A DNA stretch of 64,000 nt. It comes from an uncultured Bacteroidota bacterium (lineage in GTDB: Bacteria > Bacteroidota > Bacteroidia > B-17B0 > Aurantibacillaceae). The notes beneath the pieces are model-generated. The model worked only from the letters and a program-made list of their open reading frames with translations, was not told where the DNA came from and made no database searches. Below are positions 1-64,000 of the stretch, in pieces. How positions within the stretch are numbered: the stretch's first letter is position 1; every line of letters starts with the position of its first letter. Location: contig CAILKE010000004.1 in the NCBI GenBank assembly GCA_903834765.1, positions 248,001 to 312,000 on the forward strand. The letters run 5' to 3'. A program made the translations under genes and the position numbers.

Positions 1-363
1 TACATCTGGTTTAATAATTTGCATGGTATCGTAAATGCCTAAACCTGCATAAACAGAGCCTCCTGGAGAGTTTAAGTAAATTTGAATGTCTTTTTTAGGA
101 TCAACAGATTCTAAAAATAATAATTGTGCTTGTACAATATTAGCAACTTGATCATTAATGCCTGTTCCTAAAAAAATAATACGATCCATCATTAATCGAG
201 AAAATACGTCTAATACAGAAACATTTAACTGACGCTCTTCAATAATATTTGGTGTTAGATTTCTAATACCTGGAGTAATAGCAGATACATAACTATCGTA
301 AGTTAAGCTATTGATGCCAACATGTTTGGTGGCATATTTTTTAAATTCATTTTGATCAAACAT
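1..363 (-). CDS. clpP: ATP-dependent Clp protease proteolytic subunit ClpP (N-terminal part)
   Basis: Serine-peptidase subunit of the ClpXP/ClpAP complexes that degrade regulatory and damaged cytoplasmic proteins. The 121 codons visible start at ATG 361-363 and run off the window edge. They contain the ClpP core strings DRIIFLG, QLLFLESVDPKKDI and YLNSPGGSVYAGLGIYDTM; the oxyanion-loop GGSV segment is present, while the catalytic Ser and His lie beyond the edge. The N-terminal extension of about 50 residues before the first core strand is usual for Bacteroidota ClpP. A perfect promoter lies upstream at 387-417. The family call is secure; only the C-terminal part is missing from view. Confidence 0.95.
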   Translation of the reverse strand, partial: MFDQNEFKKYATKHVGINSLTYDSYVSAITPGIRNLTPNIIEERQLNVSVLDVFSRLMMDRIIFLGTGINDQVANIVQAQLLFLESVDPKKDIQIYLNSPGGSVYAGLGIYDTMQIIKPDV

Positions 364-386
364 AATAATGGGTTTTAGTAATTAAA

Positions 387-417
387 CAAATGTAATTGTT
401 GCCGGCTATAAAGCAAA
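387..417 (-). promoter_or_regulatory. Predicted clpP promoter (Bacteroidota consensus)
   Basis: Read on the minus strand this is TTTG, 19 bases, then TACATTTG, an exact match to the Bacteroidota housekeeping promoter TTTG-N17-23-TAnnTTTG. Transcription would start near 380, leaving a leader of roughly 17 nt before the clpP ATG at 361-363. Confidence 0.75.
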
Positions 418-633
418 TAAAAAGCCAAAAACTTTTTAACGACATTTAGTCAGTAACGTGTTTTTTAGCGTAAATACTACCTATGTGATTTATATCACCA
501 CATTGGCTATTATTGATTTTATAATGAATTTGTGTGAAGAAAAAATTTCTGTCTGCTTGTTCTAGTTGCTTTATATAGAAAACACATTATCAGTTCGCCC
601 TTCGTCAACTCAAGAAAGGAAACGCGAACACAG

Positions 634-729
634 CCTAACATCATGCTCGATAGTTAAAACATTGTTAGTTCGAGTAAGCGCTGCCTCTTTGCGCTGTATT
701 GAGAGCGCACTGTAACATCATTCTCGATA
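634..729. repeat. Pair of short direct repeats in structured intergenic DNA
   Basis: Two copies, at 634-652 and 711-729, share 16 of 19 bases (core taacatcat-ctcgata) exactly 77 bases apart. The DNA between them can fold: CTAACA at 635-640 pairs with TGTTAG at 663-668, and AGCGC-type arms occur around 676-706. No ORF is present. Origin unknown; it could be a decayed mobile element or a structured RNA. Confidence 0.5.
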
Positions 730-796
730 TGTATTTGCAAAGAACAGGCAAATACTACTCGAATTGACAACCATATAACACAACACCTAACAAAAA

Positions 797-825
797 AAGA
801 AGTTACCGTTTTAAGGTAACTTCTT
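797..825. terminator. Terminator-like hairpin, likely serving the minus strand
   Basis: A perfect 11-bp stem (AAGAAGTTACC paired with GGTAACTTCTT) closes a 7-base loop. Minus-strand readthrough would meet a run of T immediately after the stem. The nearest upstream gene on that strand is the LamG protein ending at 1140, about 315 bases away. Confidence 0.55.
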
Positions 826-845
826 TATACAAAATTATTCGTTCT

Positions 846-1095
846 GTCATTCCGAACTTGATTCGGAATCTCTGTGAACATTAAATAACTGAGATGCTGA
901 ACATTCCGATAGCTATTGGTATCAGCTTGACCAAATAGTTTATTTCTATTTACAAATACAATAAATGTGAGATTGCTTCTTCGTTCCTCATCGCAATGAC
1001 GCTTCGTTACTAGTGAAACGTCATTGCGACGAAGTAAGCAATCTCACATCTAATAAAACTACATAGATGCTGAATCAAGTTCAGCATGACCGACT
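846..1095. repeat. Nested palindromic repeat cluster
   Basis: The centre is an imperfect hairpin with arms at 967-1001 and 1019-1047, carrying the sequence gagattgcttc...gcaatgacg and its complement. It is flanked by two further self-complementary units around 847-873 (attccgaac...attcggaat) and 1069-1090 (gctgaatcaagttcagc). Modules such as GTCATTGCGA and ATGCTGAACTTGATTCAGCAT are a known class of intergenic repeats in Bacteroidota and other bacteria. No coding potential. Confidence 0.7.
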
Positions 1096-1139
1096 AATTC
1101 AGCATGACTTGTTATTACATTTAAAAAAAACTTAATAAA

Positions 1140-2411
1140 CTATTGCAGCACAATTTTCCGAGTTTCAATTGTAACGCCTAATGCATTAATGAGATTAACA
1201 AAATAAATGCCTTTGCTTAATGAAGATACGTCAATAGCATTAGCAGCATCTTTATTTAAAACTACTTGCCCAACGTTATTGATAATTTTTATTGATGAAA
1301 ACTTTAGGACGCTTTTAATGTGTAACTCTGCTGTTGCAGGATTTGGATATAGCTCCACATTTTTTAATAGACTTAAGTCTTCAACCCCAACCGTTGATAA
1401 ACTTAAAGTAGCTACATTGCTGGTATCGCTGCAAGAGCCTGAACCCACTATACATCTGAAGGTTTGATTGTTGTTGTTAACTCCAATACTACTTACCGTT
1501 AATGTTTGTGTAGTAACACCACTATACTGCCCAGCGTTACTTAAATTTTGAAAACCTAACCCTAAATTAGTTTGCCATTGTAATGGTGAACCAGCTGTTG
1601 CAGATACCGTGAATACAGCATTACTACCCGAAGCTAAAGTTTGATTTGTTGGTTGGGAAACAATAGAAGTAACTGAGCATGCATTATACAAATCAGTTAT
1701 CTCTTGTTGTGTTAATGCACGATTCCAGATACCGATATCGTCAAGATTACCATTTAGCCAATATGGATTTGGTGGATATGTATCATAACCAAAACGAAGA
1801 ACAGATGAACAACTACTATTAGGAGTTGGTAGTATTGAGCTTGGAGAGCCATCAAGCACTCCGTCATAATAAAATGCTATATTTTGAGTAGCTAAAGAAT
1901 ATCTAACAATTAAATTATGCCAAACATTAGTACTAATAATTGTGTTCGAAGATACATTAGGATTAGTTCCCGATGAAACCTGATATTCTAAAGAATACGA
2001 ATCACCAGAATTTGCATCAATTATCCAACCATTATTACTTCCGCTACCCCTTTTAAATAAAAATGCAGTGGCATTTGAGCCATTACCGAATGTATTTACA
2101 TCAACCCAAAAAGAAATAGTAAAATCCGTGTTATTTAATCTTAATGGTGGTGAATCTGGAATTTCAATAAAATTACTTGTACCATCAAAACTATAAGCAC
2201 TATTAGCATTTCCAAATCGATCAGTTGTTAAAGTTGCTCCATTAACTGTTCCATCATTTGTATTAACACTTTCGTCAATGGCATTTCCATTAAAGGGCCA
2301 CCAACCTACTAAACCATTTGTGGGTACATAAGCAGGAACTGTTTGTGCTAAGCTTGTTACAGCAAATCCGGCAATGGCCAGAGCTGTTAAGAGTACACTT
2401 TTTTTATTCAT
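1140..2411 (-). CDS. Secreted LamG-like domain protein with T9SS sorting domain
   Basis: Predicted extracellular or cell-surface protein, 423 aa. Residues 1-22 form a Sec signal peptide ending in SLAQ. Residues about 33-245 resemble a LamG/concanavalin A-like jelly roll (GLVGWWPFNGNAIDES near the start, GNLDDIGIWNRALTQQEI near the end), a fold that commonly binds carbohydrate or acts as an adhesion module. Residues about 250-335 look like an Ig-like repeat (SQPTNQTLASGSNAVFTV). The last 75 residues are a T9SS type A sorting domain with VELYPNPA. No catalytic motif is visible, so binding or adhesion is inferred. The ATG at 2409-2411 starts the signal peptide. The gene stands alone, surrounded by repeat-rich DNA. 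Confidence 0.88.
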   Translation of the reverse strand: MNKKSVLLTALAIAGFAVTSLAQTVPAYVPTNGLVGWWPFNGNAIDESVNTNDGTVNGATLTTDRFGNANSAYSFDGTSNFIEIPDSPPLRLNNTDFTISFWVDVNTFGNGSNATAFLFKRGSGSNNGWIIDANSGDSYSLEYQVSSGTNPNVSSNTIISTNVWHNLIVRYSLATQNIAFYYDGVLDGSPSSILPTPNSSCSSVLRFGYDTYPPNPYWLNGNLDDIGIWNRALTQQEITDLYNACSVTSIVSQPTNQTLASGSNAVFTVSATAGSPLQWQTNLGLGFQNLSNAGQYSGVTTQTLTVSSIGVNNNNQTFRCIVGSGSCSDTSNVATLSLSTVGVEDLSLLKNVELYPNPATAELHIKSVLKFSSIKIINNVGQVVLNKDAANAIDVSSLSKGIYFVNLINALGVTIETRKIVLQ

Positions 2412-2502
2412 AGTATAATTGTTTTATACTACTCTGCCCCGCAGCAGCGGTTAGTTTAAATAAATCAGCGTGGGACAGTTGCAATTACTTGTAAGCGAGG
2501 GA

Positions 2503-2592
2503 GTCGAAGCCCTGTACAACAAAGTAAAGCAACGCCCACGCTTTACCGTGAGCGTTATGCTTAAACTTCCCTGTTGTACTTGAATTTTCGAC
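2503..2592. repeat. Compound imperfect hairpin, function unknown
   Basis: Outer arms GTCGAA (2503-2508) and TTCGAC (2587-2592), middle arms GTACAACA (2514-2521) and TGTTGTAC (2572-2579), and an inner stem AACGCCCACG (2531-2540) with CGTGAGCGTT (2547-2556, one wobble) nest within each other. A smaller hairpin TTAGC/GCTAA sits at 2611-2624. The block is richer in GC than its surroundings. It could be a structured RNA or the remnant of a mobile element. Confidence 0.55.
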
Positions 2593-2705
2593 TTTTCGCG
2601 AGCAGGATGGTTAGCAAACGCTAATGTGTTATTTTAAATAAAATACGTTATGTCATGTTTAATTTTTAATTGCTAATCAAATATACTTTTTTTTGTTCAG
2701 TTTTA

Positions 2706-2903
2706 GAGCCTGTTTAAATTTATATTGTAATAATTGTTATAATGTATTTTTGAGCGAAAAGAGGCAAATTTTGCAGAGATAGTTAGCTACTATCTCGAAA
2801 AATTTAACAGGGCAAATACCCAGTGGGTATTTGAGCCAGCATAGTGCGGGGGATAGCCAAAAAAACACATAACAAAATTATTAGATAAATTTTAAACAGG
2901 CTC
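2706..2903. mobile_element. MITE copy 1 (198 bp), TTA target duplication
   Basis: The ends are terminal inverted repeats (GAGCCTGTTTAAA and TTTAAACAGGCTC) flanked by direct TTA at 2703-2705 and 2904-2906. Inside are a GAGATAG/CTATCTC hairpin (2776-2796) and a 21-base palindrome at 2813-2833. The element is nearly identical to the copy at 10329-10488 in reverse orientation but carries about 40 extra internal bases around the palindrome. It has no transposase. The end sequence and 3-bp duplication are reminiscent of IS5-group elements; that family assignment is inference. Confidence 0.88.
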
Positions 2904-2940
2904 TTAAATGCAATTTGTTTTTTTCCATTATCTGGATTAA

Positions 2941-2981
2941 ACACAAAAGCCTCATTCAAATTTTGAATAAGGCTCTTGTGT
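2941..2981 (-). terminator. Hairpin terminator downstream of the T9SS cargo gene
   Basis: A long, almost continuous stem (acacaaaagcctcattcaaa with ttttgaataaggctcttgtgt, two wobble positions) lies 13 bases beyond the stop codon at 2995. Minus-strand transcription ends in a TTTTGTGTTT tract. Confidence 0.65.
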
Positions 2982-2994
2982 TTTATAAAATTAA

Positions 2995-4377
2995 TTATTG
3001 GATAGATATTCGTTTTACCACTTGTTTATTTTCAGCTGTTATTTTTACGAAGTAAACTCCACTGATTATATTACTTGTATTTATTTTTAAATTATTTGAA
3101 GTAAATAATTCAGATAATATTACTTGACCTAAGGTGTTTATAATTTGAATCATTCCCTTCTCAATAGTCGAACTTTGTAAATCTATATTCAAAATATCTG
3201 AAACAGGGTTTGGGTAAATTGTTATTGAAAAAGAGTCGTTTTTTAAATCTTGCATACTTGCGCAAGAGTTCACAGTTTGGGTTATTGTTGATGAATTTGA
3301 GCAGCCATTTATATCAGTTCCTGATACGGTGTAAGTAGTTGTAACAGTAGGAGAAACAGAAATAGTTGCGGTAGTTGCAGATGTATTCCAAGTGTAACTC
3401 ATGGCACCACTTGCCGTTAAATTTGCTGATTGACCTATACAAATTAAAGAATTACTTGTGGATGAAATTATAGTAGGAATTGGGTTAACCATAATTGTTG
3501 ACGATGAAGTTGAACAATTTGTTCCTTGACAGGCATCTAGAAATACGGTATAACTACCAGGCGCAGTAAAAGAAATATTTGTGGTACCGCTACTGGCAGC
3601 ACTAAACACTATATTAGCACTTGAAGCGCTCCAGGTAAATGTTGTGGGAGAAGATGCAGAAGAATAAGTAGCGTTAAGTGAAGTTGTTTGACAAATAGGA
3701 GAAGGTAACGATATTGAAAAAGTTAATGGTGATAGTGCAGTTAAAGTAATATCATCAACTGCAAACGAAGGATCAGTTCCTACGCCATCATCATTATTTG
3801 TCCAATTAAATGCAATTTTTACAGAGGGGTTATTGTTGGCAGATGCTGGAAGGGCAACAGTTCTTGAAGCCCACTGTCCTTGGCCGCCACCACAAACTGT
3901 TGTTTTTGGCATATTATCAATTAAAGCCCAAGTTAAACCGTCAAAATACCATAAAGTTGCATCATCCAGTATTCCACTGCCACCTTCAATATAATTAAAA
4001 CTGACTGATACAGTTGTACGAGCCGTGCAGTTTATTGTTGGAGATTCTGTTCTTTGGTTGGTTAGTGGGCAAAATAAAAGTCCACACAACCCTCCAGCAT
4101 CATAACTAGCGCCGCCAGTTGGGTTAAAAACACTGGTAACGTGTAATGTTTTGTTTCCATTAGTTGCAACCCCACAGCCAGGAGGCAGTACACCGCCTTC
4201 ATTATCACTTACCGTAAAAAAGTTAAAATCAGCGCCATTAGAACCAGTGCTTACATTTAAAGTCCAACCTGTACCGCCTGATGCGAAGTTTTCGGTATAA
4301 AAAACGGTTTGAGATAATGTAGAATTGCAAATTAAAACTGAAGTAAGTAAAAAAGCAAATAGTAGATTTTTTTTCAT
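2995..4377 (-). CDS. Secreted multidomain protein with T9SS sorting domain
   Basis: Predicted exported protein of 460 aa. I use the ATG at 4375-4377, which opens a clean signal peptide (MKKNLLFAFLLTSVLI... cut near LSQ); an in-frame upstream start adds seven residues and is less likely. Residues about 22-215 form a beta-rich, MAM/jelly-roll-like region (ENFASGGTGW at the start, FAVDDITL at the end). Residues about 220-365 hold two Ig/PKD-like segments rich in Ser and Thr. The C-terminus is a T9SS type A sorting domain (ITIYPNPVSDILNIDL ... GVYFVKITAE). No enzyme motif is seen. Binding or structural role at the cell surface is inferred from architecture only. Confidence 0.85.
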   Translation of the reverse strand: MKKNLLFAFLLTSVLICNSTLSQTVFYTENFASGGTGWTLNVSTGSNGADFNFFTVSDNEGGVLPPGCGVATNGNKTLHVTSVFNPTGGASYDAGGLCGLLFCPLTNQRTESPTINCTARTTVSVSFNYIEGGSGILDDATLWYFDGLTWALIDNMPKTTVCGGGQGQWASRTVALPASANNNPSVKIAFNWTNNDDGVGTDPSFAVDDITLTALSPLTFSISLPSPICQTTSLNATYSSASSPTTFTWSASSANIVFSAASSGTTNISFTAPGSYTVFLDACQGTNCSTSSSTIMVNPIPTIISSTSNSLICIGQSANLTASGAMSYTWNTSATTATISVSPTVTTTYTVSGTDINGCSNSSTITQTVNSCASMQDLKNDSFSITIYPNPVSDILNIDLQSSTIEKGMIQIINTLGQVILSELFTSNNLKINTSNIISGVYFVKITAENKQVVKRISIQ

Positions 4378-4618
4378 AGTTAAATATATTTTAATCAATA
4401 TTAAGGAATAGTTTTCACAAAATTAAAACAAAGATGTTATAAATCCACTTTACTTTAAAGATAAATTAAAAGCCCGCACTTTTATGTTAAAAGTAAAATT
4501 CTTTAAAACTAAAACAGTCTGTTTTTTCAATTGTTTACTAAACTAGTATTTGGTTTTAAAGTTTAAAAATATCTAAAAAATCATGTAATTTCAACACTTC
4601 TAAATTAATTTATTTATC

Positions 4619-6655
4619 ATGGAAATTAATCAATTTCAACAACACATATTGCAAGGTATTCCTTCCGAATTACCTCAACCAAAAGTTTACGAAAGCACCA
4701 TTAATCATGCACCTAAACGCAAGGATATTTTAAATAGCGAAGAAAAAAAATTAGCCATTCAAAATGCGTTACGTTATTTTGAAGCAAAGCATCATGCAGT
4801 TTTAGCTAAGGAATTTGCCGACGAATTAAAAACATACGGTCGAATTTACATGTACCGTTTTCGCCCGGATTATAAAATATTTGCTCGCCCTATAAACGAT
4901 TATCCTCATCAATCCATGCAAGCAGCTGCTATTATGCACATGCTAAGTAATAACTTAGATTATGCTGTTGCTCAGCATCCGCATGAGTTAATTACCTATG
5001 GAGGTAATGGCGCTGTGTTTCAAAACTGGGCACAGTACTTACTAACCATGCAGTATTTAGCTACTATGACAGATGAGCAAACCTTAGCATTATATAGTGG
5101 TCATCCCATGGGATTATTTCCTTCACATAAAGATGCGCCAAGAGTAGTTGTAACAAATGGAATGATGATTCCTAATTATAGCAAGCCGGATGATTGGGAA
5201 AAGTTTAATGCGTTAGGTGTAACTCAATATGGACAAATGACAGCAGGTTCATTTATGTACATTGGTCCACAAGGTATTGTGCATGGCACTTGCATTACTG
5301 TAATGAATGCGGCAAGAAGAGTTGCCCCCACTGCCCCCCAAGGTGGGGCAGGTCTGCTCTTTATTACCTGTGGTTTAGGTGGCATGAGCGGTGCTCAACC
5401 AAAGGCAGCAAAAATAGCCGATTTAGTTTCTGTTACCGCTGAAATCAATCCTAAGGCAGTTCACACGCGTCATTCTCAAGGTTGGGTAGATGAAGTATTT
5501 GATAATTTAGATTTATTAATTCCTCGTATTAAAACAGCACAAGCAAATAAAGAAGCGGTATCATTGGCCTATCAAGGTAATGTGGTTGATTTATGGGAAC
5601 GTTTGGTAAAAGAAAATATGCCGGTGGATATTGGATCAGACCAAACATCTTTACATAATCCTTGGGCCGGTGGCTATTATCCAGTTGGTTTATCGTTAGA
5701 AGAAAGTAACCAAATGATGGCTGAAAATCCAGATAAATTTAAAGAGGAAGTTCAAAAAACATTGGTACGTCATGCTACTGCGGTAAATACATTAAACGCC
5801 AAAGGCATGTATTTCTTTGATTATGGAAATGCCTTCTTATTAGAAGCAGGAAGAGCGGGCGCAGACATCTATCAAACAGAAAAGCCATTGAAAGGCGGAC
5901 ATGTTGGCGCAACCTTTAAATACAAAAGTTACGTGCAGGATATTTTAGGACCCATGTGCTTTGATTATGGCTTTGGTCCATTTCGTTGGGTTTGCACAAG
6001 TGCTAATGAAAATGATTTACGTAAAACCGATGAAATTGCCTTAGCAGTTTTAGAAGAAATTTATAAAACAGCTCCTGATGAAATTAAACAACAACTAAGC
6101 GATAATATTATTTGGATTCGTGATGCGATGAAAAATAATTTAGTGGTAGGCTCTCAAGCCCGCATTTTATATGCTGATAGCGAAGGGCGTGTAAAAATTG
6201 CAGAAGCCATTAATAAAGCCATTGCTAACAAAGAAATTTCGGCGCCTGTTGTATTAGGACGCGATCATCATGATGTTAGCGGAACGGACTCACCTTACCG
6301 CGAAACATCTAATATTTATGATGGCTCTAAATTCACCGCTGATATGGCTGTGCAAAATTTTGTAGGCGATAGTTTTAGAGGAGCCACCTGGATTAGTTTG
6401 CATAACGGCGGTGGAGTAGGTTGGGGCGAAGTAATCAACGGTGGTTTTGGTTTAGTGTTGGATGGAAGTGTAGATGCGGACAGACGATTAAAGTCTATGT
6501 TATTTTGGGATGTGAACAACGGAATTGCTCGCCGTGCTTGGGCTCGCAATAAAGAAGCCAACTTTGCCATTAAACGCGAAATGGAGCGTACACCTAATTT
6601 AAAAGTAACGCTGGCTAATTTGGTAGACGAATCTTTATTGACTAATTTATTTTAA
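4619..6655 (+). CDS. hutU: Urocanate hydratase
   Basis: Converts urocanate to 4-imidazolone-5-propionate, the second step of histidine degradation in the cytoplasm. The 678-residue product matches the long Bacteroidota form. Visible motifs are the NAD-binding GLGGMSGAQPKA (about residue 252) and FDYGFGPFRWVC, whose Cys is near residue 459 and corresponds to the family's conserved active-site cysteine. No hutH, hutI or hutG lies in the window, so the pathway genes must be elsewhere. The stretch around residues 235-246 (VAPTAPQGGAGL) is unlike the usual family sequence and is encoded by a GC-rich palindrome at 5331-5351. The frame is intact and the rest of the protein looks functional. Confidence 0.96.
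   Translation: MEINQFQQHILQGIPSELPQPKVYESTINHAPKRKDILNSEEKKLAIQNALRYFEAKHHAVLAKEFADELKTYGRIYMYRFRPDYKIFARPINDYPHQSMQAAAIMHMLSNNLDYAVAQHPHELITYGGNGAVFQNWAQYLLTMQYLATMTDEQTLALYSGHPMGLFPSHKDAPRVVVTNGMMIPNYSKPDDWEKFNALGVTQYGQMTAGSFMYIGPQGIVHGTCITVMNAARRVAPTAPQGGAGLLFITCGLGGMSGAQPKAAKIADLVSVTAEINPKAVHTRHSQGWVDEVFDNLDLLIPRIKTAQANKEAVSLAYQGNVVDLWERLVKENMPVDIGSDQTSLHNPWAGGYYPVGLSLEESNQMMAENPDKFKEEVQKTLVRHATAVNTLNAKGMYFFDYGNAFLLEAGRAGADIYQTEKPLKGGHVGATFKYKSYVQDILGPMCFDYGFGPFRWVCTSANENDLRKTDEIALAVLEEIYKTAPDEIKQQLSDNIIWIRDAMKNNLVVGSQARILYADSEGRVKIAEAINKAIANKEISAPVVLGRDHHDVSGTDSPYRETSNIYDGSKFTADMAVQNFVGDSFRGATWISLHNGGGVGWGEVINGGFGLVLDGSVDADRRLKSMLFWDVNNGIARRAWARNKEANFAIKREMERTPNLKVTLANLVDESLLTNLF
5331..5351. 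repeat. GC-rich palindrome embedded in the hutU coding sequence
   Basis: CTGCCCC (5331-5337) pairs with GGGGCAG (5345-5351). A near-duplicate TGCCCCCA precedes it at 5323-5330. In AT-rich surroundings this stands out and resembles the CCCC...GGGG intergenic palindromes common in Bacteroidota genomes. Confidence 0.6.
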
Positions 6656-6667
6656 CCATTAGAAAAA

Positions 6668-7492
6668 ATGGAAAAAATAAAATTATTTGAAGAAAAGAAA
6701 GTGCGTTCTCAGTGGAATGAGGATGATGCGAAATGGTATTTCTCAATTATTGATGTCATTGAGATATTGACTGGAAGTACTATCCCAAAGCGCTATTGGA
6801 GTGATTTAAAGAAAAAATTAACTCTAGAAGGAAGCCAGTTGTACGAGAAAATCGTACAACTGAAATTTGAAGCAGCTGATGGTAAAAAATATGCGACTGA
6901 TACTGCTGATACTGAAACATTACTTCGACTCATTCAGTCTATTCCTAGTCCAAAGGCAGAGCCATTTAAACAATGGCTAGCGAAGGTTGGATACGAACGT
7001 ATGCAAGAGATAGCTGATCCAGAACAAAGTTTGGATAGAGCTAGAGAAAATTGGCAAAAATTAGGACGTAGTGAAAAGTGGATTCAGCAGCGTATGACGG
7101 GACAGGAGACCCGAAATAAACTAACAGATTATTGGAAGGAAAGTGGAGTAAAAAAAACGGATGAGTTTGCATTGCTAACAAATATTATCCATCAAGAATG
7201 GACAGGGCTTACTGTTAAAAAACATAAAGATTTAAAGAATCTTAAAGCCCAAAACCTTCGAGATCACATGAGTGAGGCAGAATTGATTTTTACTGCCTTA
7301 GCCGAATTATCAACAAGACAAATAGCTGAAGCCGAACACGCAAAAGGGTTAAAACAAAATGCAATAGCTAGTAAAAAAGGCGGAAATGTTGCTAAAAATG
7401 CTCGTAAACAATTAGAAAATCAGACAAGAAAAAATGTTGTAACGGGTGAAAACTTTTTGCCCCCAGTTAAAGGAAATAAAAAATTAAAATGA
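6668..7492 (+). CDS. Bro-N / DinD-like protein (phage antirepressor family)
   Basis: 274 aa. The N-terminal 110 residues look like a Bro-N domain (WYFSIIDVIEILTGS, then a YWSDLKKKL segment), a DNA-binding module of phage and viral antirepressors. The C-terminal half resembles E. coli DinD, which is also 274 aa: FALLTNIIHQEWTGLT, LKNLKAQNLRDHMSEAEL and a basic tail. DinD is SOS-induced and inhibits RecA filaments in E. coli; whether this homologue does so is unknown. It starts 12 bases after hutU and its last four bases overlap the next gene (ATGA), so it is probably co-transcribed. No other phage gene is nearby, which suggests a domesticated or recently inserted single gene. Confidence 0.82.
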   Translation: MEKIKLFEEKKVRSQWNEDDAKWYFSIIDVIEILTGSTIPKRYWSDLKKKLTLEGSQLYEKIVQLKFEAADGKKYATDTADTETLLRLIQSIPSPKAEPFKQWLAKVGYERMQEIADPEQSLDRARENWQKLGRSEKWIQQRMTGQETRNKLTDYWKESGVKKTDEFALLTNIIHQEWTGLTVKKHKDLKNLKAQNLRDHMSEAELIFTALAELSTRQIAEAEHAKGLKQNAIASKKGGNVAKNARKQLENQTRKNVVTGENFLPPVKGNKKLK

Positions 7493-9267
7493 AAAAACTA
7501 CTTACCCTTGCATCCCTTATCATTCTTGCCTCTTGTGGCAGTGATAAAAAAACAGACTCTACTTCTCAAAATCAAGATGTAAATTTTGATAGCTATAAAG
7601 AACGTTTTGTAGAACAGCTCTGGGTCCTATATCCAGGTTGGGCAAGTAGTATCGGTTTTCATAAATATGATAGCGTGTTGGTTATTCCTAATGATGCTCA
7701 ACGCAACAAGGAACTAGCGTTTTGTAAAGGACAGTTGGATTCTTTAAAACGCTTTGATTTAAAAGCATTGTCGGATAATAATAAAACAGATTATCACTTG
7801 ATTGAAAATCAATTAAAGTCTACGGAGTGGTATGCAACGGCATTTAAGTCACACGAATGGAATCCCTCTGATTATAATGTTTGCGGAAGCTTTGCCGAAA
7901 TGTTAGCTAATAATTACGATTCGTTAGATACACGTCTCAGAAATTTTTATCTGAAAATGAAAAACATTCCTGCTTATTACGAAACGGCGAAACAACAACT
8001 TAAAAATCCAACCATTGAACATACGCAATTGGCCATCGATCAAAACTTAGGTGGCGCTTCAACCTTTGATGCAGATTTAAAAGAAGCATTAAATAAGTCG
8101 CACTTAGATGCGAAAGAAAAAGAAGAAATTTTAAGCAGAGCCAAAGAAGCTACGAAAGCCATTACTGATTATGCTGATTGGTTGAAGCATTTGAAACAGT
8201 CAACGCCTCGCAGTTTCAGACTAGGAAAGGATTTGTACGACAAAAAATTTGAACACGATATACAATCCGGTTATACAGCTGATGAGATTTATCAAAAAGC
8301 ACTAGAACACAAAAAAGAATTGCACGCTAAAATGTATGATCTAGCCAATACTTTATGGGATACGTATTTCACAAAGCCAGAAGCATTAACGGTTGGCGTT
8401 AAAGGATTTACGCCTAAACCAAAAGATACACTATTATTAATTAAAAAAGTAATTGATAAAATTTCCTTAAAGCATGTTGCTGCCGATTCCTTTCAAACAG
8501 AAATTGAACATCAAATACCACGCTTGGTACAATTTATAAAAGATAAAAATTTAATTTACATTGATCCTTCCAAACCATTAGTCGTTCGTAAAGAACCGGC
8601 TTATATGGCGGGTGTAGCTGGTGCTTCTATTTCTTCGCCTGGTCCGTATGATAAAAACGGAAACACCTATTATAATGTCGGAAGTTTTTCGGGTTGGGAA
8701 AAAGACCGTATTGAAAGTTATTTAAGAGAGTACAATCATTATATTTTACAGATACTAAATATACACGAGGCTATACCCGGGCATTACACGCAATTGGTGT
8801 ATTCCAATCAATCGCCAAGTATTATTAAATCTATTTTCGGAAATGGCGCTATGATAGAAGGCTGGGCAGTTTATACCGAACGGATGATGCTTGAAAATGG
8901 CTTTGGTAATAATCAACCCGAAATGTGGTTGATGTATTACAAATGGAATTTACGCACCACCTGCAATACTATTTTAGATTATGGCGTACATGTAAATAAC
9001 CTAAGTAAAGAAGCTGCCTTGGATTTGCTTGTCAATCAAGCCTTTCAGCAGCAAGCAGAAGCAGAAGTAAAATGGAAACGTGTAACAGTAACACAAGTGC
9101 AATTGTGTTCTTATTTTACCGGCTTTAAAGAAATTTATGATTTCAGAGAAGAGCTTAAGAAAAACGAAGGCAAGTCTTTTAACTTAAAAAACTTTCATGA
9201 AAAGTTCCTGAGTTACGGAAGTGCCCCAGTAAAATACATTAAGGAATTAATGGTAGTTAAGGAGTAA
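7489..9267 (+). CDS. DUF885 family lipoprotein, putative metallopeptidase
   Basis: 592 aa, predicted lipoprotein: signal peptide with lipobox ILASC, Cys at residue 16. The rest matches the DUF885 family. Characteristic elements are the HEAIPGH zinc-binding motif near residues 426-432 and the IEGWAVYTERMM segment about 25 residues later, which supplies the third ligand in related gluzincin-like peptidases. Peptide hydrolysis in the periplasm is therefore likely; the substrate is unknown. The start ATG overlaps the stop of the Bro-N gene by four bases. Its stop codon (9265-9267) directly abuts the stop of the convergent pdxA, with no base between the two genes. Confidence 0.88.
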   Translation: MKKLLTLASLIILASCGSDKKTDSTSQNQDVNFDSYKERFVEQLWVLYPGWASSIGFHKYDSVLVIPNDAQRNKELAFCKGQLDSLKRFDLKALSDNNKTDYHLIENQLKSTEWYATAFKSHEWNPSDYNVCGSFAEMLANNYDSLDTRLRNFYLKMKNIPAYYETAKQQLKNPTIEHTQLAIDQNLGGASTFDADLKEALNKSHLDAKEKEEILSRAKEATKAITDYADWLKHLKQSTPRSFRLGKDLYDKKFEHDIQSGYTADEIYQKALEHKKELHAKMYDLANTLWDTYFTKPEALTVGVKGFTPKPKDTLLLIKKVIDKISLKHVAADSFQTEIEHQIPRLVQFIKDKNLIYIDPSKPLVVRKEPAYMAGVAGASISSPGPYDKNGNTYYNVGSFSGWEKDRIESYLREYNHYILQILNIHEAIPGHYTQLVYSNQSPSIIKSIFGNGAMIEGWAVYTERMMLENGFGNNQPEMWLMYYKWNLRTTCNTILDYGVHVNNLSKEAALDLLVNQAFQQQAEAEVKWKRVTVTQVQLCSYFTGFKEIYDFREELKKNEGKSFNLKNFHEKFLSYGSAPVKYIKELMVVKE

Positions 9268-10320
9268 TTATCCTCTCTCTCTTTTTATTGGCGAAAAAGC
9301 CAAAGGATTAGCTGAGATCTCTTCGTTTAAGTGGCGGGTACGATAGATGTCAATAGCCATATATAAAGCTTCTCTAAAGGATGATTCATCTGCTATTTGC
9401 TTACCTGCAATTTCATAAGCAGTGCCATGATCAGGCGATGTGCGGATGAAATCTAATCCTGCTGTAAAATTCACACCGTTATTAAACGCCAATGTTTTGA
9501 AAGGAATTAATCCTTGATCGTGATACATGGCTAATACACCGTCAAATTGAGATTGAGTATGGTTGCCAAAAAAACCGTCAGCAGAATAAGGGCCGTAAAC
9601 CATCATACTTTCCTTAGCTTTTGTAATAGCAGGAATAATAGCGGTGTTCTCTTCATCGCCCATAGAGCCATTTTCGCCGGCATGCGGGTTTAAACCCAAC
9701 ACAGCAATTTTTGGTTTACGAATACCAAAATCTTTCACTAAGGATGTATGTAGTTGTGTGATTTTAGTCAACACATTTTCAGTTGTAATTTGTTGCGGTA
9801 CATTTTTTAAAGCTAAGTGTCCCGTTACTACTGCTATACGCAAATCTTGAGAGCATAATAACATCAAGGGTTTGCCGTCTAATTTATCGCCTAAATATTC
9901 GGTATGTCCTGGGTACTTAAATCCCGCTTCTTGTATGTTGTGTTTGTTAATAGGTGCTGTCACTAATACATCTATCTTCTTGTCAAATAAGGCTTTTGTA
10001 GCGCTTTCCAAAGATAGTTTAGCATACTTGCCACTAGCCAATGTAGGCTTGCCCATTTCAATGGTTACTTCTTCTTCGTAGCAAATAAATACGTTTGGTT
10101 TTTTTGTATGCAGTTGATTGAAATCACGTATGGGATTAAAATTAAAATCTTCTAAGCCTAACATTTTTCTAAAATACGACACTGTTTTTTGTGAACTAAA
10201 TAATACAGGTACGCAAATCTCAGATAACGCTGGGTCAGAGAGTGTTTTTAAAATAATTTCTAATCCTATGCCATTCAAATCTCCTTGAGAGATGCCAACT
10301 ACTATTTTATTGTCTATCAT
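9268..10320 (-). CDS. pdxA: 4-hydroxythreonine-4-phosphate dehydrogenase
   Basis: NAD-dependent enzyme of the DXP-dependent route to pyridoxal 5'-phosphate. It oxidises 4-phosphohydroxy-L-threonine, and the product condenses with DXP (PdxJ). The 350 residues show the family hallmarks: GISQGDLNGIGLE at the N-terminus, YPGHTEYL, MYHDQGLIPFK and SPDHGTAYEIAGK, whose histidines bind the metal. The start is ATG 10318-10320. Only eight bases separate this start from a MITE (10329-10488), so the promoter must lie within the MITE or expression depends on readthrough from the upstream gene. No pdxJ is in the window. Convergent with the DUF885 gene at zero spacing. Confidence 0.96.
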   Translation of the reverse strand: MIDNKIVVGISQGDLNGIGLEIILKTLSDPALSEICVPVLFSSQKTVSYFRKMLGLEDFNFNPIRDFNQLHTKKPNVFICYEEEVTIEMGKPTLASGKYAKLSLESATKALFDKKIDVLVTAPINKHNIQEAGFKYPGHTEYLGDKLDGKPLMLLCSQDLRIAVVTGHLALKNVPQQITTENVLTKITQLHTSLVKDFGIRKPKIAVLGLNPHAGENGSMGDEENTAIIPAITKAKESMMVYGPYSADGFFGNHTQSQFDGVLAMYHDQGLIPFKTLAFNNGVNFTAGLDFIRTSPDHGTAYEIAGKQIADESSFREALYMAIDIYRTRHLNEEISANPLAFSPIKRERG

Positions 10321-10328
10321 AATACTTA

Positions 10329-10488
10329 GAGCCTGTTTAAAATTTATCTAATAATTTTGTTATATGTCTTTTTGGCTACAAATTCGTTAAATTTTTCGAG
10401 ATAGTAGCCAACTATCTCTGCAAAATTTGCCTTTTTTCGCTCAAAAATCCATTATAACAATTATTACAATATAAATTTAAAAAGGCTC
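10329..10488. mobile_element. MITE copy 2 (160 bp), inserted at a stop codon
   Basis: Same element as at 2706-2903 in opposite orientation, with only a few mismatches over about 110 bases, lacking the internal palindromic segment. It is flanked by TTA at 10326-10328 and 10489-10491. The right-hand TTA is, on the minus strand, the TAA stop codon of the gene 10489-11598. The left end lies eight bases from the pdxA start. Confidence 0.88.
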
Positions 10489-11598
10489 TTATTTTTTAAT
10501 CCAACCAACTAATGATGCCACATCTTCGGCATCTATATTTTCCCATTTATTTTTTGCTACGTTATACACGGCTAAGCCTTGTTGATAGGCTTCATCGCCC
10601 ATTATAATTTCTTTTACAATGGCGGCATAATTTGCCGACGCTTTAAAATTTTTTAATTCAAAATGATTTTTTCCTATATCTTTTCCTTTGAAATAAATGC
10701 TTCTACCAGTTGATTTTAATTGATTTTCAACTGAAAAATTATTGTCTATTTCCTTAAAGTTAGAAATGAGCATTGTTTCTTTAATAGGGTGTATTAAATA
10801 TAATTTTTCTTTGAAATAAAATTCTACAAACACATTGCCATTTGCTTTTTCAAATTTATAGCCAGCTGATAAATTAGAAGTTGAATTAAAAATGCCAATT
10901 TCTTTAGATGTTTTTGTTAAGAGATTATATTTTACAATACTACCTTCTAAATTGGAAATCTTGATGTTAGGAAACAAAAAGGTGTTATTATCTATCCAAT
11001 AAATTGGGATACCTCCAAGGCTATGCGTTGAGCTAACGCCGCCATGCCCCGCATCTTCCATCAATACCACTTTGGGTTTATTTTGAGGAAAATACATTAA
11101 CTTGTAAGGAGATTTTGTTCTGTCAAATTCTACTTCCTGTCCTAATATGGCTTTGAAAGTAAGAGATTTAATTTCAGCATATTTGTTGGTATTAATATTA
11201 AAATACGAATAATATTTTCCTTTAAAAATATCATTTGTATAAAAAATAATACTGTCGTTAGAGCAACGAACTAATTTGCCTGAACCATCATGTAGTACTT
11301 TTTTTTCTTTTAAATCAATCACATTGCCAATCCCTGAAATTAAATAACGATCCTTATAAAGTGTATTCTCTCCTTTGTCGCAACGTACATAGTCTTTATC
11401 ATTCTTACGGCCATCTATGCTCATTATTTTTTCTCGTCCTTCGTATACGTTATTCACGAAATTATAGCGGTAGATAGCTTGTTTTAATTCAGATTTACCT
11501 TCTGGTTCGTAATGAATCACAATAAGGGATTCATCAGTATTGGATTGAGAAAATCCTACGGAAGATAAAATAATAAATATGAATATAAAACCCTTCAA
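10489..11598 (-). CDS. Secreted protein of unknown function
   Basis: 369 aa, not assigned to a family. Residues 1-18 are a signal peptide (MKGFIFIFIILSSVGFSQ), which supports the TTG start at 11596-11598, since no in-frame ATG precedes the hydrophobic stretch. The mature part alternates short hydrophobic and polar runs typical of beta structure, with repeated phrases such as RYNFVNN, YSYFNINTNKY and KYNLLTK that hint at a beta-propeller. No T9SS domain and no lipobox, so periplasmic location is likely. It lies eight bases downstream of the aminopeptidase gene and is probably co-transcribed. A MITE inserted precisely at its stop codon without changing the protein end. Confidence 0.7.
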   Translation of the reverse strand: MKGFIFIFIILSSVGFSQSNTDESLIVIHYEPEGKSELKQAIYRYNFVNNVYEGREKIMSIDGRKNDKDYVRCDKGENTLYKDRYLISGIGNVIDLKEKKVLHDGSGKLVRCSNDSIIFYTNDIFKGKYYSYFNINTNKYAEIKSLTFKAILGQEVEFDRTKSPYKLMYFPQNKPKVVLMEDAGHGGVSSTHSLGGIPIYWIDNNTFLFPNIKISNLEGSIVKYNLLTKTSKEIGIFNSTSNLSAGYKFEKANGNVFVEFYFKEKLYLIHPIKETMLISNFKEIDNNFSVENQLKSTGRSIYFKGKDIGKNHFELKNFKASANYAAIVKEIIMGDEAYQQGLAVYNVAKNKWENIDAEDVASLVGWIKK

Positions 11599-11606
11599 TG
11601 TTATTT

Positions 11607-13040
11607 TTATAAATTAGAGAAGAAATCAAATAATAATCTTACGCCATATCCCGTTCCACCTTTACCTCTGTAGCTGTCTTTGGCTGTAACAAAAGCAGGG
11701 CCTGCAATATCAAAGTGCATATACGGGTAATCGGTATATTTCACTAAAAATTTACCTGCAGTAATTGCACCACCATAAGGTCCGCCTAAGTTTTTTTGGT
11801 CAGCGATATCAGATTTTAATAATTCATCATATTCATCCCAAAAAGGAAATTCTGCTAAACGCTCGTGCATGCGTAAGCCACTAACCGTTAGTTTAGTTTT
11901 TTGTTCGTCGGTTGCAGTTCCCATACTAACAATACCATATTGTCCAATTGCAGCTGCTGCTGCACCAGTTAAAGTAGATAGTTCTATGGCCATTTCTGGG
12001 TTATAACGTTTAGCAAAGTGCAGAGCGTCGGCTAATATCATACGCCCTTCAGCATCAGAGTTTAGCATTTCAACTGTACTTCCATCCATCATTGTAATTA
12101 TATCACCTGGTGCAAATGCGTTAAATCCAGGACGGTTATCAGTAGCGGGAACTAAACCAATAACATGTACATTTAATTTTGCTTTAGCGATAGCATACAT
12201 GGTACAACCCACGGCAGCAGATCCTGCCATATCGCATTTCATTAAATCCATACTGTTAGGTGTTGGCTTAAGGCTTAATCCGCCAGTATCATATACCACA
12301 CCTTTACCAACCAATACATATGGTTTTTTATTTTTAGCATTTTTAGGTTTATATTCCATTACAGAAAATGTAGGTTCATCTACACTTCCTTGATTAACGG
12401 CTAATAAGCCACCCATTTTTAATTGTTTGATTTTAGATTTACCAAAAACTTCTACTTTAAATCCAGCTTGCTTGCCCATTACTTTGAAAGCATTAGCTAA
12501 ATCAGTTGCGTTTAAAATATTTACAGGTTCGTTTACTAAATCACGTGCTTTAAGGGTTGCATCAATCGCAATCGATAAATTGGAAAGATGCGTGTTTGTA
12601 ATTTTCGAATCAACAACAGCAATTGAGGCTAAAGTGTTTTTTTCTTTTTTCGCGCTAGGTTTATGTTTTATAAACTGATAGTTAGCAAGCGCTAATCCTT
12701 CTGTTAAGGCTAATGAATAATCAGGGTTTGATAATTCATTGGTAATTTGAATGCTTGCCAATTTATTGGCATTGAGCGTATCTGTAATAGTTGCTCCATG
12801 TTTACGAATAGATTCTAAAGTGGTATAGTGATTTTTTTTATCATCTACTAGAATCAGAATTATAAGTCGAGATAATGCATTAATACAAACAAATTTTTTC
12901 TCATTAGTCTTTATTTCATTTGAAATATAAGTTATTTGATCTTTTGTAAGATTGTAGTTTAATTTATTTTTGAAGTCTGAACACAAAATAACTAAGCTGT
13001 GCTTAGTATCTATTTCATTTTTTTTAGTAATCGCTGTCAT
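11607..13040 (-). CDS. Leucyl aminopeptidase, M17 family
   Basis: Cytoplasmic two-metal exopeptidase of 477 aa that releases N-terminal residues from peptides. The C-terminal catalytic domain shows both M17 signatures: the metal-binding Lys/Asp in GKGVVYDTGGLSLKP and the hallmark NSDAEGR (family usually NTDAEGR), followed by LADAL. The N-terminal 150 residues are the divergent macro-like domain. The ATG start at 13038-13040 fits the family length. It is followed eight bases later by the unknown secreted protein and preceded by a recQ terminator hairpin. The family is secure; PepA-type site-specific recombination roles cannot be inferred. Confidence 0.93.
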   Translation of the reverse strand: MTAITKKNEIDTKHSLVILCSDFKNKLNYNLTKDQITYISNEIKTNEKKFVCINALSRLIILILVDDKKNHYTTLESIRKHGATITDTLNANKLASIQITNELSNPDYSLALTEGLALANYQFIKHKPSAKKEKNTLASIAVVDSKITNTHLSNLSIAIDATLKARDLVNEPVNILNATDLANAFKVMGKQAGFKVEVFGKSKIKQLKMGGLLAVNQGSVDEPTFSVMEYKPKNAKNKKPYVLVGKGVVYDTGGLSLKPTPNSMDLMKCDMAGSAAVGCTMYAIAKAKLNVHVIGLVPATDNRPGFNAFAPGDIITMMDGSTVEMLNSDAEGRMILADALHFAKRYNPEMAIELSTLTGAAAAAIGQYGIVSMGTATDEQKTKLTVSGLRMHERLAEFPFWDEYDELLKSDIADQKNLGGPYGGAITAGKFLVKYTDYPYMHFDIAGPAFVTAKDSYRGKGGTGYGVRLLFDFFSNL

Positions 13041-13120
13041 AGTATTGCGAATTTACTAAAAACCAAGGATTTAATGAGATTTTGGAAATGTTTTATTAAC
13101 TAGTAGATGCTAATAAAAGC

Positions 13121-13148
13121 AACCCCATCTATAAATATAAATGGGGTT
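13121..13148 (-). terminator. Terminator hairpin downstream of recQ
   Basis: AACCCCAT (13121-13128) pairs perfectly with ATGGGGTT (13141-13148), enclosing an AT-rich loop, 34 bases beyond the recQ stop codon. A GCTTTTATT tract follows on the minus strand. Confidence 0.65.
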
Positions 13149-13182
13149 AATATCATATTTGAAAGAAATATTAAGTTGGAAA

Positions 13183-15393
13183 TTAATTCCCGAACTCACT
13201 AATGAATTTAATACGCATCAATCTAACTTCTTCTTCGCTATATTCATCTTCTCCTAATTCTTTTAAAATTGCGCTGATATCGTCTGTTTCAGCTTCGCGT
13301 AAGCATTCATAGATATCATCTTTTTTATCATCATCAATAGTTTGATCAATGTAGTAGTTAATATTTACTTTAGTTCCAGAGGCAACAATGGTTTCAATTT
13401 CCGTTAATAAATCATTCATTTTCAGATTTTTGTTTTTTGCCATATCTTCCAAACTCACCTTCCTGTCAATGTTTTGAATGATAAATACTTTTAACCCAGA
13501 TTTATTAACTACCGATTTAATAACCATATCGCTTGGACGCTCTATGTCATTTTCCTCAACGTGTTTTTTAATGATATCTAAAACTAACTTGCCATATTTT
13601 GCAGCTTTGCCTGCACCTACACCTGTAATTTTTGACAATTCTTCCATCGTAATAGGATATTGAATCGACATTTCTTCAAGCGATATTTCGTTGAATATAA
13701 TATAAGGAGGTAAATTATTTTGCTTAGCAATTTTTTTAGTTACATCTTTTAACATAGCATAAAGTACTTCGTCTGTTGTACTTGAGCCTTTGCCGCCTCC
13801 TGTTAAATCATCATCGTTGTCGCTTTCAGCGTTGCTAAAATCGTTATCACGCGTAAATTTAATGCTAGATGGTTTCTTAAAAAACGCCTTTCCTTTATCC
13901 GTTATTTTTAATAAACCATAATTTTCGATATCCTTTGAAAAGAAGCCATTAACAATAGCTTGACGCAAGATCGCATTCCAGAATTTGTCATCTTTATCAT
14001 GTTCAACTCCTTTGCCCCAAGTTTCTAAAGTGTTATGTTTATATGATTTGGTGGTAGCTGTATTATTGCCCATCAAAATATTAATCACATCCTTTACTTT
14101 GTGTTTTTCTTTACTTTCAGATACACATTCTAACGCTAATTCTAAATCGTCTTGTGCTTCGAAACGTTGTTTTGGATGACGGCAATTATCGCACATCTCG
14201 TTACATTTGCTTTCTTCAAATTCTTCCCCAAAATAATGTAAAATAAATTTACGACGGCATGCAGATGTTTCGGCAAATGATGCGGTTTCAGAAAGCATTT
14301 GTTTTCCAATTTCTTGTTCGTTTACAGGCTTGTCCTTCATGAATTTTTCTAATTTCATGATGTCATCATAACTATAAAACGTCAAGCAATTTCCTTCACC
14401 ACCATCTCGTCCAGCACGACCAGTCTCTTGATAATAGCCTTCTAATGATTTTGGAATATCATGGTGAATTACAAAACGTACATCTGGCTTATCGATACCC
14501 ATACCAAAGGCAATTGTAGCTACAATAACATCAATGTCTTCCATTAAGAAGCCATCTTGCGTTTTTGCTCTTTCTTTGGCATCTAAACCAGCATGATAAG
14601 GAGCCGCTTTAATGCCATTTACTTTTAAAGCTTCAGCTACTTCTTCTACTTTTTTACGACTTAAACAATAAATAATACCAGATTTTCCAATATTTTGTTT
14701 GGCGTATTTAATAATTTCTTTAATTACATTTTGCTTAGCACGAACTTCATAATATAAATTAGTCCTGTTAAAGGACGATTTAAATAATTTGGCATCCAGC
14801 ATTCCTAAATTTTTCTGAATATCTTGCTGAACTTTAGGAGTAGCAGTAGCTGTTAGTGCCATTACGGGAACAGATCCTAATTTCTCTATAATTGGTCGTA
14901 AACGACGATATTCAGGACGGAAATCATGACCCCATTCCGATATACAGTGAGCTTCATCAATCGCAAAAAAAGAAATTTTAAATTCTGAAAAGAAAGCAAC
15001 GTTATCTTCCTTGTTTAATGTTTCTGGTGCTACGTATAATAATTTTGTTTTACCTGATAATACGTCTTTTTTAACGGTCGCTATTTCGGCTTTATTTAAA
15101 GAAGAATTTAAAAAATGAGCTATACCTGTTTCGTTACTAAAACCACGAATGGCGTCCACCTGATTTTTCATTAAAGCAATAAGTGGCGAAACTATGATGG
15201 CTGTTCCTTCACTCATGATAGCTGGTAATTGATAACATAATGATTTTCCACCACCAGTTGGCATTATTACAAATGTATCTTGTTGATTTAAGATATTATT
15301 AATAATTTTTTCTTGAGTACCTTTAAATTTATCAAAACCAAAAAAATCCTTTAATGGTTTTAATAATTCATGTGATTCTAATTCTGCAATCAT
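13183..15393 (-). CDS. recQ: ATP-dependent DNA helicase RecQ
   Basis: 3'-5' superfamily 2 helicase acting in recombinational repair and fork restart. The 736-residue protein carries the full RecQ architecture: Walker A MPTGGGKSLCYQLPA near residue 45, DEAH box in AIDEAHCISEWGHDFRPEYR, motif IV-VI sequences (GIDKPDVRFVIHHD, YYQETGRAGRDG), a zinc-binding Cys cluster (CRRKFILHYFGE ... CDNCRH), a winged-helix RQC segment and an HRDC domain near residues 540-620. A C-terminal extension of about 110 residues rich in acidic residues follows HRDC. Monocistronic by layout: the neighbouring ybeY operon lies 234 bases upstream with no visible shared signals. Confidence 0.97.
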   Translation of the reverse strand: MIAELESHELLKPLKDFFGFDKFKGTQEKIINNILNQQDTFVIMPTGGGKSLCYQLPAIMSEGTAIIVSPLIALMKNQVDAIRGFSNETGIAHFLNSSLNKAEIATVKKDVLSGKTKLLYVAPETLNKEDNVAFFSEFKISFFAIDEAHCISEWGHDFRPEYRRLRPIIEKLGSVPVMALTATATPKVQQDIQKNLGMLDAKLFKSSFNRTNLYYEVRAKQNVIKEIIKYAKQNIGKSGIIYCLSRKKVEEVAEALKVNGIKAAPYHAGLDAKERAKTQDGFLMEDIDVIVATIAFGMGIDKPDVRFVIHHDIPKSLEGYYQETGRAGRDGGEGNCLTFYSYDDIMKLEKFMKDKPVNEQEIGKQMLSETASFAETSACRRKFILHYFGEEFEESKCNEMCDNCRHPKQRFEAQDDLELALECVSESKEKHKVKDVINILMGNNTATTKSYKHNTLETWGKGVEHDKDDKFWNAILRQAIVNGFFSKDIENYGLLKITDKGKAFFKKPSSIKFTRDNDFSNAESDNDDDLTGGGKGSSTTDEVLYAMLKDVTKKIAKQNNLPPYIIFNEISLEEMSIQYPITMEELSKITGVGAGKAAKYGKLVLDIIKKHVEENDIERPSDMVIKSVVNKSGLKVFIIQNIDRKVSLEDMAKNKNLKMNDLLTEIETIVASGTKVNINYYIDQTIDDDKKDDIYECLREAETDDISAILKELGEDEYSEEEVRLMRIKFISEFGN

Positions 15394-15627
15394 GGCTTTT
15401 GTTGATTAAAATATATGTTTCAATGAGTAAATGAATGGAGGCAATATCTATCTCGTCTTATAAAGATATACTAATTTTTTTTAATATTCCAATACTTTTT
15501 GACAGTATTATCGTAAATTCAGACAAATAGTGTCTTTTTGACGATGAAGACTTTTTTGAGATAATAAAAAATAGGAATATTTAGTATCCAACATACATAC
15601 TAATACAGAACTCAAATGCAGGAATAA

Positions 15628-16041
15628 TTATATAAATAATGTCAATGCCCAGTTTTCTTTTTTACGCATTAATTCAGCTTCTGATTTTGATTTATCTTTG
15701 TAACCACATAAGTGTAATACACCGTGTATCATCACACGGTGAAGTTCTTCCTCAAAAGCAACTTCAAATTTTTTTGCATTTTCTAAAACTCGATCAATAC
15801 TGATAAATATATCTGAACTAATTTTTTTTTCTTCAGTATAGTCGAAGGTAATAATGTCGGTAAGAGTTTTGTGATTAAGGTGTTTGATGTTTATTTCTAA
15901 TAATTCATCGTCGTTGCAAAACATATAATTGATAGTGTCTAATGTATAGTTTTCCTTATCAATAATGGTTTTTATCCAGAGTTTGATTTTGTTTTTTTCT
16001 TTGATTTTAAAGGAAATACTAAGGTTTTGGAAAGAAATCAT
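15628..16041 (-). CDS. ybeY: Endoribonuclease YbeY, rRNA maturation factor
   Basis: Metal-dependent RNase involved in 16S rRNA 3' processing and 70S quality control. The 137 aa fit the family. The zinc motif reads HGVLHLCGYKDK, so the first two His ligands are present but the third canonical His (as in HGxLHLxGYDH) is replaced by the polar KDK stretch. I believe this variant is typical of Bacteroidota YbeY. It lies seven bases downstream of the anti-sigma-type ATPase gene in the DUF4175-ATPase-ybeY operon. In many relatives mnmG follows; here recQ follows after a gap instead. Confidence 0.93.
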   Translation of the reverse strand: MISFQNLSISFKIKEKNKIKLWIKTIIDKENYTLDTINYMFCNDDELLEINIKHLNHKTLTDIITFDYTEEKKISSDIFISIDRVLENAKKFEVAFEEELHRVMIHGVLHLCGYKDKSKSEAELMRKKENWALTLFI

Positions 16042-16048
16042 AATATTG

Positions 16049-16459
16049 TTAATTCAAATTGAAAGTCAATAATACTTCTTGTCCATTTTTATTAAATTCT
16101 ACTTTATCGGCTAAGTTTTTCATTAAAAACACTCCGCGACCATTTAGTTTATCAATGTTTAAAGGGTCTGTAGGATCAGGTAAATTTTCAAAATCAAATC
16201 CATTACCTTCATCAGCTACTGAAAATTGTATTTTTTTTTCGCTGGATTCAAATCCAATTTTAATCTGTTTTTGGGGATCACCTTGATTGCCGTGGTAGAT
16301 GGCATTATTAACAGCCTCAGTAACAGCAATTAATATATTTCCGTAACTATCTTCATTAACATTGAATACTTCACAAACATCTTCTATAAGGCGCTCTACC
16401 AATCTTATATTATCAGATAATGAGCTAATATCTAAGGTTTCTCCTTTTGCTGGTATCAT
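16049..16459 (-). CDS. Anti-sigma factor-type serine kinase (HATPase, RsbW-like)
   Basis: 136 aa, a single GHKL ATPase domain. The N box is AVTEAVNNAIYHGN, the G1 box VADEGNGFDFENLPDP and the G2-like segment NGRGVFLMKNLAD. This is the compact form found in RsbW/SpoIIAB-type anti-sigma kinases, which phosphorylate anti-sigma antagonists. Its partner is not in the operon. A SpoIIE-type phosphatase encoded at 52667-56089 is a possible member of the same kind of partner-switching circuit, but that link is speculative. Its ATG overlaps the stop codon of the DUF4175 gene by three bases (ATGA), implying translational coupling. Confidence 0.85.
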   Translation of the reverse strand: MIPAKGETLDISSLSDNIRLVERLIEDVCEVFNVNEDSYGNILIAVTEAVNNAIYHGNQGDPQKQIKIGFESSEKKIQFSVADEGNGFDFENLPDPTDPLNIDKLNGRGVFLMKNLADKVEFNKNGQEVLLTFNLN

Positions 16460-19400
16460 TTATTTACGCTGTTAAAATAGGTGTTTACTTTTTCTTTGTA
16501 GTAAGGAGTTAAGCTTGGGGGAACCGTATTCAATAATTCCATTTCTTTTTCCTTTTGTCTTTTATACTCTAAAAACTGGGAAGGGTTACTTATATTTTGA
16601 TTTTTTGCTTCATTACTTTTACGTTGCTCGTCTTGCTCTCGCTCTCGCTCAGCTTTTTCACTTTCTAAAAGTTTAGTAATGATATCTTGTTGGCGTTTCA
16701 TGGTTTCTTGTGTAATAGCTTTGTTTACAATGTCTTTTTCGGTTTGCTCCATCATATCGGCAATGTTTCCGCCGGGATTTGAGCCACCATCCTTTTTGAT
16801 TTTGTCCATCATTTGTTGCATTTGACGTCTTAAAGCTTCTTGCTGAGCTGCCATTTTTGCTAATTGTTCGCTCATGCCTTGTCCTTGCTGACCCGGCATC
16901 ATTCCTTGTTGCCCTTGACCATTTTTTCCTTGAGAACCCATTCCACCTTGCCCTCCTGGTTTTTTGCCTCCTGGTTTTTCACCTGGTTTCTCTCCTCCTG
17001 GTTTTGAACCTTTTTCTAATTGTTTTTTAAGTTCTTCGAGTTGTTGATTTAATTTTTGTTGCATTTCCTTCATGCTTTGCATACTCGGTTTGCCTGACTT
17101 GTCGCCTGGTTTACTGGATGGTTTAGAACCTTTGCCTGGTTTTTTGCAGCTACCTTTGCCTGGTTTTTTATTTTCTTTTGCCATTTGTTGCATCTGTTCT
17201 AATGACTCATTAAGTAATAAGGCTAAGTTATTAATAGAAGTCATAGAATATTGCATACGCATTTGTGCGTTTGATTGCATGCGTTCTGCGAGTTCAGAAA
17301 CGGCTTTACCCATATTCATATTAATAGCAGATATTTCTCTATTTACGGTTGCGCTAAGTGCGGGTACTCGCTTGCTTAAAGCTAGAAGGCTATCTTCTAT
17401 AATTTTAGAATCGTCTTGTAATTTTTTTTGAACTTGAGGGATTTTTAAATATTGAGGATTATCGGTTCGTAGTTTGCCTAATTGATTCATCAAGTCTTCC
17501 TGCGCAAATGATAAATTTAATAAATTTTCTAAAATCTGGCGAAGCGCTTGCATGTCTTCTTCTTGCTCTTCTTTCTGCATATCGTCCATCGACTTTTGCA
17601 TTTGCTCTTGCATTTCCTGCATTTTATCAGCCGCCTCTTTTTCAGATTTCGCTGCATCTTTTTTATTGTTTTTATTGAGTTGCTCAGAACTCTTTTGCAT
17701 TTCTTTACTTATTTCATTTTGTTTATCTTCCGTTTTAGGCAATTGGTTTGGTTCTTCGAGGGCTGCATTTTTTTCTTGCATTTGTTTGAGGTCATCTTTT
17801 AATTGCTCAAACTCCTTACTTAGCTCATTTTGTTTTTTCTCTAATTCTTTATGATCGATTTTAGTTTCTTGTTTTTGATTGTTTGAGTCTTGTTGTTTCT
17901 TATCGTCTGTTTTTTCAATCCCTTTTTTATCTTCTGTACTTTTAGTCTTTTCTGTCTCTTGTTTTAAAGCATTTTCTTTGTTTTTCAAATCATCTAATTT
18001 ATCAATGGCTTGTTGAAGTTTTTGTTCTACTTCCATTTGTTTAAAGGCTTCAAGGGTTCTGTCGAGTTCCTTTTCCATATCTTTATTAGAGAGTTTTAAT
18101 TCTTCTAATTTTTCTTGTACTTTATTTTTATCCAATTTATCTAATAACTTATTTAGCTCGTCAAATAATTTTTTCATTTCGGGCGTCATAATGTTTTCAA
18201 ACAACTGTTCTAATTGTTTTTGTTTTTCCAGAATAGATTCGTCGGTTGGCGTAAACTCTTGTTGCTGTTGGTTATTCAGTTGATTCTCTTGTTTTGTTTC
18301 TTCAATTTTATTTTTTAATTCGTTTTGTTTTTTTAGAATGTCTTCTAATTTTTTCTTTTCTTCCCAACCCATTTGTTTTTTCTCTGTGAGCTTTTTAGCT
18401 AAGTCGTTGATGTCTTTTTGTAAGTCTTTGGCTTTTTTAATACCGTCATCTAAATCTTTTTTTATTTCCGAATTATTTTTATCAGTGCTTTCATTTACCT
18501 CATCAACGGTTGGTGCTTTAAACTGCATCACTTGTGTTTTAGCTGATTTAGCGCCATTAATACCGTCGTTATCCCATACTTCAAAATAGTAATCTAATTT
18601 ATCGCCCGACTGTAAATTAAATAGTGATACATCTAAAAAATAAAAATAAGGCTGAGCAATTTGTTGTTTGTTAATGCCTATAACTTGTTCTCCATTTTTG
18701 ATAAAGGCTTTACCTAAAGAATCTTCACTTGAGAGCGTGTATTTTAATACTAGGCGAGAAAAGCCATAATCATCTTTGATGCTTCCTGAGAAATAAATGT
18801 TTTTAGTATTAATTGAATCTTTTTTTTCTGAAACCTCTATGATGGGCGATTGATCAGGAATTACATTGATTGTGTAATTTACAGAATCTGGATTGTGGGT
18901 TAAAAAACTATTGGTGTTTTTAATACTGTAGTTAATGCTTTGCATAACACGTTTAGAGTATAAAAACTCATCATTAGCTGATTGTGTAGTTTTTACTAAA
19001 GTGTCAGAAAAATGTAAATATAATTGGTCTGTATTTTTAGTATGAAATATCCAATTTAATTTGGTGCCTTGTGGCAATTGCATATCGCCAATATTAGATA
19101 AAATTTCATTTTTTTTATTGAGGTAAGTAGGGTAGGTCAGTAGTATGTCAAACTTCATCAACATAGGCTTCGGCAAAACGCTTAACTCATAATCCTTGCT
19201 ATTAAAGCCAGCAGCGTTAAATACAAATTCTTGATTTTTCTGAACATTTTTAAAAGTATAGGTATAATTAACGTTGTCAATTTTTTCCATTTTATGATCA
19301 ATGCCATCAACGGAAATAAATACTTCGTTAGGGATTTCGTTTCCATTTAATTTTAATTCTAAAACAAAATCTTGTTGTTGTATGGCTTGTAAATTTTTGT

Positions 19401-20010
19401 TGTTAATTGCGAATTGAAAAGGCACTTGTTTTTCGAAGTAAGTTTGGTGATATATCATGCGCTCCGCCCCATCTTTAATAATGGTTGGTTTTACAATGAA
19501 AATCAATAACATTAATGCAATAGGTGGAAGTGCATACTTTAAATAACGTTTGTTTTCGTTTAAATTGATGGCCGCTGTAAAAGGAATAGGTTTAAGTTCT
19601 TCCATTTTTTGATAAATACTTGCTTCTAATAAATCAGAAGAGAGTATAGATCCGGTATGGCGCTGCAGTTGAAGGGTATTTAGTAATTTGTCATTTATGG
19701 AATTAAAATGAGTACCAATAATAGCCGCTGCTTGGTCGTATGAAATGATAGCACCTAGTTTGTTTAATTTTAAAATAGGCGTAATAATATATTTTGTAAA
19801 AATATAAATTGATAGCCCAAGAAAGCTGTAAAATATGACAGTTCGAATGGTTGTTCCAAATTCCGCAAAATATTCGGCAATAACTACAAATAAGAATGAC
19901 CCAACTAATAATCCTAGCGAATATAAAAGCCCTCTAATGAGTTGATTTTTATAATACTTACGTATAAACTCATCTAGTTTTTGTAATAGTATGTTTTGTT
20001 TTGCTTGCAA
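16456..20010 (-). CDS. DUF4175 family membrane protein with long coiled coils
   Basis: Very large protein of 1184 aa. Two transmembrane hairpin segments near residues 22-75 and one near 155-175 anchor it. Residues about 180-490 look beta-rich and probably periplasmic. Residues about 500-900 are extreme low-complexity coiled coil (Lys, Glu, Gln, Asn rich). Residues about 960-1065 are Gly/Lys/Pro/Ser repeats (KPGKGS, GEKPGGKKPGGQGGMG). The C-terminus is helical. Function is unknown; the DUF4175 family is widespread in Bacteroidota next to ybeY. No ATG precedes the first transmembrane segment, so the start is TTG at 20008-20010. A -7 box TAAATTTG lies at 20027-20034 on the minus strand without a clear -33 partner. 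Confidence 0.88.
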   Translation of the reverse strand: MQAKQNILLQKLDEFIRKYYKNQLIRGLLYSLGLLVGSFLFVVIAEYFAEFGTTIRTVIFYSFLGLSIYIFTKYIITPILKLNKLGAIISYDQAAAIIGTHFNSINDKLLNTLQLQRHTGSILSSDLLEASIYQKMEELKPIPFTAAINLNENKRYLKYALPPIALMLLIFIVKPTIIKDGAERMIYHQTYFEKQVPFQFAINNKNLQAIQQQDFVLELKLNGNEIPNEVFISVDGIDHKMEKIDNVNYTYTFKNVQKNQEFVFNAAGFNSKDYELSVLPKPMLMKFDILLTYPTYLNKKNEILSNIGDMQLPQGTKLNWIFHTKNTDQLYLHFSDTLVKTTQSANDEFLYSKRVMQSINYSIKNTNSFLTHNPDSVNYTINVIPDQSPIIEVSEKKDSINTKNIYFSGSIKDDYGFSRLVLKYTLSSEDSLGKAFIKNGEQVIGINKQQIAQPYFYFLDVSLFNLQSGDKLDYYFEVWDNDGINGAKSAKTQVMQFKAPTVDEVNESTDKNNSEIKKDLDDGIKKAKDLQKDINDLAKKLTEKKQMGWEEKKKLEDILKKQNELKNKIEETKQENQLNNQQQQEFTPTDESILEKQKQLEQLFENIMTPEMKKLFDELNKLLDKLDKNKVQEKLEELKLSNKDMEKELDRTLEAFKQMEVEQKLQQAIDKLDDLKNKENALKQETEKTKSTEDKKGIEKTDDKKQQDSNNQKQETKIDHKELEKKQNELSKEFEQLKDDLKQMQEKNAALEEPNQLPKTEDKQNEISKEMQKSSEQLNKNNKKDAAKSEKEAADKMQEMQEQMQKSMDDMQKEEQEEDMQALRQILENLLNLSFAQEDLMNQLGKLRTDNPQYLKIPQVQKKLQDDSKIIEDSLLALSKRVPALSATVNREISAINMNMGKAVSELAERMQSNAQMRMQYSMTSINNLALLLNESLEQMQQMAKENKKPGKGSCKKPGKGSKPSSKPGDKSGKPSMQSMKEMQQKLNQQLEELKKQLEKGSKPGGEKPGEKPGGKKPGGQGGMGSQGKNGQGQQGMMPGQQGQGMSEQLAKMAAQQEALRRQMQQMMDKIKKDGGSNPGGNIADMMEQTEKDIVNKAITQETMKRQQDIITKLLESEKAEREREQDEQRKSNEAKNQNISNPSQFLEYKRQKEKEMELLNTVPPSLTPYYKEKVNTYFNSVNK

Positions 20011-20092
20011 AATTTTGTGCTTTACACAAATTTAGCCAAAATACTGGGGCATTAAAATAAAAAATGTGTTAAATAGAAGTAACCCCAAATAA

Positions 20093-22276
20093 TTAGTTCA
20101 CTGATTTTCCTAAGAAATCAACCATAATTAATTCTTCTAAGGTATAGCGCTTACCATTAACAACAGCCGTAACCCAAGCATCAGCCTGACCTTTTGCCAT
20201 GATTTTTTGACGAGCTTTTTCCGCTTCTTTTAATGTTGAAAATTGTAACAACGTAAAGCGAGTAATGCCATCAGGATAATTGATTATTTCTGGTTTACCG
20301 AACTGCGATAAATGATTGTATTTGTAGTTTTCAGGATTACGATAAGCTGCAATTTGCACCTTAAATATCATTCCATCTGCACAAGTATTCCCTGCAATTT
20401 CTAACAATTTATCATAGTTTGCGCGTTCATTTAAAGATTTGCCTTTTAATGCTGTAAAATCTGGCATAACTCCACCGTTACATGGGTTTGTTTTATTAAC
20501 TGATGTTGTTGGTGTTTCAACGGCAACATTTGTTTTTATAGCAGCTTCATTATTAACTGTTGTTGTTGGTGTCTCAATGACAACATTTGTTTTTATAACA
20601 ACATCATTATTAAAGGTTTCTACATTTTTAATGTTTCCTAGCAAGCTATCTAAGATAGATTTAACTGATTTTTGATCTTTCTTGTTGACATATGAAGTAG
20701 AATATATATAAAAGTCTTTTTTTATTTCTACAAATTTCTGAAGTTTATCTATATCTAATTCTTCTTCAACTGTCTCAAATCCGGGTATTATTATTTTAAT
20801 TTTATATCCATTTCCAGGAGAAAGTGCCATTAAGTATTTTCCTGTTTTGGAGTTTGAATAATATGGGCCGATTAAATCGTTTGTTATTTTTTTTATTATC
20901 TCAATTTTTGCTTCTACAGGTTTGTCATCAGCAAAAACATTACCTTTCAATAGAGCTAAAATTGGTCTTTCACCTAAAATGCCGGGTGAAACTGTATAAA
21001 TATCTTGTTTCCCTTTTCCGCCAGCGTCAGCTCTATTAGAGGAAAAATAGCCTTTATCTCCTTGAGCATTAATTACATAATATCGATCGTCTTCGGTAGT
21101 GTTTAAAGGTATTCCCATACTTAAAGGTTCAATCCATTTATTATCCTGCTTAATAGAATACATAATGTCGTAACCGCCAATACTTTTATGTCCTTCAGAA
21201 CTAAAGAATAGCGTAATGCCATCAGGATGAATGAAAGGAGCGTCTTCGTTATATTCTGTATTAATACTTGGCCCAAGATTTATGGCTGGCGTCCAATCGC
21301 CGTTTATTTTTTCTGAAACATATAAATCTTTTCCTCCCAAACCACCTGGTTTTTCTGAAGCAAAATATAAGTAACGCCCATCTGATGAAATGGAACAACT
21401 TCCTTCCCAAGCATCTGTATTTATGTTTTTGTTTAAACGTTCTGGTTTACTCCATTCAGAGCCCTTAAGCGTACTTATATATAAATCTCCTTCATCATTG
21501 TTACTTTCAAATGTAAATAACATAGAGCCATCAGGAGAAAGTGCTACAGCGGCATCATTACCGTTTGTATTTAAAGTGGCAATACTAGTTGGTGCATTAA
21601 AGGTACTGTCATTAGCTTTCGTACTGATAAAAATATCTTCGTGATAAATCCCATTTTCAGCATCTGGTTTTAATGCATCATTTAATAAACCTCCAGTACT
21701 TTTTTTACCAGCATATGTAAAAATCATCACAGATTCATCAGCAGAAATAACTGGAACGCCTTCTAATTCTTCTGTATTTACGGGGGAACCAATATTTTTG
21801 ATATCAGCTATAATTTTTTTAGCAATTAACTCATTACCATTATTACAGTTCGCAATACCTAGCTTAGCGTCTTCTATTAAAGGTTTGTCTTCTTCGTTAA
21901 TTTTAACGCTCTTTTTAATAAGATATTGGCTGTACAAAATTTTGGCTTCATCAAATTTGTAATTAATATGATAGGCTTTTGCTAAATAATAGTCAATGTC
22001 TGCAGATTTATCTATTTTTTTAATTTCTTGAAATAGTTCGATTGAACGTGCTTTTTTATCAGGATAATTTAATGTGCAAAAGCCTAATCGAAATTTATAT
22101 TCCATGTTGGTAGGATTTTCAGCAGATAATTTATCATACAATTCATAAGCTGTTTTATAATCTTTTCCATCAAAGTAATAAGCTGCATCACTTTTTAAAT
22201 CTTTGTTTTGGGCATTTACTGAGCCTGTGTGTAAGCACAATAACGTTATAAAAAAGATTCCTAATTTTTGCATCAT
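20093..22276 (-). CDS. PorE-like TPR / WD40-like (PD40) envelope protein with SPOR-like C-terminus
   Basis: 727 aa with a signal peptide (cut after VNAQ). Residues about 25-150 are TPR-like (AAYYFDGKDYKTAYELYDKL). Residues about 170-440 contain repeated PD40 beta-propeller strands (ALSPDGSMLFTFES, SISSDGRYLYFASE, FIHPDGITLFFSSE). Residues about 445-530 resemble a carboxypeptidase-regulatory-like domain. This order matches PorE and related Bacteroidota envelope proteins, which end in an OmpA-like peptidoglycan domain. Here the last ~90 residues instead look SPOR-like (FKVQIAAYRNPENYKY ... AEKARQKIMAKG). A 19-residue tandem repeat sits in the linker (20494-20607). Envelope attachment is likely; a role in T9SS is possible by analogy only. 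Confidence 0.82.
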   Translation of the reverse strand: MMQKLGIFFITLLCLHTGSVNAQNKDLKSDAAYYFDGKDYKTAYELYDKLSAENPTNMEYKFRLGFCTLNYPDKKARSIELFQEIKKIDKSADIDYYLAKAYHINYKFDEAKILYSQYLIKKSVKINEEDKPLIEDAKLGIANCNNGNELIAKKIIADIKNIGSPVNTEELEGVPVISADESVMIFTYAGKKSTGGLLNDALKPDAENGIYHEDIFISTKANDSTFNAPTSIATLNTNGNDAAVALSPDGSMLFTFESNNDEGDLYISTLKGSEWSKPERLNKNINTDAWEGSCSISSDGRYLYFASEKPGGLGGKDLYVSEKINGDWTPAINLGPSINTEYNEDAPFIHPDGITLFFSSEGHKSIGGYDIMYSIKQDNKWIEPLSMGIPLNTTEDDRYYVINAQGDKGYFSSNRADAGGKGKQDIYTVSPGILGERPILALLKGNVFADDKPVEAKIEIIKKITNDLIGPYYSNSKTGKYLMALSPGNGYKIKIIIPGFETVEEELDIDKLQKFVEIKKDFYIYSTSYVNKKDQKSVKSILDSLLGNIKNVETFNNDVVIKTNVVIETPTTTVNNEAAIKTNVAVETPTTSVNKTNPCNGGVMPDFTALKGKSLNERANYDKLLEIAGNTCADGMIFKVQIAAYRNPENYKYNHLSQFGKPEIINYPDGITRFTLLQFSTLKEAEKARQKIMAKGQADAWVTAVVNGKRYTLEELIMVDFLGKSVN
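20494..20607. repeat. Tandem 57-bp repeat, two units, within a coding linker
   Basis: Units 20494-20550 and 20551-20607 are about 84% alike and encode a 19-residue repeat ending in VETPTTSV / IETPTTTV in the PorE-like protein. The unit is a multiple of three, so copy-number changes would keep the frame. Confidence 0.85.
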
Positions 22277-22408
22277 GTCTATTAAATTTAGTATTCTAGT
22301 TTATTAATTTTCAATAGTACCAAAAATGCAATTTTTAATAAATACATCGACTTGGTATTAATTTGATTATTAACAAAGTGTAGTTAAAAGGGGAAATATA
22401 TCATAAAA

Positions 22409-22440
22409 AACCCCTACAAATATTAATATCTGTAAGGGTT
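22409..22440 (-). terminator. Terminator at the end of the condensin-like operon
   Basis: AACCCCTACA (22409-22418) pairs with TGTAAGGGTT (22431-22440, one wobble). It is 20 bases downstream of the SMC-like ATPase stop, with TTTTTATGA following on the minus strand. Confidence 0.7.
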
Positions 22441-22460
22441 TAAAATGAATAAATAATAGA

Positions 22461-25400
22461 TTAAGCCTCTACTTCCGTTACTATACTTGGGAAAATACGT
22501 ACGTTATTGTTTTCTTCGCGACGGAATTGATAAGTGTATTTATAATGAGCTTCTAAGCCAGATTTATTTGGTAATCCATTAATCATCATAATGTTTCGGT
22601 TTTTAGCAAATCGTAATAATTCACGTAAATAGTGCGCTGAAATTTGGCCTACTTCATCGATAATGCAATGAACTTTAAAGTCGGTACTACTGCGGTGAGA
22701 AGATTCTTTAATAAACACATGCAATAACGTGATGTAAATAATTGCTTTTACCAAGATATCCGTACCAGTACTTCCAATACTGTCAATTTTATGTGTCCAA
22801 CCAGTTTCGTTCATACCTTCTTTAATATTGAATCGTAATTCAAATAAATCTTGCAATCGAATTTCTTCTTGCTCTTGTTCCTTAATAGCACTGCGTAATT
22901 GTTCTAATAATTTTACGGCGCGGTTTGAAATTTCTTTGTTTTTATGCGTTGCAAAATCAGTATTAAATAACCCTTCGTTGTATACTAAACCATTTTCTTC
23001 ACGGAATTCTTGAATACGTTTTAATAATTTGTAAACTTTATTTTCTGAATCTTCTAATCTGATTTTAATGAACTCAATTAATTTTGATTCTTCAAACTCT
23101 GCTTTTTTAAAATCTTCAGCAATTAAGGTAATAATATGTTGAATTTTTTCTTTTTGTCCACTGAGTTCTTTTACTTTGGTAGCAATACTATCGGTTACTA
23201 ATCCAATTTGAGTTGCTGTTTCTGCAATTGATAATTCAATTTTTGTTTCATTGATAAATGAACGTAGATTTTGCGCGAAGCGCTCGTATTCTCCTTGAGA
23301 CGCGTCATTACGAATTACAAAGTTAAAGTGATTTTCTAACCTGAATTTACCTGCAAATTCATTAACATAACGTTGAAATGCACCATATTCCTCATTAAAA
23401 TGCGAATCGTTTTTAAGAAGTTGTGTGCATAAATCCATTACAGAGTAATTTGTTTTCTTTGGTTCTGCACGTTCAATAATATCTACATACTTATTGTAAA
23501 CAGGTGTTTCTCTAAAGTTTTTCGTGAAATAATTGATGCCATTATTAAACTCAATTAATTCTTCATCAAAGGCACGTTTTTGTTTGTTCAACTCCATACG
23601 TTTGATGTTGTATTTACGAGCAATTTCTTCTAACTCTGCACTTAAGTCGTTTGCCGTTTTTACATACTCTTCTTTTTTCTGAATGAAATCAGGTAGTTTA
23701 TCAAAAATGTCGCGTTTATCTTTCAAGTAATCATTAACTACTTGCGAGTATTGTTCAATTTCTTTTAATGCCTCTTGTAATTCTTTAATACGAGCGTCAA
23801 TGCGTTTGATCTCTTTACTATCAACTCCTTTTTCTTTAAAGTTTGATTCTTTTTCTGAACTTAATTTTGTTTCTTTTTCTTCGTATTCTTTTACTTGATT
23901 TTTCTTTTCAACTTCTAATTCAGAGATTTCGGTTTCTTGTCGACCTTTTAAATCAGCTAAGCGTTCATCATTAAATATTTTTAATTTATCGAATTGAGTA
24001 TTGAAATCGTTCAATAAATTATTTTTCTTTTTATTTAAAATTGCTAATTCTTCTTCTATGATATTTATTTTTTGTTTGTTGCCAGACAGTGATTGCTCAA
24101 TTTCTGTGCTAGCACGTTGTTTCCAATCTTCAATTTCAAGAATTAGTTTTTTCTCGCGTTTATCAGCTAATTCTAAAGAATAATTTAAAACTTTTAAATC
24201 TTCTTTTAACTCACCCAATTGCTTACCAAACTTGTCGGCAGCTAACATTTTTTCTTCGTTGTTGCTTGTTTGAAATTGATTTAAAGATTCTTCTAAATCA
24301 CGAATAATTGCATTGCGTTCATTTTTTTCAAATTGATATTCTTCAATTGTTTTTGAAACTATTTGCACATCATCTAACTTCAATGTGACTCCATATAATG
24401 AGAATGCTTTATCTGCAATGATTTTAGGGTCGAGGTCTGTTCTAAATAATAAATCTTCATTAACTACTTTACCAATAGTTGTATGCCAATCTTTTACGTT
24501 TTTTTCTAAATAACCATATAAGGCATTGTGTTGAACGTTTAGTTTTTCTTCAATGGCTTTAATTTCATTTTTAATACGAATAATTTCGTTATTCGTTTTT
24601 TGAATTTGATGAGCCGAAGCTGTTTTTAATTTCTGTTCTAAGTTTTCCCATTCTTTTTGATTGGTTTGAACTAAGTTAGTTTTAATAGCACGCTCCGATT
24701 TGTTTTTATAATTAATAGCCCTTAATTCTGCTAATTCAGTTTCCTGAGCTTTAATTTCATTTTCGTAAAAACGCGTATTACGAATTACTTTTTCTTCTGC
24801 TTTTAATTCATTGAATTCAATTTGTTTAGATGTTACTTCTGCATTTAAATCGGTTAAAGCATCTTCGCGTTTTTGTTTTAATTCATTATCTTTTTTATTG
24901 AATTCGTTTTTTTGTAATAATTGTAATTCGTTATAATGATTAAATATTTCACTTGTGCGGGAATTGATTTTATTAACATATGCTGTTTTATCATTACGTA
25001 ATTGTTCTATTAGTGATGAATACTTCATCTCAATGCTTTGCACATTAGAGGTTAATGATTCATATTCACGTCGCGCAATATTTAAATCAACTTGTAATTT
25101 TTCTCTTTCAGCGTTTTTCTCTACAGCTTGATCAATGTTTTTATCTTTATATTCTTTTAGTTTTTTGTTGGCTTCTCTAATTGATTTATCGTAATAACCA
25201 ATTTCCTCACGAATATCTTTTTGCTTTTCCTCTAAATGTGTTTTTTGTTCTTCGTTTCCTTCTGCTAATTTTTCGATTTCCTCTTCTTTTTCTCGAGATG
25301 CTTTTATGATTGTTTCATTTTGTGTTTCGGCATAACGAAGACTGCTACCTAATTTGTCGGCCATCTCCATTTGAGCACCTTTCAACATGTGAACTTGATC

Positions 25401-26147
25401 GTATTTTCTATCGATGAATTCAATAAGTTGTTGGGTTTCTTTTTTCAAGTATGTTTCTATATCAGAGTATTTTTCGTTAAACTGACGTAATTGTCTTTCA
25501 ACTTGCTCCAACTTAATACTACTATTTTCAGTAGTTAAGGAGTTAGCAATGAAATCTTTAATGAAACGGCTATCGATACTGCTTTTAGAGCTTAAGAAAA
25601 CATTGGTAATGGATTTAGGAATGTTTTGATATTTTTCATTTCCTTTTAGTAAATAAAATTTAGATAATTGTTTATCCGTTTCAGTCCCATATAATACATT
25701 TCTGTAACGTTCAAACGTGTCAATTTGATTTGAAATATAAGTTCCTCGCTTATCAAAACCTGCAACTATATCTTTCATTTTAAGCGCCTCATCATTTTCA
25801 TTAAAAAAGTAATCAGGACTGTATTCAGCATCTACAAAGCGAAATACCAATTTATTATGACGATAAACAATCACGAAAAACGGTTTATCTTCCGTTCGTA
25901 TTTCATAAATTAAGTAGGAATTTTCATTACGGAAATAATGTTCATCAAAAGGTTTTTGAGAAGGTGCAATACCTAATCCTCGGCTATTAGCACTATAAAA
26001 AAATAAGATTGCGCGTTGTAAGGACGTTTTACCAAAATTATTTGTCCCCACAAAGCAAGTATTGCCGCTTAATTCTAAGTCGGTATACTTTACATTGGCG
26101 ATATTTATTTCTACAATTCTATTTAATATTCTACAGTTGTTTTCCAT
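22461..26147 (-). CDS. SMC-like ATPase, MksB / JetC-type condensin subunit
   Basis: 1228 aa. Walker A is FVGTNNFGKTSLQRA near residue 35. The C-terminal head holds a signature-like STGTDILVKAI followed by Walker B FKVHCIIDEVGQIS, where the usual LDEA is IDEVG as in MksB-like proteins. Between the heads lie two very long coiled-coil arms (about residues 245-540 and 615-900), split by a small hinge-like globular segment around 545-610 (DWHTTIGKVVNEDLL). This is the architecture of MukB/MksB condensins rather than Smc or SbcC. It is last in an operon with kleisin-like and MksE-like genes. Chromosome organisation or plasmid restriction (Wadjet-like) are the possible roles. It has no adjacent JetD-type nuclease. 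Confidence 0.8.
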   Translation of the reverse strand: MENNCRILNRIVEINIANVKYTDLELSGNTCFVGTNNFGKTSLQRAILFFYSANSRGLGIAPSQKPFDEHYFRNENSYLIYEIRTEDKPFFVIVYRHNKLVFRFVDAEYSPDYFFNENDEALKMKDIVAGFDKRGTYISNQIDTFERYRNVLYGTETDKQLSKFYLLKGNEKYQNIPKSITNVFLSSKSSIDSRFIKDFIANSLTTENSSIKLEQVERQLRQFNEKYSDIETYLKKETQQLIEFIDRKYDQVHMLKGAQMEMADKLGSSLRYAETQNETIIKASREKEEEIEKLAEGNEEQKTHLEEKQKDIREEIGYYDKSIREANKKLKEYKDKNIDQAVEKNAEREKLQVDLNIARREYESLTSNVQSIEMKYSSLIEQLRNDKTAYVNKINSRTSEIFNHYNELQLLQKNEFNKKDNELKQKREDALTDLNAEVTSKQIEFNELKAEEKVIRNTRFYENEIKAQETELAELRAINYKNKSERAIKTNLVQTNQKEWENLEQKLKTASAHQIQKTNNEIIRIKNEIKAIEEKLNVQHNALYGYLEKNVKDWHTTIGKVVNEDLLFRTDLDPKIIADKAFSLYGVTLKLDDVQIVSKTIEEYQFEKNERNAIIRDLEESLNQFQTSNNEEKMLAADKFGKQLGELKEDLKVLNYSLELADKREKKLILEIEDWKQRASTEIEQSLSGNKQKINIIEEELAILNKKKNNLLNDFNTQFDKLKIFNDERLADLKGRQETEISELEVEKKNQVKEYEEKETKLSSEKESNFKEKGVDSKEIKRIDARIKELQEALKEIEQYSQVVNDYLKDKRDIFDKLPDFIQKKEEYVKTANDLSAELEEIARKYNIKRMELNKQKRAFDEELIEFNNGINYFTKNFRETPVYNKYVDIIERAEPKKTNYSVMDLCTQLLKNDSHFNEEYGAFQRYVNEFAGKFRLENHFNFVIRNDASQGEYERFAQNLRSFINETKIELSIAETATQIGLVTDSIATKVKELSGQKEKIQHIITLIAEDFKKAEFEESKLIEFIKIRLEDSENKVYKLLKRIQEFREENGLVYNEGLFNTDFATHKNKEISNRAVKLLEQLRSAIKEQEQEEIRLQDLFELRFNIKEGMNETGWTHKIDSIGSTGTDILVKAIIYITLLHVFIKESSHRSSTDFKVHCIIDEVGQISAHYLRELLRFAKNRNIMMINGLPNKSGLEAHYKYTYQFRREENNNVRIFPSIVTEVEA

Positions 26148-26204
26148 TTTTAATTTTCTCCTCTATTATTCTATCTTAAATTAATTCTTGAACATAATTA
26201 CAAA

Positions 26205-27224
26205 TTAGTAATCATATAAATTCACATCCTGTTGTTTAGCTATGTTAGCGACACTTTTAGTATTTGATGCTGATTTTTGTGTTGTTTTTGGTGGCAAAAT
26301 AATTGTATGTAATCCAATTGTCTTTCTTTTATTATTGGCGCCAGGTAAAATGGCGGCAATTGTTTTTTCGTAACCAGTGATGGGTTCATAAAATTCAGGG
26401 GCTAACCCCGCTTTTACATTTCTTCTATCAATAACTTGTGCGTAAAACGAAGGAGATATATAACCATCATTTAATGCTTTAAACAAAATCCCATCTAATC
26501 TTTCGTTTGTTTTATCTGCATCATAATTTAATAAAATAGTGCGAGCTATTTCGCAAGCCTTTTTGTTTACTATTTTTAAATTAGGAAATCCATATTTGCT
26601 TATATTTCCTATTAGTTTGACTGCAACTATAGAATCAGTTTTCATTCTTTCTTTTAAAATTTTATTTTTAGAAACATATTCAGCCGCTGTTTTACTGCAC
26701 GTTTTTGATTTGATACACATGTTGCAGTAGGTTAATGCTTCATTATATTTTGTATCAGCTGCTTTATTAGGAGTAGGTTCATAGGTATAGATTTCTCTTT
26801 CGAAAGTGGCATTTTTTGAAGAATTTCCGTTAGCGTTCCATACTTTAATATTTGCCTGATATTCTTGTTTGGTATTTTGATTATTAAAAACTATGAGTGC
26901 TAATTTATTACTATCAATTTCGTAGCCGTTAGTAATTGCTTTTTCTAAATAATTTAATGCTTTATATTCTTCCTTTATTTTAATGGCGCATATTGCTGCT
27001 TTAAAATAATGTGAAGGATTTTTTGCTCCTTTATAATTCTCGAAAGCAATGTCAAATTTACCATAGGCTTGCAATAACGAATCATTCTTGAACATACGTT
27101 CAGCTGCCGATACTGTTGCATGATAGTTGTTAAAATCTTCAGAGGTTGTTGAGTATTTTGTTTGCGCAACAGATATTAAATTAGCAATAGTAATTAATAT
27201 GCATAAAAGTTTTTTTATCACCAT
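26205..27224 (-). CDS. Exported protein of unknown function inside the condensin-like operon
   Basis: 339 aa with a clear signal peptide (KKLLCILITIANLISVAQ). The first 150 residues look helical and TPR-like (YGKFDIAFENYKGAKNPSHYFKAAICAIKIKEEYKALNYLEKAI). A Cys cluster follows (YCNMCIKSKTCSK, near residue 168). The C-terminal third is Lys/Thr/Ser rich. No family is recognised. It starts ten bases after the MksE-like stop and ends 58 bases before the SMC-like ATPase start, so it is presumably in the same transcript. A secreted or periplasmic protein between two cytoplasmic condensin genes is unexpected; it may be a later insertion or an accessory factor. Confidence 0.75.
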   Translation of the reverse strand: MVIKKLLCILITIANLISVAQTKYSTTSEDFNNYHATVSAAERMFKNDSLLQAYGKFDIAFENYKGAKNPSHYFKAAICAIKIKEEYKALNYLEKAITNGYEIDSNKLALIVFNNQNTKQEYQANIKVWNANGNSSKNATFEREIYTYEPTPNKAADTKYNEALTYCNMCIKSKTCSKTAAEYVSKNKILKERMKTDSIVAVKLIGNISKYGFPNLKIVNKKACEIARTILLNYDADKTNERLDGILFKALNDGYISPSFYAQVIDRRNVKAGLAPEFYEPITGYEKTIAAILPGANNKRKTIGLHTIILPPKTTQKSASNTKSVANIAKQQDVNLYDY

Positions 27225-27234
27225 GTTTTTAATT

Positions 27235-27846
27235 TTAATTATATACTAATCCTTGTGTATCATCTCCACCTAAAGAGTTATCTTCATAAATTGCTACTGA
27301 ATTGATTATATCTAATAGATAAGAATATGAATCTAGTACTTTATAAGATTCTGATTTTTCGTCTTCTAATTCTAAAAATGAATCACGGCTCATTAAATCA
27401 CATATTTCGCGAACTTTGTTATGTAATGTTTCTGATCGGTATAAAGGAATTTTTTGTAATTTTTGTTTCAGGCGCACATTGGCATTACATTCTTCCGAAA
27501 TTTCACCTGGGCGGAAACGGCTACCAATACCAATTTTATTATCCATACTAGCAAATAAATCAATGATATCAATATAACGTTCAAAACGTTCTAATTTCTT
27601 TTCAAGTTCACTATTTGGTTCACCTAATTTAGAAAAGTAAAAGAAATTATTTCCTCGCTCAATGTTGTAACGGATTACGTTAAAGTAAGCTTGGAGTCTA
27701 TCAAAATTTTCAGGATTATTGATAACGTCGTATAAACGATTCATGCCGTCTTTACTACCATTACTCGAAATAAAATTACCTCGAGCCATTACAGCAAAAA
27801 TATCATGTGTTTGTTTTGGTAGGTTAAAGTTAATCGTGTCTTCCAT
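27235..27846 (-). CDS. MksE / JetB-like condensin accessory subunit
   Basis: 203 aa, soluble, no signal peptide. By size, position and sequence feel it matches MksE/JetB winged-helix (KITE) subunits: an N-terminal helical region with HDIFAVMARGNFISS, then RYNIERGNNFFYFSKLGE, and a long middle helix (EKKLERFERYIDIIDLFASM). KITE subunits dimerise and bind the kleisin near the ATPase heads. It lies 32 bases after the kleisin-like gene and ten bases before the exported protein. Sequence similarity alone would not settle this; the operon context (kleisin-like before, SMC-like after) carries much of the weight. Confidence 0.65.
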   Translation of the reverse strand: MEDTINFNLPKQTHDIFAVMARGNFISSNGSKDGMNRLYDVINNPENFDRLQAYFNVIRYNIERGNNFFYFSKLGEPNSELEKKLERFERYIDIIDLFASMDNKIGIGSRFRPGEISEECNANVRLKQKLQKIPLYRSETLHNKVREICDLMSRDSFLELEDEKSESYKVLDSYSYLLDIINSVAIYEDNSLGGDDTQGLVYN

Positions 27847-27878
27847 ATTTTATATTTAAATCCCAATTATGGGATGAA

Positions 27879-29117
27879 TTAGTTAACTTTTTGTTTTTTT
27901 GATTTTTCCTTCATTGGTAATATCAACGTATAACCTAAACGTTTTTTGACATCATCACCTAAGGTATAATCATAGTATTGCAAGCGGTATTTAAAGTCCA
28001 ATTGATTTTGATATTCCATGGCAATCTCTACAAATAAAGATAATCTATCTTCAAATGTAACTGTTCCAATTGCTTTTGGGAATTTGTAATCAATCAAATA
28101 TTCAAATAAATTAGCTTTTGTTTGAGTTAAAAAACGTTCAACTAATTTCTCTGTATCTAATTTTATTTGTTGCTCTAATCCTTTGTCTTTAAAGTTTCCT
28201 GGCATTTTATCTGCCAATCCACGGACCATTAAACGTGTAATTTTATATTTTTCAGCAACACGCTTACACAGTATATGACCATCATCGCTATACAAGAAAT
28301 CTATAGGGATTTTTGTTTTTGGAGTTTTGTGTCCGTTGTGTTTTAAAGTGTTTATGCCACTTACTATTTCTCTAAAATTAGTTTTGAAATGCAATGCTCC
28401 ATGATCCTTGATTTCTTTAAGCTGTTGTGCTTTTTTGTAAACGTCTAACTGGAACTGGATTTTATTAATGAAATCGGTAATATCTGTTTGAATTTCAATT
28501 AAGAAATCTAAATTTTCAATTAAGCTTATTCTTAATGCAGCAACGATTCCAAACAATTCAGAGTCATTAGTCAAATTGAACATTGCCCTAGATTCATCAA
28601 TTACCTCACTCGTTTTTTTAATAAACTGAATAATGGAATCTCGCTTTTCTCTATAATCTTCAAGCTTTTGAAGCTTAATGCGGTAATTACTTTCGTTTTT
28701 GTAAGTATCATCTACATTTTTTTGAAGCTTAATTATTTCACGTGTTAATGTTGAATTAATGCGCTTTAAAAATTTTTTGATACTACGTAAGAAGCGAATC
28801 TCGCGAGCATCTTGGTAGAAATTAATATAGCGCTTTAGTTCGTTAATATAGTCGTTAATGAATCCTGGAGTTACTTCACCTATCTCCATGAAGTCTTCGA
28901 ACATAGCTACAACAGCATCGTTCAAACTTACAATGTTTTCATATTCATACAAAATATCTAACGAAACGAGTTTTCGGTATTGATCTTCGCTAATATCTTC
29001 TCTACTCAATAATTCGTTTACGGTTATTTGATCGCGTTGTCCAAATAACGTTTCCACTACACCACGATTGTGGTATAAGTTTGATAACAAATCTTTTACA
29101 TTTACTTGTAAACTCAT
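27879..29117 (-). CDS. MksF / JetA-like kleisin subunit
   Basis: 412 aa, soluble. The N-terminal 80 residues could be a winged helix (VNELLSREDISEDQYRKLVSLDILYEY). A helical, coiled-coil-forming middle follows (about residues 90-240), and the C-terminal 150 residues look like a second globular domain (KITRLMVRGLADKMPGNF). This winged helix-helical bundle-winged helix plan fits the kleisins MukF/MksF/JetA. It is the first gene of the operon; the order F-E-B equals the Wadjet order JetA-JetB-JetC. The ATG at 29115-29117 is the natural start. Family identity is inferred from architecture and order rather than from a diagnostic motif. Confidence 0.65.
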   Translation of the reverse strand: MSLQVNVKDLLSNLYHNRGVVETLFGQRDQITVNELLSREDISEDQYRKLVSLDILYEYENIVSLNDAVVAMFEDFMEIGEVTPGFINDYINELKRYINFYQDAREIRFLRSIKKFLKRINSTLTREIIKLQKNVDDTYKNESNYRIKLQKLEDYREKRDSIIQFIKKTSEVIDESRAMFNLTNDSELFGIVAALRISLIENLDFLIEIQTDITDFINKIQFQLDVYKKAQQLKEIKDHGALHFKTNFREIVSGINTLKHNGHKTPKTKIPIDFLYSDDGHILCKRVAEKYKITRLMVRGLADKMPGNFKDKGLEQQIKLDTEKLVERFLTQTKANLFEYLIDYKFPKAIGTVTFEDRLSLFVEIAMEYQNQLDFKYRLQYYDYTLGDDVKKRLGYTLILPMKEKSKKQKVN

Positions 29118-29455
29118 TAAAATTCGGTTCTAATACCTATAAAAATACAAAGGCTTTAAGGGCTATTAAAGTTGGGTTATAAACAAAATAGAGAGTAATT
29201 AACTAATTATATGTTTTTATTTTTGTAAGTGCTTGATAAATAGGTTTTTTGGTGTTAATAGAGCGTTGAAAACGTAAACTTTTAATTTCAAAATGACGGG
29301 TTTTTATGTAACTATTATCTAGTTGCATAGAAGTTGCTCTTTAAATAACATGGAATGTTGATGCTTATAATTTTTTGAAGCGGAATTGGATAGGATTTTC
29401 TTATATCAAAAAAAATCTTGTTAAAAATTCAGTAATATTAATTATACATTTGTTT
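29118..29455. other. Divergent intergenic region (condensin-like operon / bshC)
   Basis: 338 bases between divergent genes, AT-rich, expected to hold both promoters. On the plus strand a TACATTTG box occurs at 29445-29452. For the minus-strand operon I see no full consensus match; TTTGTATTTTTATAGG near 29125-29150 is the closest. Confidence 0.5.
29418..29452 (+). promoter_or_regulatory. Possible bshC promoter
   Basis: TACATTTG (29445-29452) matches the Bacteroidota -7 box exactly. A TTG at 29418-29420 lies 24 bases upstream, slightly outside the usual 17-23 spacing. The bshC ATG begins only four bases after the -7 box, which would give a leaderless transcript. Confidence 0.4.
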
Positions 29456-31054
29456 ATGCTATTCACTAAACAAAAATTGCCAATAAATGACACAAATCTA
29501 TTTTCAGATTTGTTTACTGATTATATAAATAACTCTGAAAAAGTAAAACCGTTTTTCCAATCACATATTTCCAAGGCCGATTTCGAATCATACTTTAATC
29601 ATACTTCATTTGAAAACATAGACAGATCTATTTTAGTTCAAGCGCTGAAAGCTCAGTCTATACTTGTTAAAAATACAAGTTCGCTCTCTCAAAAAAATAT
29701 AGATGAATTATTAAAACAAACCACTTACACTGTTACAACTGGACATCAATTATGTTTGTTTACAGGACCTTTATATTTTATTTATAAAATAGTGAGTACC
29801 ATAAATTTAGCTACTTCTTTAAAATCTAATTTTCCAGATAAGGATTTTGTGCCTATTTATTGGATGGCTGGTGAAGATCATGATTTTGAAGAAATCAATC
29901 ATGCCAATGTATTTAATAAAAAAGTAATTTGGAATAGCACTCAATCAGGTTCTGTTGGAGATTTTAAGACGGAAGGATTAGTTGAAGCGATTAATGAATT
30001 AAAAACTATTTTGGGAGAAAATGATAATTCGTTAATCGCACTATTTGAAACGGCTTACCTACAGCACACAACATTAGCTGATGCAACGCGATATTTAGTA
30101 AATGAATTATTTGGAGAATATGGTATTGTTATTTTAGATGGAAATGAGAAAGCGTTGAAATCCTTATTTAAAGAGGAGTTTAAGGCCGACATTTTTGAAA
30201 ATAAATCATTAGCCATAGTCAATCAATCTATTACAGAACTTTCCAAACATTATTCAGTACAAGTTAATCCACGCGAGATTAATGTATTTTACAAAATAGA
30301 TGGTATAAGAGAACGGATAGAGCGTTTAGCTGCTGAACGTTATGCCGTTGTAAATACTGAACTTAGTTTTTCTAAAGCTGAGTTAGAAAACATGATTGAA
30401 ACTTCGCCCGAAAAATTAAGTCCGAATGTTGTATTGAGGCCATTATACCAACAAAAAATACTTCCAAATATTGCATACATAGGTGGTCCGGGCGAATTGG
30501 CCTATTGGCTAGAGTATAAAGCATTATTTGAATCGTATAAGATTAACTTTCCTATTTTAATGCCTCGGAATTTTGCCATGATTGTGGATAAAGGCACTAA
30601 GCAAAAAATGCAAAAATTTGATTTATCTATAATTGATTTATTTAGTGAAGGCGAAGCCTTAGTAAAGCAATTTATTAAAACGCAACACGATGACGTTAAT
30701 TTAAATGTGATTAAGTTGCAATTTGAAACTATTTACGCTTCAATATCTGATACCGTGGCAAGTATTGATAAATCATTAATTGCAAGTACTGAGGCCGAAA
30801 AACAAAAAACACTAAATGGGATTCATACCATTGAGCAAAAAATTAATAAAGCTTTTAAACAAAAATCTGAAACGGATGTTAACCAGCTTTGGGCATTAAA
30901 AGGAAAATTATTTCCCAATAATATTCCTCAAGAGCGATATGATAATATGAGCATGTACTATGCTAAGTATGGTAAAAATTTTATTCGTGAATTGATTGCT
31001 GAGTTAACATATGATTTGCGAAGCTTTGAGTATATTGTATTTACTGAAGATTAG
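29456..31054 (+). CDS. bshC: Bacillithiol biosynthesis cysteine-adding enzyme BshC
   Basis: Catalyses addition of cysteine to GlcN-malate, the last step of bacillithiol synthesis. 532 aa from the ATG at 29456. An upstream in-frame TTG would add 27 residues (KRNWIGFSYIKKN...) with no family similarity and would overlap a promoter-like box, so I reject it. Diagnostic segments are TTGHQLCLFTGPLYFIYKI, PIYWMAGEDHDFEEINHA, ILDGNEKALK and NVVLRPLYQQKILPNIAYIGGPGELAYW, with a C-terminal coiled coil. BshC has a Rossmann-like core related to nucleotide ligases. It indicates that this organism probably uses bacillithiol as its low-molecular-weight thiol; bshA and bshB are not in the window. Confidence 0.95.
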   Translation: MLFTKQKLPINDTNLFSDLFTDYINNSEKVKPFFQSHISKADFESYFNHTSFENIDRSILVQALKAQSILVKNTSSLSQKNIDELLKQTTYTVTTGHQLCLFTGPLYFIYKIVSTINLATSLKSNFPDKDFVPIYWMAGEDHDFEEINHANVFNKKVIWNSTQSGSVGDFKTEGLVEAINELKTILGENDNSLIALFETAYLQHTTLADATRYLVNELFGEYGIVILDGNEKALKSLFKEEFKADIFENKSLAIVNQSITELSKHYSVQVNPREINVFYKIDGIRERIERLAAERYAVVNTELSFSKAELENMIETSPEKLSPNVVLRPLYQQKILPNIAYIGGPGELAYWLEYKALFESYKINFPILMPRNFAMIVDKGTKQKMQKFDLSIIDLFSEGEALVKQFIKTQHDDVNLNVIKLQFETIYASISDTVASIDKSLIASTEAEKQKTLNGIHTIEQKINKAFKQKSETDVNQLWALKGKLFPNNIPQERYDNMSMYYAKYGKNFIRELIAELTYDLRSFEYIVFTED

Positions 31055-31071
31055 CGGGATAAATAAAAATA

Positions 31072-31108
31072 AAAAAAGCCAAGTAACAATATGCTACTTG
31101 GCTTTTTT
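31072..31108. terminator. Bidirectional terminator between bshC and typA
   Basis: AAAAAAGCCAAGTA (31072-31085) pairs with TACTTGGCTTTTTT (31095-31108) around a 9-base loop. Both strands end in a T tract, fitting the two convergent genes. Confidence 0.9.
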
Positions 31109-31127
31109 AGTTGGATTAAATTATTAT

Positions 31128-32939
31128 TTAGTTATTAACTAAAGCTTTACCAAAACGTTTACGTTCGTTTTCATCTAAGTAAATTTTACGTAAACGAATG
31201 AAGTTAGGCGTAATTTCTACATACTCATCACCTTGTATATATTCCATAGCTTCTTCTAAGCTGAATTTAATTTTAGGTACGATACGCATTTTATCATCAG
31301 TTCCAGAAGCACGCATGTTTGTTAATTGTTTTTCAGTACAAACGTTTACTACTAAATCATCAGGACGAATATGTTCACCGATAACCATTCCTGGATAAAT
31401 TTCTTCACCAGCTTCGATAAAGAATTTACCACGATCTTGTAATTTATCAATGGAATAAGCTACGGCAGCGCCTTTATCTTTGCTAATTAAAACACCAGCA
31501 ATACGGCTTGGAATTGGACCTTTCCATGGTTCGTATGCTTTAAAACGGTGAGCCATAATTGCTTCACCAGCAGTAGCTGTTAATACGTTATTACGTAAAC
31601 CAATAATACCACGAGAAGGAATTTCAAATTCGATATGTGTTAAATCACCTTTAGCTTCCATCAGCATTAAGTTACCTTTACGTTGAGTTACTAAGTCGAT
31701 TACTTTAGATGACGATTCTTGAGGAACATCTACAGATAATACTTCAATTGGTTCACATTTTTCACCATCAATTTCTTTAACGATAACTTGTGGTTGACCT
31801 AATTGTAATTCATACCCCTCACGACGCATTGTTTCAATTAATACAGATAAATGAAGAATACCACGTCCGTATACTAAATAAGAATCAGGAGAAGAAGTCT
31901 CTTCAACTTTCATCGCTAAGTTCTTTTCTAATTCTTTAAATAAACGATCGCGTAAGTGGCGAGAAGTAACAAATTTACCATCTTTACCAAAGAACGGTGA
32001 GTTGTTAATTGTAAACAACATACTCATGGTTGGCTCATCAATTTTCATTGTTGGCATGGCTTCTGGATTTTCAAAATCAGCAACGGTATCGCCAATTTCA
32101 AATCCTTCAATTCCTGTAAATGCACAAATATCACCTGTTTGAACTTCAGATACTTTTACTTTACCTAAACCTTCGAAAACATATAGTTCTTTAATGCGAG
32201 ATTTTTGAATACGGCCATCGCGTTTTACAACTGATACCGGCATATTTTCTTTGATTAATCCACGAAACACACGTCCTACAGCAATACGACCGATAAAAGA
32301 AGAATAATCTAATGATGTAATTTGAATTTGTAATGTTCCAATACGCTCAGGAGCTGTTGGAATATTTTCTAAAATAGTATCTAATAAGTAGGTAACATCA
32401 GTTGTTGGTGTTTTGTAATCACTACTCATCCAACCTTGTTTACTTGAACCATAAACAGTAGGGAAATCTAATTGATCTTCACTGGCATCTAAGTTAAAGA
32501 ACAAATCAAATACATTGTCATGTACTTCATCAGGACGACAGTTTGGTTTATCTACCTTATTAATTACCACAATCGCTTTTTTGCCTGCGGCAATTGCTTT
32601 TTGCGTAACAAAACGTGTTTGAGGCATAGGGCCTTCAAAAGCATCTACTAATAAAATAACACCATCTGCCATATTTAATGTACGTTCAACTTCGCCTCCA
32701 AAGTCCGCGTGACCAGGTGTGTCGATGATATTAATTTTTGTTCCTTTATACATGACAGAAACGTTTTTTGCTAAAATGGTAATACCACGTTCACGCTCTA
32801 AGTCATTGTTATCAAGGATTAACTCACCTGACGCTTGATTTTCTCTAAATAAATTACACTGATGTAAAATTTTATCTACTAAAGTTGTTTTACCGTGATC
32901 GACATGGGCAATGATGGCAATGTTTCTAATTTCTGACAT
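31128..32939 (-). CDS. typA: Translational GTPase TypA / BipA
   Basis: Ribosome-binding GTPase of the EF-G/LepA type, needed for growth at low temperature or under stress and for 50S assembly in other bacteria. 603 aa from ATG 32937-32939 (MSEIRNIAIIAHVDHGKTTL). G1 is AHVDHGKT, G2-G3 includes DTPGHADFGGEVER, G4 is NKVDKP, and G5 SSKQGW-like. The C-terminal BipA-specific domain contains RGIIGLRNNVLTATAGEAIM. A longer reading from a TTG at 32993 would place its codons inside the promoter described at 32963-32993 and is rejected. Convergent with bshC across a shared terminator. Confidence 0.97.
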   Translation of the reverse strand: MSEIRNIAIIAHVDHGKTTLVDKILHQCNLFRENQASGELILDNNDLERERGITILAKNVSVMYKGTKINIIDTPGHADFGGEVERTLNMADGVILLVDAFEGPMPQTRFVTQKAIAAGKKAIVVINKVDKPNCRPDEVHDNVFDLFFNLDASEDQLDFPTVYGSSKQGWMSSDYKTPTTDVTYLLDTILENIPTAPERIGTLQIQITSLDYSSFIGRIAVGRVFRGLIKENMPVSVVKRDGRIQKSRIKELYVFEGLGKVKVSEVQTGDICAFTGIEGFEIGDTVADFENPEAMPTMKIDEPTMSMLFTINNSPFFGKDGKFVTSRHLRDRLFKELEKNLAMKVEETSSPDSYLVYGRGILHLSVLIETMRREGYELQLGQPQVIVKEIDGEKCEPIEVLSVDVPQESSSKVIDLVTQRKGNLMLMEAKGDLTHIEFEIPSRGIIGLRNNVLTATAGEAIMAHRFKAYEPWKGPIPSRIAGVLISKDKGAAVAYSIDKLQDRGKFFIEAGEEIYPGMVIGEHIRPDDLVVNVCTEKQLTNMRASGTDDKMRIVPKIKFSLEEAMEYIQGDEYVEITPNFIRLRKIYLDENERKRFGKALVNN

Positions 32940-32962
32940 GTTTGTTTTTTTGATTAAGGGCG

Positions 32963-32993
32963 CAAAAGTAGGGATTTTTTGCTGAGAAAGCAA
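32963..32993 (-). promoter_or_regulatory. Predicted typA promoter
   Basis: On the minus strand: TTG, 20 bases, TACTTTTG, an exact Bacteroidota consensus. It predicts a short leader of about 17 nt before the typA ATG and decides between the two possible starts. Confidence 0.8.
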
Positions 32994-33058
32994 CTTTATC
33001 TATTTAAGCCTATTTTAACATATTATAAAGGAATTACTTCACCTTAATTTAAATCTCG

Positions 33059-33766
33059 TTAAACCATCATAATTACCGCCCACATGCGACCTGTTTTACA
33101 ATGATCACGACGATAGGAAAAGAAATCGGGTTCAGTCGTACAACGATTCATGCTCCAAATATGTTCTTTTAGGATTCCATTTTCTAAAGCAACAAACGTA
33201 TTGGCTTGTAATAAATCTAATTGTTGTTTTTGCCAACAGAAATTAGGGAATCCTGCCTGTTTAAATAGATCAATAATATCTGCGCTTACTTCGTAGTTTT
33301 TGGCACTAATGCCTTGCCCTATGGCTACTTTAATTTGTGACGTTTCAGCACCTAACAAAACCATTTCGTTAATTGTATTAGTAACAATGCGGGCTAAGGT
33401 GCCTTTCCAACCACAATGTGCTGCACCTATTACATTATTCTTGGAGTCATGAAATAAAATAGGGTAGCAATCGGCAGCACCAACAGCCAAACAAATGTTC
33501 TTTTTATTGGTAACGAGGGCATCCCCAGTTTGCTTACCAGCAGAGGCTTGACAAACAATGTTACTATGAATTTGATCTAAATAAGAAACATGCTCGAAAT
33601 CAATTTGTAATTCTAACAATGCTCGTTTTCTGTTTTCGGCAATGTTTTCGGGTAGATCGTCAATACCTCCTAAATTGAGGCTATCGAAAGGTTTTGGAGA
33701 TACACCACCAAACCTTCTTGAAAAGCCATGTATGGTTGAAATAGTTGGGCTATGAATCCAGCGCAT
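33059..33766 (-). CDS. pgeF: Peptidoglycan editing factor PgeF / YfiH family (laccase-domain purine nucleoside hydrolase-like)
   Basis: 235 aa, cytoplasmic. Family motifs are present: HGFSRRFGGVS at the N-terminus, LDQIHSN (first metal His), AVGAADCYPILFHD (Cys ligand) and GAAHCGWKGT (His ligand), followed by VAIGQGISAKNYEVS. Enzymes of this family have purine nucleoside phosphorylase, adenosine deaminase and oxidase activities, and the E. coli member corrects misincorporated L-Ser in peptidoglycan precursors. Which role applies here is not visible. It starts 11 bases after the dnaX stop and so is probably in the dnaX transcript. Confidence 0.93.
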   Translation of the reverse strand: MRWIHSPTISTIHGFSRRFGGVSPKPFDSLNLGGIDDLPENIAENRKRALLELQIDFEHVSYLDQIHSNIVCQASAGKQTGDALVTNKKNICLAVGAADCYPILFHDSKNNVIGAAHCGWKGTLARIVTNTINEMVLLGAETSQIKVAIGQGISAKNYEVSADIIDLFKQAGFPNFCWQKQQLDLLQANTFVALENGILKEHIWSMNRCTTEPDFFSYRRDHCKTGRMWAVIMMV

Positions 33767-33777
33767 TGATTCTAATA

Positions 33778-35502
33778 TTAATACTCCACATTCAAATCAA
33801 AACGTCGTTTGAGTTCTAATAATGCAGGATTTTTTTCTGCCATCATTTTAAATTTATCATCAGGCTTATAGGCTTTTACTTCGCCTGCTATTTCCGATAC
33901 AATGATGTTTAATAAGGTTTGTTTGTTACTCAGTAAGTTTCTTAGTTCATCTAATAAGTCTTGCTTGATGTTGCTTAGCAATTCTTTTTGAACTTCATTA
34001 TTGATTTCAATTGTAATAGTCGTGTCTGTTAGGCTGATCTTACTGGAAGTAAGCGTGGCATACAGTTGCTTATTTCCTGTTTTACTTTTTTCTTCAGCAA
34101 AACTTCTAACAGCATGTTGTGCTCTTTCACTAGTTAATGGTACATCTTCAGCACTTGTTATATTACTTGCTTCTGTTGCAACAGTTGTTTGTTCAATGAT
34201 AGGCTGAACTGTTTGAGGATTATTTTGTAATAAAAATTGTGATTTTATTTTTAAGTCGTTAAAGCCAACTAAAGGCTTGTCGCTGGTTTGCACAACAGGT
34301 ATAGCCGAAAATTTGGTAACAGGAACTGCTTGAGGGGAGGTTTGTTGTTCGGATGAAATTTGGAAGTTTGTTCCTAACTCATCTTTTTTTTTTTCCGCAT
34401 CTTGCGGTGCGGCATTTAAATAAGTTATTTGCATTAAGGCCATTTCGACCTGCAATCGCTGATTTTTAGCAGCTTTATAGTGAATGTCGCATTTATTAAT
34501 TATGGCCAACGATTTTAATAAAAATGTCGTAGGGCATAATTGAGCTTGTTCTGCAAAACGTTTTTTAAGTTGCTCACTTACTTCTAATAGCTGAACGGTA
34601 AATTGATCTTTACTTACCAATAAATTACGTAAGTGCTCACCAAATCCAATAATGAAATTATGACCATCAAATCCTTTTTTTAAAATATCGTCAAAGGTTA
34701 CCATTACTTCCGGTAAACGCCCATTAATGGCAGCATCCGTCAATTTGAAAAAATAGTCATAATCGAGTACGTGTAAGTTTTCTACAACCGATTTATAGGT
34801 TAAATGGTTACCAGTAAAAGTTACCATCTGATCAAAAATAGAACAGGCATCACGTAAACCACCGTCTGCTTTTTGTGCGATTACTCTTAAGGCTTCTAGA
34901 TCAAAGGTAATGCCTTCGCTATTAGCAATATGTACTAGTTGTTCGGAAATATCTTCTGCTTTAATACGGTTGAAGCTAAATACTTGGCAACGTGATAAAA
35001 TAGTTGGAATGATTTTGTGTTTCTCGGTAGTTGCTAAAATAAACTTAGCATGTTTAGGCGGTTCTTCTAATGTTTTTAAAAATGCGTTAAATGCGTTTGC
35101 CGATAACATATGTACCTCATCTATCACATATACTTTATAATCGCCTAACTGCGGCGCATAACGAACTTGATCTACTAAGTTACGAATATCTTCTACAGAG
35201 TTGTTAGACGCAGCATCTAATTCATAAACATTTAAGGATGCTCCTGAATTAAATGATAAGCAAGATTCGCAAGTATCACAAGCTTCTCCATCAGCAGACA
35301 AATTGGTGCAGTTAATTGTTTTAGCGAATATACGCGCACAGGTTGTTTTACCTACACCACGCGGACCACAAAACAAATAAGCCTGTGCAATTTTATTATT
35401 TTTAATGGCTTGTTTTAACGTATCAGTAATATGCTTCTGACCAACAACTGTATTAAAGTGTTGTGGGCGATACTTGCGAGCTGATACAATGAAATTATCC
35501 AT
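33778..35502 (-). CDS. dnaX: DNA polymerase III subunit gamma/tau
   Basis: AAA+ clamp-loader ATPase of the replisome. 574 aa starting at ATG 35500-35502. The N-terminal third shows the conserved RPQHFNTVVGQKHI, Walker A GPRGVGKTTCARIFAK, a zinc module (CTNLSADGEACDTCESC), Walker B DEVHMLSANAFNAFLKTLEEPP and sensor ATTEKHKI. The collar domain covers about residues 220-365. The remaining 200 residues are variable, Gln/Thr rich, with a C-terminal globular piece; a tau-type extension binding polymerase alpha is plausible. I see no slippery heptamer that would argue for programmed frameshifting to a separate gamma. Confidence 0.96.
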   Translation of the reverse strand: MDNFIVSARKYRPQHFNTVVGQKHITDTLKQAIKNNKIAQAYLFCGPRGVGKTTCARIFAKTINCTNLSADGEACDTCESCLSFNSGASLNVYELDAASNNSVEDIRNLVDQVRYAPQLGDYKVYVIDEVHMLSANAFNAFLKTLEEPPKHAKFILATTEKHKIIPTILSRCQVFSFNRIKAEDISEQLVHIANSEGITFDLEALRVIAQKADGGLRDACSIFDQMVTFTGNHLTYKSVVENLHVLDYDYFFKLTDAAINGRLPEVMVTFDDILKKGFDGHNFIIGFGEHLRNLLVSKDQFTVQLLEVSEQLKKRFAEQAQLCPTTFLLKSLAIINKCDIHYKAAKNQRLQVEMALMQITYLNAAPQDAEKKKDELGTNFQISSEQQTSPQAVPVTKFSAIPVVQTSDKPLVGFNDLKIKSQFLLQNNPQTVQPIIEQTTVATEASNITSAEDVPLTSERAQHAVRSFAEEKSKTGNKQLYATLTSSKISLTDTTITIEINNEVQKELLSNIKQDLLDELRNLLSNKQTLLNIIVSEIAGEVKAYKPDDKFKMMAEKNPALLELKRRFDLNVEY

Positions 35503-35604
35503 ATTAATTAGAGTTCTAATTTACACCATTAATCGCTATAAAAAAGGTTAAATTATTAACTAACTGTGAATAAGTCTTTATATTTGAAACATACAACTAG
35601 TTTT

Positions 35605-35698
35605 AACACAGAATAGTTGAGTGCACAGAGTTTAAGGAGAGAATTTTATTTAAACTAAAAACTCAGTGTTCTCAAAAAAACTCATTGACTCTGTGTTT
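35605..35698. repeat. Long CACAGAG-type palindrome
   Basis: Arms beginning AACACAGA (35605-35612) and ending TCTGTGTTT (35690-35698) enclose further complementary phrases (GCACAGAGTTT; AACTCATTGACTC). Same class as the two palindromes at 44256-44458. These intergenic palindromes are known from many Bacteroidota genomes. Confidence 0.6.
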
Positions 35699-35717
35699 AA
35701 ATTTTGAAATTATTTTT

Positions 35718-36416
35718 TTGAAGAAACATTTTTTTATAATTGCTATTTTATTCTGTTGGTGCGGATTTCAAGCATTTAGTCAAATGACTATCAAAGGTGT
35801 TGTAACGGAACCTGATAGTATTACACCAATGCCTTTTGTATATGTAATTAATAGCCAAACAGGTTTAGGGCAAATGAGTGATGGTAATGGACATTTTACT
35901 ATTCAAGCATCTGATAAGGATTCTATCATTTTTTCATTCATTGGTTATGTGCGTCTAAAACTTCCTGCCAATAAGCTATACAGAGGTGGTTATAAAGAAA
36001 GTAAAGTTGTGATGATTGAAACGGCTTATAAATTAAATCAGGTGATTGTTAGTGATTTTAAATTGAAACCTTACGAAAAAGATTATATGAAGCGTGTGAT
36101 CCAGGGATCTAAAACATCAGTAATCAATGCAATGGAAAGTCCTATTTCAGCTTTATATATGCAATTTAGTCAGAAAGGAAGAGAACAACGTAAGCTGGCG
36201 AAAATATTTGAAGATATTTTTATACAGGAAGAAGTTGCCAAAAAATTTAATCCTGAAGTGTTGCGCAAATTAACAGGTGACGATAAAATTGATTTCGATA
36301 AATTCAGAAAATATTGCTACTATCTAAGCAATGATTACATCATCAATCACGATGGTTATGATTTGTATTACCGTGTAATGGATTGCTATTACAGGTGGAA
36401 GGATGAGAAGAGGTAG
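35718..36416 (+). CDS. Secreted CarboxypepD-regulatory-like domain protein
   Basis: 232 aa. The signal peptide KKHFFIIAILFCWCGFQAFSQ implies a start at the TTG 35718-35720; an earlier in-frame TTG at 35685 lies inside a palindromic repeat and is less likely. Residues about 25-105 form a carboxypeptidase regulatory-like (transthyretin-type) domain: IKGVVTEPDSITPMPFVYVINSQ, GHFTIQASDKDSIIFSFIGY. This domain is typical of SusC-like plugs and related surface proteins, but the barrel is absent. The C-terminal 120 residues are helical and charged with no recognisable family. No T9SS or lipobox motif, so periplasmic. Stands alone between dnaX and queG, the latter convergent at a distance of seven bases. 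Confidence 0.78.
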   Translation: MKKHFFIIAILFCWCGFQAFSQMTIKGVVTEPDSITPMPFVYVINSQTGLGQMSDGNGHFTIQASDKDSIIFSFIGYVRLKLPANKLYRGGYKESKVVMIETAYKLNQVIVSDFKLKPYEKDYMKRVIQGSKTSVINAMESPISALYMQFSQKGREQRKLAKIFEDIFIQEEVAKKFNPEVLRKLTGDDKIDFDKFRKYCYYLSNDYIINHDGYDLYYRVMDCYYRWKDEKR

Positions 36417-36423
36417 TTTTATG

Positions 36424-37341
36424 TTATTTCAAAAATTCTAAGTTACGTTTCAATCCCTTGTATTTAGTGCGTTTGATGGCACTGTGTTTAAAGACGGAAT
36501 TAAATAACTCTTCACTTAACTCATACCACTCGTCTTTAGAAAAATCAATTAAGCCATTCGTGTTTTTTAATTGCGGCTCTTGATGCTCTTGACTAAAGCT
36601 ATTCCAAGGGCAAACATCTTGGCATACATCACAACCAAAAGCCCAGTTGTCCATTTTGTGTTTAAATTCGGAAGGAATCGCTTCTTTTAATTCGATGGTT
36701 AAATAACTAATACATTTACTGCCATCAACAATGTAAGGAGCTACTATAGCTTCAGTAGGACAAGCATCTATGCATTTTGTGCAAGTGCCACAATAATCTT
36801 TTATAGGTCCGTCATAATCTAAATCAATATCCAAAATGAGTTCAGCGATGAAAAAAAAAGAACCCTGTTGTTTATTAATGAGATTAGTATTTTTACCAAT
36901 CCAGCCTAAGCCACTTTTTTTTGCCCATGCTTTATCCAATACTGGTGCGCTATCTACAAACACTCTTCCATTGATATCGCCAATTTGTTCTTTGAGTGTA
37001 TAAACAAATTCTTTTAATTTTTCTTTGATGATTTCGTGGTAATCATTACCATAAGCATACTTTGAAATCTTTGGCGCATCAGGATTTTGAGTTTGCTCTG
37101 GATAATAATTAAATAGTAATGATACAACTGATTTAGCGCCTTCTACTAAGAGTGTCGGATCAAGGCGTTTATCAAAATAATTCTCCATATACTGCATTTG
37201 ACCATGCATAGAGGCTTTTAGCCATTTTTCCAAATGAGTCGCTTCTTCCTCTAAAAACCCTGCTTTAGAAATACCACAAAAATCAAAGCCTAAACGCTTC
37301 GCTTCTGTTTTAATGAGTTGTGTATGTTTTTGGGACTTCAA
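36424..37341 (-). CDS. queG: Epoxyqueuosine reductase QueG
   Basis: Cobalamin-dependent [4Fe-4S] enzyme that reduces epoxyqueuosine to queuosine in the wobble position of tRNA. 305 aa. The two ferredoxin-like clusters are [16 protein letters not shown] (about residue 190) and [11 protein letters not shown] (about residue 240). The N-terminal cobalamin-binding part has [13 protein letters not shown] and the catalytic region [24 protein letters not shown]. The likely start is TTG 37339-37341; no in-frame ATG lies further upstream before the previous gene. It follows the small hypothetical gene by 17 bases and may share its transcript. Confidence 0.95.
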
Positions 37342-37358
37342 TTATTAATTAGACAAAT

Positions 37359-37664
37359 TTAGTCTGATAACTTATCTTTAATAAGGTTCTTTATCATATT
37401 CATCAATCCACCTGAATTTGATTTTTCGCCTTTTATTTCTGAAAAAACAGAGCCAACCGTTTTGATGATTGAAAATGCAGACTTAAACAAACTGCCATTT
37501 AAAATGCCGGAAACAATTTTAGTAACACCAGTTGTAACAATCTCTTCAGGTAATGTTTGAAGTTGTATCTTGATTAATTCTTCCTGTTTTTTGATGCGCT
37601 TTTTAACACGAATTTCTTCGCGTTCTAAATCAGCATAAGAAACGATATTGTAATTGTTATTCAT
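37359..37664 (-). CDS. Small protein of unknown function
   Basis: 101 aa from the ATG at 37662-37664 (an adjacent ATG at 37665-37667 is equally possible). A longer reading through the upstream gene is less likely. Charged N-terminal helix (SYADLEREEIRVKKRIKKQEELIK) followed by a weakly hydrophobic Gly/Ser-rich part (GVTKIVSGILNGSLFKSAFSIIKTVGSVF). No family recognised. The start overlaps the end of the holin-like membrane protein gene by about eight bases, indicating translational coupling. The trio YtxH - holin-like - this gene is likely one operon acting at the inner membrane. Confidence 0.65.
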   Translation of the reverse strand: MNNNYNIVSYADLEREEIRVKKRIKKQEELIKIQLQTLPEEIVTTGVTKIVSGILNGSLFKSAFSIIKTVGSVFSEIKGEKSNSGGLMNMIKNLIKDKLSD

Positions 37665-38034
37665 CATCTTCATCAAAATTATTAGGATCGTTTTCGAAAA
37701 ATACATGAGTAATCATATTCATCACTTTGCCTGAAAAATAAATTTTGTACAAGGCTATGAATAATAATAAAATAAATACGGAAATACCTGCTACTAAAGC
37801 AAAACCATAAAATGTGCTGTTTAGTCTTTCAGCAAAAAAATAGGCTAACGTGAAGCCAAAAAACAGAAACACAAAAAATAATATGATGGATGCCACAAAA
37901 ATATAAACAATCTTACTAGTGATTTTGGCGGTTTTTTTTGCCGATTGAATCTTTAATAATAATATACGATCATCTGTATATTTTTTTACTAATTCGAATG
38001 TTTCTTCAAAATAAGTATTGCTGTTATCTTCCAT
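37657..38034 (-). CDS. Phage holin-like superfamily III membrane protein (YqjE-like)
   Basis: 125 aa. Two transmembrane segments at about residues 40-65 (KIVYIFVASIILFFVFLFFGFTLAYFF) and 75-98 (FYGFALVAGISVFILLLFIALY), an amphipathic N-terminal helix and an acidic C-terminus (NFDEDDE). This topology matches the YqjE/Phage_holin_3_6-like family of small cytoplasmic-membrane proteins that often accompany YtxH- or YqjD-type proteins. No lytic role is implied. The family name is a weak match; membrane location is secure. Start is ATG 38032-38034. Confidence 0.68.
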   Translation of the reverse strand: MEDNSNTYFEETFELVKKYTDDRILLLKIQSAKKTAKITSKIVYIFVASIILFFVFLFFGFTLAYFFAERLNSTFYGFALVAGISVFILLLFIALYKIYFSGKVMNMITHVFFENDPNNFDEDDE

Positions 38035-38054
38035 TTCGTATCGTTTAAAAATAA

Positions 38055-38282
38055 TTAAGCTTTATCATTCGAATTAAACTCTTGTTGCATTTGCAATAAT
38101 TCTGTTAGCTCATTTTCTAGTTGATTGATTTTGGATTTGATATTATCAGCTGTTGCTTTTGCTTTTTCTTTAGCACTTTCCACAAACTCTTTACCTTTTT
38201 CAGATTCCAATAGTTTAACAATAGCAACACCTGCTATAGCACCTAATACTAATGCGCCAATTATTTTTGTTTTTTCGCTCAT
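38055..38282 (-). CDS. YtxH domain protein
   Basis: 75 aa. One glycine-rich N-terminal membrane segment (IIGALVLGAIAGVAIVKLL) followed by a charged amphipathic helix with ESAKEKAKATADNIKSKI repeats and a short coiled coil. This is the YtxH pattern, a stress-associated small membrane protein family in many phyla. First gene of the trio, ATG at 38280-38282, divergent from the AI-2E exporter. Confidence 0.75.
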   Translation of the reverse strand: MSEKTKIIGALVLGAIAGVAIVKLLESEKGKEFVESAKEKAKATADNIKSKINQLENELTELLQMQQEFNSNDKA

Positions 38283-38354
38283 TATTTTGTGTTCTTAAAT
38301 ATTTATACTAATTTACTAAAAATTTCTAATCTAAATACCTTAGTGATTTATATC

Positions 38355-39455
38355 ATGAATCCATTGTCTAATCATAATCCAAACAAAAATATTTTTTTAG
38401 TATTCATCATTTTATTTGGTTTAATGTTAGCGTTTTCGTTGAGAGAATATTTTACGGCATTTTTAGGGAGTGTTATTTTTTACGTATTATTTAAAGGGTG
38501 GATGAACAAGTTGGTTCACGAAAAAAAATGGAAAAAAAGTTGGGCTGCCATTTTAATCATGATTATTTCGTTTTTTATTATTCTATTACCAATTACATTT
38601 TTTGTGACTATGGTATATAATAAAGTAGTGCCAATAGCATCTAATCAGGCTGCTTTTATGCCATACTTGCATCAAATGGATTCTACCTTTCAACAAGATT
38701 TTGGTATTGAAGTTTTAAATCCAAAAAATATGGAAGAAATAAGATCAACGAGTGCTAAGGTATTGTCTGGCGCTATAAGTGAAGGATTTAATTTTGTTTC
38801 TTCTATTGTGATGCTTTATTTCTTTTTGTATTTTATGTTGATTAATTTTAATCGAATGGAGGCTTCTCTTTTAAAGACACTGCCGTTTAGAGAGGAAAAT
38901 ATTAAGATATTTGGCGATGAATTAAAATCACATACGTTTAGTAATGCTGTTGGAATTCCATTAATTGCTTTAGTTCAAGGAGCATTTGCATTCGTAGTAT
39001 ATTATATAGCAGGAGTTCCACAATCAGGCTTTTGGGCTATATTAACGGGTTTTGCTTCCGTTATTCCTATTGTGGGAACCGGTATTATCTGGGTGCCAGT
39101 TTGTATTTATTTATTTGCCTTTGGTCATACATGGCAAGGTGTGTTAGTTTTAGCGTGGAGTGCCATAGTGATGGGAAGTATGGATAACGTGATTCGTTTT
39201 GTGTTGGCAAAAAAAATGGCAGATGTGCATCCTGTAATAACTGTCTTGGGTATTATTTTAGGATTAGAATATTTAGGAGTAACAGGTTTAATTTTTGGTC
39301 CCTTACTAATTTCTTACTTTGTTATTTTATTGAAAATTTATTATGCCGATCATCATAACTTGCCAATAGAATTTGAGCAAAAAGAACCTGAACTGGAGTT
39401 AGGTATTCCTTTTGTTTACAATAAAAAATTTCGAACAAAAGAGAATAAAAAATAA
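38355..39455 (+). CDS. AI-2E family transporter (PerM-like permease)
   Basis: 366 aa from the ATG at 38355; an in-frame GTG 22 codons earlier gives a non-hydrophobic extension and is unlikely. About eight transmembrane segments are visible, with the family's paired N-terminal helices (FLVFIILFGLMLAFSLREYFTAFLGSVIFYVLF) and a large soluble loop at residues about 95-150. The C-terminal half includes GFWAILTGFASVIPIVGTGIIWVPV and the family-typical VLGIILGLEYLGVTGLIFGPLLISYF. Members export autoinducer-2 or act as Na+/H+ antiporters; substrate here is unknown. Convergent with ruvB, 13 bases apart. Confidence 0.9.
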   Translation: MNPLSNHNPNKNIFLVFIILFGLMLAFSLREYFTAFLGSVIFYVLFKGWMNKLVHEKKWKKSWAAILIMIISFFIILLPITFFVTMVYNKVVPIASNQAAFMPYLHQMDSTFQQDFGIEVLNPKNMEEIRSTSAKVLSGAISEGFNFVSSIVMLYFFLYFMLINFNRMEASLLKTLPFREENIKIFGDELKSHTFSNAVGIPLIALVQGAFAFVVYYIAGVPQSGFWAILTGFASVIPIVGTGIIWVPVCIYLFAFGHTWQGVLVLAWSAIVMGSMDNVIRFVLAKKMADVHPVITVLGIILGLEYLGVTGLIFGPLLISYFVILLKIYYADHHNLPIEFEQKEPELELGIPFVYNKKFRTKENKK

Positions 39456-39468
39456 TAAGACTATCATA

Positions 39469-40500
39469 TTAATCCTCGAATAAACCACCCAATCTTCCTT
39501 TGAAGGATTTGCCAAGGTGTTTATATGCTTTTTCAGTAGCTTCCCTACCTCTTGGTGTACGAGCTAAGTAGCCTTCTTGTATTAAAAAAGGTTCGTAAAC
39601 TTCTTCTATAGTGCCAGATTCTTCTCCTACAGCAGTGCTAATAGTAGTAATGCCAACAGGGCCTCCTTTAAATTTTTCGATAATAGCGGAAAGTATACGA
39701 ATATCCATTTCGTCCAAGCCATTTTTATCAACGTTTAAAGCTTTTAAACCATAAGTAGCAATATCAATAGTAATAGTTCCATCGCCTTTTATTTGGGCAA
39801 AATCTCTTACGCGTCTTAGTAATGCATTCGCAATCCGCGGCGTTCCGCGGCTTCTGCGCGCTATTTCGTATGCGGCTTCATCCGCAATTTCTACACCCAA
39901 TATATCAGAGCTACGTTGCACGATACCAGTTAAAACTTTACTATCGTAATAATTTAAGCGAGAGGTAATTCCGAAACGTGCTCGTAAAGGTGCTGTTAAT
40001 AAGCCACTGCGAGTGGTTGCGCCAACAAGAGTGAATGGATTTAATTTAATTTGAACCGTGCGAGCGTTTGGGCCGCTATCAATCATGATATCAATTTTAT
40101 AATCTTCCATAGCAGAATATAAATACTCTTCTACGATAGGACTTAGGCGATGGATTTCATCAATAAATAAAACATCAAACGGCTCAAGGTTAGTTAGTAA
40201 GCCTGCCAGATCGCCTGGTTTATCAAGAACGGGGCCACTAGTGACTCTTAAATTAACCCCTAAATCATTAGAGATAATATGAGCTAATGTGGTTTTTCCT
40301 AAACCTGGAGGGCCATGTAATAATACATGATCAAGGGCCTCTTCTCGTTTTTTAGCAGCTTGTACAAACACTAATAAATTATCCACCACAGATGCTTGTC
40401 CACTGAAATCATTGAATTCAATGGGACGTAAGGCTTTTTCATAGTCCTTATCGGTGTTGTTTAACTTGTCGTTATTAGCGTCTAAATTATCATTCATCAT
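39469..40500 (-). CDS. ruvB: Holliday junction branch-migration helicase RuvB
   Basis: AAA+ motor of the RuvAB complex that drives branch migration during recombination repair. 343 aa; Walker [12 protein letters not shown] (about residue 64), Walker [11 protein letters not shown] (about 115), sensor 1 [20 protein letters not shown] and arginine-finger region, C-terminal winged helix ending [14 protein letters not shown]. Highly conserved and complete. The start is one of two adjacent ATGs (40498 or 40495). ruvA and ruvC are not adjacent. Separated from folC by 120 bases. Confidence 0.97.
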
Positions 40501-40620
40501 CAGTGTAAAAATACGTAATTATAAAATGCACTACTGCTATGAATTGTAGCAATTATGATTTTCATCAAAAGACTAAAATAGATTGAAATCAAAACGATTA
40601 AAATGCTAATGCTTTTTCTT

Positions 40621-41907
40621 CTACAACACATCAGCAACCGTAAAGGTACTGCCGCCTATAAAAATTAAGTCGCCCGCTTTGGCTAGTTTTTTAGCCTTTT
40701 CTAAAGCTTCAGGTACAGTTTTAAAAGTTTTTCCTTTCAATCCAACTTTAGCTGCTTGTATGCTCAATTCTTTTTCATCTAAGGCTCTAGGGATAGATGC
40801 TTTACAAAAATAGTACTCTGCATCTTTTGGTAAGAGTTTTAATATTTTAGTGAGGTCTTTATCATTTACCATCCCTAAAACAACATGTAATTTTTTATAG
40901 GTATATCTTTTTAGGTTTTGAAGCACTTCTTTAACACCATCTTCGTTATGACCTGTATCAGCTATGACTAAAGGTTTTTGAGAGAGGGTTTGCCATCTGC
41001 CTTGCAGACCTGTTAATTTTTGCACCTGTTTTAAGGCATTAACAATGGCGTGTTCTTGAATGATATACCCTTTTTCTTTTAAAATTTCGACAGTGTTTAA
41101 TACACCAGGTAAATTTTTCAATTGATAGGATCCTAAAAGATCTAATGCGTAATGGTGAGTTGTGTTTGTTTTTTTGTGAAGGATATCAATTTGTAATAAG
41201 TCGTTTTCGTAACTATAGGAATTTATTTTATAATTTTTATCGGCAAATTCTAATGACGCTTTTAATTCTCTTGCTCTGTTGCCGAAGACAGTCAAGCATT
41301 CTATTTGTGTTTGACTTACAGTTACTGGAATACGAGCTTTGATGATGCCTGCTTTTTCTGCTGCAATTTTTTGAATAGTGTCACCTAATAAATTTATATG
41401 ATCTAAGCCAATGTTTGTAATAAGGCTACACACAGGAGTAATCACGTTAGTAGAATCTAATCGACCACCAAGTCCCACCTCGATAATAGCAACATCTACT
41501 TCTTGTTGTGCAAAATAATGAAAGGCTAATCCAACAGTCCATTCAAAAAATGAAGGCTCTATGGCTTCAAATTTCGATTGATAATCTTCTACAAATGTTA
41601 CAACTTCTTGTTTCGAAATCATTTTGCCATTGATTTTGATTCGCTCTCTGAAATCGACTAAATGTGGAGATGTATATAATCCTGTTTTATAGCCTGCTTG
41701 TTGTAAAATAGCGGCTAACATATGTGAAGATGAACCTTTGCCATTAGTACCTGCTACGTGAATGCATTTTATTTTTTTTTCGGGATTACCTAATGCTTTA
41801 CAAATCGCTATTGTATTATTTAGATCCGCTATATAAGCTGCTTGTCCTATGCGCTGATACATAGGGAGTTTAGAAAATAAGTAATCTAAGGTTTGTGGAT
41901 AGGTCAT
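40621..41907 (-). CDS. folC: Bifunctional dihydrofolate synthase / folylpolyglutamate synthase
   Basis: Mur-ligase-fold enzyme that joins glutamate to dihydropteroate and extends folate polyglutamates. 428 aa, complete. The P-loop is IHVAGTNGKGSSSHMLAAIL, followed by GLYTSPHLVDFRERI, the EVGLGGRLDSTNVI signature and the C-terminal ADTGHNEDGVKEVL. Start ATG 41905-41907. It is 83 bases downstream of tonB, separated by a repeat-rich spacer, and may be read together with the tonB-exbD-exbB operon. Confidence 0.95.
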   Translation of the reverse strand: MTYPQTLDYLFSKLPMYQRIGQAAYIADLNNTIAICKALGNPEKKIKCIHVAGTNGKGSSSHMLAAILQQAGYKTGLYTSPHLVDFRERIKINGKMISKQEVVTFVEDYQSKFEAIEPSFFEWTVGLAFHYFAQQEVDVAIIEVGLGGRLDSTNVITPVCSLITNIGLDHINLLGDTIQKIAAEKAGIIKARIPVTVSQTQIECLTVFGNRARELKASLEFADKNYKINSYSYENDLLQIDILHKKTNTTHHYALDLLGSYQLKNLPGVLNTVEILKEKGYIIQEHAIVNALKQVQKLTGLQGRWQTLSQKPLVIADTGHNEDGVKEVLQNLKRYTYKKLHVVLGMVNDKDLTKILKLLPKDAEYYFCKASIPRALDEKELSIQAAKVGLKGKTFKTVPEALEKAKKLAKAGDLIFIGGSTFTVADVL

Positions 41908-41990
41908 TTTTTTATTTGTTGTTTGATAGATGTTATTTGTTGTTTGAGTTTTTCAAAAAACTAAAAACTTTTTTCAAACAACCTTAACCA
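41908..41990. repeat. Low-complexity inverted spacer repeat (folC/tonB)
   Basis: A TTTGTTGTTTGA-rich half followed by a CAAAAAACTAAAAAC-rich half forms an imperfect inverted repeat. A very similar spacer occurs at 43274-43370 between exbD and exbB. Confidence 0.6.
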
Positions 41991-42860
41991 TTAAAAACTA
42001 AAAACCATCGTTAACGTTCCTTTTTGCTCGCCCTCAGCGCCACTCACATTAAATTTGGTAGCAAATGCTGCTTGGCGTGCAATGGTTTTTAAATTAGAGC
42101 TATTGGTATTTGTACCTCTACCGTTGGCTTCTGCGCGAATAACATTTCCGTTTTTATCAACGACTATTTCTACAACAACCTTTCCTTCTTCGGTAATGTT
42201 TTTAGGTAAAGATGGCGGTTTTACCATGCTACGCCCTGCTAAACTAAAGCCAACGCCGCCAGGACCATGTCCATTTCCAGGACCTTTATCAGGACCATCT
42301 CCTCCTCCATCACCACCACCTGTTCCACCAGTACCATGTGTATTAGGGTTTCCGTTAGGACTACCATCATTTCCAGCATGCCCGCTTTCTCCATCACCTC
42401 CACCGTTTTTACCTTGATTTTTTAAGAATTTTTCTTTCAATAATTCAGCAGCAGTTTTTGGTTTTACTTCCACTTTAGGCTTAGTAGGCGTTATAATAGT
42501 TGTGTTATTTTCTATTTTGGGATTTGTTTTTGTGATGTTTACGTCTTCACCTGTTTCGCTGGTAACAATGTTTTCGCTATTTGCATCAAGAGTTGGTGGA
42601 GGTGTTGCTTCAGTGTTTTCAACTACAGATGTGGCATTCCCAATCCCATTTCCTTCAACATTTCCTGTACCTTCGTTGTATGTTCCAAAATTTATTTCAG
42701 TTCCACCTCCACCACCAGGAGTGGTGCTTTCAGGGAATAAGGGATTAGGAATAGGAATGATGAATAAGAATAGAAACAAAAGCAATAACCCTAAAACACC
42801 CAAGGAAATTGCTAAGGATATCAATCTGTTTTTATTTTCTTCTGCGTGTGTAAGCTGCAT
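41991..42860 (-). CDS. tonB: TonB-like energy transducer
   Basis: 289 aa. One N-terminal transmembrane anchor (residues about 12-38, LISLAISLGVLGLLLLFLFLFIIPIP), a periplasmic linker, and an 85-residue C-terminal domain (PPSLPKNITEEGKVVVEIVVDKNGNVIRAEA) that would contact outer-membrane receptors. The linker is unusual: instead of only Pro/Lys repeats it has two Gly-rich blocks (GGGGGTEINFG and, about residues 150-205, GNGHGPGGVG-type repeats). It overlaps no gene but sits two bases after exbD. Together with exbD and exbB it forms a TonB or TolA-like complex. Some doubt remains whether it is TonB or a TolA-like protein. Confidence 0.85.
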   Translation of the reverse strand: MQLTHAEENKNRLISLAISLGVLGLLLLFLFLFIIPIPNPLFPESTTPGGGGGTEINFGTYNEGTGNVEGNGIGNATSVVENTEATPPPTLDANSENIVTSETGEDVNITKTNPKIENNTTIITPTKPKVEVKPKTAAELLKEKFLKNQGKNGGGDGESGHAGNDGSPNGNPNTHGTGGTGGGDGGGDGPDKGPGNGHGPGGVGFSLAGRSMVKPPSLPKNITEEGKVVVEIVVDKNGNVIRAEANGRGTNTNSSNLKTIARQAAFATKFNVSGAEGEQKGTLTMVFSF

Positions 42861-42862
42861 GT

Positions 42863-43273
42863 TTATTTGCCGTTTGAAGGTTGTGTTGCAGCAATCATCT
42901 TACATTTTAAGCGATCACCTAGCTGCATCACATCAATAAAATCCTGATATAATAAATCTTTATCTACGTGAATAACAACGGTAGGCTCTGCTCGCCCGTT
43001 GATTTTAGCGACAAGTGCTGCTTCTAAATCGGAGTAAGGAACTTCTTTGCTATCGATATAATATTTATGATCCTTGGTAACGGCTAAGTGAATAGGGTCT
43101 TTGCTGTCTATTTGACGCTTATTAGCGGAGCTTGGTAAATTTACCTTCATGGCATTAGGACTTACCATTGTGGATAATATCAGGAAGAACAACATTAAAA
43201 AAAACATAATGTCGCTAAGCGAATCGGTACTTACCTCGGCTTCTCTGTGTCCTCTTTTGCGTAGTCGTGCCAT
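42863..43273 (-). CDS. exbD: Biopolymer transport protein ExbD / TolR
   Basis: 136 aa. One transmembrane helix at about residues 20-42 (LSDIMFFLMLFFLILSTMV) that carries the conserved Asp involved in proton flow (SLSDIMF), then a periplasmic ExbD domain with DKDLLYQDFIDVMQLGDRLKCKMI. Part of the proton-driven motor with ExbB. The gene lies between tonB (2 bases) and exbB (97 bases, repeat-rich). Confidence 0.93.
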   Translation of the reverse strand: MARLRKRGHREAEVSTDSLSDIMFFLMLFFLILSTMVSPNAMKVNLPSSANKRQIDSKDPIHLAVTKDHKYYIDSKEVPYSDLEAALVAKINGRAEPTVVIHVDKDLLYQDFIDVMQLGDRLKCKMIAATQPSNGK

Positions 43274-43370
43274 TTTTTATTTGTTATTGGTTGTTTGTTA
43301 ATGGTTGTTTGAGATTAACTCATTTGTTATTAGCCTTATCAAAAAACTAACAACCGAAAACCAAAAACTT
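43274..43370. repeat. Low-complexity inverted spacer repeat (exbD/exbB)
   Basis: TTGTTATTGGTTGTTTG-like and CTAACAACCGAAAACC-like halves form an imperfect inverted repeat resembling the spacer at 41908-41990 in the same operon. Confidence 0.6.
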
Positions 43371-44102
43371 TTATTTTGAAGGTTCGTTTAAAATATCTAA
43401 AAATGCAATTTGTGATTCTTCCATACGATGAGCTAATTTATCAACGCGAGTCGAAAGCCATTGAAAACCAACAAAGGCAATTACACCTACAACTAAACCT
43501 CCACCTGAGCTAATCATTTTTTGATACAAACCATCAGATACCGTTTCAATATCAACAGTTCCCGCTAATTTTATACGGTAAAAAATATGAATAACGCCTA
43601 TAATAGTTCCAATAAATCCAAACATCGGGGCAATACGTCCTGTGACATTTAAAACACTTAAGTTTTTTTCGAGGTGCGTTAATTCTGCATTAGCCGATTT
43701 GTCCATCGCTTCTCTGATTTCAGTCATATTTTGGCCTATGCGAGAGATGCCTTGCTCTAGCATTATTGATTCGGGTGTATTAACGCTTTTGCAAAGAGCA
43801 CGTGCATTGGCTAAATTACCATTATTGATCATGTCCTTAATACTAGGTAATAAGGTAGCATTTTTCTTAGATGCCTTTGAAATAATTAAGACTCTTTCTA
43901 CCATGATGTAAATAGCCAACACCAATAGGATAGCCAAGGGAATCATAATGATACCACCTTTGGAGATCATTTCAAACAGGGATATTTCTGTTGGTGGCAA
44001 ATCAGCCACTGTTTGTATGCCTGTTACAGCGGGTTGAGCAGCTACAGTTTCTGCTACAGTGGTTGCAACCGTATTGGTAATTTGAAGAATGAATGATAAC
44101 AT
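43371..44102 (-). CDS. exbB: MotA/TolQ/ExbB proton channel family protein
   Basis: 243 aa, inner membrane. Three transmembrane segments: about residues 48-70 (KGGIIMIPLAILLVLAIYIM), 150-172 (GRIAPMFGFIGTIIGVIHIF) and 198-218 (GGGLVVGVIAFVGFQW). The family segment APMFGFIGTIIGVI and the C-terminal GL.V.VIAF region are typical. Works with ExbD and TonB to couple the proton gradient to outer-membrane transport. First gene of the operon, ATG at 44100-44102. Confidence 0.94.
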   Translation of the reverse strand: MLSFILQITNTVATTVAETVAAQPAVTGIQTVADLPPTEISLFEMISKGGIIMIPLAILLVLAIYIMVERVLIISKASKKNATLLPSIKDMINNGNLANARALCKSVNTPESIMLEQGISRIGQNMTEIREAMDKSANAELTHLEKNLSVLNVTGRIAPMFGFIGTIIGVIHIFYRIKLAGTVDIETVSDGLYQKMISSGGGLVVGVIAFVGFQWLSTRVDKLAHRMEESQIAFLDILNEPSK

Positions 44103-44469
44103 AAGACTTAGATTTTAATTACACGAAATTAGGTTAGAATAGAGTGTATAATTTAAATCATAAGTGATGTTTTAAACAGATTTGTGTTAGTATAATGTTG
44201 AGGTGGGGAAAAAGATACAGAGTATCATAATTTTTTGATTCAAAAAAAGTAAATTAACACAGAGGTTTGGAGTTTTAAGAGTTCACAGAAGAGGTTTGAG
44301 AAGATTTAATAATAAACTCTGTGGCACTCTCTTTACTCTGAGCTCTCCGTGTTCGGCTTTTCTATACTTAATGCAGAGGTATAAAGTTTTGTGAGTTCAC
44401 AGAATGGTTATTAAAAATAACTCCGTGTAATCTTTTTCTCTCTATTACTCTGCGTTAAAAAAAGAATCC
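44103..44469. other. Intergenic region with palindromic repeats
   Basis: 367 bases between exbB and kynU, both on the minus strand. The first 150 bases upstream of exbB are AT-rich and should hold its promoter; TAATTTCG around 44122 is one base off the -7 consensus. The remainder is filled by two CACAGAG-type palindromes (44256-44458). Confidence 0.65.
44256..44458. repeat. Two consecutive CACAGAG-type palindromes
   Basis: Unit A (44256-44353) has arms AACACAGAGG and CTCCGTGTT. Unit B (44368-44458) has arms TTAATGCAGAGGTA and TACTCTGCGTTAA. Each contains an inner GTTCACAGA and CTCTGTG/CTCCGTG phrase. Non-coding. Same class as the palindrome at 35605-35698. Confidence 0.7.
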
Positions 44470-45735
44470 TTAAAGTAACTTCAATAAAATCTCACCGAAA
44501 CGGTACACGTCTTCAAAGGAGTTATACATCGGCACTGGCGCACAGCGAATTACGTTAGGCTCTCTCCAATCAGGAATAACGCCATTTTCCATTAATTTAT
44601 TAAATAATGCTTTTCCTTGTCCGTGAGCAACGATACTTAATTGGCAGCCCCTGTTTTCTTTAGGTGTAATGATTTCAAGACAATTGTTTTTTTGTTTGTT
44701 GATTTCTTCCACAACAAATTCTAAATAAGCTGTTAGTTCCTTGCTTTTTTTATTTAAAGCGTCCATACCAACTTCATCAAACATATCCAATGATGCTTTG
44801 TAAGCAGCCATGGATAAGATAGGGGCATTACTCATTTGCCAGCGCTCCACGCTTTTAATTGGATTAAATTCTTTAGCCATTTTGAAGCGTTCCGCTTTAT
44901 CATGTCCCCACCAACCTGCAAATAAAGGTAGATCTGTGTTCTCGTGGTGTTTCTCATGAACAAAGGCACCAGCCACGCTTCCTGGCCCGGCATTCAAATA
45001 CTTATAGCTGCACCAGGCTGCAAAATCTAAATTCCAATCGTGTAATTCCAATTTTAAATTCCCAGCAGCATGCGCTAGATCAAAGCCTACTATAGCGCCT
45101 GCTTTGTGGCCTGCTTCTGTAATGGCTTTCATATCGAATACTTGTCCGCTGAAATAATTAACACCACCAATCATAATAAGAGCAAGACTGTCTTTATTGG
45201 CTTCAATGGCTTTGTATATATCTTCGTGTTTTACTTCGTATTCGCCTTCTCTTGGTGCTATTTCAATGATGGCATCGTCAAGGCTAAAGCCGTGAAATTT
45301 AACCTGTGATTGTAACGCATATTGATCACTAGGAAAGGCTTTCGCTTCGCATAAAATTTTATAACGCTGTTTGGTTGGTCTGTAAAAAGACACCATCAAC
45401 AAATGTAAATTCACCGTTAACTGATTCATCATCACTACTTCTGATGACTTAGCGCCAACAATCTTAGCGGTTTTATCCGTTAAAATTTCGTGGTAAGATA
45501 CCCAGGGGTTCTTAGCTAAAAAATGGCCTTCCACACCATAGGTTGCCCAATCCAACAATTCCTGATCTAAATAAGCCTTCGTGGTTTTTGGTTGAAGGCC
45601 TAAGGAGTTACCAGTAAAATAAATCATATCAGAACCATTGTGTTGAGGAATATGAAATTTTTGACGGTAAGCTTGTAAGGCATCTTGAGAATCTAATTGC
45701 TTAGCAAAAGCTAGGGTATTGATGAATGTGCTCAT
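44470..45735 (-). CDS. kynU: Kynureninase
   Basis: PLP enzyme that cleaves kynurenine to anthranilate and alanine, or 3-hydroxykynurenine to 3-hydroxyanthranilate in NAD synthesis. 421 aa from ATG 45733-45735; an in-frame upstream start adds 12 unrelated residues. The family strings FTGNSLGLQPK, YGVEGHF, MNQLTVNLHLLMVSFY, IVGFDLAHAAGNLKLELHDW and the PLP-Lys region FAAWCSYKYLNAGPG (about residue 240) are complete. No other kynurenine-pathway gene is in the window, so the physiological role (catabolism or NAD synthesis) cannot be decided here. Divergent from the MATE gene with 94 bases between. Confidence 0.96.
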   Translation of the reverse strand: MSTFINTLAFAKQLDSQDALQAYRQKFHIPQHNGSDMIYFTGNSLGLQPKTTKAYLDQELLDWATYGVEGHFLAKNPWVSYHEILTDKTAKIVGAKSSEVVMMNQLTVNLHLLMVSFYRPTKQRYKILCEAKAFPSDQYALQSQVKFHGFSLDDAIIEIAPREGEYEVKHEDIYKAIEANKDSLALIMIGGVNYFSGQVFDMKAITEAGHKAGAIVGFDLAHAAGNLKLELHDWNLDFAAWCSYKYLNAGPGSVAGAFVHEKHHENTDLPLFAGWWGHDKAERFKMAKEFNPIKSVERWQMSNAPILSMAAYKASLDMFDEVGMDALNKKSKELTAYLEFVVEEINKQKNNCLEIITPKENRGCQLSIVAHGQGKALFNKLMENGVIPDWREPNVIRCAPVPMYNSFEDVYRFGEILLKLL

Positions 45736-45829
45736 AAGGTATGTTGTAATATATCGCGCTAAAATTAACAAAAAATGAAGAGTAAAGAATCATCGCGCAG
45801 TAAAAAAATAATGTAGCTTTACGCTTCAT

Positions 45830-47182
45830 TTGAAAACAACTAGTAAACATAATCACCTTAAGGAAACGGTGTTTCTTTCTATACCCTTAGTCATGACTCA
45901 AATTGGGCATATCATTACGGGGATGGTGGATAATATTTTTTTAGGAAAGCTAGGTAAAACAGAACAGGCTGCTGGTATTTTATCTAATAATTTATTTGTG
46001 ATCTTGTTGGTGTTTAGTATTGGGATGAGTTATGTTTTAACTCCTGCCATTACTGATGCTCATGTTAATGGAAATGAAAAAGAAAAAGCTTCCTTATTTA
46101 AAAATAGCTTGTTGATTAATATATTAGTAGCAGTGCTAATATTTGTCGCATTATTTTTTTCATCACCCTTATTAAATTTCATGCAACAACCTCAAGATGT
46201 GGTCTCCTTGGCTATTCCGTTTTTTGATGTGCTTATTTTTTCTATCATTCCGGTAGCCTTATTTTTTGTATGTAAGCAATACACAGAAGGATTAAGCAAT
46301 ACAAAAGCAGCCATGTATTTTAGTGTGGGTGGTAATGTGTTAAATATCATCCTCAACTACAGTTTAATTTATGGTAAATTTGGTTTGCCAGAGTTAGGCT
46401 ATATGGGCTCTTGTTGGGCTACCTTTATATCGCGTGTATTTATGGGCGTTGGGTTTTTGATATTTGTATTCAACAACAAAACAGTAAACTCCTTTGCTAT
46501 CTATTATAAAGAAGCGAAGATCAATGCTCTTCATTTTTTGGGACTCTTCAAAGATGGATTGGCATCAGCTTTACAATTTACTTTTGAAGTAACCGCTTTT
46601 GCCATTGCAGGATTAATGGCCGGTGTGTTTGGAAAAGAACAATTAGATGCGCATGGCATCGCTTTAAACTTGGCGGCTTTTACCTATATGTTTGCCAGTG
46701 GCATTGGTAGTGCCTCTACTATAAGAGTAGGTAATTATTATGCACAGGATGATTTACACAATTTAAAATTGGCCATTAAAACATCTTATAAATTGGCTAT
46801 TTATGTGATGGGAACCATGACGGTTTTGTATATGCTATTCAATACCCTCTTACCACAAATTTTTAGTGCGGATACCGAAATTATTTTAATTACCTCTCGC
46901 TTATTATTATTTGCTGCCCTGTTTCAGTTGTTTGACGGCACACAGGTAGTGGCAGTTGGTGTGTTGCGTGGCATTGAAGATTATAAATTTTCGTCGTATG
47001 TTGCATTTATAGGTTACTGGATCATTGCTTTGCCTTTAGCCTATTTATTTGCCTTTCCAATGGGTTATAAGGTATATGGTGTGTGGTTTGCACTAAGCTT
47101 AAGTTTGGCTTTTGTATCAATTGTATTGTATTTCCGCATCCGTTTTTTAATGCGAAAGAAAAGTGGTTTTTTAGAAATGTAA
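45830..47182 (+). CDS. MATE family efflux transporter
   Basis: 450 aa with about 12 transmembrane helices. N-terminal family segment FLSIPLVMTQIGHIITGMVDNIFLGKLG, mirrored in the second half (FLGLFKDGLASALQFTFEVTAFAIAGLMAGVFG). MATE proteins export cationic drugs and metabolites using Na+ or H+ gradients; substrate unknown. The only start that includes the first helix is TTG at 45830-45832, close behind a near-consensus -7 box (TAGCTTTA, 45814-45821). Stands as a single gene, 66 bases ahead of the oxidoreductase gene. Confidence 0.93.
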   Translation: MKTTSKHNHLKETVFLSIPLVMTQIGHIITGMVDNIFLGKLGKTEQAAGILSNNLFVILLVFSIGMSYVLTPAITDAHVNGNEKEKASLFKNSLLINILVAVLIFVALFFSSPLLNFMQQPQDVVSLAIPFFDVLIFSIIPVALFFVCKQYTEGLSNTKAAMYFSVGGNVLNIILNYSLIYGKFGLPELGYMGSCWATFISRVFMGVGFLIFVFNNKTVNSFAIYYKEAKINALHFLGLFKDGLASALQFTFEVTAFAIAGLMAGVFGKEQLDAHGIALNLAAFTYMFASGIGSASTIRVGNYYAQDDLHNLKLAIKTSYKLAIYVMGTMTVLYMLFNTLLPQIFSADTEIILITSRLLLFAALFQLFDGTQVVAVGVLRGIEDYKFSSYVAFIGYWIIALPLAYLFAFPMGYKVYGVWFALSLSLAFVSIVLYFRIRFLMRKKSGFLEM

Positions 47183-47248
47183 TAGAGTTAATATCGCTGT
47201 TTTATTCTTTTAAAAATTATCCTACATTTATAAAAAATCAACGGTCTT

Positions 47249-48838
47249 TTGAAAAACTTATATACTTCCGATTTAACGAAAGCGCATTACGATGCGATTA
47301 TCATAGGCTCAGGTCTGGGTGGTTTAACAACGGCTGTATGTATGGCTAAGGCGGGCAAAAAAGTATTGGTGCTCGAAAAGCATTATGTGATAGGAGGCTT
47401 CACTCATACTTTCAAACGCAAAAAAATGGAGTGGGATGTGGGCGTGCATTATGTGGGGCAGGTCAGCATTAAAAACTCCACCATGCGCAAGGCCTTTGAT
47501 TATGTGACCAATGGAAACTTGCAGTGGGACGATATGGGAGAGATCTATGATCAAATTATCATCGAGGGCGAGGTATATAATTTTATGAAAGGAAAAGAGC
47601 CTCAGATCAAACAAATGATTGCTTATTTTCCAGAAGAAGAAACTGCCATCAGAGCGTATTATAAACTCATCGATAAGGTGAGCGCGGATGCAGGTTCATA
47701 TTTTGCAGAAAAAACCATGCCCGATTGGTTGAGCAACTTAGTAGGGCATAAATTACAAAGGAAGTTCTATGAGTACTCCAATCAAACTACTTACGAGGTT
47801 TTATCGTCATTAACTTCAAACAAAAAACTCATCGGTGTATTGTGTGCTCAGTGCGGTAATTACGGACTCACGCCTAAGAAAAGTAGTTTTGGGGCACATG
47901 CCATTATCATTGCTCATTTTTTAGATGGTGGAAATTATCCTGTTGGAGGAGCTGCGAGCATTCATAAATACATTACTGATGTAATTGAGAGTCATAAAGG
48001 AATCCTTGCCATTAAGGCTGAGGTGAAGCAGATACTCATTGAAAACAATAGAGCTATTGGTGTAGAAATGCAAAATGGTGATAAGCTATTTGCAAAGAAC
48101 ATCATTAGTAATGCGGGTGCTCATAATACCTTCAATAAATTAATACCTGCTGCGGTTTCTCAATCGGAAAAGCTTGTTGAATTAAATAACATCAAGCCGT
48201 CGGTGTCGCATGCCTGTATATACGTGGGCTTGAATGCTTCCGATGAAACTTTGCAATTGCCTAAACATAATATTTGGCATTACGAAAATTATGATCTGGA
48301 TGCTGCAAATGATTATCATGTGAAAACAAAGGATAGTGCATCTCCAGTATTTTATATATCATTTCCATCTGCAAAGGATTCTGCTTGGCAATTGAAACAC
48401 CCCGGAACGGCGTCGATACAAGTGATAGGATCTTATCCTTATGAGTGGTTGCAGGAATGGGAAAATACCCAATGGGGAAAGCGGGGCGATGAATATGATG
48501 CAAAAAAAGAAGCATTGAAAAATTCCTTTCTCGAAAAACTATACACCATCTTGCCACAAATAAAAGGTCATATTGAAATATGCGAACTTTCAACGCCATT
48601 ATCTACAAGGCATTTCAGTAATTATAACAAAGGTGAGATTTACGGATTGGAACATACCCCTGAGCGTTTCCGTTTGAAATTATTGCGCCCAAGAACAAGT
48701 TATAAAAACCTTTATATTACAGGGCAAGATGTGTTATGCGTAGGTGTGAGTTCAGCCTTGTTTTCAGGTATCATCACTGCCATTTGCGTCTTGAAACGAA
48801 ATTTATTATGGAGGATTAGTCGATATAAGACACAGTAG
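47249..48838 (+). CDS. FAD-dependent oxidoreductase, CrtISO / RetSat-like
   Basis: 529 aa. The FAD-binding Rossmann motif is AIIIGSGLGGLTTAVCMAKAG followed by VLVLEKHYVIGGFTHTF, with the family-typical WDVGVHYVGQV. The C-terminus has LYITGQDVLCVGVSSALFSGII. This matches the phytoene desaturase superfamily branch with carotenoid isomerases and all-trans-retinol 13,14-reductases. The reaction is probably reduction or isomerisation of a polyene or related lipid; the exact substrate is unknown. No other carotenoid gene is near. The start is TTG 47249-47251 because the FAD motif begins only 14 codons later; TACATTTA at 47222-47229 resembles a -7 box. Confidence 0.87.
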   Translation: MKNLYTSDLTKAHYDAIIIGSGLGGLTTAVCMAKAGKKVLVLEKHYVIGGFTHTFKRKKMEWDVGVHYVGQVSIKNSTMRKAFDYVTNGNLQWDDMGEIYDQIIIEGEVYNFMKGKEPQIKQMIAYFPEEETAIRAYYKLIDKVSADAGSYFAEKTMPDWLSNLVGHKLQRKFYEYSNQTTYEVLSSLTSNKKLIGVLCAQCGNYGLTPKKSSFGAHAIIIAHFLDGGNYPVGGAASIHKYITDVIESHKGILAIKAEVKQILIENNRAIGVEMQNGDKLFAKNIISNAGAHNTFNKLIPAAVSQSEKLVELNNIKPSVSHACIYVGLNASDETLQLPKHNIWHYENYDLDAANDYHVKTKDSASPVFYISFPSAKDSAWQLKHPGTASIQVIGSYPYEWLQEWENTQWGKRGDEYDAKKEALKNSFLEKLYTILPQIKGHIEICELSTPLSTRHFSNYNKGEIYGLEHTPERFRLKLLRPRTSYKNLYITGQDVLCVGVSSALFSGIITAICVLKRNLLWRISRYKTQ

Positions 48839-48883
48839 AATATCTTATTTATTTTCTTTCTTTTTTCTTTTGCTTGACCAAAT

Positions 48884-49134
48884 GAAACAATCACGCCTTG
48901 GCGTGACAAGAACGAACGCCAACTCCAATTCTTTTCTCCCACAAAATTCTTCGCAATTCCACCGAAAAAATTGTAGTTCACACCGTTCGTCCACAGCTAC
49001 CGCACCATTACCAATGTATGCATTAGATTATAAAACGTTACTCCACTAAAATATAGATTATATTTTAATAAAATGATGAATAGAACAAGTGTGTAGCATA
49101 TTTTTGACTTGTCATGCAAAAGCGTGACTGTTTC
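48884..49134. repeat. Degenerate inverted repeat, possible decayed MITE
   Basis: Arm 48884-48910 and the complement of 49108-49134 agree at 23 of 27 positions (GAAACA..TCACGC...TGACAAG). The left arm itself contains a perfect hairpin TCACGCC/GGCGTGA. T/C-rich flanks (CTTTCTTTTTTC and counterpart) extend the similarity to about 70 bases per side. Confidence 0.6.
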
Positions 49135-49192
49135 TTTTTCATCTATGGAAAAAGATAGAAAGATAAGTTCGCTAAAAAGGAACAACATGAAA

Positions 49193-49221
49193 AAGGCTCT
49201 GTAATGCACTTACAGAGCCTT
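49193..49221. terminator. Bidirectional terminator
   Basis: AAGGCTCTGTA (49193-49203) pairs with TACAGAGCCTT (49211-49221), with A and T runs outside both arms. It lies 33 bases downstream of the small membrane protein gene on the minus strand and could also stop readthrough from the plus strand. Confidence 0.85.
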
Positions 49222-49253
49222 TTTTTAATAAATGCATTAATGTAAAGAATAAA

Positions 49254-49574
49254 TTAGTGTGCTGCGTGTTCAGGAGTGTGTTCAACAACTTTAGCTGTAT
49301 CTGCTTTAGCAATAGTATCAGTTACAACAGGAACAGTTTCTTCCATTTTTTCTATTGCGTCTTTATCACCATGTTCTTCTATAGTTCCACCATGTTCTTT
49401 AGCATGACCTTCGCATTTAGCTTTATCTTCGCAGCACTCATGCTTTTTATCGCAAGTGCTAACTAATAATACAATAGCTAATAAGGTTACAAGTCCTAAA
49501 ATCATTGGCGTACGAAACGCAACTGGCTTTGCTTCTTCAGAATGTTGGTCGTGGTGATCGTGATGAGAACTCAT
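49254..49574 (-). CDS. Small His/Cys-rich single-pass membrane protein
   Basis: 106 aa, no known family. The N-terminus is HHDHHDQHSEE, followed by one transmembrane helix (residues about 24-40, TPMILGLVTLLAIVLLVST), then CDKKHECCEDKAKCEGHAKEHGG and an acidic, His-containing tail ending in HTPEHAAH. The density of His, Cys, Asp and Glu on both sides of the membrane suggests metal-ion binding (Zn, Ni, Cu or Co), which is inference. It has its own terminator and precedes no transporter gene. Start ATG 49572-49574. Confidence 0.75.
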   Translation of the reverse strand: MSSHHDHHDQHSEEAKPVAFRTPMILGLVTLLAIVLLVSTCDKKHECCEDKAKCEGHAKEHGGTIEEHGDKDAIEKMEETVPVVTDTIAKADTAKVVEHTPEHAAH

Positions 49575-49632
49575 AAATAATAGGTTTAAATTTTTTTGGG
49601 TAAAAATAATTGTTTTATTGATTAATTAAAAA

Positions 49633-50733
49633 CTATTGCACTGAAATTTTTAGGGATTGTTTAGAAGAAGATGTCGATAAATTCAAAACATAAAAACCTT
49701 TAGCTAATTCCGAAATATTAATAGTGTGTTGATTGGCAATACTTAAGTTTTGAGACAATGTTTGTGATAATACGACTTTTCCTTGTAAATCAGCTATTTC
49801 TGCAGTGATAGCAGAGCCATATTGAGAAGTAATTATCACTAATTGACCATCAGTAGGATTTGGGAATACAGATAAAGCCAAAGCCGTTTCTTGTTCCTGA
49901 ATACCAACAAAAGATTGAATATGATCACGGTATTTCACTTGAGTTGGTGTAAAATTAGTGCCAGATAAATTCCCAGAAACTTCTAAATAAGGTATTTTTT
50001 CTGTGGTTGTAAGCCATTGATAACTGCGTTGGTAATTAGGAAAACCAACATTTAAAGGAACGGTAAAAGTTCCCACAGTTAACGAGCCTTTTAAAGTATC
50101 CATCGAATATTGAGTAGTAATAATTCTCAAGCAATTAGCCGTTCCATAAGGAGTAGTAATGCTTCCCCAGCCATCAGCTTCTGTAATGCGGTAACCTTGT
50201 TTTTTGTAAACGAATGGAATTAACGTACTAGTAACGGTTGAGAATTTAAATGTTGTGGAATCTCTATCCGCAAAGTTTAAAGGGAAATTATACAATTCAT
50301 CTTCATCTGTGTAAAAATTTGGAACAGGAATGCCACTTAATTTGATGCCAGTACCTTCTGTTGCAAATATAAGTGCTGTTTTTTTGTAAAAATTATAAAT
50401 ATCAGTAATGTTTGGAATACCAGGGACAGCAGCGGGTAGTTTAACGGTATCCGTTGCGAGTTCACCAAATTTAGGTGGAAAAAAGAAAAACCCATATGGC
50501 GTTGAAAATGATGGTTTAAATTCTCTGAGTTTTTGTCCATTAGGAATAAGCATGCTAAAATCCCAAACATAATTAGTGCCTGTTACAGTGTAGTTTCCTA
50601 TTGAGTTAACAGGCGCAGTGCTGTAGCGAATGGTATCTCCCGATAGTGGCATACTGCTGTTACTGATAGATATTTGTGCCTGTGAATTCAAGGAAAATAG
50701 ACAAAGGCTAATTATTGAAATAATTTTTTTCAT
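49633..50733 (-). CDS. Secreted protein with T9SS sorting domain
   Basis: 366 aa. Signal peptide residues 1-19 (KKIISIISLCLFSLNSQA). The mature region (about 20-285) is beta-rich with no recognised enzyme motif; the segment GDTIRYSTAPVNSIGNYTVTGTNYVWDFSML recurs in uncharacterised Bacteroidota secreted proteins. The last 80 residues are a T9SS type A sorting domain: LSVFPNPTDGQLVIITSQ, then KVVLSQTLSQN and GFYVLNLSTSSS. Surface or extracellular location is secure; function unknown. ATG at 50731-50733. Confidence 0.85.
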   Translation of the reverse strand: MKKIISIISLCLFSLNSQAQISISNSSMPLSGDTIRYSTAPVNSIGNYTVTGTNYVWDFSMLIPNGQKLREFKPSFSTPYGFFFFPPKFGELATDTVKLPAAVPGIPNITDIYNFYKKTALIFATEGTGIKLSGIPVPNFYTDEDELYNFPLNFADRDSTTFKFSTVTSTLIPFVYKKQGYRITEADGWGSITTPYGTANCLRIITTQYSMDTLKGSLTVGTFTVPLNVGFPNYQRSYQWLTTTEKIPYLEVSGNLSGTNFTPTQVKYRDHIQSFVGIQEQETALALSVFPNPTDGQLVIITSQYGSAITAEIADLQGKVVLSQTLSQNLSIANQHTINISELAKGFYVLNLSTSSSKQSLKISVQ

Positions 50734-50875
50734 TGGTTTAAAAATAAATCTAGCATTAAATATACAATTTTTTTAGAAAAAAGATAATATATGAACTCAA
50801 ATACTAATTTTTGGTTTATTTCGTTTTAGTGCATATGAATTAGCCGTTTAAAAACTGTATTTTAGTAAACCTTTT

Positions 50876-52612
50876 TTGATAAAAATACATACATATTTTC
50901 TTTTATTAATGATGATGGGAGGCCTGTTTGGTTTTGCTCAACATGCGCATAAATTCACGATTATCAATACCGATAATCAGCCAATCTTTAAAAAAATAAG
51001 TTACAAAAAAATAGTAGCTAATGAAGCATTCTTAGAAAAAGAACTAAATAAAGTTTATGTATCATTGATTAATGAAGGATACATTTCGGCTGGTATAGAT
51101 AGTATTCGTAAGGATTCACTTTCTTACACTGCTTATCTTACGATTGGTAAAAAATATAAATGGATCTCCTTATCGTATCAACAAAAAGACGCAGCCATTA
51201 TTTCTAAATTAGGGTATAATGAACGTTTTTTTAACTATAGACCGTTTAAGTATAATGAGCTTTCTCGCTTTATGGAAAAAATAATTATTCATTATGAAAA
51301 TAACGGATATCCTTTTACTACAGCTAAATTAGATAGTTTGGAGTTTGAATCTGAAAGTGTCAAAGCAAAATTGGTAGTTGAAAAAAACGTATTTGTTAAG
51401 TTGGATAGTCTTATCACACAGGGCACAGCCAATGTAAAACAAAAGTTTTTATTACGCTATTTAGGAATCAAAAATGGAATGCCTTATAATGAAGAAGCTT
51501 TTGTTGGTGTATCTAGAAAAGTAAAACAATTACCCTTTGTTACCGAAAAATCACCACCAGTATTACGTTTAACGGATAAGCAAAATAAATTGTATTTGTT
51601 CTTAGATAAAAAAAATGCGTCGCAGTTTGATGGGATCGTTGGTATCTTACCTAGTGATAAAGGAAAAACGGTGTTTACGGGAGATGTAAAAATAAAATTA
51701 GTAAGTACTATATTTAAAAGTGGAGAAACTTTTGATATTAATTGGCGAAGATTACAAACAGAAACTCAAGATTTAAAAGCCCAAATAATTTATCCTTATA
51801 TATTAGGATTGCCAGTTGGTGCCGACTATAATATCAAAATTTATAAAAAAGATAGTGCGTTTATAGATATTAATAATGCGTTTGGATTACATTATTATTT
51901 TAATGGCCTAAATTATTTAAAAGTATTTTATAAGCAACGTAATGCTAATTTAATTTCTACTGCTGGTTTAGCTAATGCTACTGTTTTGCCTGATTATGCA
52001 GATGTAATCACGAAATCATATGGGTTAGCAGTTGTGTTGGAAAAAATGGATTATAAATTTAACCCTCATAAAGGGTATAGTGTCAATTTTCAAGGATCTG
52101 TAGGGAACAGAATTATTCGTAAAAACCCCAAAATAAATGATGCTGCTTATTCTTCATTAGCACTCGTAACATCTCAATACCAAACGGAGGGTATTATTAT
52201 AGGATATATTAATTTACTAAAAAATCATGTATTAAAATTATCATCGCAATTTGGAAGTGTATTTGGTAATACAATTTATAGAAATGAATTATACCGTATT
52301 GGTGGTTTGCGAACGCTAAGAGGCTTTGACGAGGAAAGCATTTATGCTTCGTCTTATATTATACCAACTATAGAGTATCGTTTTTTGTTTGAAAAGAATT
52401 CTAATATTTTTTTATTCGCCGAAGGTGCCTGGTATGAAAATAAAAGCTCAACAACTTTTATTACTGATAGGCCTATGAGTTTTGGTGCAGGGATAAATTT
52501 TGAAACAAAAGCTGGTATTTTTAATTTAAGTTATGGCATTGGTAAGCAGTTTAATAATAGTTTCGATTTGAGAACAGGTAAAATACATGCAGGCTTAACA
52601 GCATTATTTTAG
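50876..52612 (+). CDS. Omp85 / TamA-BamA-like outer membrane protein
   Basis: 578 aa. Signal peptide (KIHTYFLLLMMMGGLFGFAQ), starting at TTG 50876-50878 since no upstream ATG exists and the peptide must be included. Residues about 25-250 contain two or three POTRA-like repeats (KVYVSLINEGYISAGIDSI, GIKNGMPYNEEAFVGVSRKVKQLPFV). The C-terminal ~300 residues form a beta-barrel with the Omp85 hallmark RIGGLRTLRGFDEESI (about residue 475) and end in LRTGKIHAGLTALF. It is shorter than BamA (no five POTRAs) and closer in size to TamA or two-partner secretion-like members. A role in inserting or exporting proteins or lipids at the outer membrane is likely. Confidence 0.87.
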   Translation: MIKIHTYFLLLMMMGGLFGFAQHAHKFTIINTDNQPIFKKISYKKIVANEAFLEKELNKVYVSLINEGYISAGIDSIRKDSLSYTAYLTIGKKYKWISLSYQQKDAAIISKLGYNERFFNYRPFKYNELSRFMEKIIIHYENNGYPFTTAKLDSLEFESESVKAKLVVEKNVFVKLDSLITQGTANVKQKFLLRYLGIKNGMPYNEEAFVGVSRKVKQLPFVTEKSPPVLRLTDKQNKLYLFLDKKNASQFDGIVGILPSDKGKTVFTGDVKIKLVSTIFKSGETFDINWRRLQTETQDLKAQIIYPYILGLPVGADYNIKIYKKDSAFIDINNAFGLHYYFNGLNYLKVFYKQRNANLISTAGLANATVLPDYADVITKSYGLAVVLEKMDYKFNPHKGYSVNFQGSVGNRIIRKNPKINDAAYSSLALVTSQYQTEGIIIGYINLLKNHVLKLSSQFGSVFGNTIYRNELYRIGGLRTLRGFDEESIYASSYIIPTIEYRFLFEKNSNIFLFAEGAWYENKSSTTFITDRPMSFGAGINFETKAGIFNLSYGIGKQFNNSFDLRTGKIHAGLTALF

Positions 52613-52666
52613 CAAAACCCCTAAATTATTTAGTTTTTTTGTTATACTTGTATACTTTTAATAAAC

Positions 52667-55600
52667 GTGCATATATATTTATATATCATATCATTTCTAT
52701 GCTTAACCGCATTGTCTAGTTTTGGGCAAAAAATTAATCTGCAGAAATTTTCAGTTAAGGATGGCTTGTGCCAATCTACCGTTAAACAAATAGAACAAGA
52801 TAATTATGGTAACTTATGGTTAGCTACAAATTATGGTCTATCAAAATTTAATGGTAAAACCTTTGAAAATTATACAACGTCCAATGGACTTCCTTCAAAT
52901 GATATTTCTAGCTTATTGTATACTAATGAGCAATTGTTTATTGGAACTCGTAAAGGATTATGCATGTTTAACGGAAGTAAAATTGAGCATGTTGATTTGT
53001 TTCAAAAAGTAAATGGTAATATTAAAAAAATTCTTGAAAGAGAAAAAGTTTTACATATTATTACTACAAAAGGATATTACTTATTAGATATAGGAAAAAG
53101 TTCATATACGCTTGACTCTATAGCTATACCAAACGTTACCTCACAAAACCCTACAGATGCTGAGTTTGATCCAGATGGTAATTTATGGATATCAACAAAT
53201 AAAAAAGGATTGTTTTTTTTAGAATTATCGATTTCAACCAAAGTCCCAAAATTGGTGATGATTCAGAATTCTGTTGCATCAACTACAATTAATAAAAAAC
53301 TAGTTAGGGTTGTCAATTTTAATAGTGATAATATATTAAGGGGTAATACTATTGCTAGTATCGAGTTTGATAAACAAAATAATTTATTATTAAGTGATTG
53401 GTCAAATGGCTTAGCCCAAATAAAATTTGATACAAGACTAACGGATGGTATTTTTGAAGCAAGATATATCTGCTTAGACTCTGCAGTAACTGGTTCCATT
53501 AAAGTAGATAGATTTTCAAATATATATCTTGATTCAGAAGGTAATATGTATTTAGCTTCTGATGGGTTTGGTTACATTCAAATACCATTAGATAAAAATA
53601 CGAATGAACTTGATTTTTCAAAAAACGATTTGTTTTGGATAAATAATACACAAGGTTTTTATGGGAATAATCCTTTATGTTTTAAAGTAGATAATAATAA
53701 TAACACTTGGATTGGAACTCTCAACGACGGACTTGTATTATTAAATGACAAAAGTTCTTTGAGTTATAATCAAAAGTTGGGTTTAGATGAAGAAAAAGTA
53801 ATTAGTCTTTATAGATCTTCAGATAGCTCTTTATGGCTTGGCACTTATGGTGGGGGAGCATTTCAATTTAAAAACACAAAGTTTACACGGAGTTTTTGGG
53901 AACAAGGAATTAGTGAGTCAATAGTAAAAAGTATTGCTGAAGATAATTACGGAAATATATGGCTAGGAACTACAGGCGGAGGAATTAGTATTATTAGCAA
54001 AGACAACACTAAAAAAGAATTGCTTGTATCCAAAGTGATATCAGAAACAAATAGTCTAGTCAGTAATTTTGTATCCTTTATTTATAAAGCTAAAAACGGA
54101 GCAATGTGGGTAGGTTATCAATCACAAAACAGAATTGATCGAATCATTATTAATAAAGATTTCTCTTATAATATCACATCATTTGCAATTACTGATTTTA
54201 ATAGCTTTAATGTTTCTTGCATTTTAGAAGATGATGCGAATAATATATGGGTTGCATCAAATGAGGGTATTTGGATTTTAAATCCTAAAACTGGAAAAGT
54301 TAATAATGAATATGCCGTAATTAAAAACAGTCAAACTATGGCTATGGATTGGAACGGCAATATGTGGATAGGTTCTTCAGATGTTGGCGCAATCATATTA
54401 AAAAATAAATTGAAAGTGCGCTATTTTGAAAATGCTTTAGCTAATTCTTTTGAAAAAATATCAACGCAGAAAGGCATCAGTAGTAATTGTATTAACACAA
54501 TCTTATTTGAAAAGGATGTTATTTGGTTTATTACTAATAATGGAATCAATGAAATTACGTTTGACAGTTATCTTAATAAAATTAAAGAAGTCAAAAATTG
54601 GAACAAATCTAATGGTTTTGCATCCTATGATAATAAACCGAACGCTTCAGTTTTTGATAATCAACAAAATATTTGGATTGGTTCGATAGAAGGATTAACT
54701 CAATATAAAAGCAGAAGAGGAGAAGACGATGTGGTTTCTAAAAAAAAGATAAACATTTTTATTAATTCCATACGTATAGAAAATAAAAGTATTGATTGGG
54801 CAGATGAAGCTTTATTTAAAACGGGTGAGTTTACAAATGTAAAATTTGATGGTTTTTTTAATTGGTATAAAATACCTAAAAATTTACAATTAGATTATAC
54901 TCATAATTCCATACAATTAGTTTTAAATACCGATAATATAGGTGAGCAAAAGCAAATAAATTATGCGCATAAATTAATTGGATATGATAAAGATTGGATA
55001 ATATTATTTAACTCAAACGAAATAACCTATCGTAATTTACCATCAGGTGATTATAGTTTAGTAATAAAAGCTTCATTAGGAAATGACTTTGAAAATGCTA
55101 ATGAGTTTATATACAATTTCAGTATTAAGCCACCATTTTGGAAAGCTACTTGGTTTTATGTGGCTTTGGTATTAATTATTTTAGCATTATTATATTATTT
55201 AATTACGAGTAGAGAAAAAAGATTAAAACGCGAAAAATTAAAATTAGAATTATTAGTTAAATCTCGTACATCGGAAATAGAAAACAAAAAACGCGAGATT
55301 GAGCTTCAAAGCACCCTTATTCAAGGCATTAATAAAGACCTTACAGATAGTATAAAATATGCGAAACGTATTCAGCAAACTATATTACCTAATGCTGAAA
55401 ATTTAAAGAAATATTTTGCTGAGCATTTTATTTATTATAAACCCCGAAATATAGTAAGTGGCGATTATTATTGGATAAAAGAAGTTAATAATTGCTTGTA
55501 TGTAGCAGTTGTTGATTGCACAGGACACGGTGTGCCTGGAGCATTTATGTCATTGATTTCAAGTAGTATATTAAATGAATCGATAGATGACCAGCTCAAT

Positions 55601-56089
55601 CATCATCATCCAGAAAAAATGTTGGAGTACTTGCGTAAAGAAATTAATTTGCGCTTAAATCAAAATAGTACCGAGCTAGTAAATGATGGCTTGGATATTG
55701 CCCTTATATGTTTCGATAAAAAAAATTCAACTATCGAATATGTTAATGCTAATAGACCATTATATATTATATCTAATGACGAATTAATAACTTTGGCTTC
55801 AGAAAATGTTAGTATTGGTGGTTATGCTGACTTAGATGCCGTTATCCCAAGTAAAAAAATAAACATCAAAAAAGATGATTTATTATTTATGTTTACAGAT
55901 GGCATCACCGATCAGTTTGGTGGAGAAAAAAATAAAAAGTATAATCCTCAAAGATTACGTCAATTTTTATTAATGAATAATCATTTACCACTTGAAGTAC
56001 TAAATAAAAAATTAAGTGCTGAAATTGCTGAATGGCAGGGAGCATTTGAGCAAACAGATGATATTCTAATGATGGGAATGAAAATTTAA
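52667..56089 (+). CDS. Propeller-type sensor fused to SpoIIE (PP2C) phosphatase
   Basis: 1140 aa. Signal peptide (LYIISFLCLTALSSFG), then about 12-14 two-component-regulator propeller repeats (DNYGNLWLATNYGLSKF, DNYGNIWLGTTGGGISII, DNQQNIWIGSIEGL) to about residue 690, a Y_Y_Y domain (residues about 735-820), one transmembrane helix (about 826-847), a short coiled coil, and a C-terminal SpoIIE domain (about 890-1140). The phosphatase motifs are SGDYYWIKEVNN, VVDCTGHGVPGAFMS and FTDGITDQFGG. The plan equals that of Bacteroidota hybrid sensors, with a Ser/Thr phosphatase in place of a histidine kinase. It likely senses an extracellular ligand and dephosphorylates an anti-sigma antagonist. Start GTG 52667. 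Also see the HATPase at 16049. Confidence 0.93.
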   Translation: MHIYLYIISFLCLTALSSFGQKINLQKFSVKDGLCQSTVKQIEQDNYGNLWLATNYGLSKFNGKTFENYTTSNGLPSNDISSLLYTNEQLFIGTRKGLCMFNGSKIEHVDLFQKVNGNIKKILEREKVLHIITTKGYYLLDIGKSSYTLDSIAIPNVTSQNPTDAEFDPDGNLWISTNKKGLFFLELSISTKVPKLVMIQNSVASTTINKKLVRVVNFNSDNILRGNTIASIEFDKQNNLLLSDWSNGLAQIKFDTRLTDGIFEARYICLDSAVTGSIKVDRFSNIYLDSEGNMYLASDGFGYIQIPLDKNTNELDFSKNDLFWINNTQGFYGNNPLCFKVDNNNNTWIGTLNDGLVLLNDKSSLSYNQKLGLDEEKVISLYRSSDSSLWLGTYGGGAFQFKNTKFTRSFWEQGISESIVKSIAEDNYGNIWLGTTGGGISIISKDNTKKELLVSKVISETNSLVSNFVSFIYKAKNGAMWVGYQSQNRIDRIIINKDFSYNITSFAITDFNSFNVSCILEDDANNIWVASNEGIWILNPKTGKVNNEYAVIKNSQTMAMDWNGNMWIGSSDVGAIILKNKLKVRYFENALANSFEKISTQKGISSNCINTILFEKDVIWFITNNGINEITFDSYLNKIKEVKNWNKSNGFASYDNKPNASVFDNQQNIWIGSIEGLTQYKSRRGEDDVVSKKKINIFINSIRIENKSIDWADEALFKTGEFTNVKFDGFFNWYKIPKNLQLDYTHNSIQLVLNTDNIGEQKQINYAHKLIGYDKDWIILFNSNEITYRNLPSGDYSLVIKASLGNDFENANEFIYNFSIKPPFWKATWFYVALVLIILALLYYLITSREKRLKREKLKLELLVKSRTSEIENKKREIELQSTLIQGINKDLTDSIKYAKRIQQTILPNAENLKKYFAEHFIYYKPRNIVSGDYYWIKEVNNCLYVAVVDCTGHGVPGAFMSLISSSILNESIDDQLNHHHPEKMLEYLRKEINLRLNQNSTELVNDGLDIALICFDKKNSTIEYVNANRPLYIISNDELITLASENVSIGGYADLDAVIPSKKINIKKDDLLFMFTDGITDQFGGEKNKKYNPQRLRQFLLMNNHLPLEVLNKKLSAEIAEWQGAFEQTDDILMMGMKI

Positions 56090-56131
56090 TGATAGTTTAA
56101 GACTCAATTAGTTTCACTTTTTTTTATTGTT

Positions 56132-56171
56132 TATTAACCAGATTATTTAAATATAAATTTTAAACAGGCCT
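56132..56171. mobile_element. Half MITE (right terminal repeat) in front of comEC
   Basis: The bases at 56132-56171 align with the right end of the MITE at 2706-2903 (AATTTTAAACAGGC, preceded by a TTATT-rich segment). The left end is absent. The comEC start codon follows two bases later. Confidence 0.7.
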
Positions 56172-56173
56172 AA

Positions 56174-58219
56174 GTGTTAAATTTTAAAACTATTCCTTTT
56201 TTCAAAATTTTACTGCCCTATATTTTAGGGATTATGTTTGTTTTGAAATTTGGTTTGTTTAATAATCTTCACTTACTATTTATTAGCTCTTCTCTATTAG
56301 TAATTCCAACTTATTTATTTCAAAAGTATTTCAAATCAAATTCAAATTTCAAAAAATGGATTTATATTTTTAGTACCCATATTTTTTTATTTTTATTAGC
56401 AGGTGAGTGTTGTTTTTTCTACCAAGCCAAACATAACTCCAATCATTATTCGAATCATGTAACGCCTTCAGAACAAGGAATTATTGGTATTATAGACGAT
56501 TTACCCGTTGTGACAGATAAATTTATAAAGTTTTCAATTCAATTAAAATGTATTGAAACAAATTCAAATTGGAATTATGTAACTGGTAATACGATTGTTT
56601 ATTTAAAAAATGATTCAACTATCAATTTGCAAATTGGCGATGCTGTTTTTATAAATTCGAAATTCAGTTATGTAAATGAACCTAAAAATCCTTATGAATT
56701 TAATTACAAAACTTTTTTAGAAAACAAAAACATATACCACGTGGTGTATGTCAAACCAAAGCAATTAAGTATTTTAAAGGATATGCCAAACTCCTTCTCG
56801 TTTATGCAACTTGGAGCTGCTATAAAGGCAAAAGTTGTATTTATATTAAGAAGTTGCCATTTATCTCAGAAAGCATTTTCTATTTGTGCGGCCTTATTAG
56901 TTGGTTATGATGATGAAATCGATAAAGACGTCATGCAAATTTTTTCGCATTCAGGTACTCTACATATTCTTTCTGTTTCTGGTATGCATACGGGGTTATT
57001 GTACGGATTAATTATTGCTATTTTTTTATTTTTTGATAAACATGATCGGTACAAAAAAACAAAATGTTTGGTGGTAATAATAAGCCTCATTTTATTTGTT
57101 TTTATTACCGGATTTTCACCTTCTGTTTTGAGAGCAGCCTTAATGTTGACATTGGTGATTGTTGGAAAAACATTTTATAAGCAAGGTAATGCTTATAATA
57201 CCTTATTGGTTTCGGCTTTTGTATTATTGTTGTTTAATCCCTATTTAATAACCGATGCAGGCTTCCTGCTTAGCTATTTTGCGGTATTTGGCATAATGTA
57301 TTTATATCCGATTATTCATCGCCAGTATGTATTTACTAATTCAATTATCCAGTGGTTTTGGAATCTTATTTTAATGTCAGTTGCTGCAACGGTTTTTACA
57401 TTGCCAATATCACTTTACTTTTTTCATCAATTTCCTATTTGGTTTGCATTTTCTAATTTAATTATTATCCCTATTAGTATTGGTTTAATGGCAGCTAGTG
57501 CTTTATTATTGTGTTGCTATAAAATCGCTTTTCTAAAAACAGTCCTCGTATATATTATCAATTCATTTACAGCCATTATGCTTTGGATAGCACAATTAAC
57601 GGATAACTCCAGCTATGGTTATTTAGATTATATTGCTTTCTCAAAAGTGGATGTTGTGTGTTGCATACTGTTTTTGCTAGCGTTTTTTCTGTTTATCTAT
57701 ACTAAGGGTTATAAGCAATTAATGGCATTAGGTGTTATTATTATTTTATGGTTATCAGCTTCCATAGTTGTTAATTATAAGCATTTGCAACAAACAGAAT
57801 TAGTTGTTTTTTCCGTTAAGAATAAATCGGCTTTAGTACTTAGAATTGGTAAACATTTTTATATAGACACGAAAAAATTATCTAGGAATGAATTTCATCG
57901 ATTTGTAAAGCCTTATTTACTTAATTATTCAAATCCAGTTGTTATTCCTATCAATTGCGACGCCTTAAAAGTGAATGAAACATCCATTTTGCAATCTAAT
58001 AACTTAACTGTTTTAACTGATGATTACGCTGCTAAATATATTATTGTGAGTGATAATAAAGAAATTCAATTAAATAGCTTACATAAAACAAAACCAATTA
58101 TTATTGCGGATTGTAGTAACAATTATAACTTTGTGAAAGAATTGAAAAAGCGTTGTGTCAAAGAAGGGTTGGTATTTTACTCAGTAAAAGATAAGGGCGC
58201 ATTCACTATTAAATTATAA
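56174..58219 (+). CDS. ComEC/Rec2 family competence protein
   Basis: 681 aa inner-membrane channel protein for DNA uptake. Three N-terminal helices and a DUF4131-type soluble domain (residues about 25-200) precede the Competence domain with about seven helices (HILSVSGMHTGLLYGLIIAIFLFF, FITGFSPSVLRAALMLTLVIVG, ITDAGFLLSYFAVFGIMYLYP). The C-terminal 140 residues are a degenerate or absent metallo-beta-lactamase-like domain without the HxHxDH motif, as in other Bacteroidota ComEC. The start is GTG 56174-56176 directly after a MITE terminal repeat; no in-frame ATG precedes the first helix. Suggests natural transformation ability but does not prove it. Confidence 0.9.
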   Translation: MLNFKTIPFFKILLPYILGIMFVLKFGLFNNLHLLFISSSLLVIPTYLFQKYFKSNSNFKKWIYIFSTHIFLFLLAGECCFFYQAKHNSNHYSNHVTPSEQGIIGIIDDLPVVTDKFIKFSIQLKCIETNSNWNYVTGNTIVYLKNDSTINLQIGDAVFINSKFSYVNEPKNPYEFNYKTFLENKNIYHVVYVKPKQLSILKDMPNSFSFMQLGAAIKAKVVFILRSCHLSQKAFSICAALLVGYDDEIDKDVMQIFSHSGTLHILSVSGMHTGLLYGLIIAIFLFFDKHDRYKKTKCLVVIISLILFVFITGFSPSVLRAALMLTLVIVGKTFYKQGNAYNTLLVSAFVLLLFNPYLITDAGFLLSYFAVFGIMYLYPIIHRQYVFTNSIIQWFWNLILMSVAATVFTLPISLYFFHQFPIWFAFSNLIIIPISIGLMAASALLLCCYKIAFLKTVLVYIINSFTAIMLWIAQLTDNSSYGYLDYIAFSKVDVVCCILFLLAFFLFIYTKGYKQLMALGVIIILWLSASIVVNYKHLQQTELVVFSVKNKSALVLRIGKHFYIDTKKLSRNEFHRFVKPYLLNYSNPVVIPINCDALKVNETSILQSNNLTVLTDDYAAKYIIVSDNKEIQLNSLHKTKPIIIADCSNNYNFVKELKKRCVKEGLVFYSVKDKGAFTIKL

Positions 58220-58309
58220 ATAAGTATGAATACCCATCATGCCAGTAAGGCAAACACTAAAAAGATGATCGGTATACCATGTAACAATAAAAAACAATAA
58301 TAACTATAC

Positions 58310-59299
58310 ATGAAACTACGCATAGGTGATAAAGTGAGATTTTTAAATGAAGTGGGCGAGGGCGTTATCACACGATTTAAAGATAAGGATACAGTTTTTG
58401 TTGAAATGAACGATGGCTTCGAAATTCCATATTTAACTAAGCATTTGGTTCCTATACATACTGAACTTATTTTAAATCCGGAAGTGGAAAATATGGAAAT
58501 GGAATTGGAAACCATTTTATCTGATTCTATTTATTTTATTATTGAAACCGACCACGAATTACCAATGTTGGTGACAGATTATAAATTTTATTTATTTAAC
58601 TCCTCTTCTTATAATGCTGCTTTTACCTATTCGGTAAAAGATGATGCCCATTTCCAAACGCTGAAACACGGAGAGCTTGGCCCATATCAAAAAATATTTT
58701 TAAAACAAGTGAAGAAGAATTTCTTTACCGAATATGCCTATCACAAAATAGAATGTTTGTTCTTTAAAAACATGCATTATAAATCTCAGTTGCCTTTAGC
58801 AGAGATACTATTTATTAATGATCGTATCATTTCTCAGTCGTCCTTAATTAAGCATGATGAGTTTAAGTTTCCAGTATATGCTTATATCTTAAAGGAAGAT
58901 TTTTTAGACTCTCAAGTCCTTGAGCAAAGGTTGAATGCAGAAGATGTAATGCGGTTAAAATCTATCAAAGAATTTAAACAGCCCATTAAAAAATCAATTG
59001 CGAAGCAACAATTAAAAGATCTTACTAAAGAAGTTGATTTACATATCGAAGTATTAGTAGATTCATATAAGAACTTGACAAACGCTCAAATACTAGCAAT
59101 TCAACTCGAGCGCTTTGAAAAAGAAATAGATTTTTGTTTAGAAAATGGATTTAAAAAATTAATAGTGATACACGGTGTAGGTAATGGAAAACTTAAAAGT
59201 GAAATCATAGAAATCCTTAAAACCATTGATGATATTAGCTTTTATGACGCTTCTTATAAAAATTATGGTTACGGGGCAACCGAAATTATGATTTATTAA
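58310..59299 (+). CDS. DUF2027 and Smr (MutS2-type nuclease) domain protein
   Basis: 329 aa, cytoplasmic. Residues 1-50 form a small beta domain (RIGDKVRFLNEVGEGVITRF) usual at the start of DUF2027 proteins; the middle part is the DUF2027 domain (about 70-210). Residues about 245-329 are an Smr domain with EVDLHIEVLVD and the catalytic-type HGVGNGKL and YGYGATEIMIY. Smr domains nick branched or damaged DNA or cleave RNA. The fusion is common in Bacteroidota. It lacks the MutS ATPase, so it is not a MutS2. Start ATG 58310-58312. Confidence 0.88.
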   Translation: MKLRIGDKVRFLNEVGEGVITRFKDKDTVFVEMNDGFEIPYLTKHLVPIHTELILNPEVENMEMELETILSDSIYFIIETDHELPMLVTDYKFYLFNSSSYNAAFTYSVKDDAHFQTLKHGELGPYQKIFLKQVKKNFFTEYAYHKIECLFFKNMHYKSQLPLAEILFINDRIISQSSLIKHDEFKFPVYAYILKEDFLDSQVLEQRLNAEDVMRLKSIKEFKQPIKKSIAKQQLKDLTKEVDLHIEVLVDSYKNLTNAQILAIQLERFEKEIDFCLENGFKKLIVIHGVGNGKLKSEIIEILKTIDDISFYDASYKNYGYGATEIMIY

Positions 59300-59308
59300 T
59301 CAAACAAA

Positions 59309-59791
59309 TTATTCAGTCATATTTAACACATCAAATACTAAATCTCTCTCATAGCCTTTAGATATAGCAAAAGTAGCTAATTTGAATTTTAATTTAACTG
59401 GATTTTTTTCTGTAATAAGTCTTTTTTTAATGGCTATTACTTTTTTTAATGCAGCTATGTATTCTTCTTCGTCAATTTGCTGAAGTGCTTTTTTAAGACA
59501 ATAGTCACTCACGCGTTTTTGCTTCAATTCCTGTTTAATTTTAATGCGCCCCCATTTTTTAATATTAAATTTCCCTTTAGCGAATTGGATAGCAAAGCGT
59601 TCTTCATTAAGAAAATTATCTTCAATTAGTTTTACGATGATGTTTTCAACGGCTTCTGGCCATAATCCTAATTCATATAATTTATTACGAGTATCTTGTT
59701 GACAACGCTCTTGATAGGCACACCAACTTTGCATTTTAATTAATGCTAAATGAGGATCTGTTATTTTAACGGGTTGTTTTTTTTCGAACAC
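59309..59791 (-). CDS. recX: RecA modulator RecX
   Basis: 160 aa from GTG 59789-59791 (VFEKKQPVKITDP). A TTG two codons earlier is part of a perfect -7 box (TACTTTTG, 59795-59802), so I prefer the GTG. Family features are the three-helix repeats: ALIKMQSWCAYQERCQQDTRNKLYELG, EDNFLNEERFAIQFAKGKFNIKKWGRIKIKQELKQK, and the C-terminal KGYERDLVFDVL. RecX inhibits RecA filament extension. It ends nine bases after the Smr-domain gene on the opposite strand and is divergent from the methyltransferase gene. No recA is in the window. Confidence 0.93.
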   Translation of the reverse strand: MFEKKQPVKITDPHLALIKMQSWCAYQERCQQDTRNKLYELGLWPEAVENIIVKLIEDNFLNEERFAIQFAKGKFNIKKWGRIKIKQELKQKRVSDYCLKKALQQIDEEEYIAALKKVIAIKKRLITEKNPVKLKFKLATFAISKGYERDLVFDVLNMTE

Positions 59792-59794
59792 ATA

Positions 59795-59802
59795 CAAAAG
59801 TA
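59795..59802 (-). promoter_or_regulatory. Predicted recX -7 box
   Basis: TACTTTTG on the minus strand matches the Bacteroidota -7 consensus. No convincing -33 TTTG was found at the right distance. The GTG start follows three bases later, so a leaderless mRNA is expected. Confidence 0.5.
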
Positions 59803-59820
59803 AGATTATTTTATTTGCTA

Positions 59821-59849
59821 TTTGTTACCTATGTTTTTGATTATATTTG
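59821..59849 (+). promoter_or_regulatory. Predicted promoter of the rRNA methyltransferase gene
   Basis: TTTG, 17 bases, TATATTTG, an exact consensus match. The ATG at 59859 lies ten bases beyond the -7 box, so the transcript would have almost no leader. Confidence 0.75.
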
Positions 59850-59858
59850 AATACTGAT

Positions 59859-61217
59859 ATGTTACAATTACCTGATCAATTCTTACAATCTATTTCTTGC
59901 TGTAAGGGCTTTGAGAAAGACGCTTTTATAGAAGCCCATCAAACGTCCTCACCCACAAGCATTAGGATGAATCCATTTAAACCAGCTGCATTAAACTTTC
60001 AGTTGAATAAACGGGTGCTGTGGAATGATAAGGGATTTTATTTAGAAGAGCGACCTAATTTTACGCACGATATATTATTTCAAGCAGGCTGTTATTATGT
60101 ACAAGAGGCTGGATCTATGTTTATAGAATACGCCTTAAAATCGGCAGTAGATTTTAATGAATCATTAGTAACGCTCGATCTGTGCGCTTCTCCGGGTGGG
60201 AAGAGTACTTTGTTTAATTCGTTATTGAACAATCAAAGTGTATTAGTAGCCAATGAAGTTGCTAAACAGCGAGCAGATGTTTTATGTCAAAATTTGACTA
60301 AGTGGGGAACCAGTAATGTAGTTGTTACTAATAACGATCCTTCGGCTTTTGCTGATTTGGAGCAGGTATTTGATGTTATATTAGTGGATGCTCCTTGCAG
60401 TGGTTCTGGTTTATTTAGAAAACAACATGATGCTGTTGATGAGTGGAGTTTGGATAATGTGAATTTATGTTCTTCTCGACAAAAACGAATTTTAGCAGAT
60501 ATTATTGGAAGTTTAAAAGATAATGGCGTCTTACTATATAGCACGTGTTCATATTCCGAACAAGAAAATGAAGAGATTGCAGATTGGTTAGTATCAGAAT
60601 TTAATTTAGAAAGTTTGTCAATTGCAACGCCATCAGAATGGGGAATAGTTGAAACTACAGGTAAAATCAATCAATCCAAAGGTTATCGTTTTTATCCCAA
60701 TAAAACAGATTCAGAAGGATTTTTTTGTAGTGTATTTAAAAAGAAAACTGCAAACGAATTCAACAGATCCTCAAAAAAAGTAAAGCACGAAACATTTACA
60801 CCGATTAAAACAAAAGAAAAAGATTTGTTTTCGGTATGGTTGGATAATATAAACGAATGTGAGATTATTAAATTCAAAGACGATTATTTATTAACCAACA
60901 CTCTTGCGTTAGAGTTCATTAATCGGTATCCTAAATTATATTTAAAAAAAGTAGGCACTACGATTGGTAGTTTGATTAAGGATGAAGTGATACCGCATCA
61001 TGATTTAGCGTTAAGTATTCATTTATCTAAACATATGCAAACCATTGCTTGTGAAGAATCAGAAGCATTAAGTTTTATGAAAAAGAATCTGCAACAGGTT
61101 AATGGCTCTAAAGGATGGAATTTGATGACTTATAAAGCCTTTGGTTTAGGATGGATCAAGCATTTAGGAAATAGAATTAATAATTATTTACCGAACGAAT
61201 TTCGAATTCTTAAATAG
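59859..61217 (+). CDS. rRNA cytosine-C5 methyltransferase, RsmF-like
   Basis: 452 aa from ATG 59859. A TTG at 59847 falls in the predicted -7 box and is rejected. The NOL1/NOP2/Sun SAM-dependent domain has the motif I region TLDLCASPGGKSTLF, DVILVDAPCSGSGLFRK (motif IV, first Cys), and the catalytic STCSYSEQENEE (second Cys). The C-terminal 140 residues (IKTKEKDLFSVWLDNINECEIIKF... and a PUA-like end) fit RsmF-type enzymes that methylate C1407 in 16S rRNA. The exact target base is not provable here. Confidence 0.92.
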   Translation: MLQLPDQFLQSISCCKGFEKDAFIEAHQTSSPTSIRMNPFKPAALNFQLNKRVLWNDKGFYLEERPNFTHDILFQAGCYYVQEAGSMFIEYALKSAVDFNESLVTLDLCASPGGKSTLFNSLLNNQSVLVANEVAKQRADVLCQNLTKWGTSNVVVTNNDPSAFADLEQVFDVILVDAPCSGSGLFRKQHDAVDEWSLDNVNLCSSRQKRILADIIGSLKDNGVLLYSTCSYSEQENEEIADWLVSEFNLESLSIATPSEWGIVETTGKINQSKGYRFYPNKTDSEGFFCSVFKKKTANEFNRSSKKVKHETFTPIKTKEKDLFSVWLDNINECEIIKFKDDYLLTNTLALEFINRYPKLYLKKVGTTIGSLIKDEVIPHHDLALSIHLSKHMQTIACEESEALSFMKKNLQQVNGSKGWNLMTYKAFGLGWIKHLGNRINNYLPNEFRILK

Positions 61218-61255
61218 AATGTTATAAATTCGTATAAATTTAAAATACAAGAATT

Positions 61256-61564
61256 ATGTTTGGAAAAATGGGAGATATGATGGGCAAGCTAAAAGAAATG
61301 AAGCAGAAAGCCGATGAGATCAAATTAAAATTGGACTCGACTATTATTAATGTTGAAGGAGCTGGAGGTGATATAAAAATATCTATTAGTGGTAATCGTG
61401 AAATTAAATCATTAACGATTGCAGATGCTTTGCAGCATGGTAATAAAGTAGAACTGGAAGAACAGCTGATTGTGACTATTAACAAAGCTTTATTCAAGGC
61501 AAACGAAACAAATGAGTATGAAATGAAGCAAGTGGCAAGTGGTATGCTGCCAGGCTTAGGATAG
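61256..61564 (+). CDS. YbaB/EbfC family nucleoid-associated protein
   Basis: 102 aa DNA-binding dimer-forming protein that binds AT-rich DNA and is often encoded next to recR or dnaX; here it follows the methyltransferase gene by 38 bases. Pattern: KMGDMMGKLKEMKQKADEIKLKLDST, then VEGAGGDIKISISGNREIKSLTI, and the acidic LEEQLIVTINKAL. Start ATG 61256-61258. Ends two bases before the convergent HD-domain gene. Confidence 0.93.
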   Translation: MFGKMGDMMGKLKEMKQKADEIKLKLDSTIINVEGAGGDIKISISGNREIKSLTIADALQHGNKVELEEQLIVTINKALFKANETNEYEMKQVASGMLPGLG

Positions 61565-61566
61565 CT

Positions 61567-63561
61567 TTAACGCGGGTATTCTATTCGCACATGATAAATA
61601 TTCATCAACCGTTTTTTGAAAATCTTTTTTATCTGATTAATATCTCTGAAAGTAATATCAGCATTGATAAATTGATTTTCATTTATTTGATGATTGATAA
61701 TGCGATCAACTAGATCATCAATTGCAATGGCATCGTATTTTTTAATACTGCGAGAAGCTGCTTCAACACCATCCGCCATCATTAAAATTGCTGTTTCTCG
61801 GCTAAAGGGAATAGGGCCGGGATAACGGAATAAATCTTCATTAATAATTTCACCTTCGTGTTCTTTTTTGTAATTGTGTAAAAAGAAACGTGTGGTTGTA
61901 GTTCCATGATGGGTGCGGATAAAATCAATAATGGTTTCAGGTAGTTTGTTGGCTTTCGCTATTTCTATTCCATGAATCACATGATCAATAATAATTTTAG
62001 CACTCTCCTGTGAACTTAAATCTTCGTGTGGACTTACCTCTCCCACTTGATTTTCGGTAAAAAAACGAGGATTAACTATTTTTCCTATATCGTGGTACAT
62101 CGCGCCAGTTCTAACTAATAGAGCATTGCCTCCAATTTTATAGCAAGCTTCTTCTGCTAAATTAGCAACTTGCAAAGAATGCTGGAACGTGCCCGGTACC
62201 TTTTGAGAGAGTTGTCTTAATAAAGGAGAATTTAAATCGCATAGTTCCAAGAGTGTAAAATCCGAAATAAATCCAAATAGCTTTTCGAATAAAAAAATAA
62301 GAGGGAAAGCAAATAATACACATACAGCACTAATTACAAATGGTATGTAATTAGTAATATTTTGAATAGCCATTGTTGTATCCTTTACTAAATGATAGGT
62401 TGTAAACGATATGGTATAAAATATGAGTGTTAAAAAGGCTGACACTAGTAATTTAGAACGCTTACCCATATCGGCTACACTAAAGATAGTGCCAATACCT
62501 GCAATCAATTGAATAAATACGAATTCGAATTTATCGTTCGTGAAAAACGCGCAAAGCAATATAATAATGAGGAAACTAAATAAGGAAGTTCTACTATCAA
62601 AAAATATACGAACTAAGATTGGTACTAAACAAAATGGAACGGCATATATATATAGTGGATTATATAAACAAACCGTATGCGATGCCAATACAAGTAATAC
62701 GATAATTAAATAGATGAATGTCACATGCGAATTTTGACTAAAGATAGATTTCCGGAAGAAGGCTAAAAACAGCATCATTATCCCCAATATTAGTAGACAG
62801 GCTAAAAACTTTCCAATCCAAATAGTTAGGTTTGATGATTGTTCTTCTTGCTCAAGTAATTCAGCATTATAATTTTCAATAATATTGCTTTGTTCGGAAT
62901 TTATAACATCATTCTTGTGAATTAAAATATCTCCTTTATTTATTTTTGATTTATAAATATTAGATTCGTTATTTTTTGTAACTGAAATTTCTTTGTTAAA
63001 GTCCTCTCTATATTCAATATTCGACGGCAAACTCACGATCAATTTTTGAAGAAGTATGTTATCAGACAAACTATTTTTTAATATAGCTTCTAAAGCATCT
63101 TCTTGTATTAATTTTGCAAATGAGATTAAAGAAACTTCGTTTTCATCTACCAAATAAATAGAATCCGAATGTGCTGGTGTTCCTGTTAATTGGTAGTAAA
63201 GTCCAATTGTGTAAATGCTATCAAGAGTGTGTTTTAATTTTTCTTGAACTTTAATAGAAGCATCTTGCGCAAATTCATTAATTAAATCGGCGGTATTAGG
63301 AGTTGTTTTAGTGAAATATAGTTTAGCGTCTTGTTTTTGCTGTTCTTCAGCATTTAGTTCATTGTCTGTTTTCTTTATCAAGAAATCAAAGCTTGCAATG
63401 ACATCCTCATTTAACCATACATCACCTTCATGAATGGCTTTAGTTTGTTGATAGTTATGTTTAGGTAGCAGATAAGCGCATAAACATACACAGAATAAAA
63501 AGATTATACCTTTATACCATAACGCATGTTTATCTCTTATTTTTGTAAAAAGGCTATTCAT
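61567..63561 (-). CDS. 7TMR-HD family protein, PgpH-like c-di-AMP phosphodiesterase
   Basis: 664 aa. One N-terminal transmembrane helix (WYKGIIFLFCVCLCAYLLP), an extracellular 7TMR-HDED domain (residues about 45-235; HEGDVWLNEDVIASFDF), seven transmembrane helices (about 250-430) and a cytoplasmic HD domain with HSLQVANLAEEA, MYHDIGK (about residue 487) and RTHHGTTTTRFF. This is the PgpH architecture; Listeria PgpH hydrolyses cyclic di-AMP. No diadenylate cyclase gene (dacA/cdaA) is in the window. ATG at 63559-63561. Confidence 0.93.
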   Translation of the reverse strand: MNSLFTKIRDKHALWYKGIIFLFCVCLCAYLLPKHNYQQTKAIHEGDVWLNEDVIASFDFLIKKTDNELNAEEQQKQDAKLYFTKTTPNTADLINEFAQDASIKVQEKLKHTLDSIYTIGLYYQLTGTPAHSDSIYLVDENEVSLISFAKLIQEDALEAILKNSLSDNILLQKLIVSLPSNIEYREDFNKEISVTKNNESNIYKSKINKGDILIHKNDVINSEQSNIIENYNAELLEQEEQSSNLTIWIGKFLACLLILGIMMLFLAFFRKSIFSQNSHVTFIYLIIVLLVLASHTVCLYNPLYIYAVPFCLVPILVRIFFDSRTSLFSFLIIILLCAFFTNDKFEFVFIQLIAGIGTIFSVADMGKRSKLLVSAFLTLIFYTISFTTYHLVKDTTMAIQNITNYIPFVISAVCVLFAFPLIFLFEKLFGFISDFTLLELCDLNSPLLRQLSQKVPGTFQHSLQVANLAEEACYKIGGNALLVRTGAMYHDIGKIVNPRFFTENQVGEVSPHEDLSSQESAKIIIDHVIHGIEIAKANKLPETIIDFIRTHHGTTTTRFFLHNYKKEHEGEIINEDLFRYPGPIPFSRETAILMMADGVEAASRSIKKYDAIAIDDLVDRIINHQINENQFINADITFRDINQIKKIFKKRLMNIYHVRIEYPR

Positions 63562-63747
63562 TGAACAAAAGAAAGTATAATTTTTAAAATTTCACGACTA
63601 ACCAAAAGCGATTATGAACAACTGAATTTTAATTCGAATCAAGAAAATTTATTGAATTAGACTAATTTAGCAATAAATATTGTAATTCATACGAGGCAAT
63701 TATTTAAATTATTTAGTATTTTCACCGTGTAAAAATTCCATTCTATA

Positions 63748-64000
63748 ATGTTAATTATTGGTATATGCGGCGGTACAGGTTCAGGTAAAACAACCGTTGT
63801 AAATAAAATATTGGATATATTGCCTGCGAATCATGTAGCTATTCTTTCTCAAGATTCGTATTATAAAGACAACTCACATATTTCAATAGAGGAACGAAAA
63901 AACATCAATTTTGATCATCCAAATTCCATCGAGTTTGATTTACTATTAAATCAAATCAATGAATTAAAAAATGGTAATAATATCGAAATGCCTGTTTATT
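63748..64000 (+). CDS. udk: Uridine kinase (5' part)
   Basis: Salvage enzyme that phosphorylates uridine and cytidine. The 84 visible residues start at ATG 63748-63750 and contain the P-loop GICGGTGSGKTTVVNKI, LSQDSYYKDN and FDHPNSIEFDLLLNQINELKNG, all typical of Udk. The rest is beyond the window edge. Divergent from the 7TMR-HD gene by 186 bases. Confidence 0.95.
   Translation, partial: MLIIGICGGTGSGKTTVVNKILDILPANHVAILSQDSYYKDNSHISIEERKNINFDHPNSIEFDLLLNQINELKNGNNIEMPVY

Follow-up and report, generated by a model that had tools for sequence, protein, structure and literature searches.

The window analysed here, a 64,000-nucleotide stretch from an uncultured bacterium of the Aurantibacillaceae (Bacteroidota; assembly GCA_903834765.1, contig CAILKE010000004.1), carries on its minus strand, in this order, pepA, gene X, a short repeated element and pdxA. 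The pepA-like gene at 11607-13040 is the first of a tight run and encodes an M17 leucyl aminopeptidase (PF00883, E 4.1e-101). Gene X occupies 10489-11598 with its stop codon and 10492-11598 without it. Its product of 369 residues, read from an uncertain TTG start, matches no family in Pfam or NCBIfam and is left unassigned; it may be secreted, as the initial annotation proposed. The third gene, pdxA (9268-10320), a vitamin B6 gene, encodes an intact 4-hydroxythreonine-4-phosphate dehydrogenase of 350 residues (PF04166, E 1e-108; TIGR00557, 357.6 bits, above the 290.35 cut-off), and is the single match to this enzyme within the genome. A terminator-like hairpin at 13120-13149 on the minus strand, between pepA and an ORF that we take to be recQ-like, fits a separate pepA-gene X-pdxA transcript.

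The arrangement of these genes is shared with other genomes. Besides its occurrence here, gene X is present in 25 relatives, and pepA lies directly upstream of it at 24 of the 25 loci, the exception being L037. In 22 of these relatives pdxA is found on the same contig and strand as gene X, and in the other three on another contig. Seventeen of the 22 have a tight junction, here meaning that 6-21 nt separate the point where the gene X match ends from the match to pdxA, while in the remaining five the spacer measures 107-709 nt. The short junctions, together with the conserved adjacency of pepA and gene X, place pdxA third in a tightly packed run.

Between gene X and pdxA lies a MITE-like element of 160 bp (10329-10488, minus strand), delimited by its terminal inverted repeats and by comparison with its copies. 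Its A end, GAGCCTTTTTAAATTTATATTG, adjoins gene X and its B end adjoins pdxA; on the forward strand the element begins with GAGCCTGTTTAAA at 10329 and finishes with TTTAAAAAGGCTC at 10488, the inverted ends being GAGCCTGTTTAAA and, with one mismatch, GAGCCTTTTTAAA. The target duplication on the left is the TTA at 10326-10328, which reads TAA on the gene strand. On the right, at 10489-10491 on the minus strand, the duplication doubles as the TAA that ends gene X, as the initial annotation had recognized. In element-free relatives such as G005, G014, G017 and G018 a TAA stop is likewise present, and the start region of pdxA follows it immediately. The eight bases that had been counted between the pdxA ATG and the element are likewise borne out: three belong to the duplication, and the other five, GTATT (10321-10325, minus strand), are left over from the original five-base spacer between TAA and ATG, as judged from this sequence and from the relatives. 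The insertion had been placed at 10318-10491, and an insertion is indeed found there, but position 10318 still belongs to the start codon of pdxA, as the final base of its ATG (10318-10320), and the element proper extends only from 10329 to 10488.

All three pdxA-ward reading frames of the element are broken by stops, and the element is thus non-coding. With its duplications, the pdxA-ward strand has a predicted folding energy of -50 kcal/mol (z -8.0), which none of 200 shuffled sequences equalled; for the opposite strand the values are -40.6 kcal/mol and z -6.8.

The same genome, assembled as 3.6 Mb in 79 contigs, contains six near-full copies of the element and two partial sites. Exact matches to GAGCCTGTTTAAA number ten, against none for the reversed control. 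Four of the other five near-full copies are 91-97% identical to the copy at pdxA, and at four of the six the 3-bp duplications (TTA or TAA) are identical. A second copy within the window, at 2706-2903, is 198 bp long and flanked by TTA duplications; its B arm holds approximately 40 extra internal bases, which contain a second small palindrome, CAAATACCCAGTGGGTATTTG.

Comparison with element-free relatives, which the initial annotation had suggested, finds all 17 tight gene X-pdxA junctions empty. In G005, G014, G017 and G018 the junction reads ...AAAAAAA TAA ATT ATG, and removal of the element in silico from the present site yields ...AAAAAA TAA GTATT ATG. At the five longer spacers of 107-709 nt, no hit to the element was obtained among the candidates scored (at most 14 per genome). 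Because duplication-flanked copies exist in the same genome and the 17 tight relatives lack the element, the gene X-pdxA junction is the site of a real, derived MITE insertion. The earlier identification as a MITE is thereby upheld: the element is short and non-coding, has terminal inverted repeats, recurs in multiple copies with duplications, and is missing from the corresponding site in relatives. In one of these relatives, G017, pdxA itself appears as two overlapping matches (C125:54910-55897), one with an internal TAG, representing either a pseudogene or an assembly error.

The position of the insertion on a stop codon raises the question of whether such codons are targeted. Copies from several genomes with identical TTA or TAA duplications and both neighbouring genes called were compared, after removal of those with more than five end mismatches, a length below 155 bp or repeated flanks. 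Six of the 27 copies had landed on a stop codon, compared with 4.6 expected from the TWA sites available per gap (P 0.16), and targeting of stop codons was rejected. The best explanation is a preference for the 3-bp target TTA/TAA (TWA), and where neighbouring genes lie only a few bases apart, the stop codon is often the sole TWA site. Since landing on TAA regenerates the stop, an element with this target can enter gaps of only a few bases without damage to either protein; the pdxA site illustrates cleanly how a MITE can get into a packed operon by way of a stop codon. Copies in such same-strand gaps are found in G001, where L079 lies between LuxE-like and methylguanine-methyltransferase genes and L125 between an HlyD-like and a TsaD-like gene, and in G088, where L147 lies between DnaJ and glyoxalase genes. 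The LuxE-like/methylguanine-methyltransferase and DnaJ/glyoxalase sites are similar to that at pdxA.

The consequences for pdxA could in principle be transcriptional. The initial annotation held that the insertion had replaced all upstream DNA of pdxA, and that the element might now supply its promoter or leader. The first of these statements is not supported: before the insertion, pdxA followed gene X at a distance of five bases, within the conserved pepA-gene X-pdxA run. The insertion displaced pdxA from gene X and did not remove a dedicated promoter region. The second stands in part: the leader beyond position -8 does come from the element, but the pdxA-ward strand of this copy contains no TAHHTTTG. 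That sequence is the -7 box of Flavobacterium johnsoniae, in which T-12, A-11, T-8, T-7, T-6 and G-5 are nearly invariant according to PMC6847099, and TAnnTTTG is the form given for F. psychrophilum in PMC9723704.

A rival explanation is a promoter at the A-end box that reads toward pdxA and starts a short transcript through the hairpin into the gene. In 52 of 74 aligned copies TATTTTTG, which matches TAHHTTTG, lies at one position approximately 40 bases inside the A end, and without alignment the box occurs anywhere on the A-to-B strand in 44 of the 74, some of the 52 having an extra T; shuffling of five copies gave a frequency of 11-14%. The element is also correctly oriented at pdxA, and promoters are known on other MITEs, Correia and BrickBuilt being the examples in PMC10969869. 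Yet the copy at pdxA reads GATTTTTG at this position (10442-10449, minus strand), a degenerate version that has lost the first T, T-12. Moreover, the box lies within the palindrome, so that its conservation may stem from another cause, and in relatives pdxA belongs to a tight gene run in which its own promoter is unnecessary.

The placement of copies relative to genes was also compared. Of 66 sites, three inside ORFs and three that could not be placed were left out, and the remaining 60 were compared with TWA sites in gaps up to 1500 that lie within the window or within 20 other stretches, each of 20 kb. Divergent gaps held 22 copies against 14.6 expected (P 0.034, uncorrected for several tests), and convergent gaps 10 against 11.4. 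In a version judged by eye with an 80-aa limit and partly different copies, the divergent excess was larger than with the 100-aa limit and the control. This excess mildly favours residence near promoters. Among the 28 copies in tandem gaps, 18 point in the same direction as the genes and 10 in the opposite direction, a bias that is not significant, and recruitment as a promoter was rejected as an explanation of placement. A weak promoter within the element is thus possible in general but disfavoured at pdxA, and the proposal that the element drives this gene appears quite improbable. Between 13300 and 10321 the minus strand contains a single perfect TAHHTTTG. It lies within gene X (10858-10851), and one such match is, by estimate, about what chance would produce in DNA so rich in AT. 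There is none upstream of pepA as far as 13300, so the box provides no candidate for an operon promoter.

Given the close packing of the genes, transcription most likely still reaches pdxA as read-through from a start further upstream. Within 10329-10488 there is no terminator-like site on either strand, and in particular no hairpin followed by a T-run on the pdxA-ward strand. The likely effect would instead be post-transcriptional. A MITE preferring TWA entered the TAA of gene X in the five-base gap of the pepA-gene X-pdxA run, where the duplication restored the stop and left both proteins intact; gene X and pdxA are indeed unaltered, as originally noted. The insertion added a 163-nt hairpin leader before pdxA and set the stop codon of gene X apart from the pdxA start, so that any translational coupling between them would be lost. 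Because all three pdxA-ward frames of the element are closed, ribosomes that have translated gene X stop at its TAA and cannot read on to pdxA.

The sequence shortly before pdxA is also altered. At positions -14 to -11, AAAA is replaced by AGGC, reducing the A count from four to one; in 17 relatives the mean is 2.9 of 4. A-3 and A-6 are retained. In place of the A-rich stretch there is now a GC-rich arm, predicted to pair with the other arm of the element. When positions -200 to +120 are folded, positions -20 to -1 reach a mean pairing of 0.79 when the element is present, compared with 0.55 for the joined empty site; in a local fold from -100 to +100 the values are 0.65 and 0.53. Pairing at least equal to that of the real element was seen in five of 60 shuffled versions, and the predicted change in accessibility at the start is modest. 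In F. johnsoniae, ribosome density is higher where there is an A at -12 or -13 and where the region between -20 and +20 is little structured (PMC6847099). By comparison with that organism, the loss of the A-rich stretch and the raised pairing lead to the prediction that translation of pdxA is reduced or uncoupled.

An alternative is that the insertion is neutral, harming neither protein and changing pdxA expression negligibly. Both proteins are intact, the landings on stop codons match the number of available TWA sites, and three further copies lie in few-base same-strand gaps of G001 and G088. Against neutrality, the leader from -20 to -9 and its predicted pairing are changed, and this alternative seems unlikely. 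As a whole, read-through within the operon, combined with a spacer hairpin that is predicted to lower or uncouple the translation of pdxA, is probably the correct explanation of the site. Counting against it are the spacers of 107-709 nt in five of 22 relatives, which show that pdxA can do without close spacing. The locus offers a test of what happens when a hairpin replaces an A-rich leader, and bears on translation in bacteria that do without Shine-Dalgarno sequences.

The element is not confined to this genome. A scan of genome contigs with the 22-base A end returned 19 stretches, from Pelobium, Olivibacter, Pedobacter, Avrilella, a Flavobacteriaceae MAG and other Bacteroidota MAGs, and the element of about 160 bp occurs both in Flavobacteriaceae (Avrilella dinanensis) and in Sphingobacteriaceae (Pedobacter mendelii). 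In A. dinanensis there are 61 matches to the end with at most one mismatch, against none for the control, and each of the 16 stretches retrieved around pairs of ends yielded copies 159-161 bp long. The more distant of the copies compared share 71-82% identity with the copy at pdxA, and deletion forms of 77-107 bp occur.

The stems of the element covary. When 61 distinct copies are aligned, double-sided changes that preserve pairing are seen at 17 of the 40 predicted pairs, with sequences rather than events being counted; columns 32 and 142, for example, hold GC in 35 copies and UA in 24, and columns 33 and 141 hold UA in 32 and GC in 24. Of the two strands, the pdxA-ward one (A-to-B) has the better fold in 59 of the 61. 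When isolated mismatches in folds restricted to Watson-Crick pairs were counted by unique context, G-T (18) and A-C (16) were nearly equal, so that there is no clear RNA signal, and strand-specific selection on an RNA was rejected. The covariation could also arise through correction of the palindrome during replication. The strong fold and the covarying pairs might suggest that the sequence is a conserved regulatory RNA of pdxA and not a transposon. This is scarcely credible, as the element is absent at pdxA from all 17 tight relatives, its copies lie beside many unrelated genes and are flanked by 3-bp duplications, and no Rfam covariance model matched window positions 9000-13300 at E values up to 1. 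The empty sites and the duplications refute a regulatory RNA as the primary description.

What moves the element is a separate question. The TNA-target groups of the IS5 family in ISfinder are defined by a 3-bp TNA target and by ends that begin with GAG. The present element resembles them in its TTA/TAA target and GAG ends, yet no IS5-type transposase with the same ends was found, and its own genome contains neither a PF01609 nor a PF13586 transposase. Searches with these two families revealed no parent in 20 genomes of the genus, nor did PF01609 in four further named genomes. None of 12 PF01609 loci is surrounded by the inverted ends of the element, and long inverted-repeat pairs in Avrilella and at other loci gave no parent element; a 2.3-kb end pair in Avrilella was rejected, as it spans ordinary genes. 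In G041 a related element is interrupted by contig breaks, and a longer element there is possible.

Other known MITEs differ in further respects. Correia elements of Neisseria have TA as their target, unlike the TTA/TAA found here, and the promoter box is degraded in the pdxA copy. They too are short, have inverted repeats and lie close to genes, and some of them carry promoters and hairpins (PMC10969869). BrickBuilt from Porphyromonas gingivalis (PMC4596501) and MITECca01 from Cardinium (PMC9769881) are also non-coding Bacteroidota elements with inverted ends; MITECca01 measures approximately 240 bp and has an IS982-family parent, whereas the element described here is of about 160 bp, with a TWA target, and is parentless so far. 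A parallel in location is Chunjie from Geobacter uraniireducens, a MITE in an operon, which according to the title of Chen et al. (2008; cited in PMC10969869 and PMC5896051) inserts "without disturbing the operon structure". Chunjie is 178-235 bp long and belongs to another phylum, and is distinguished here by its description rather than by sequence; it is also described as disrupting one copy of two phosphate uptake operons (PMC10969869). No paper containing "GAGCCTGTTTAA" was found in the literature searched, nor any on MITEs, Flavobacterium, terminal inverted repeats and transposase together, and among the papers listed no title or opening lines of an abstract described the element.

A MITE inside an operon is thus of a known kind, and the orphan family with its conserved fold is the more novel lead, which may merit more attention than the pdxA site. 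Taken jointly, these features allow a tentative reading, which we consider possible but rather doubtful: an undescribed family of mobile hairpins in at least three Bacteroidota families, nearly fixed at about 160 bp, with asymmetric ends and a fold kept over sequence, moved by a transposase that does not come from a conventional IS5-type parent sharing those ends. If this were true, selection on the hairpin, whether as transposition substrate or as RNA, would explain both the persistence of the element and its tolerance inside operons. A good system for finding the missing transposase is A. dinanensis, whose 2.3-Mb genome holds many near-identical 160-bp copies (L214-L229 and L234-L241) together with deletion forms of approximately 77-85 bp, with matching duplications. 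In the genome of the window, near back-to-back element ends form palindromes of 25 and 40 bp at positions 1489-1513 of L020 (contig C55) and at C22:42804-42843 (L155), which are either deletion remnants joined at their ends or terminators.

Follow-up and report, generated by a model that had tools for sequence, protein, structure and literature searches.

A nuclease-free MksBEF operon, probable housekeeping condensin of a Bacteroidia family in which SMC-ScpAB was not found

The analysed window, a 64,000-nucleotide stretch of DNA from an uncultured bacterium of the family Aurantibacillaceae, contains an operon encoding the three subunits of an MksBEF-type SMC complex and no nuclease. We consider, with a probability of about 0.72, that this complex does the housekeeping condensin work on the chromosome in this Bacteroidia family, in place of SMC-ScpAB. 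By sequence or structure comparison, its three subunits were identified, the ATPase motifs are intact, the trio is universal in the family and slow-evolving, and SMC, ScpA, and JetD were not found.

Results

The four genes of the operon lie on the minus strand in the order mksF (27879..29117, 412 aa, kleisin-like), mksE (27235..27846, 203 aa, KITE subunit), a gene for a predicted exported, helical, TPR-like protein hereafter called X (26205..27224, 339 aa), and mksB (22461..26147, 1228 aa, SMC-like ATPase), and the listed ORFs are separated by gaps of 32, 10, and 57 bp, respectively. After mksB, a consensus scan predicted a terminator-like stem-loop on the same strand (22408..22441), with a stem of 15 pairs, four of them G-C, followed by a T-rich tail. 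The preliminary description of this DNA had reported a four-gene minus-strand operon in this order with a terminator at its end, in exact agreement with the ORFs and with the predicted stem. Comparison of the gene neighborhoods showed that the F-E-B trio recurs in more than 50 genomes, with an identity falling to ~40%, as in the Cytophagales trios of, e.g., Chryseosolibacter and Parachryseolinea, and is thus not a chance arrangement, whereas X was present in only part of them. The F-E-B block was intact in most of the loci that reached far enough, mksF adjoining mksE; as an exception, mksE and mksB of G027 are ~96 kb apart and mksF adjoins neither.

MksE matched the Pfam model PF21980 (MksE) with 103.6 bits for a cut-off of 27, which identifies it as the MksE/KITE subunit; both control genomes, E. 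coli and C. glutamicum, were also positive with this model. MksB matched PF12128, a model that carries only the name DUF3584, with 207.5 bits over residues 23–1195, i.e., its whole length. The ATPase motifs previously read from this protein (GTNNFGKTS, STGTD, and IIDEVG) were all present, as Walker A (GTNNFGKTS, residues 34–42), signature (GSTGTD, 1125–1130), and Walker B (CIIDEVG, 1161–1167), and their residues were largely invariant among homologs, as would be expected of an SMC-like ATPase. In a few relatives (L060:7238-10683, L161, and L074), mksB was found as two frames, due to breakage or to an assembly error. In a profile comparison, MksB and type I JetC were aligned with their signature and Walker B motifs in register, in a match that was weak (E 0.0026, probability 11%), and PADLOC reported weak JetB, AriA, and LmuB matches and nothing else. 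PDB sequence searches with the profiles of MksB, MksF, MksE, and X returned no Muk or Jet match; the profile matches that were listed, such as that between MksE and a designed protein, are probably chance hits and were not retained.

MksF had no match in the Pfam and PDB sequence searches, and its profile comparison with JetA gave nothing useful. Its AlphaFold model, built with 26 homologs (mean pLDDT 73.8, pTM 0.41), was compared to the PDB with Foldseek, and the first 14 matches were all MukF or JetA kleisin chains, of kleisin length, from MukBEF/MukEF or JetABC(D) structures (best matches: 9gm7_C, E 2.3e-5; 8q72_E, 7.7e-5), with low TM-scores (0.14–0.30). A second aligner, VIA-align, superposed MksF on MukF chains with Z ~12–14, several of the alignments spanning residues 1–247, but syntaxin and STAT helical bundles tied with MukF over the middle part of the protein. 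Support for a kleisin comes, therefore, from the ranking of the matches, from the N-terminal coverage, and from the gene context, which together designate MksF as a predicted kleisin subunit at the fold level. With PF21980 on MksE and PF12128 on MksB, these kleisin matches corroborate the MksBEF-type assignment made previously.

As already noted from the operon itself, no JetD-type nuclease follows mksB: the next gene on the same strand is an unrelated 727-aa ORF, and two JetD-type models, PF09983 (JetD_C) and PF23947 (DUF7281, the model to which the short JetD-like protein found in relatives belongs), had no match anywhere in the source genome. The system thus appears, from these searches, to lack the JetD component of Wadjet/JetABCD. 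In a related sister clade, mksF, mksE, and mksB are directly followed by a gene for a JetD-like, Toprim-like protein of 284–302 aa, with a JetD_C match of 22.7 bits and a conserved Glu and GDFDFxG motif, which we take to be features of a Toprim nuclease. Nuclease-bearing F-E-B operons were also found in other families of the class and on plasmids of Phocaeicola (L207:2206-8523) and Persicobacter (L208:2269-8553), where their genes are unannotated or mainly annotated as "hypothetical protein". Few such copies exist in the source family: they are diverged and additional to the universal trio, at separate loci in G004 and G026 only. In G026, the nuclease-type mksB is broken, and G004 holds two related complexes together, the universal nuclease-free one and the rare nuclease-bearing one. 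In a Cytophagales clade, the L169 trio has a JetD-like nuclease gene 4 bp downstream of mksB and its sister L164 has a trio without nuclease; the tree requires at least two changes for the L169 nuclease, compatible with both its retention and its regain. Two cultured Cytophagales species, Chryseosolibacter indicus (L164) and Parachryseolinea silvisoli (L168), have the nuclease-free trio.

The MksB profile was positive in all 65 family genomes of at least 90% completeness, from all 10 genera, and PF21980 detected MksE in 33 of 37 family genomes, the four negative ones being drafts, two of which have mksB pieces at contig ends. In HMM searches of the family genomes, which are mostly draft MAGs, neither SMC (SMC_prok_B, TIGR02168, at E <= 1e-20; 0/39) nor ScpA (PF02616; 0/37) was found, and the source genome had no match to either model. 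Both models detected their targets in most controls and in four relatives of the class. The other SMC_N matches of the source genome were in frames of 218–648 aa, none of them SMC-sized, which are presumably RecF-, RecN-, and ABC-ATPase-like, these names being given from size. Within the genus, the mean identity to the source sequence was 86% for MksF, 92% for MksE, and 90% for MksB, compared to 63% for bshC, the gene adjoining the operon and the single yardstick of this rate comparison, and 57% for X. No phage match to the system was found, and the plasmid matches were distant (<60% identity; 21–30% for those listed).

At the level of the class, 197 Bacteroidia genomes of at least 95% completeness were searched with SMC_prok_B and PF21980. 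SMC was detected in 49 of them and MksE in 65: both were present in 8 genomes, MksE only in 57, and SMC only in 41. The co-occurrence of MksE and SMC was rarer than expected (Fisher p 0.005, relatedness ignored). Fourteen genomes matched the MksB profile strongly, none of them with SMC (p 0.016, relatedness ignored); eight of these belong to the source family, and five of the remaining six have a nuclease next door. In 91 of the 197 genomes, neither SMC_prok_B nor PF21980 gave a match, and the lack of SMC alone thus does not demand MksBEF. Genomes without a detected SMC are common in Bacteroidia, and MksBEF alone does not account for them.

Two other types of Mks locus were seen in the class. 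A second nuclease-free type (L088:8956-13398, L089:9941-14347, and L090:9956-14420), found in three other families, has a short MksB of 886–909 aa and the gene order B-F-E, and its three genomes had no SMC, JetD, or DUF7281 match. This short MksB of ~900 aa was considered as the condensin of relatives having neither MksE nor SMC and was discarded, being found only in its three source genomes; a weak extra match in G026 fell on the N-terminal fragment of its nuclease-type MksB, which is broken. A third type (L079, L087, and L091–L094) combines a kleisin-like protein of 437–470 aa, an MksE of 215–254 aa, and an SMC-like ATPase, which in L087 has a MukB N-terminal match; at some of these loci, the ATPase is followed by a ~310-aa protein with a weak JetD_C match.

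The protein X, described previously as a 339-aa signal-peptide protein with a Cys cluster between the E-like and B-like genes, does have an N terminus that looks, by eye, like a signal peptide, and its Cys 167, 170, and 176 (CxxC-x5-C) are invariant in 16/16 homologs. Its model is all-helical (pLDDT 78), with weak TPR-type matches; the structure search with this model gave no significant fold match, and no convincing sequence family was found. X occurs in 16 of 60 relatives, i.e., 15 members of the genus and one neighbor, always between mksE and mksB, and elsewhere only one weak partial match was seen, in G018. Of the two roles proposed earlier, hitch-hiker is favored over accessory: the simplest and most likely reading of these sequence data is a co-transcribed passenger acting outside the cytoplasm, and its strict linkage to mksE and mksB means that it may still have an accessory role. 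A dedicated accessory of MksBEF, coupling the complex, e.g., to the envelope or to the division site, would explain why all 16 full-length copies share this location with a spacing that fits co-transcription, and why 78 alignment columns, including the three Cys, are invariant in the 16 homologs. We regard it, however, as quite improbable: most of the family lacks X, as do G004, G011, and G015, three members of the genus whose E-B junctions are intact, and its distribution takes three or more changes on the MksB tree. X is also much less conserved (~57% identity) than MksF, MksE, and MksB (86–92%) and is predicted to be located outside the cytoplasm. Moreover, unrelated genes also interrupt the operon in relatives (L068/L113 and L112). 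In L113 (from G029; same place as L068:4263-8910), five of them were observed, one between mksF and mksE and four between mksE and mksB, the one just before mksB being DprA-like by eye.

Discussion

Sequence similarity between the MksBEF proteins of the source genome and the Muk and Jet proteins of solved structure lies below HMM detection. Among known systems, E. coli MukBEF provides the MukF chains that the MksF model matches best and an MksE homolog that PF21980 detects, and MukB (~1486 aa) is longer than the 1228-aa MksB described here. Wadjet (JetABCD/MksBEFG) has the same types of subunits in the same order, kleisin, KITE, and SMC, and the sister clade, with its JetD-like nuclease right after mksB, is Wadjet-like; Wadjet systems are patchy and encode a nuclease, whereas the system studied here is universal in its family and lacks the nuclease gene. 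The preliminary description correctly noted this lack but overstated it as unusual, since MksBEF without a nuclease had been described before, e.g., in Pseudomonas aeruginosa (PMC10586767, PMC7485682), which has a similar F-E-B trio and where MksB influences both the segregation of oriC and the layout of the chromosome (PMC7485682). SMC is present as well in P. aeruginosa, whereas in the source genome SMC and ScpA were not found and the trio is fixed family-wide. In Borrelia burgdorferi, which has Smc and is devoid of MksE and MksF, MksB promotes long-range chromosome contacts (PMC10406323). A nuclease-free MksBEF is therefore of a known kind, and its novelty lies in the clear setting: universal in a family where SMC was not found.

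On the model of MukBEF and MksBEF, the MksB ATPases would be bridged by a kleisin, MksF, with MksE dimers bound to it, to form one ATP-driven complex on chromosomal DNA. This complex would spend ATP to hold and enlarge chromosomal DNA loops, which would help with compaction and segregation. Plasmid cutting would not be expected, as JetD was not found. Since MksBEF is universal in the family and SMC was not found, it would probably be the main condensin of the cell, replacing SMC.

Of the two possibilities raised previously, a chromosome-organizing condensin and a nuclease-less variant of an anti-plasmid system, these results thus favor the former. JetABCD is known to act in plasmid defense (PMC10586767), and the nearest nuclease-bearing kin, with a ~285-aa Toprim-like protein next to F-E-B, look like defense systems and sit on plasmids or in single genomes, so that a Wadjet deprived of JetD might still restrain plasmids by trapping, by silencing, or with an unrelated nuclease acting in trans. 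This seems quite unlikely when the trio is slow-evolving, syntenic, and present in 65/65 family genomes, whereas defense systems are patchy, when SMC-ScpAB was not found and neither JetD model matches in the source genome, and when the nuclease is kept by a separate, rare paralog coexisting with the universal complex in G004 and G026. The universality and conservation of MksBEF would also fit another role in DNA maintenance, and the complex could be a non-essential DNA-organizing or repair complex in cells whose chromosome is organized by another, unrecognized system. Many Bacteroidia indeed lack both SMC and any detected MksE, and, among the Bacteroidetes without known condensin homologs analyzed by Hi-C, B. 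caecimuris still has some arm alignment (PMC10197239). We consider such a system unlikely in the source family in view of the strict universality and slow evolution of MksBEF, and no other SMC_N frame of the source genome would offer an SMC-sized candidate.

For the housekeeping condensin that we prefer, an evolutionary scenario can be put forward tentatively, at somewhat less than even odds: a nuclease-armed anti-plasmid SMC complex may have been domesticated in Bacteroidia as the sole, essential condensin after the loss of SMC-ScpAB, a JetD-like nuclease still following mksB in the Cytophagales-clade L169, and the second, short MksB type may have been domesticated likewise elsewhere, in other families.

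A Hi-C study of gut bacteria included two Bacteroidetes without known condensin homologs and called for as yet unidentified SMC complexes (PMC10197239). In the source family, the condensin candidate is unambiguous and universal, so that MksBEF as the only condensin becomes a testable question. Furthermore, the presence of nuclease-free and nuclease-bearing relatives in one family offers a natural comparison of an SMC machine between chromosome care and plasmid defense.
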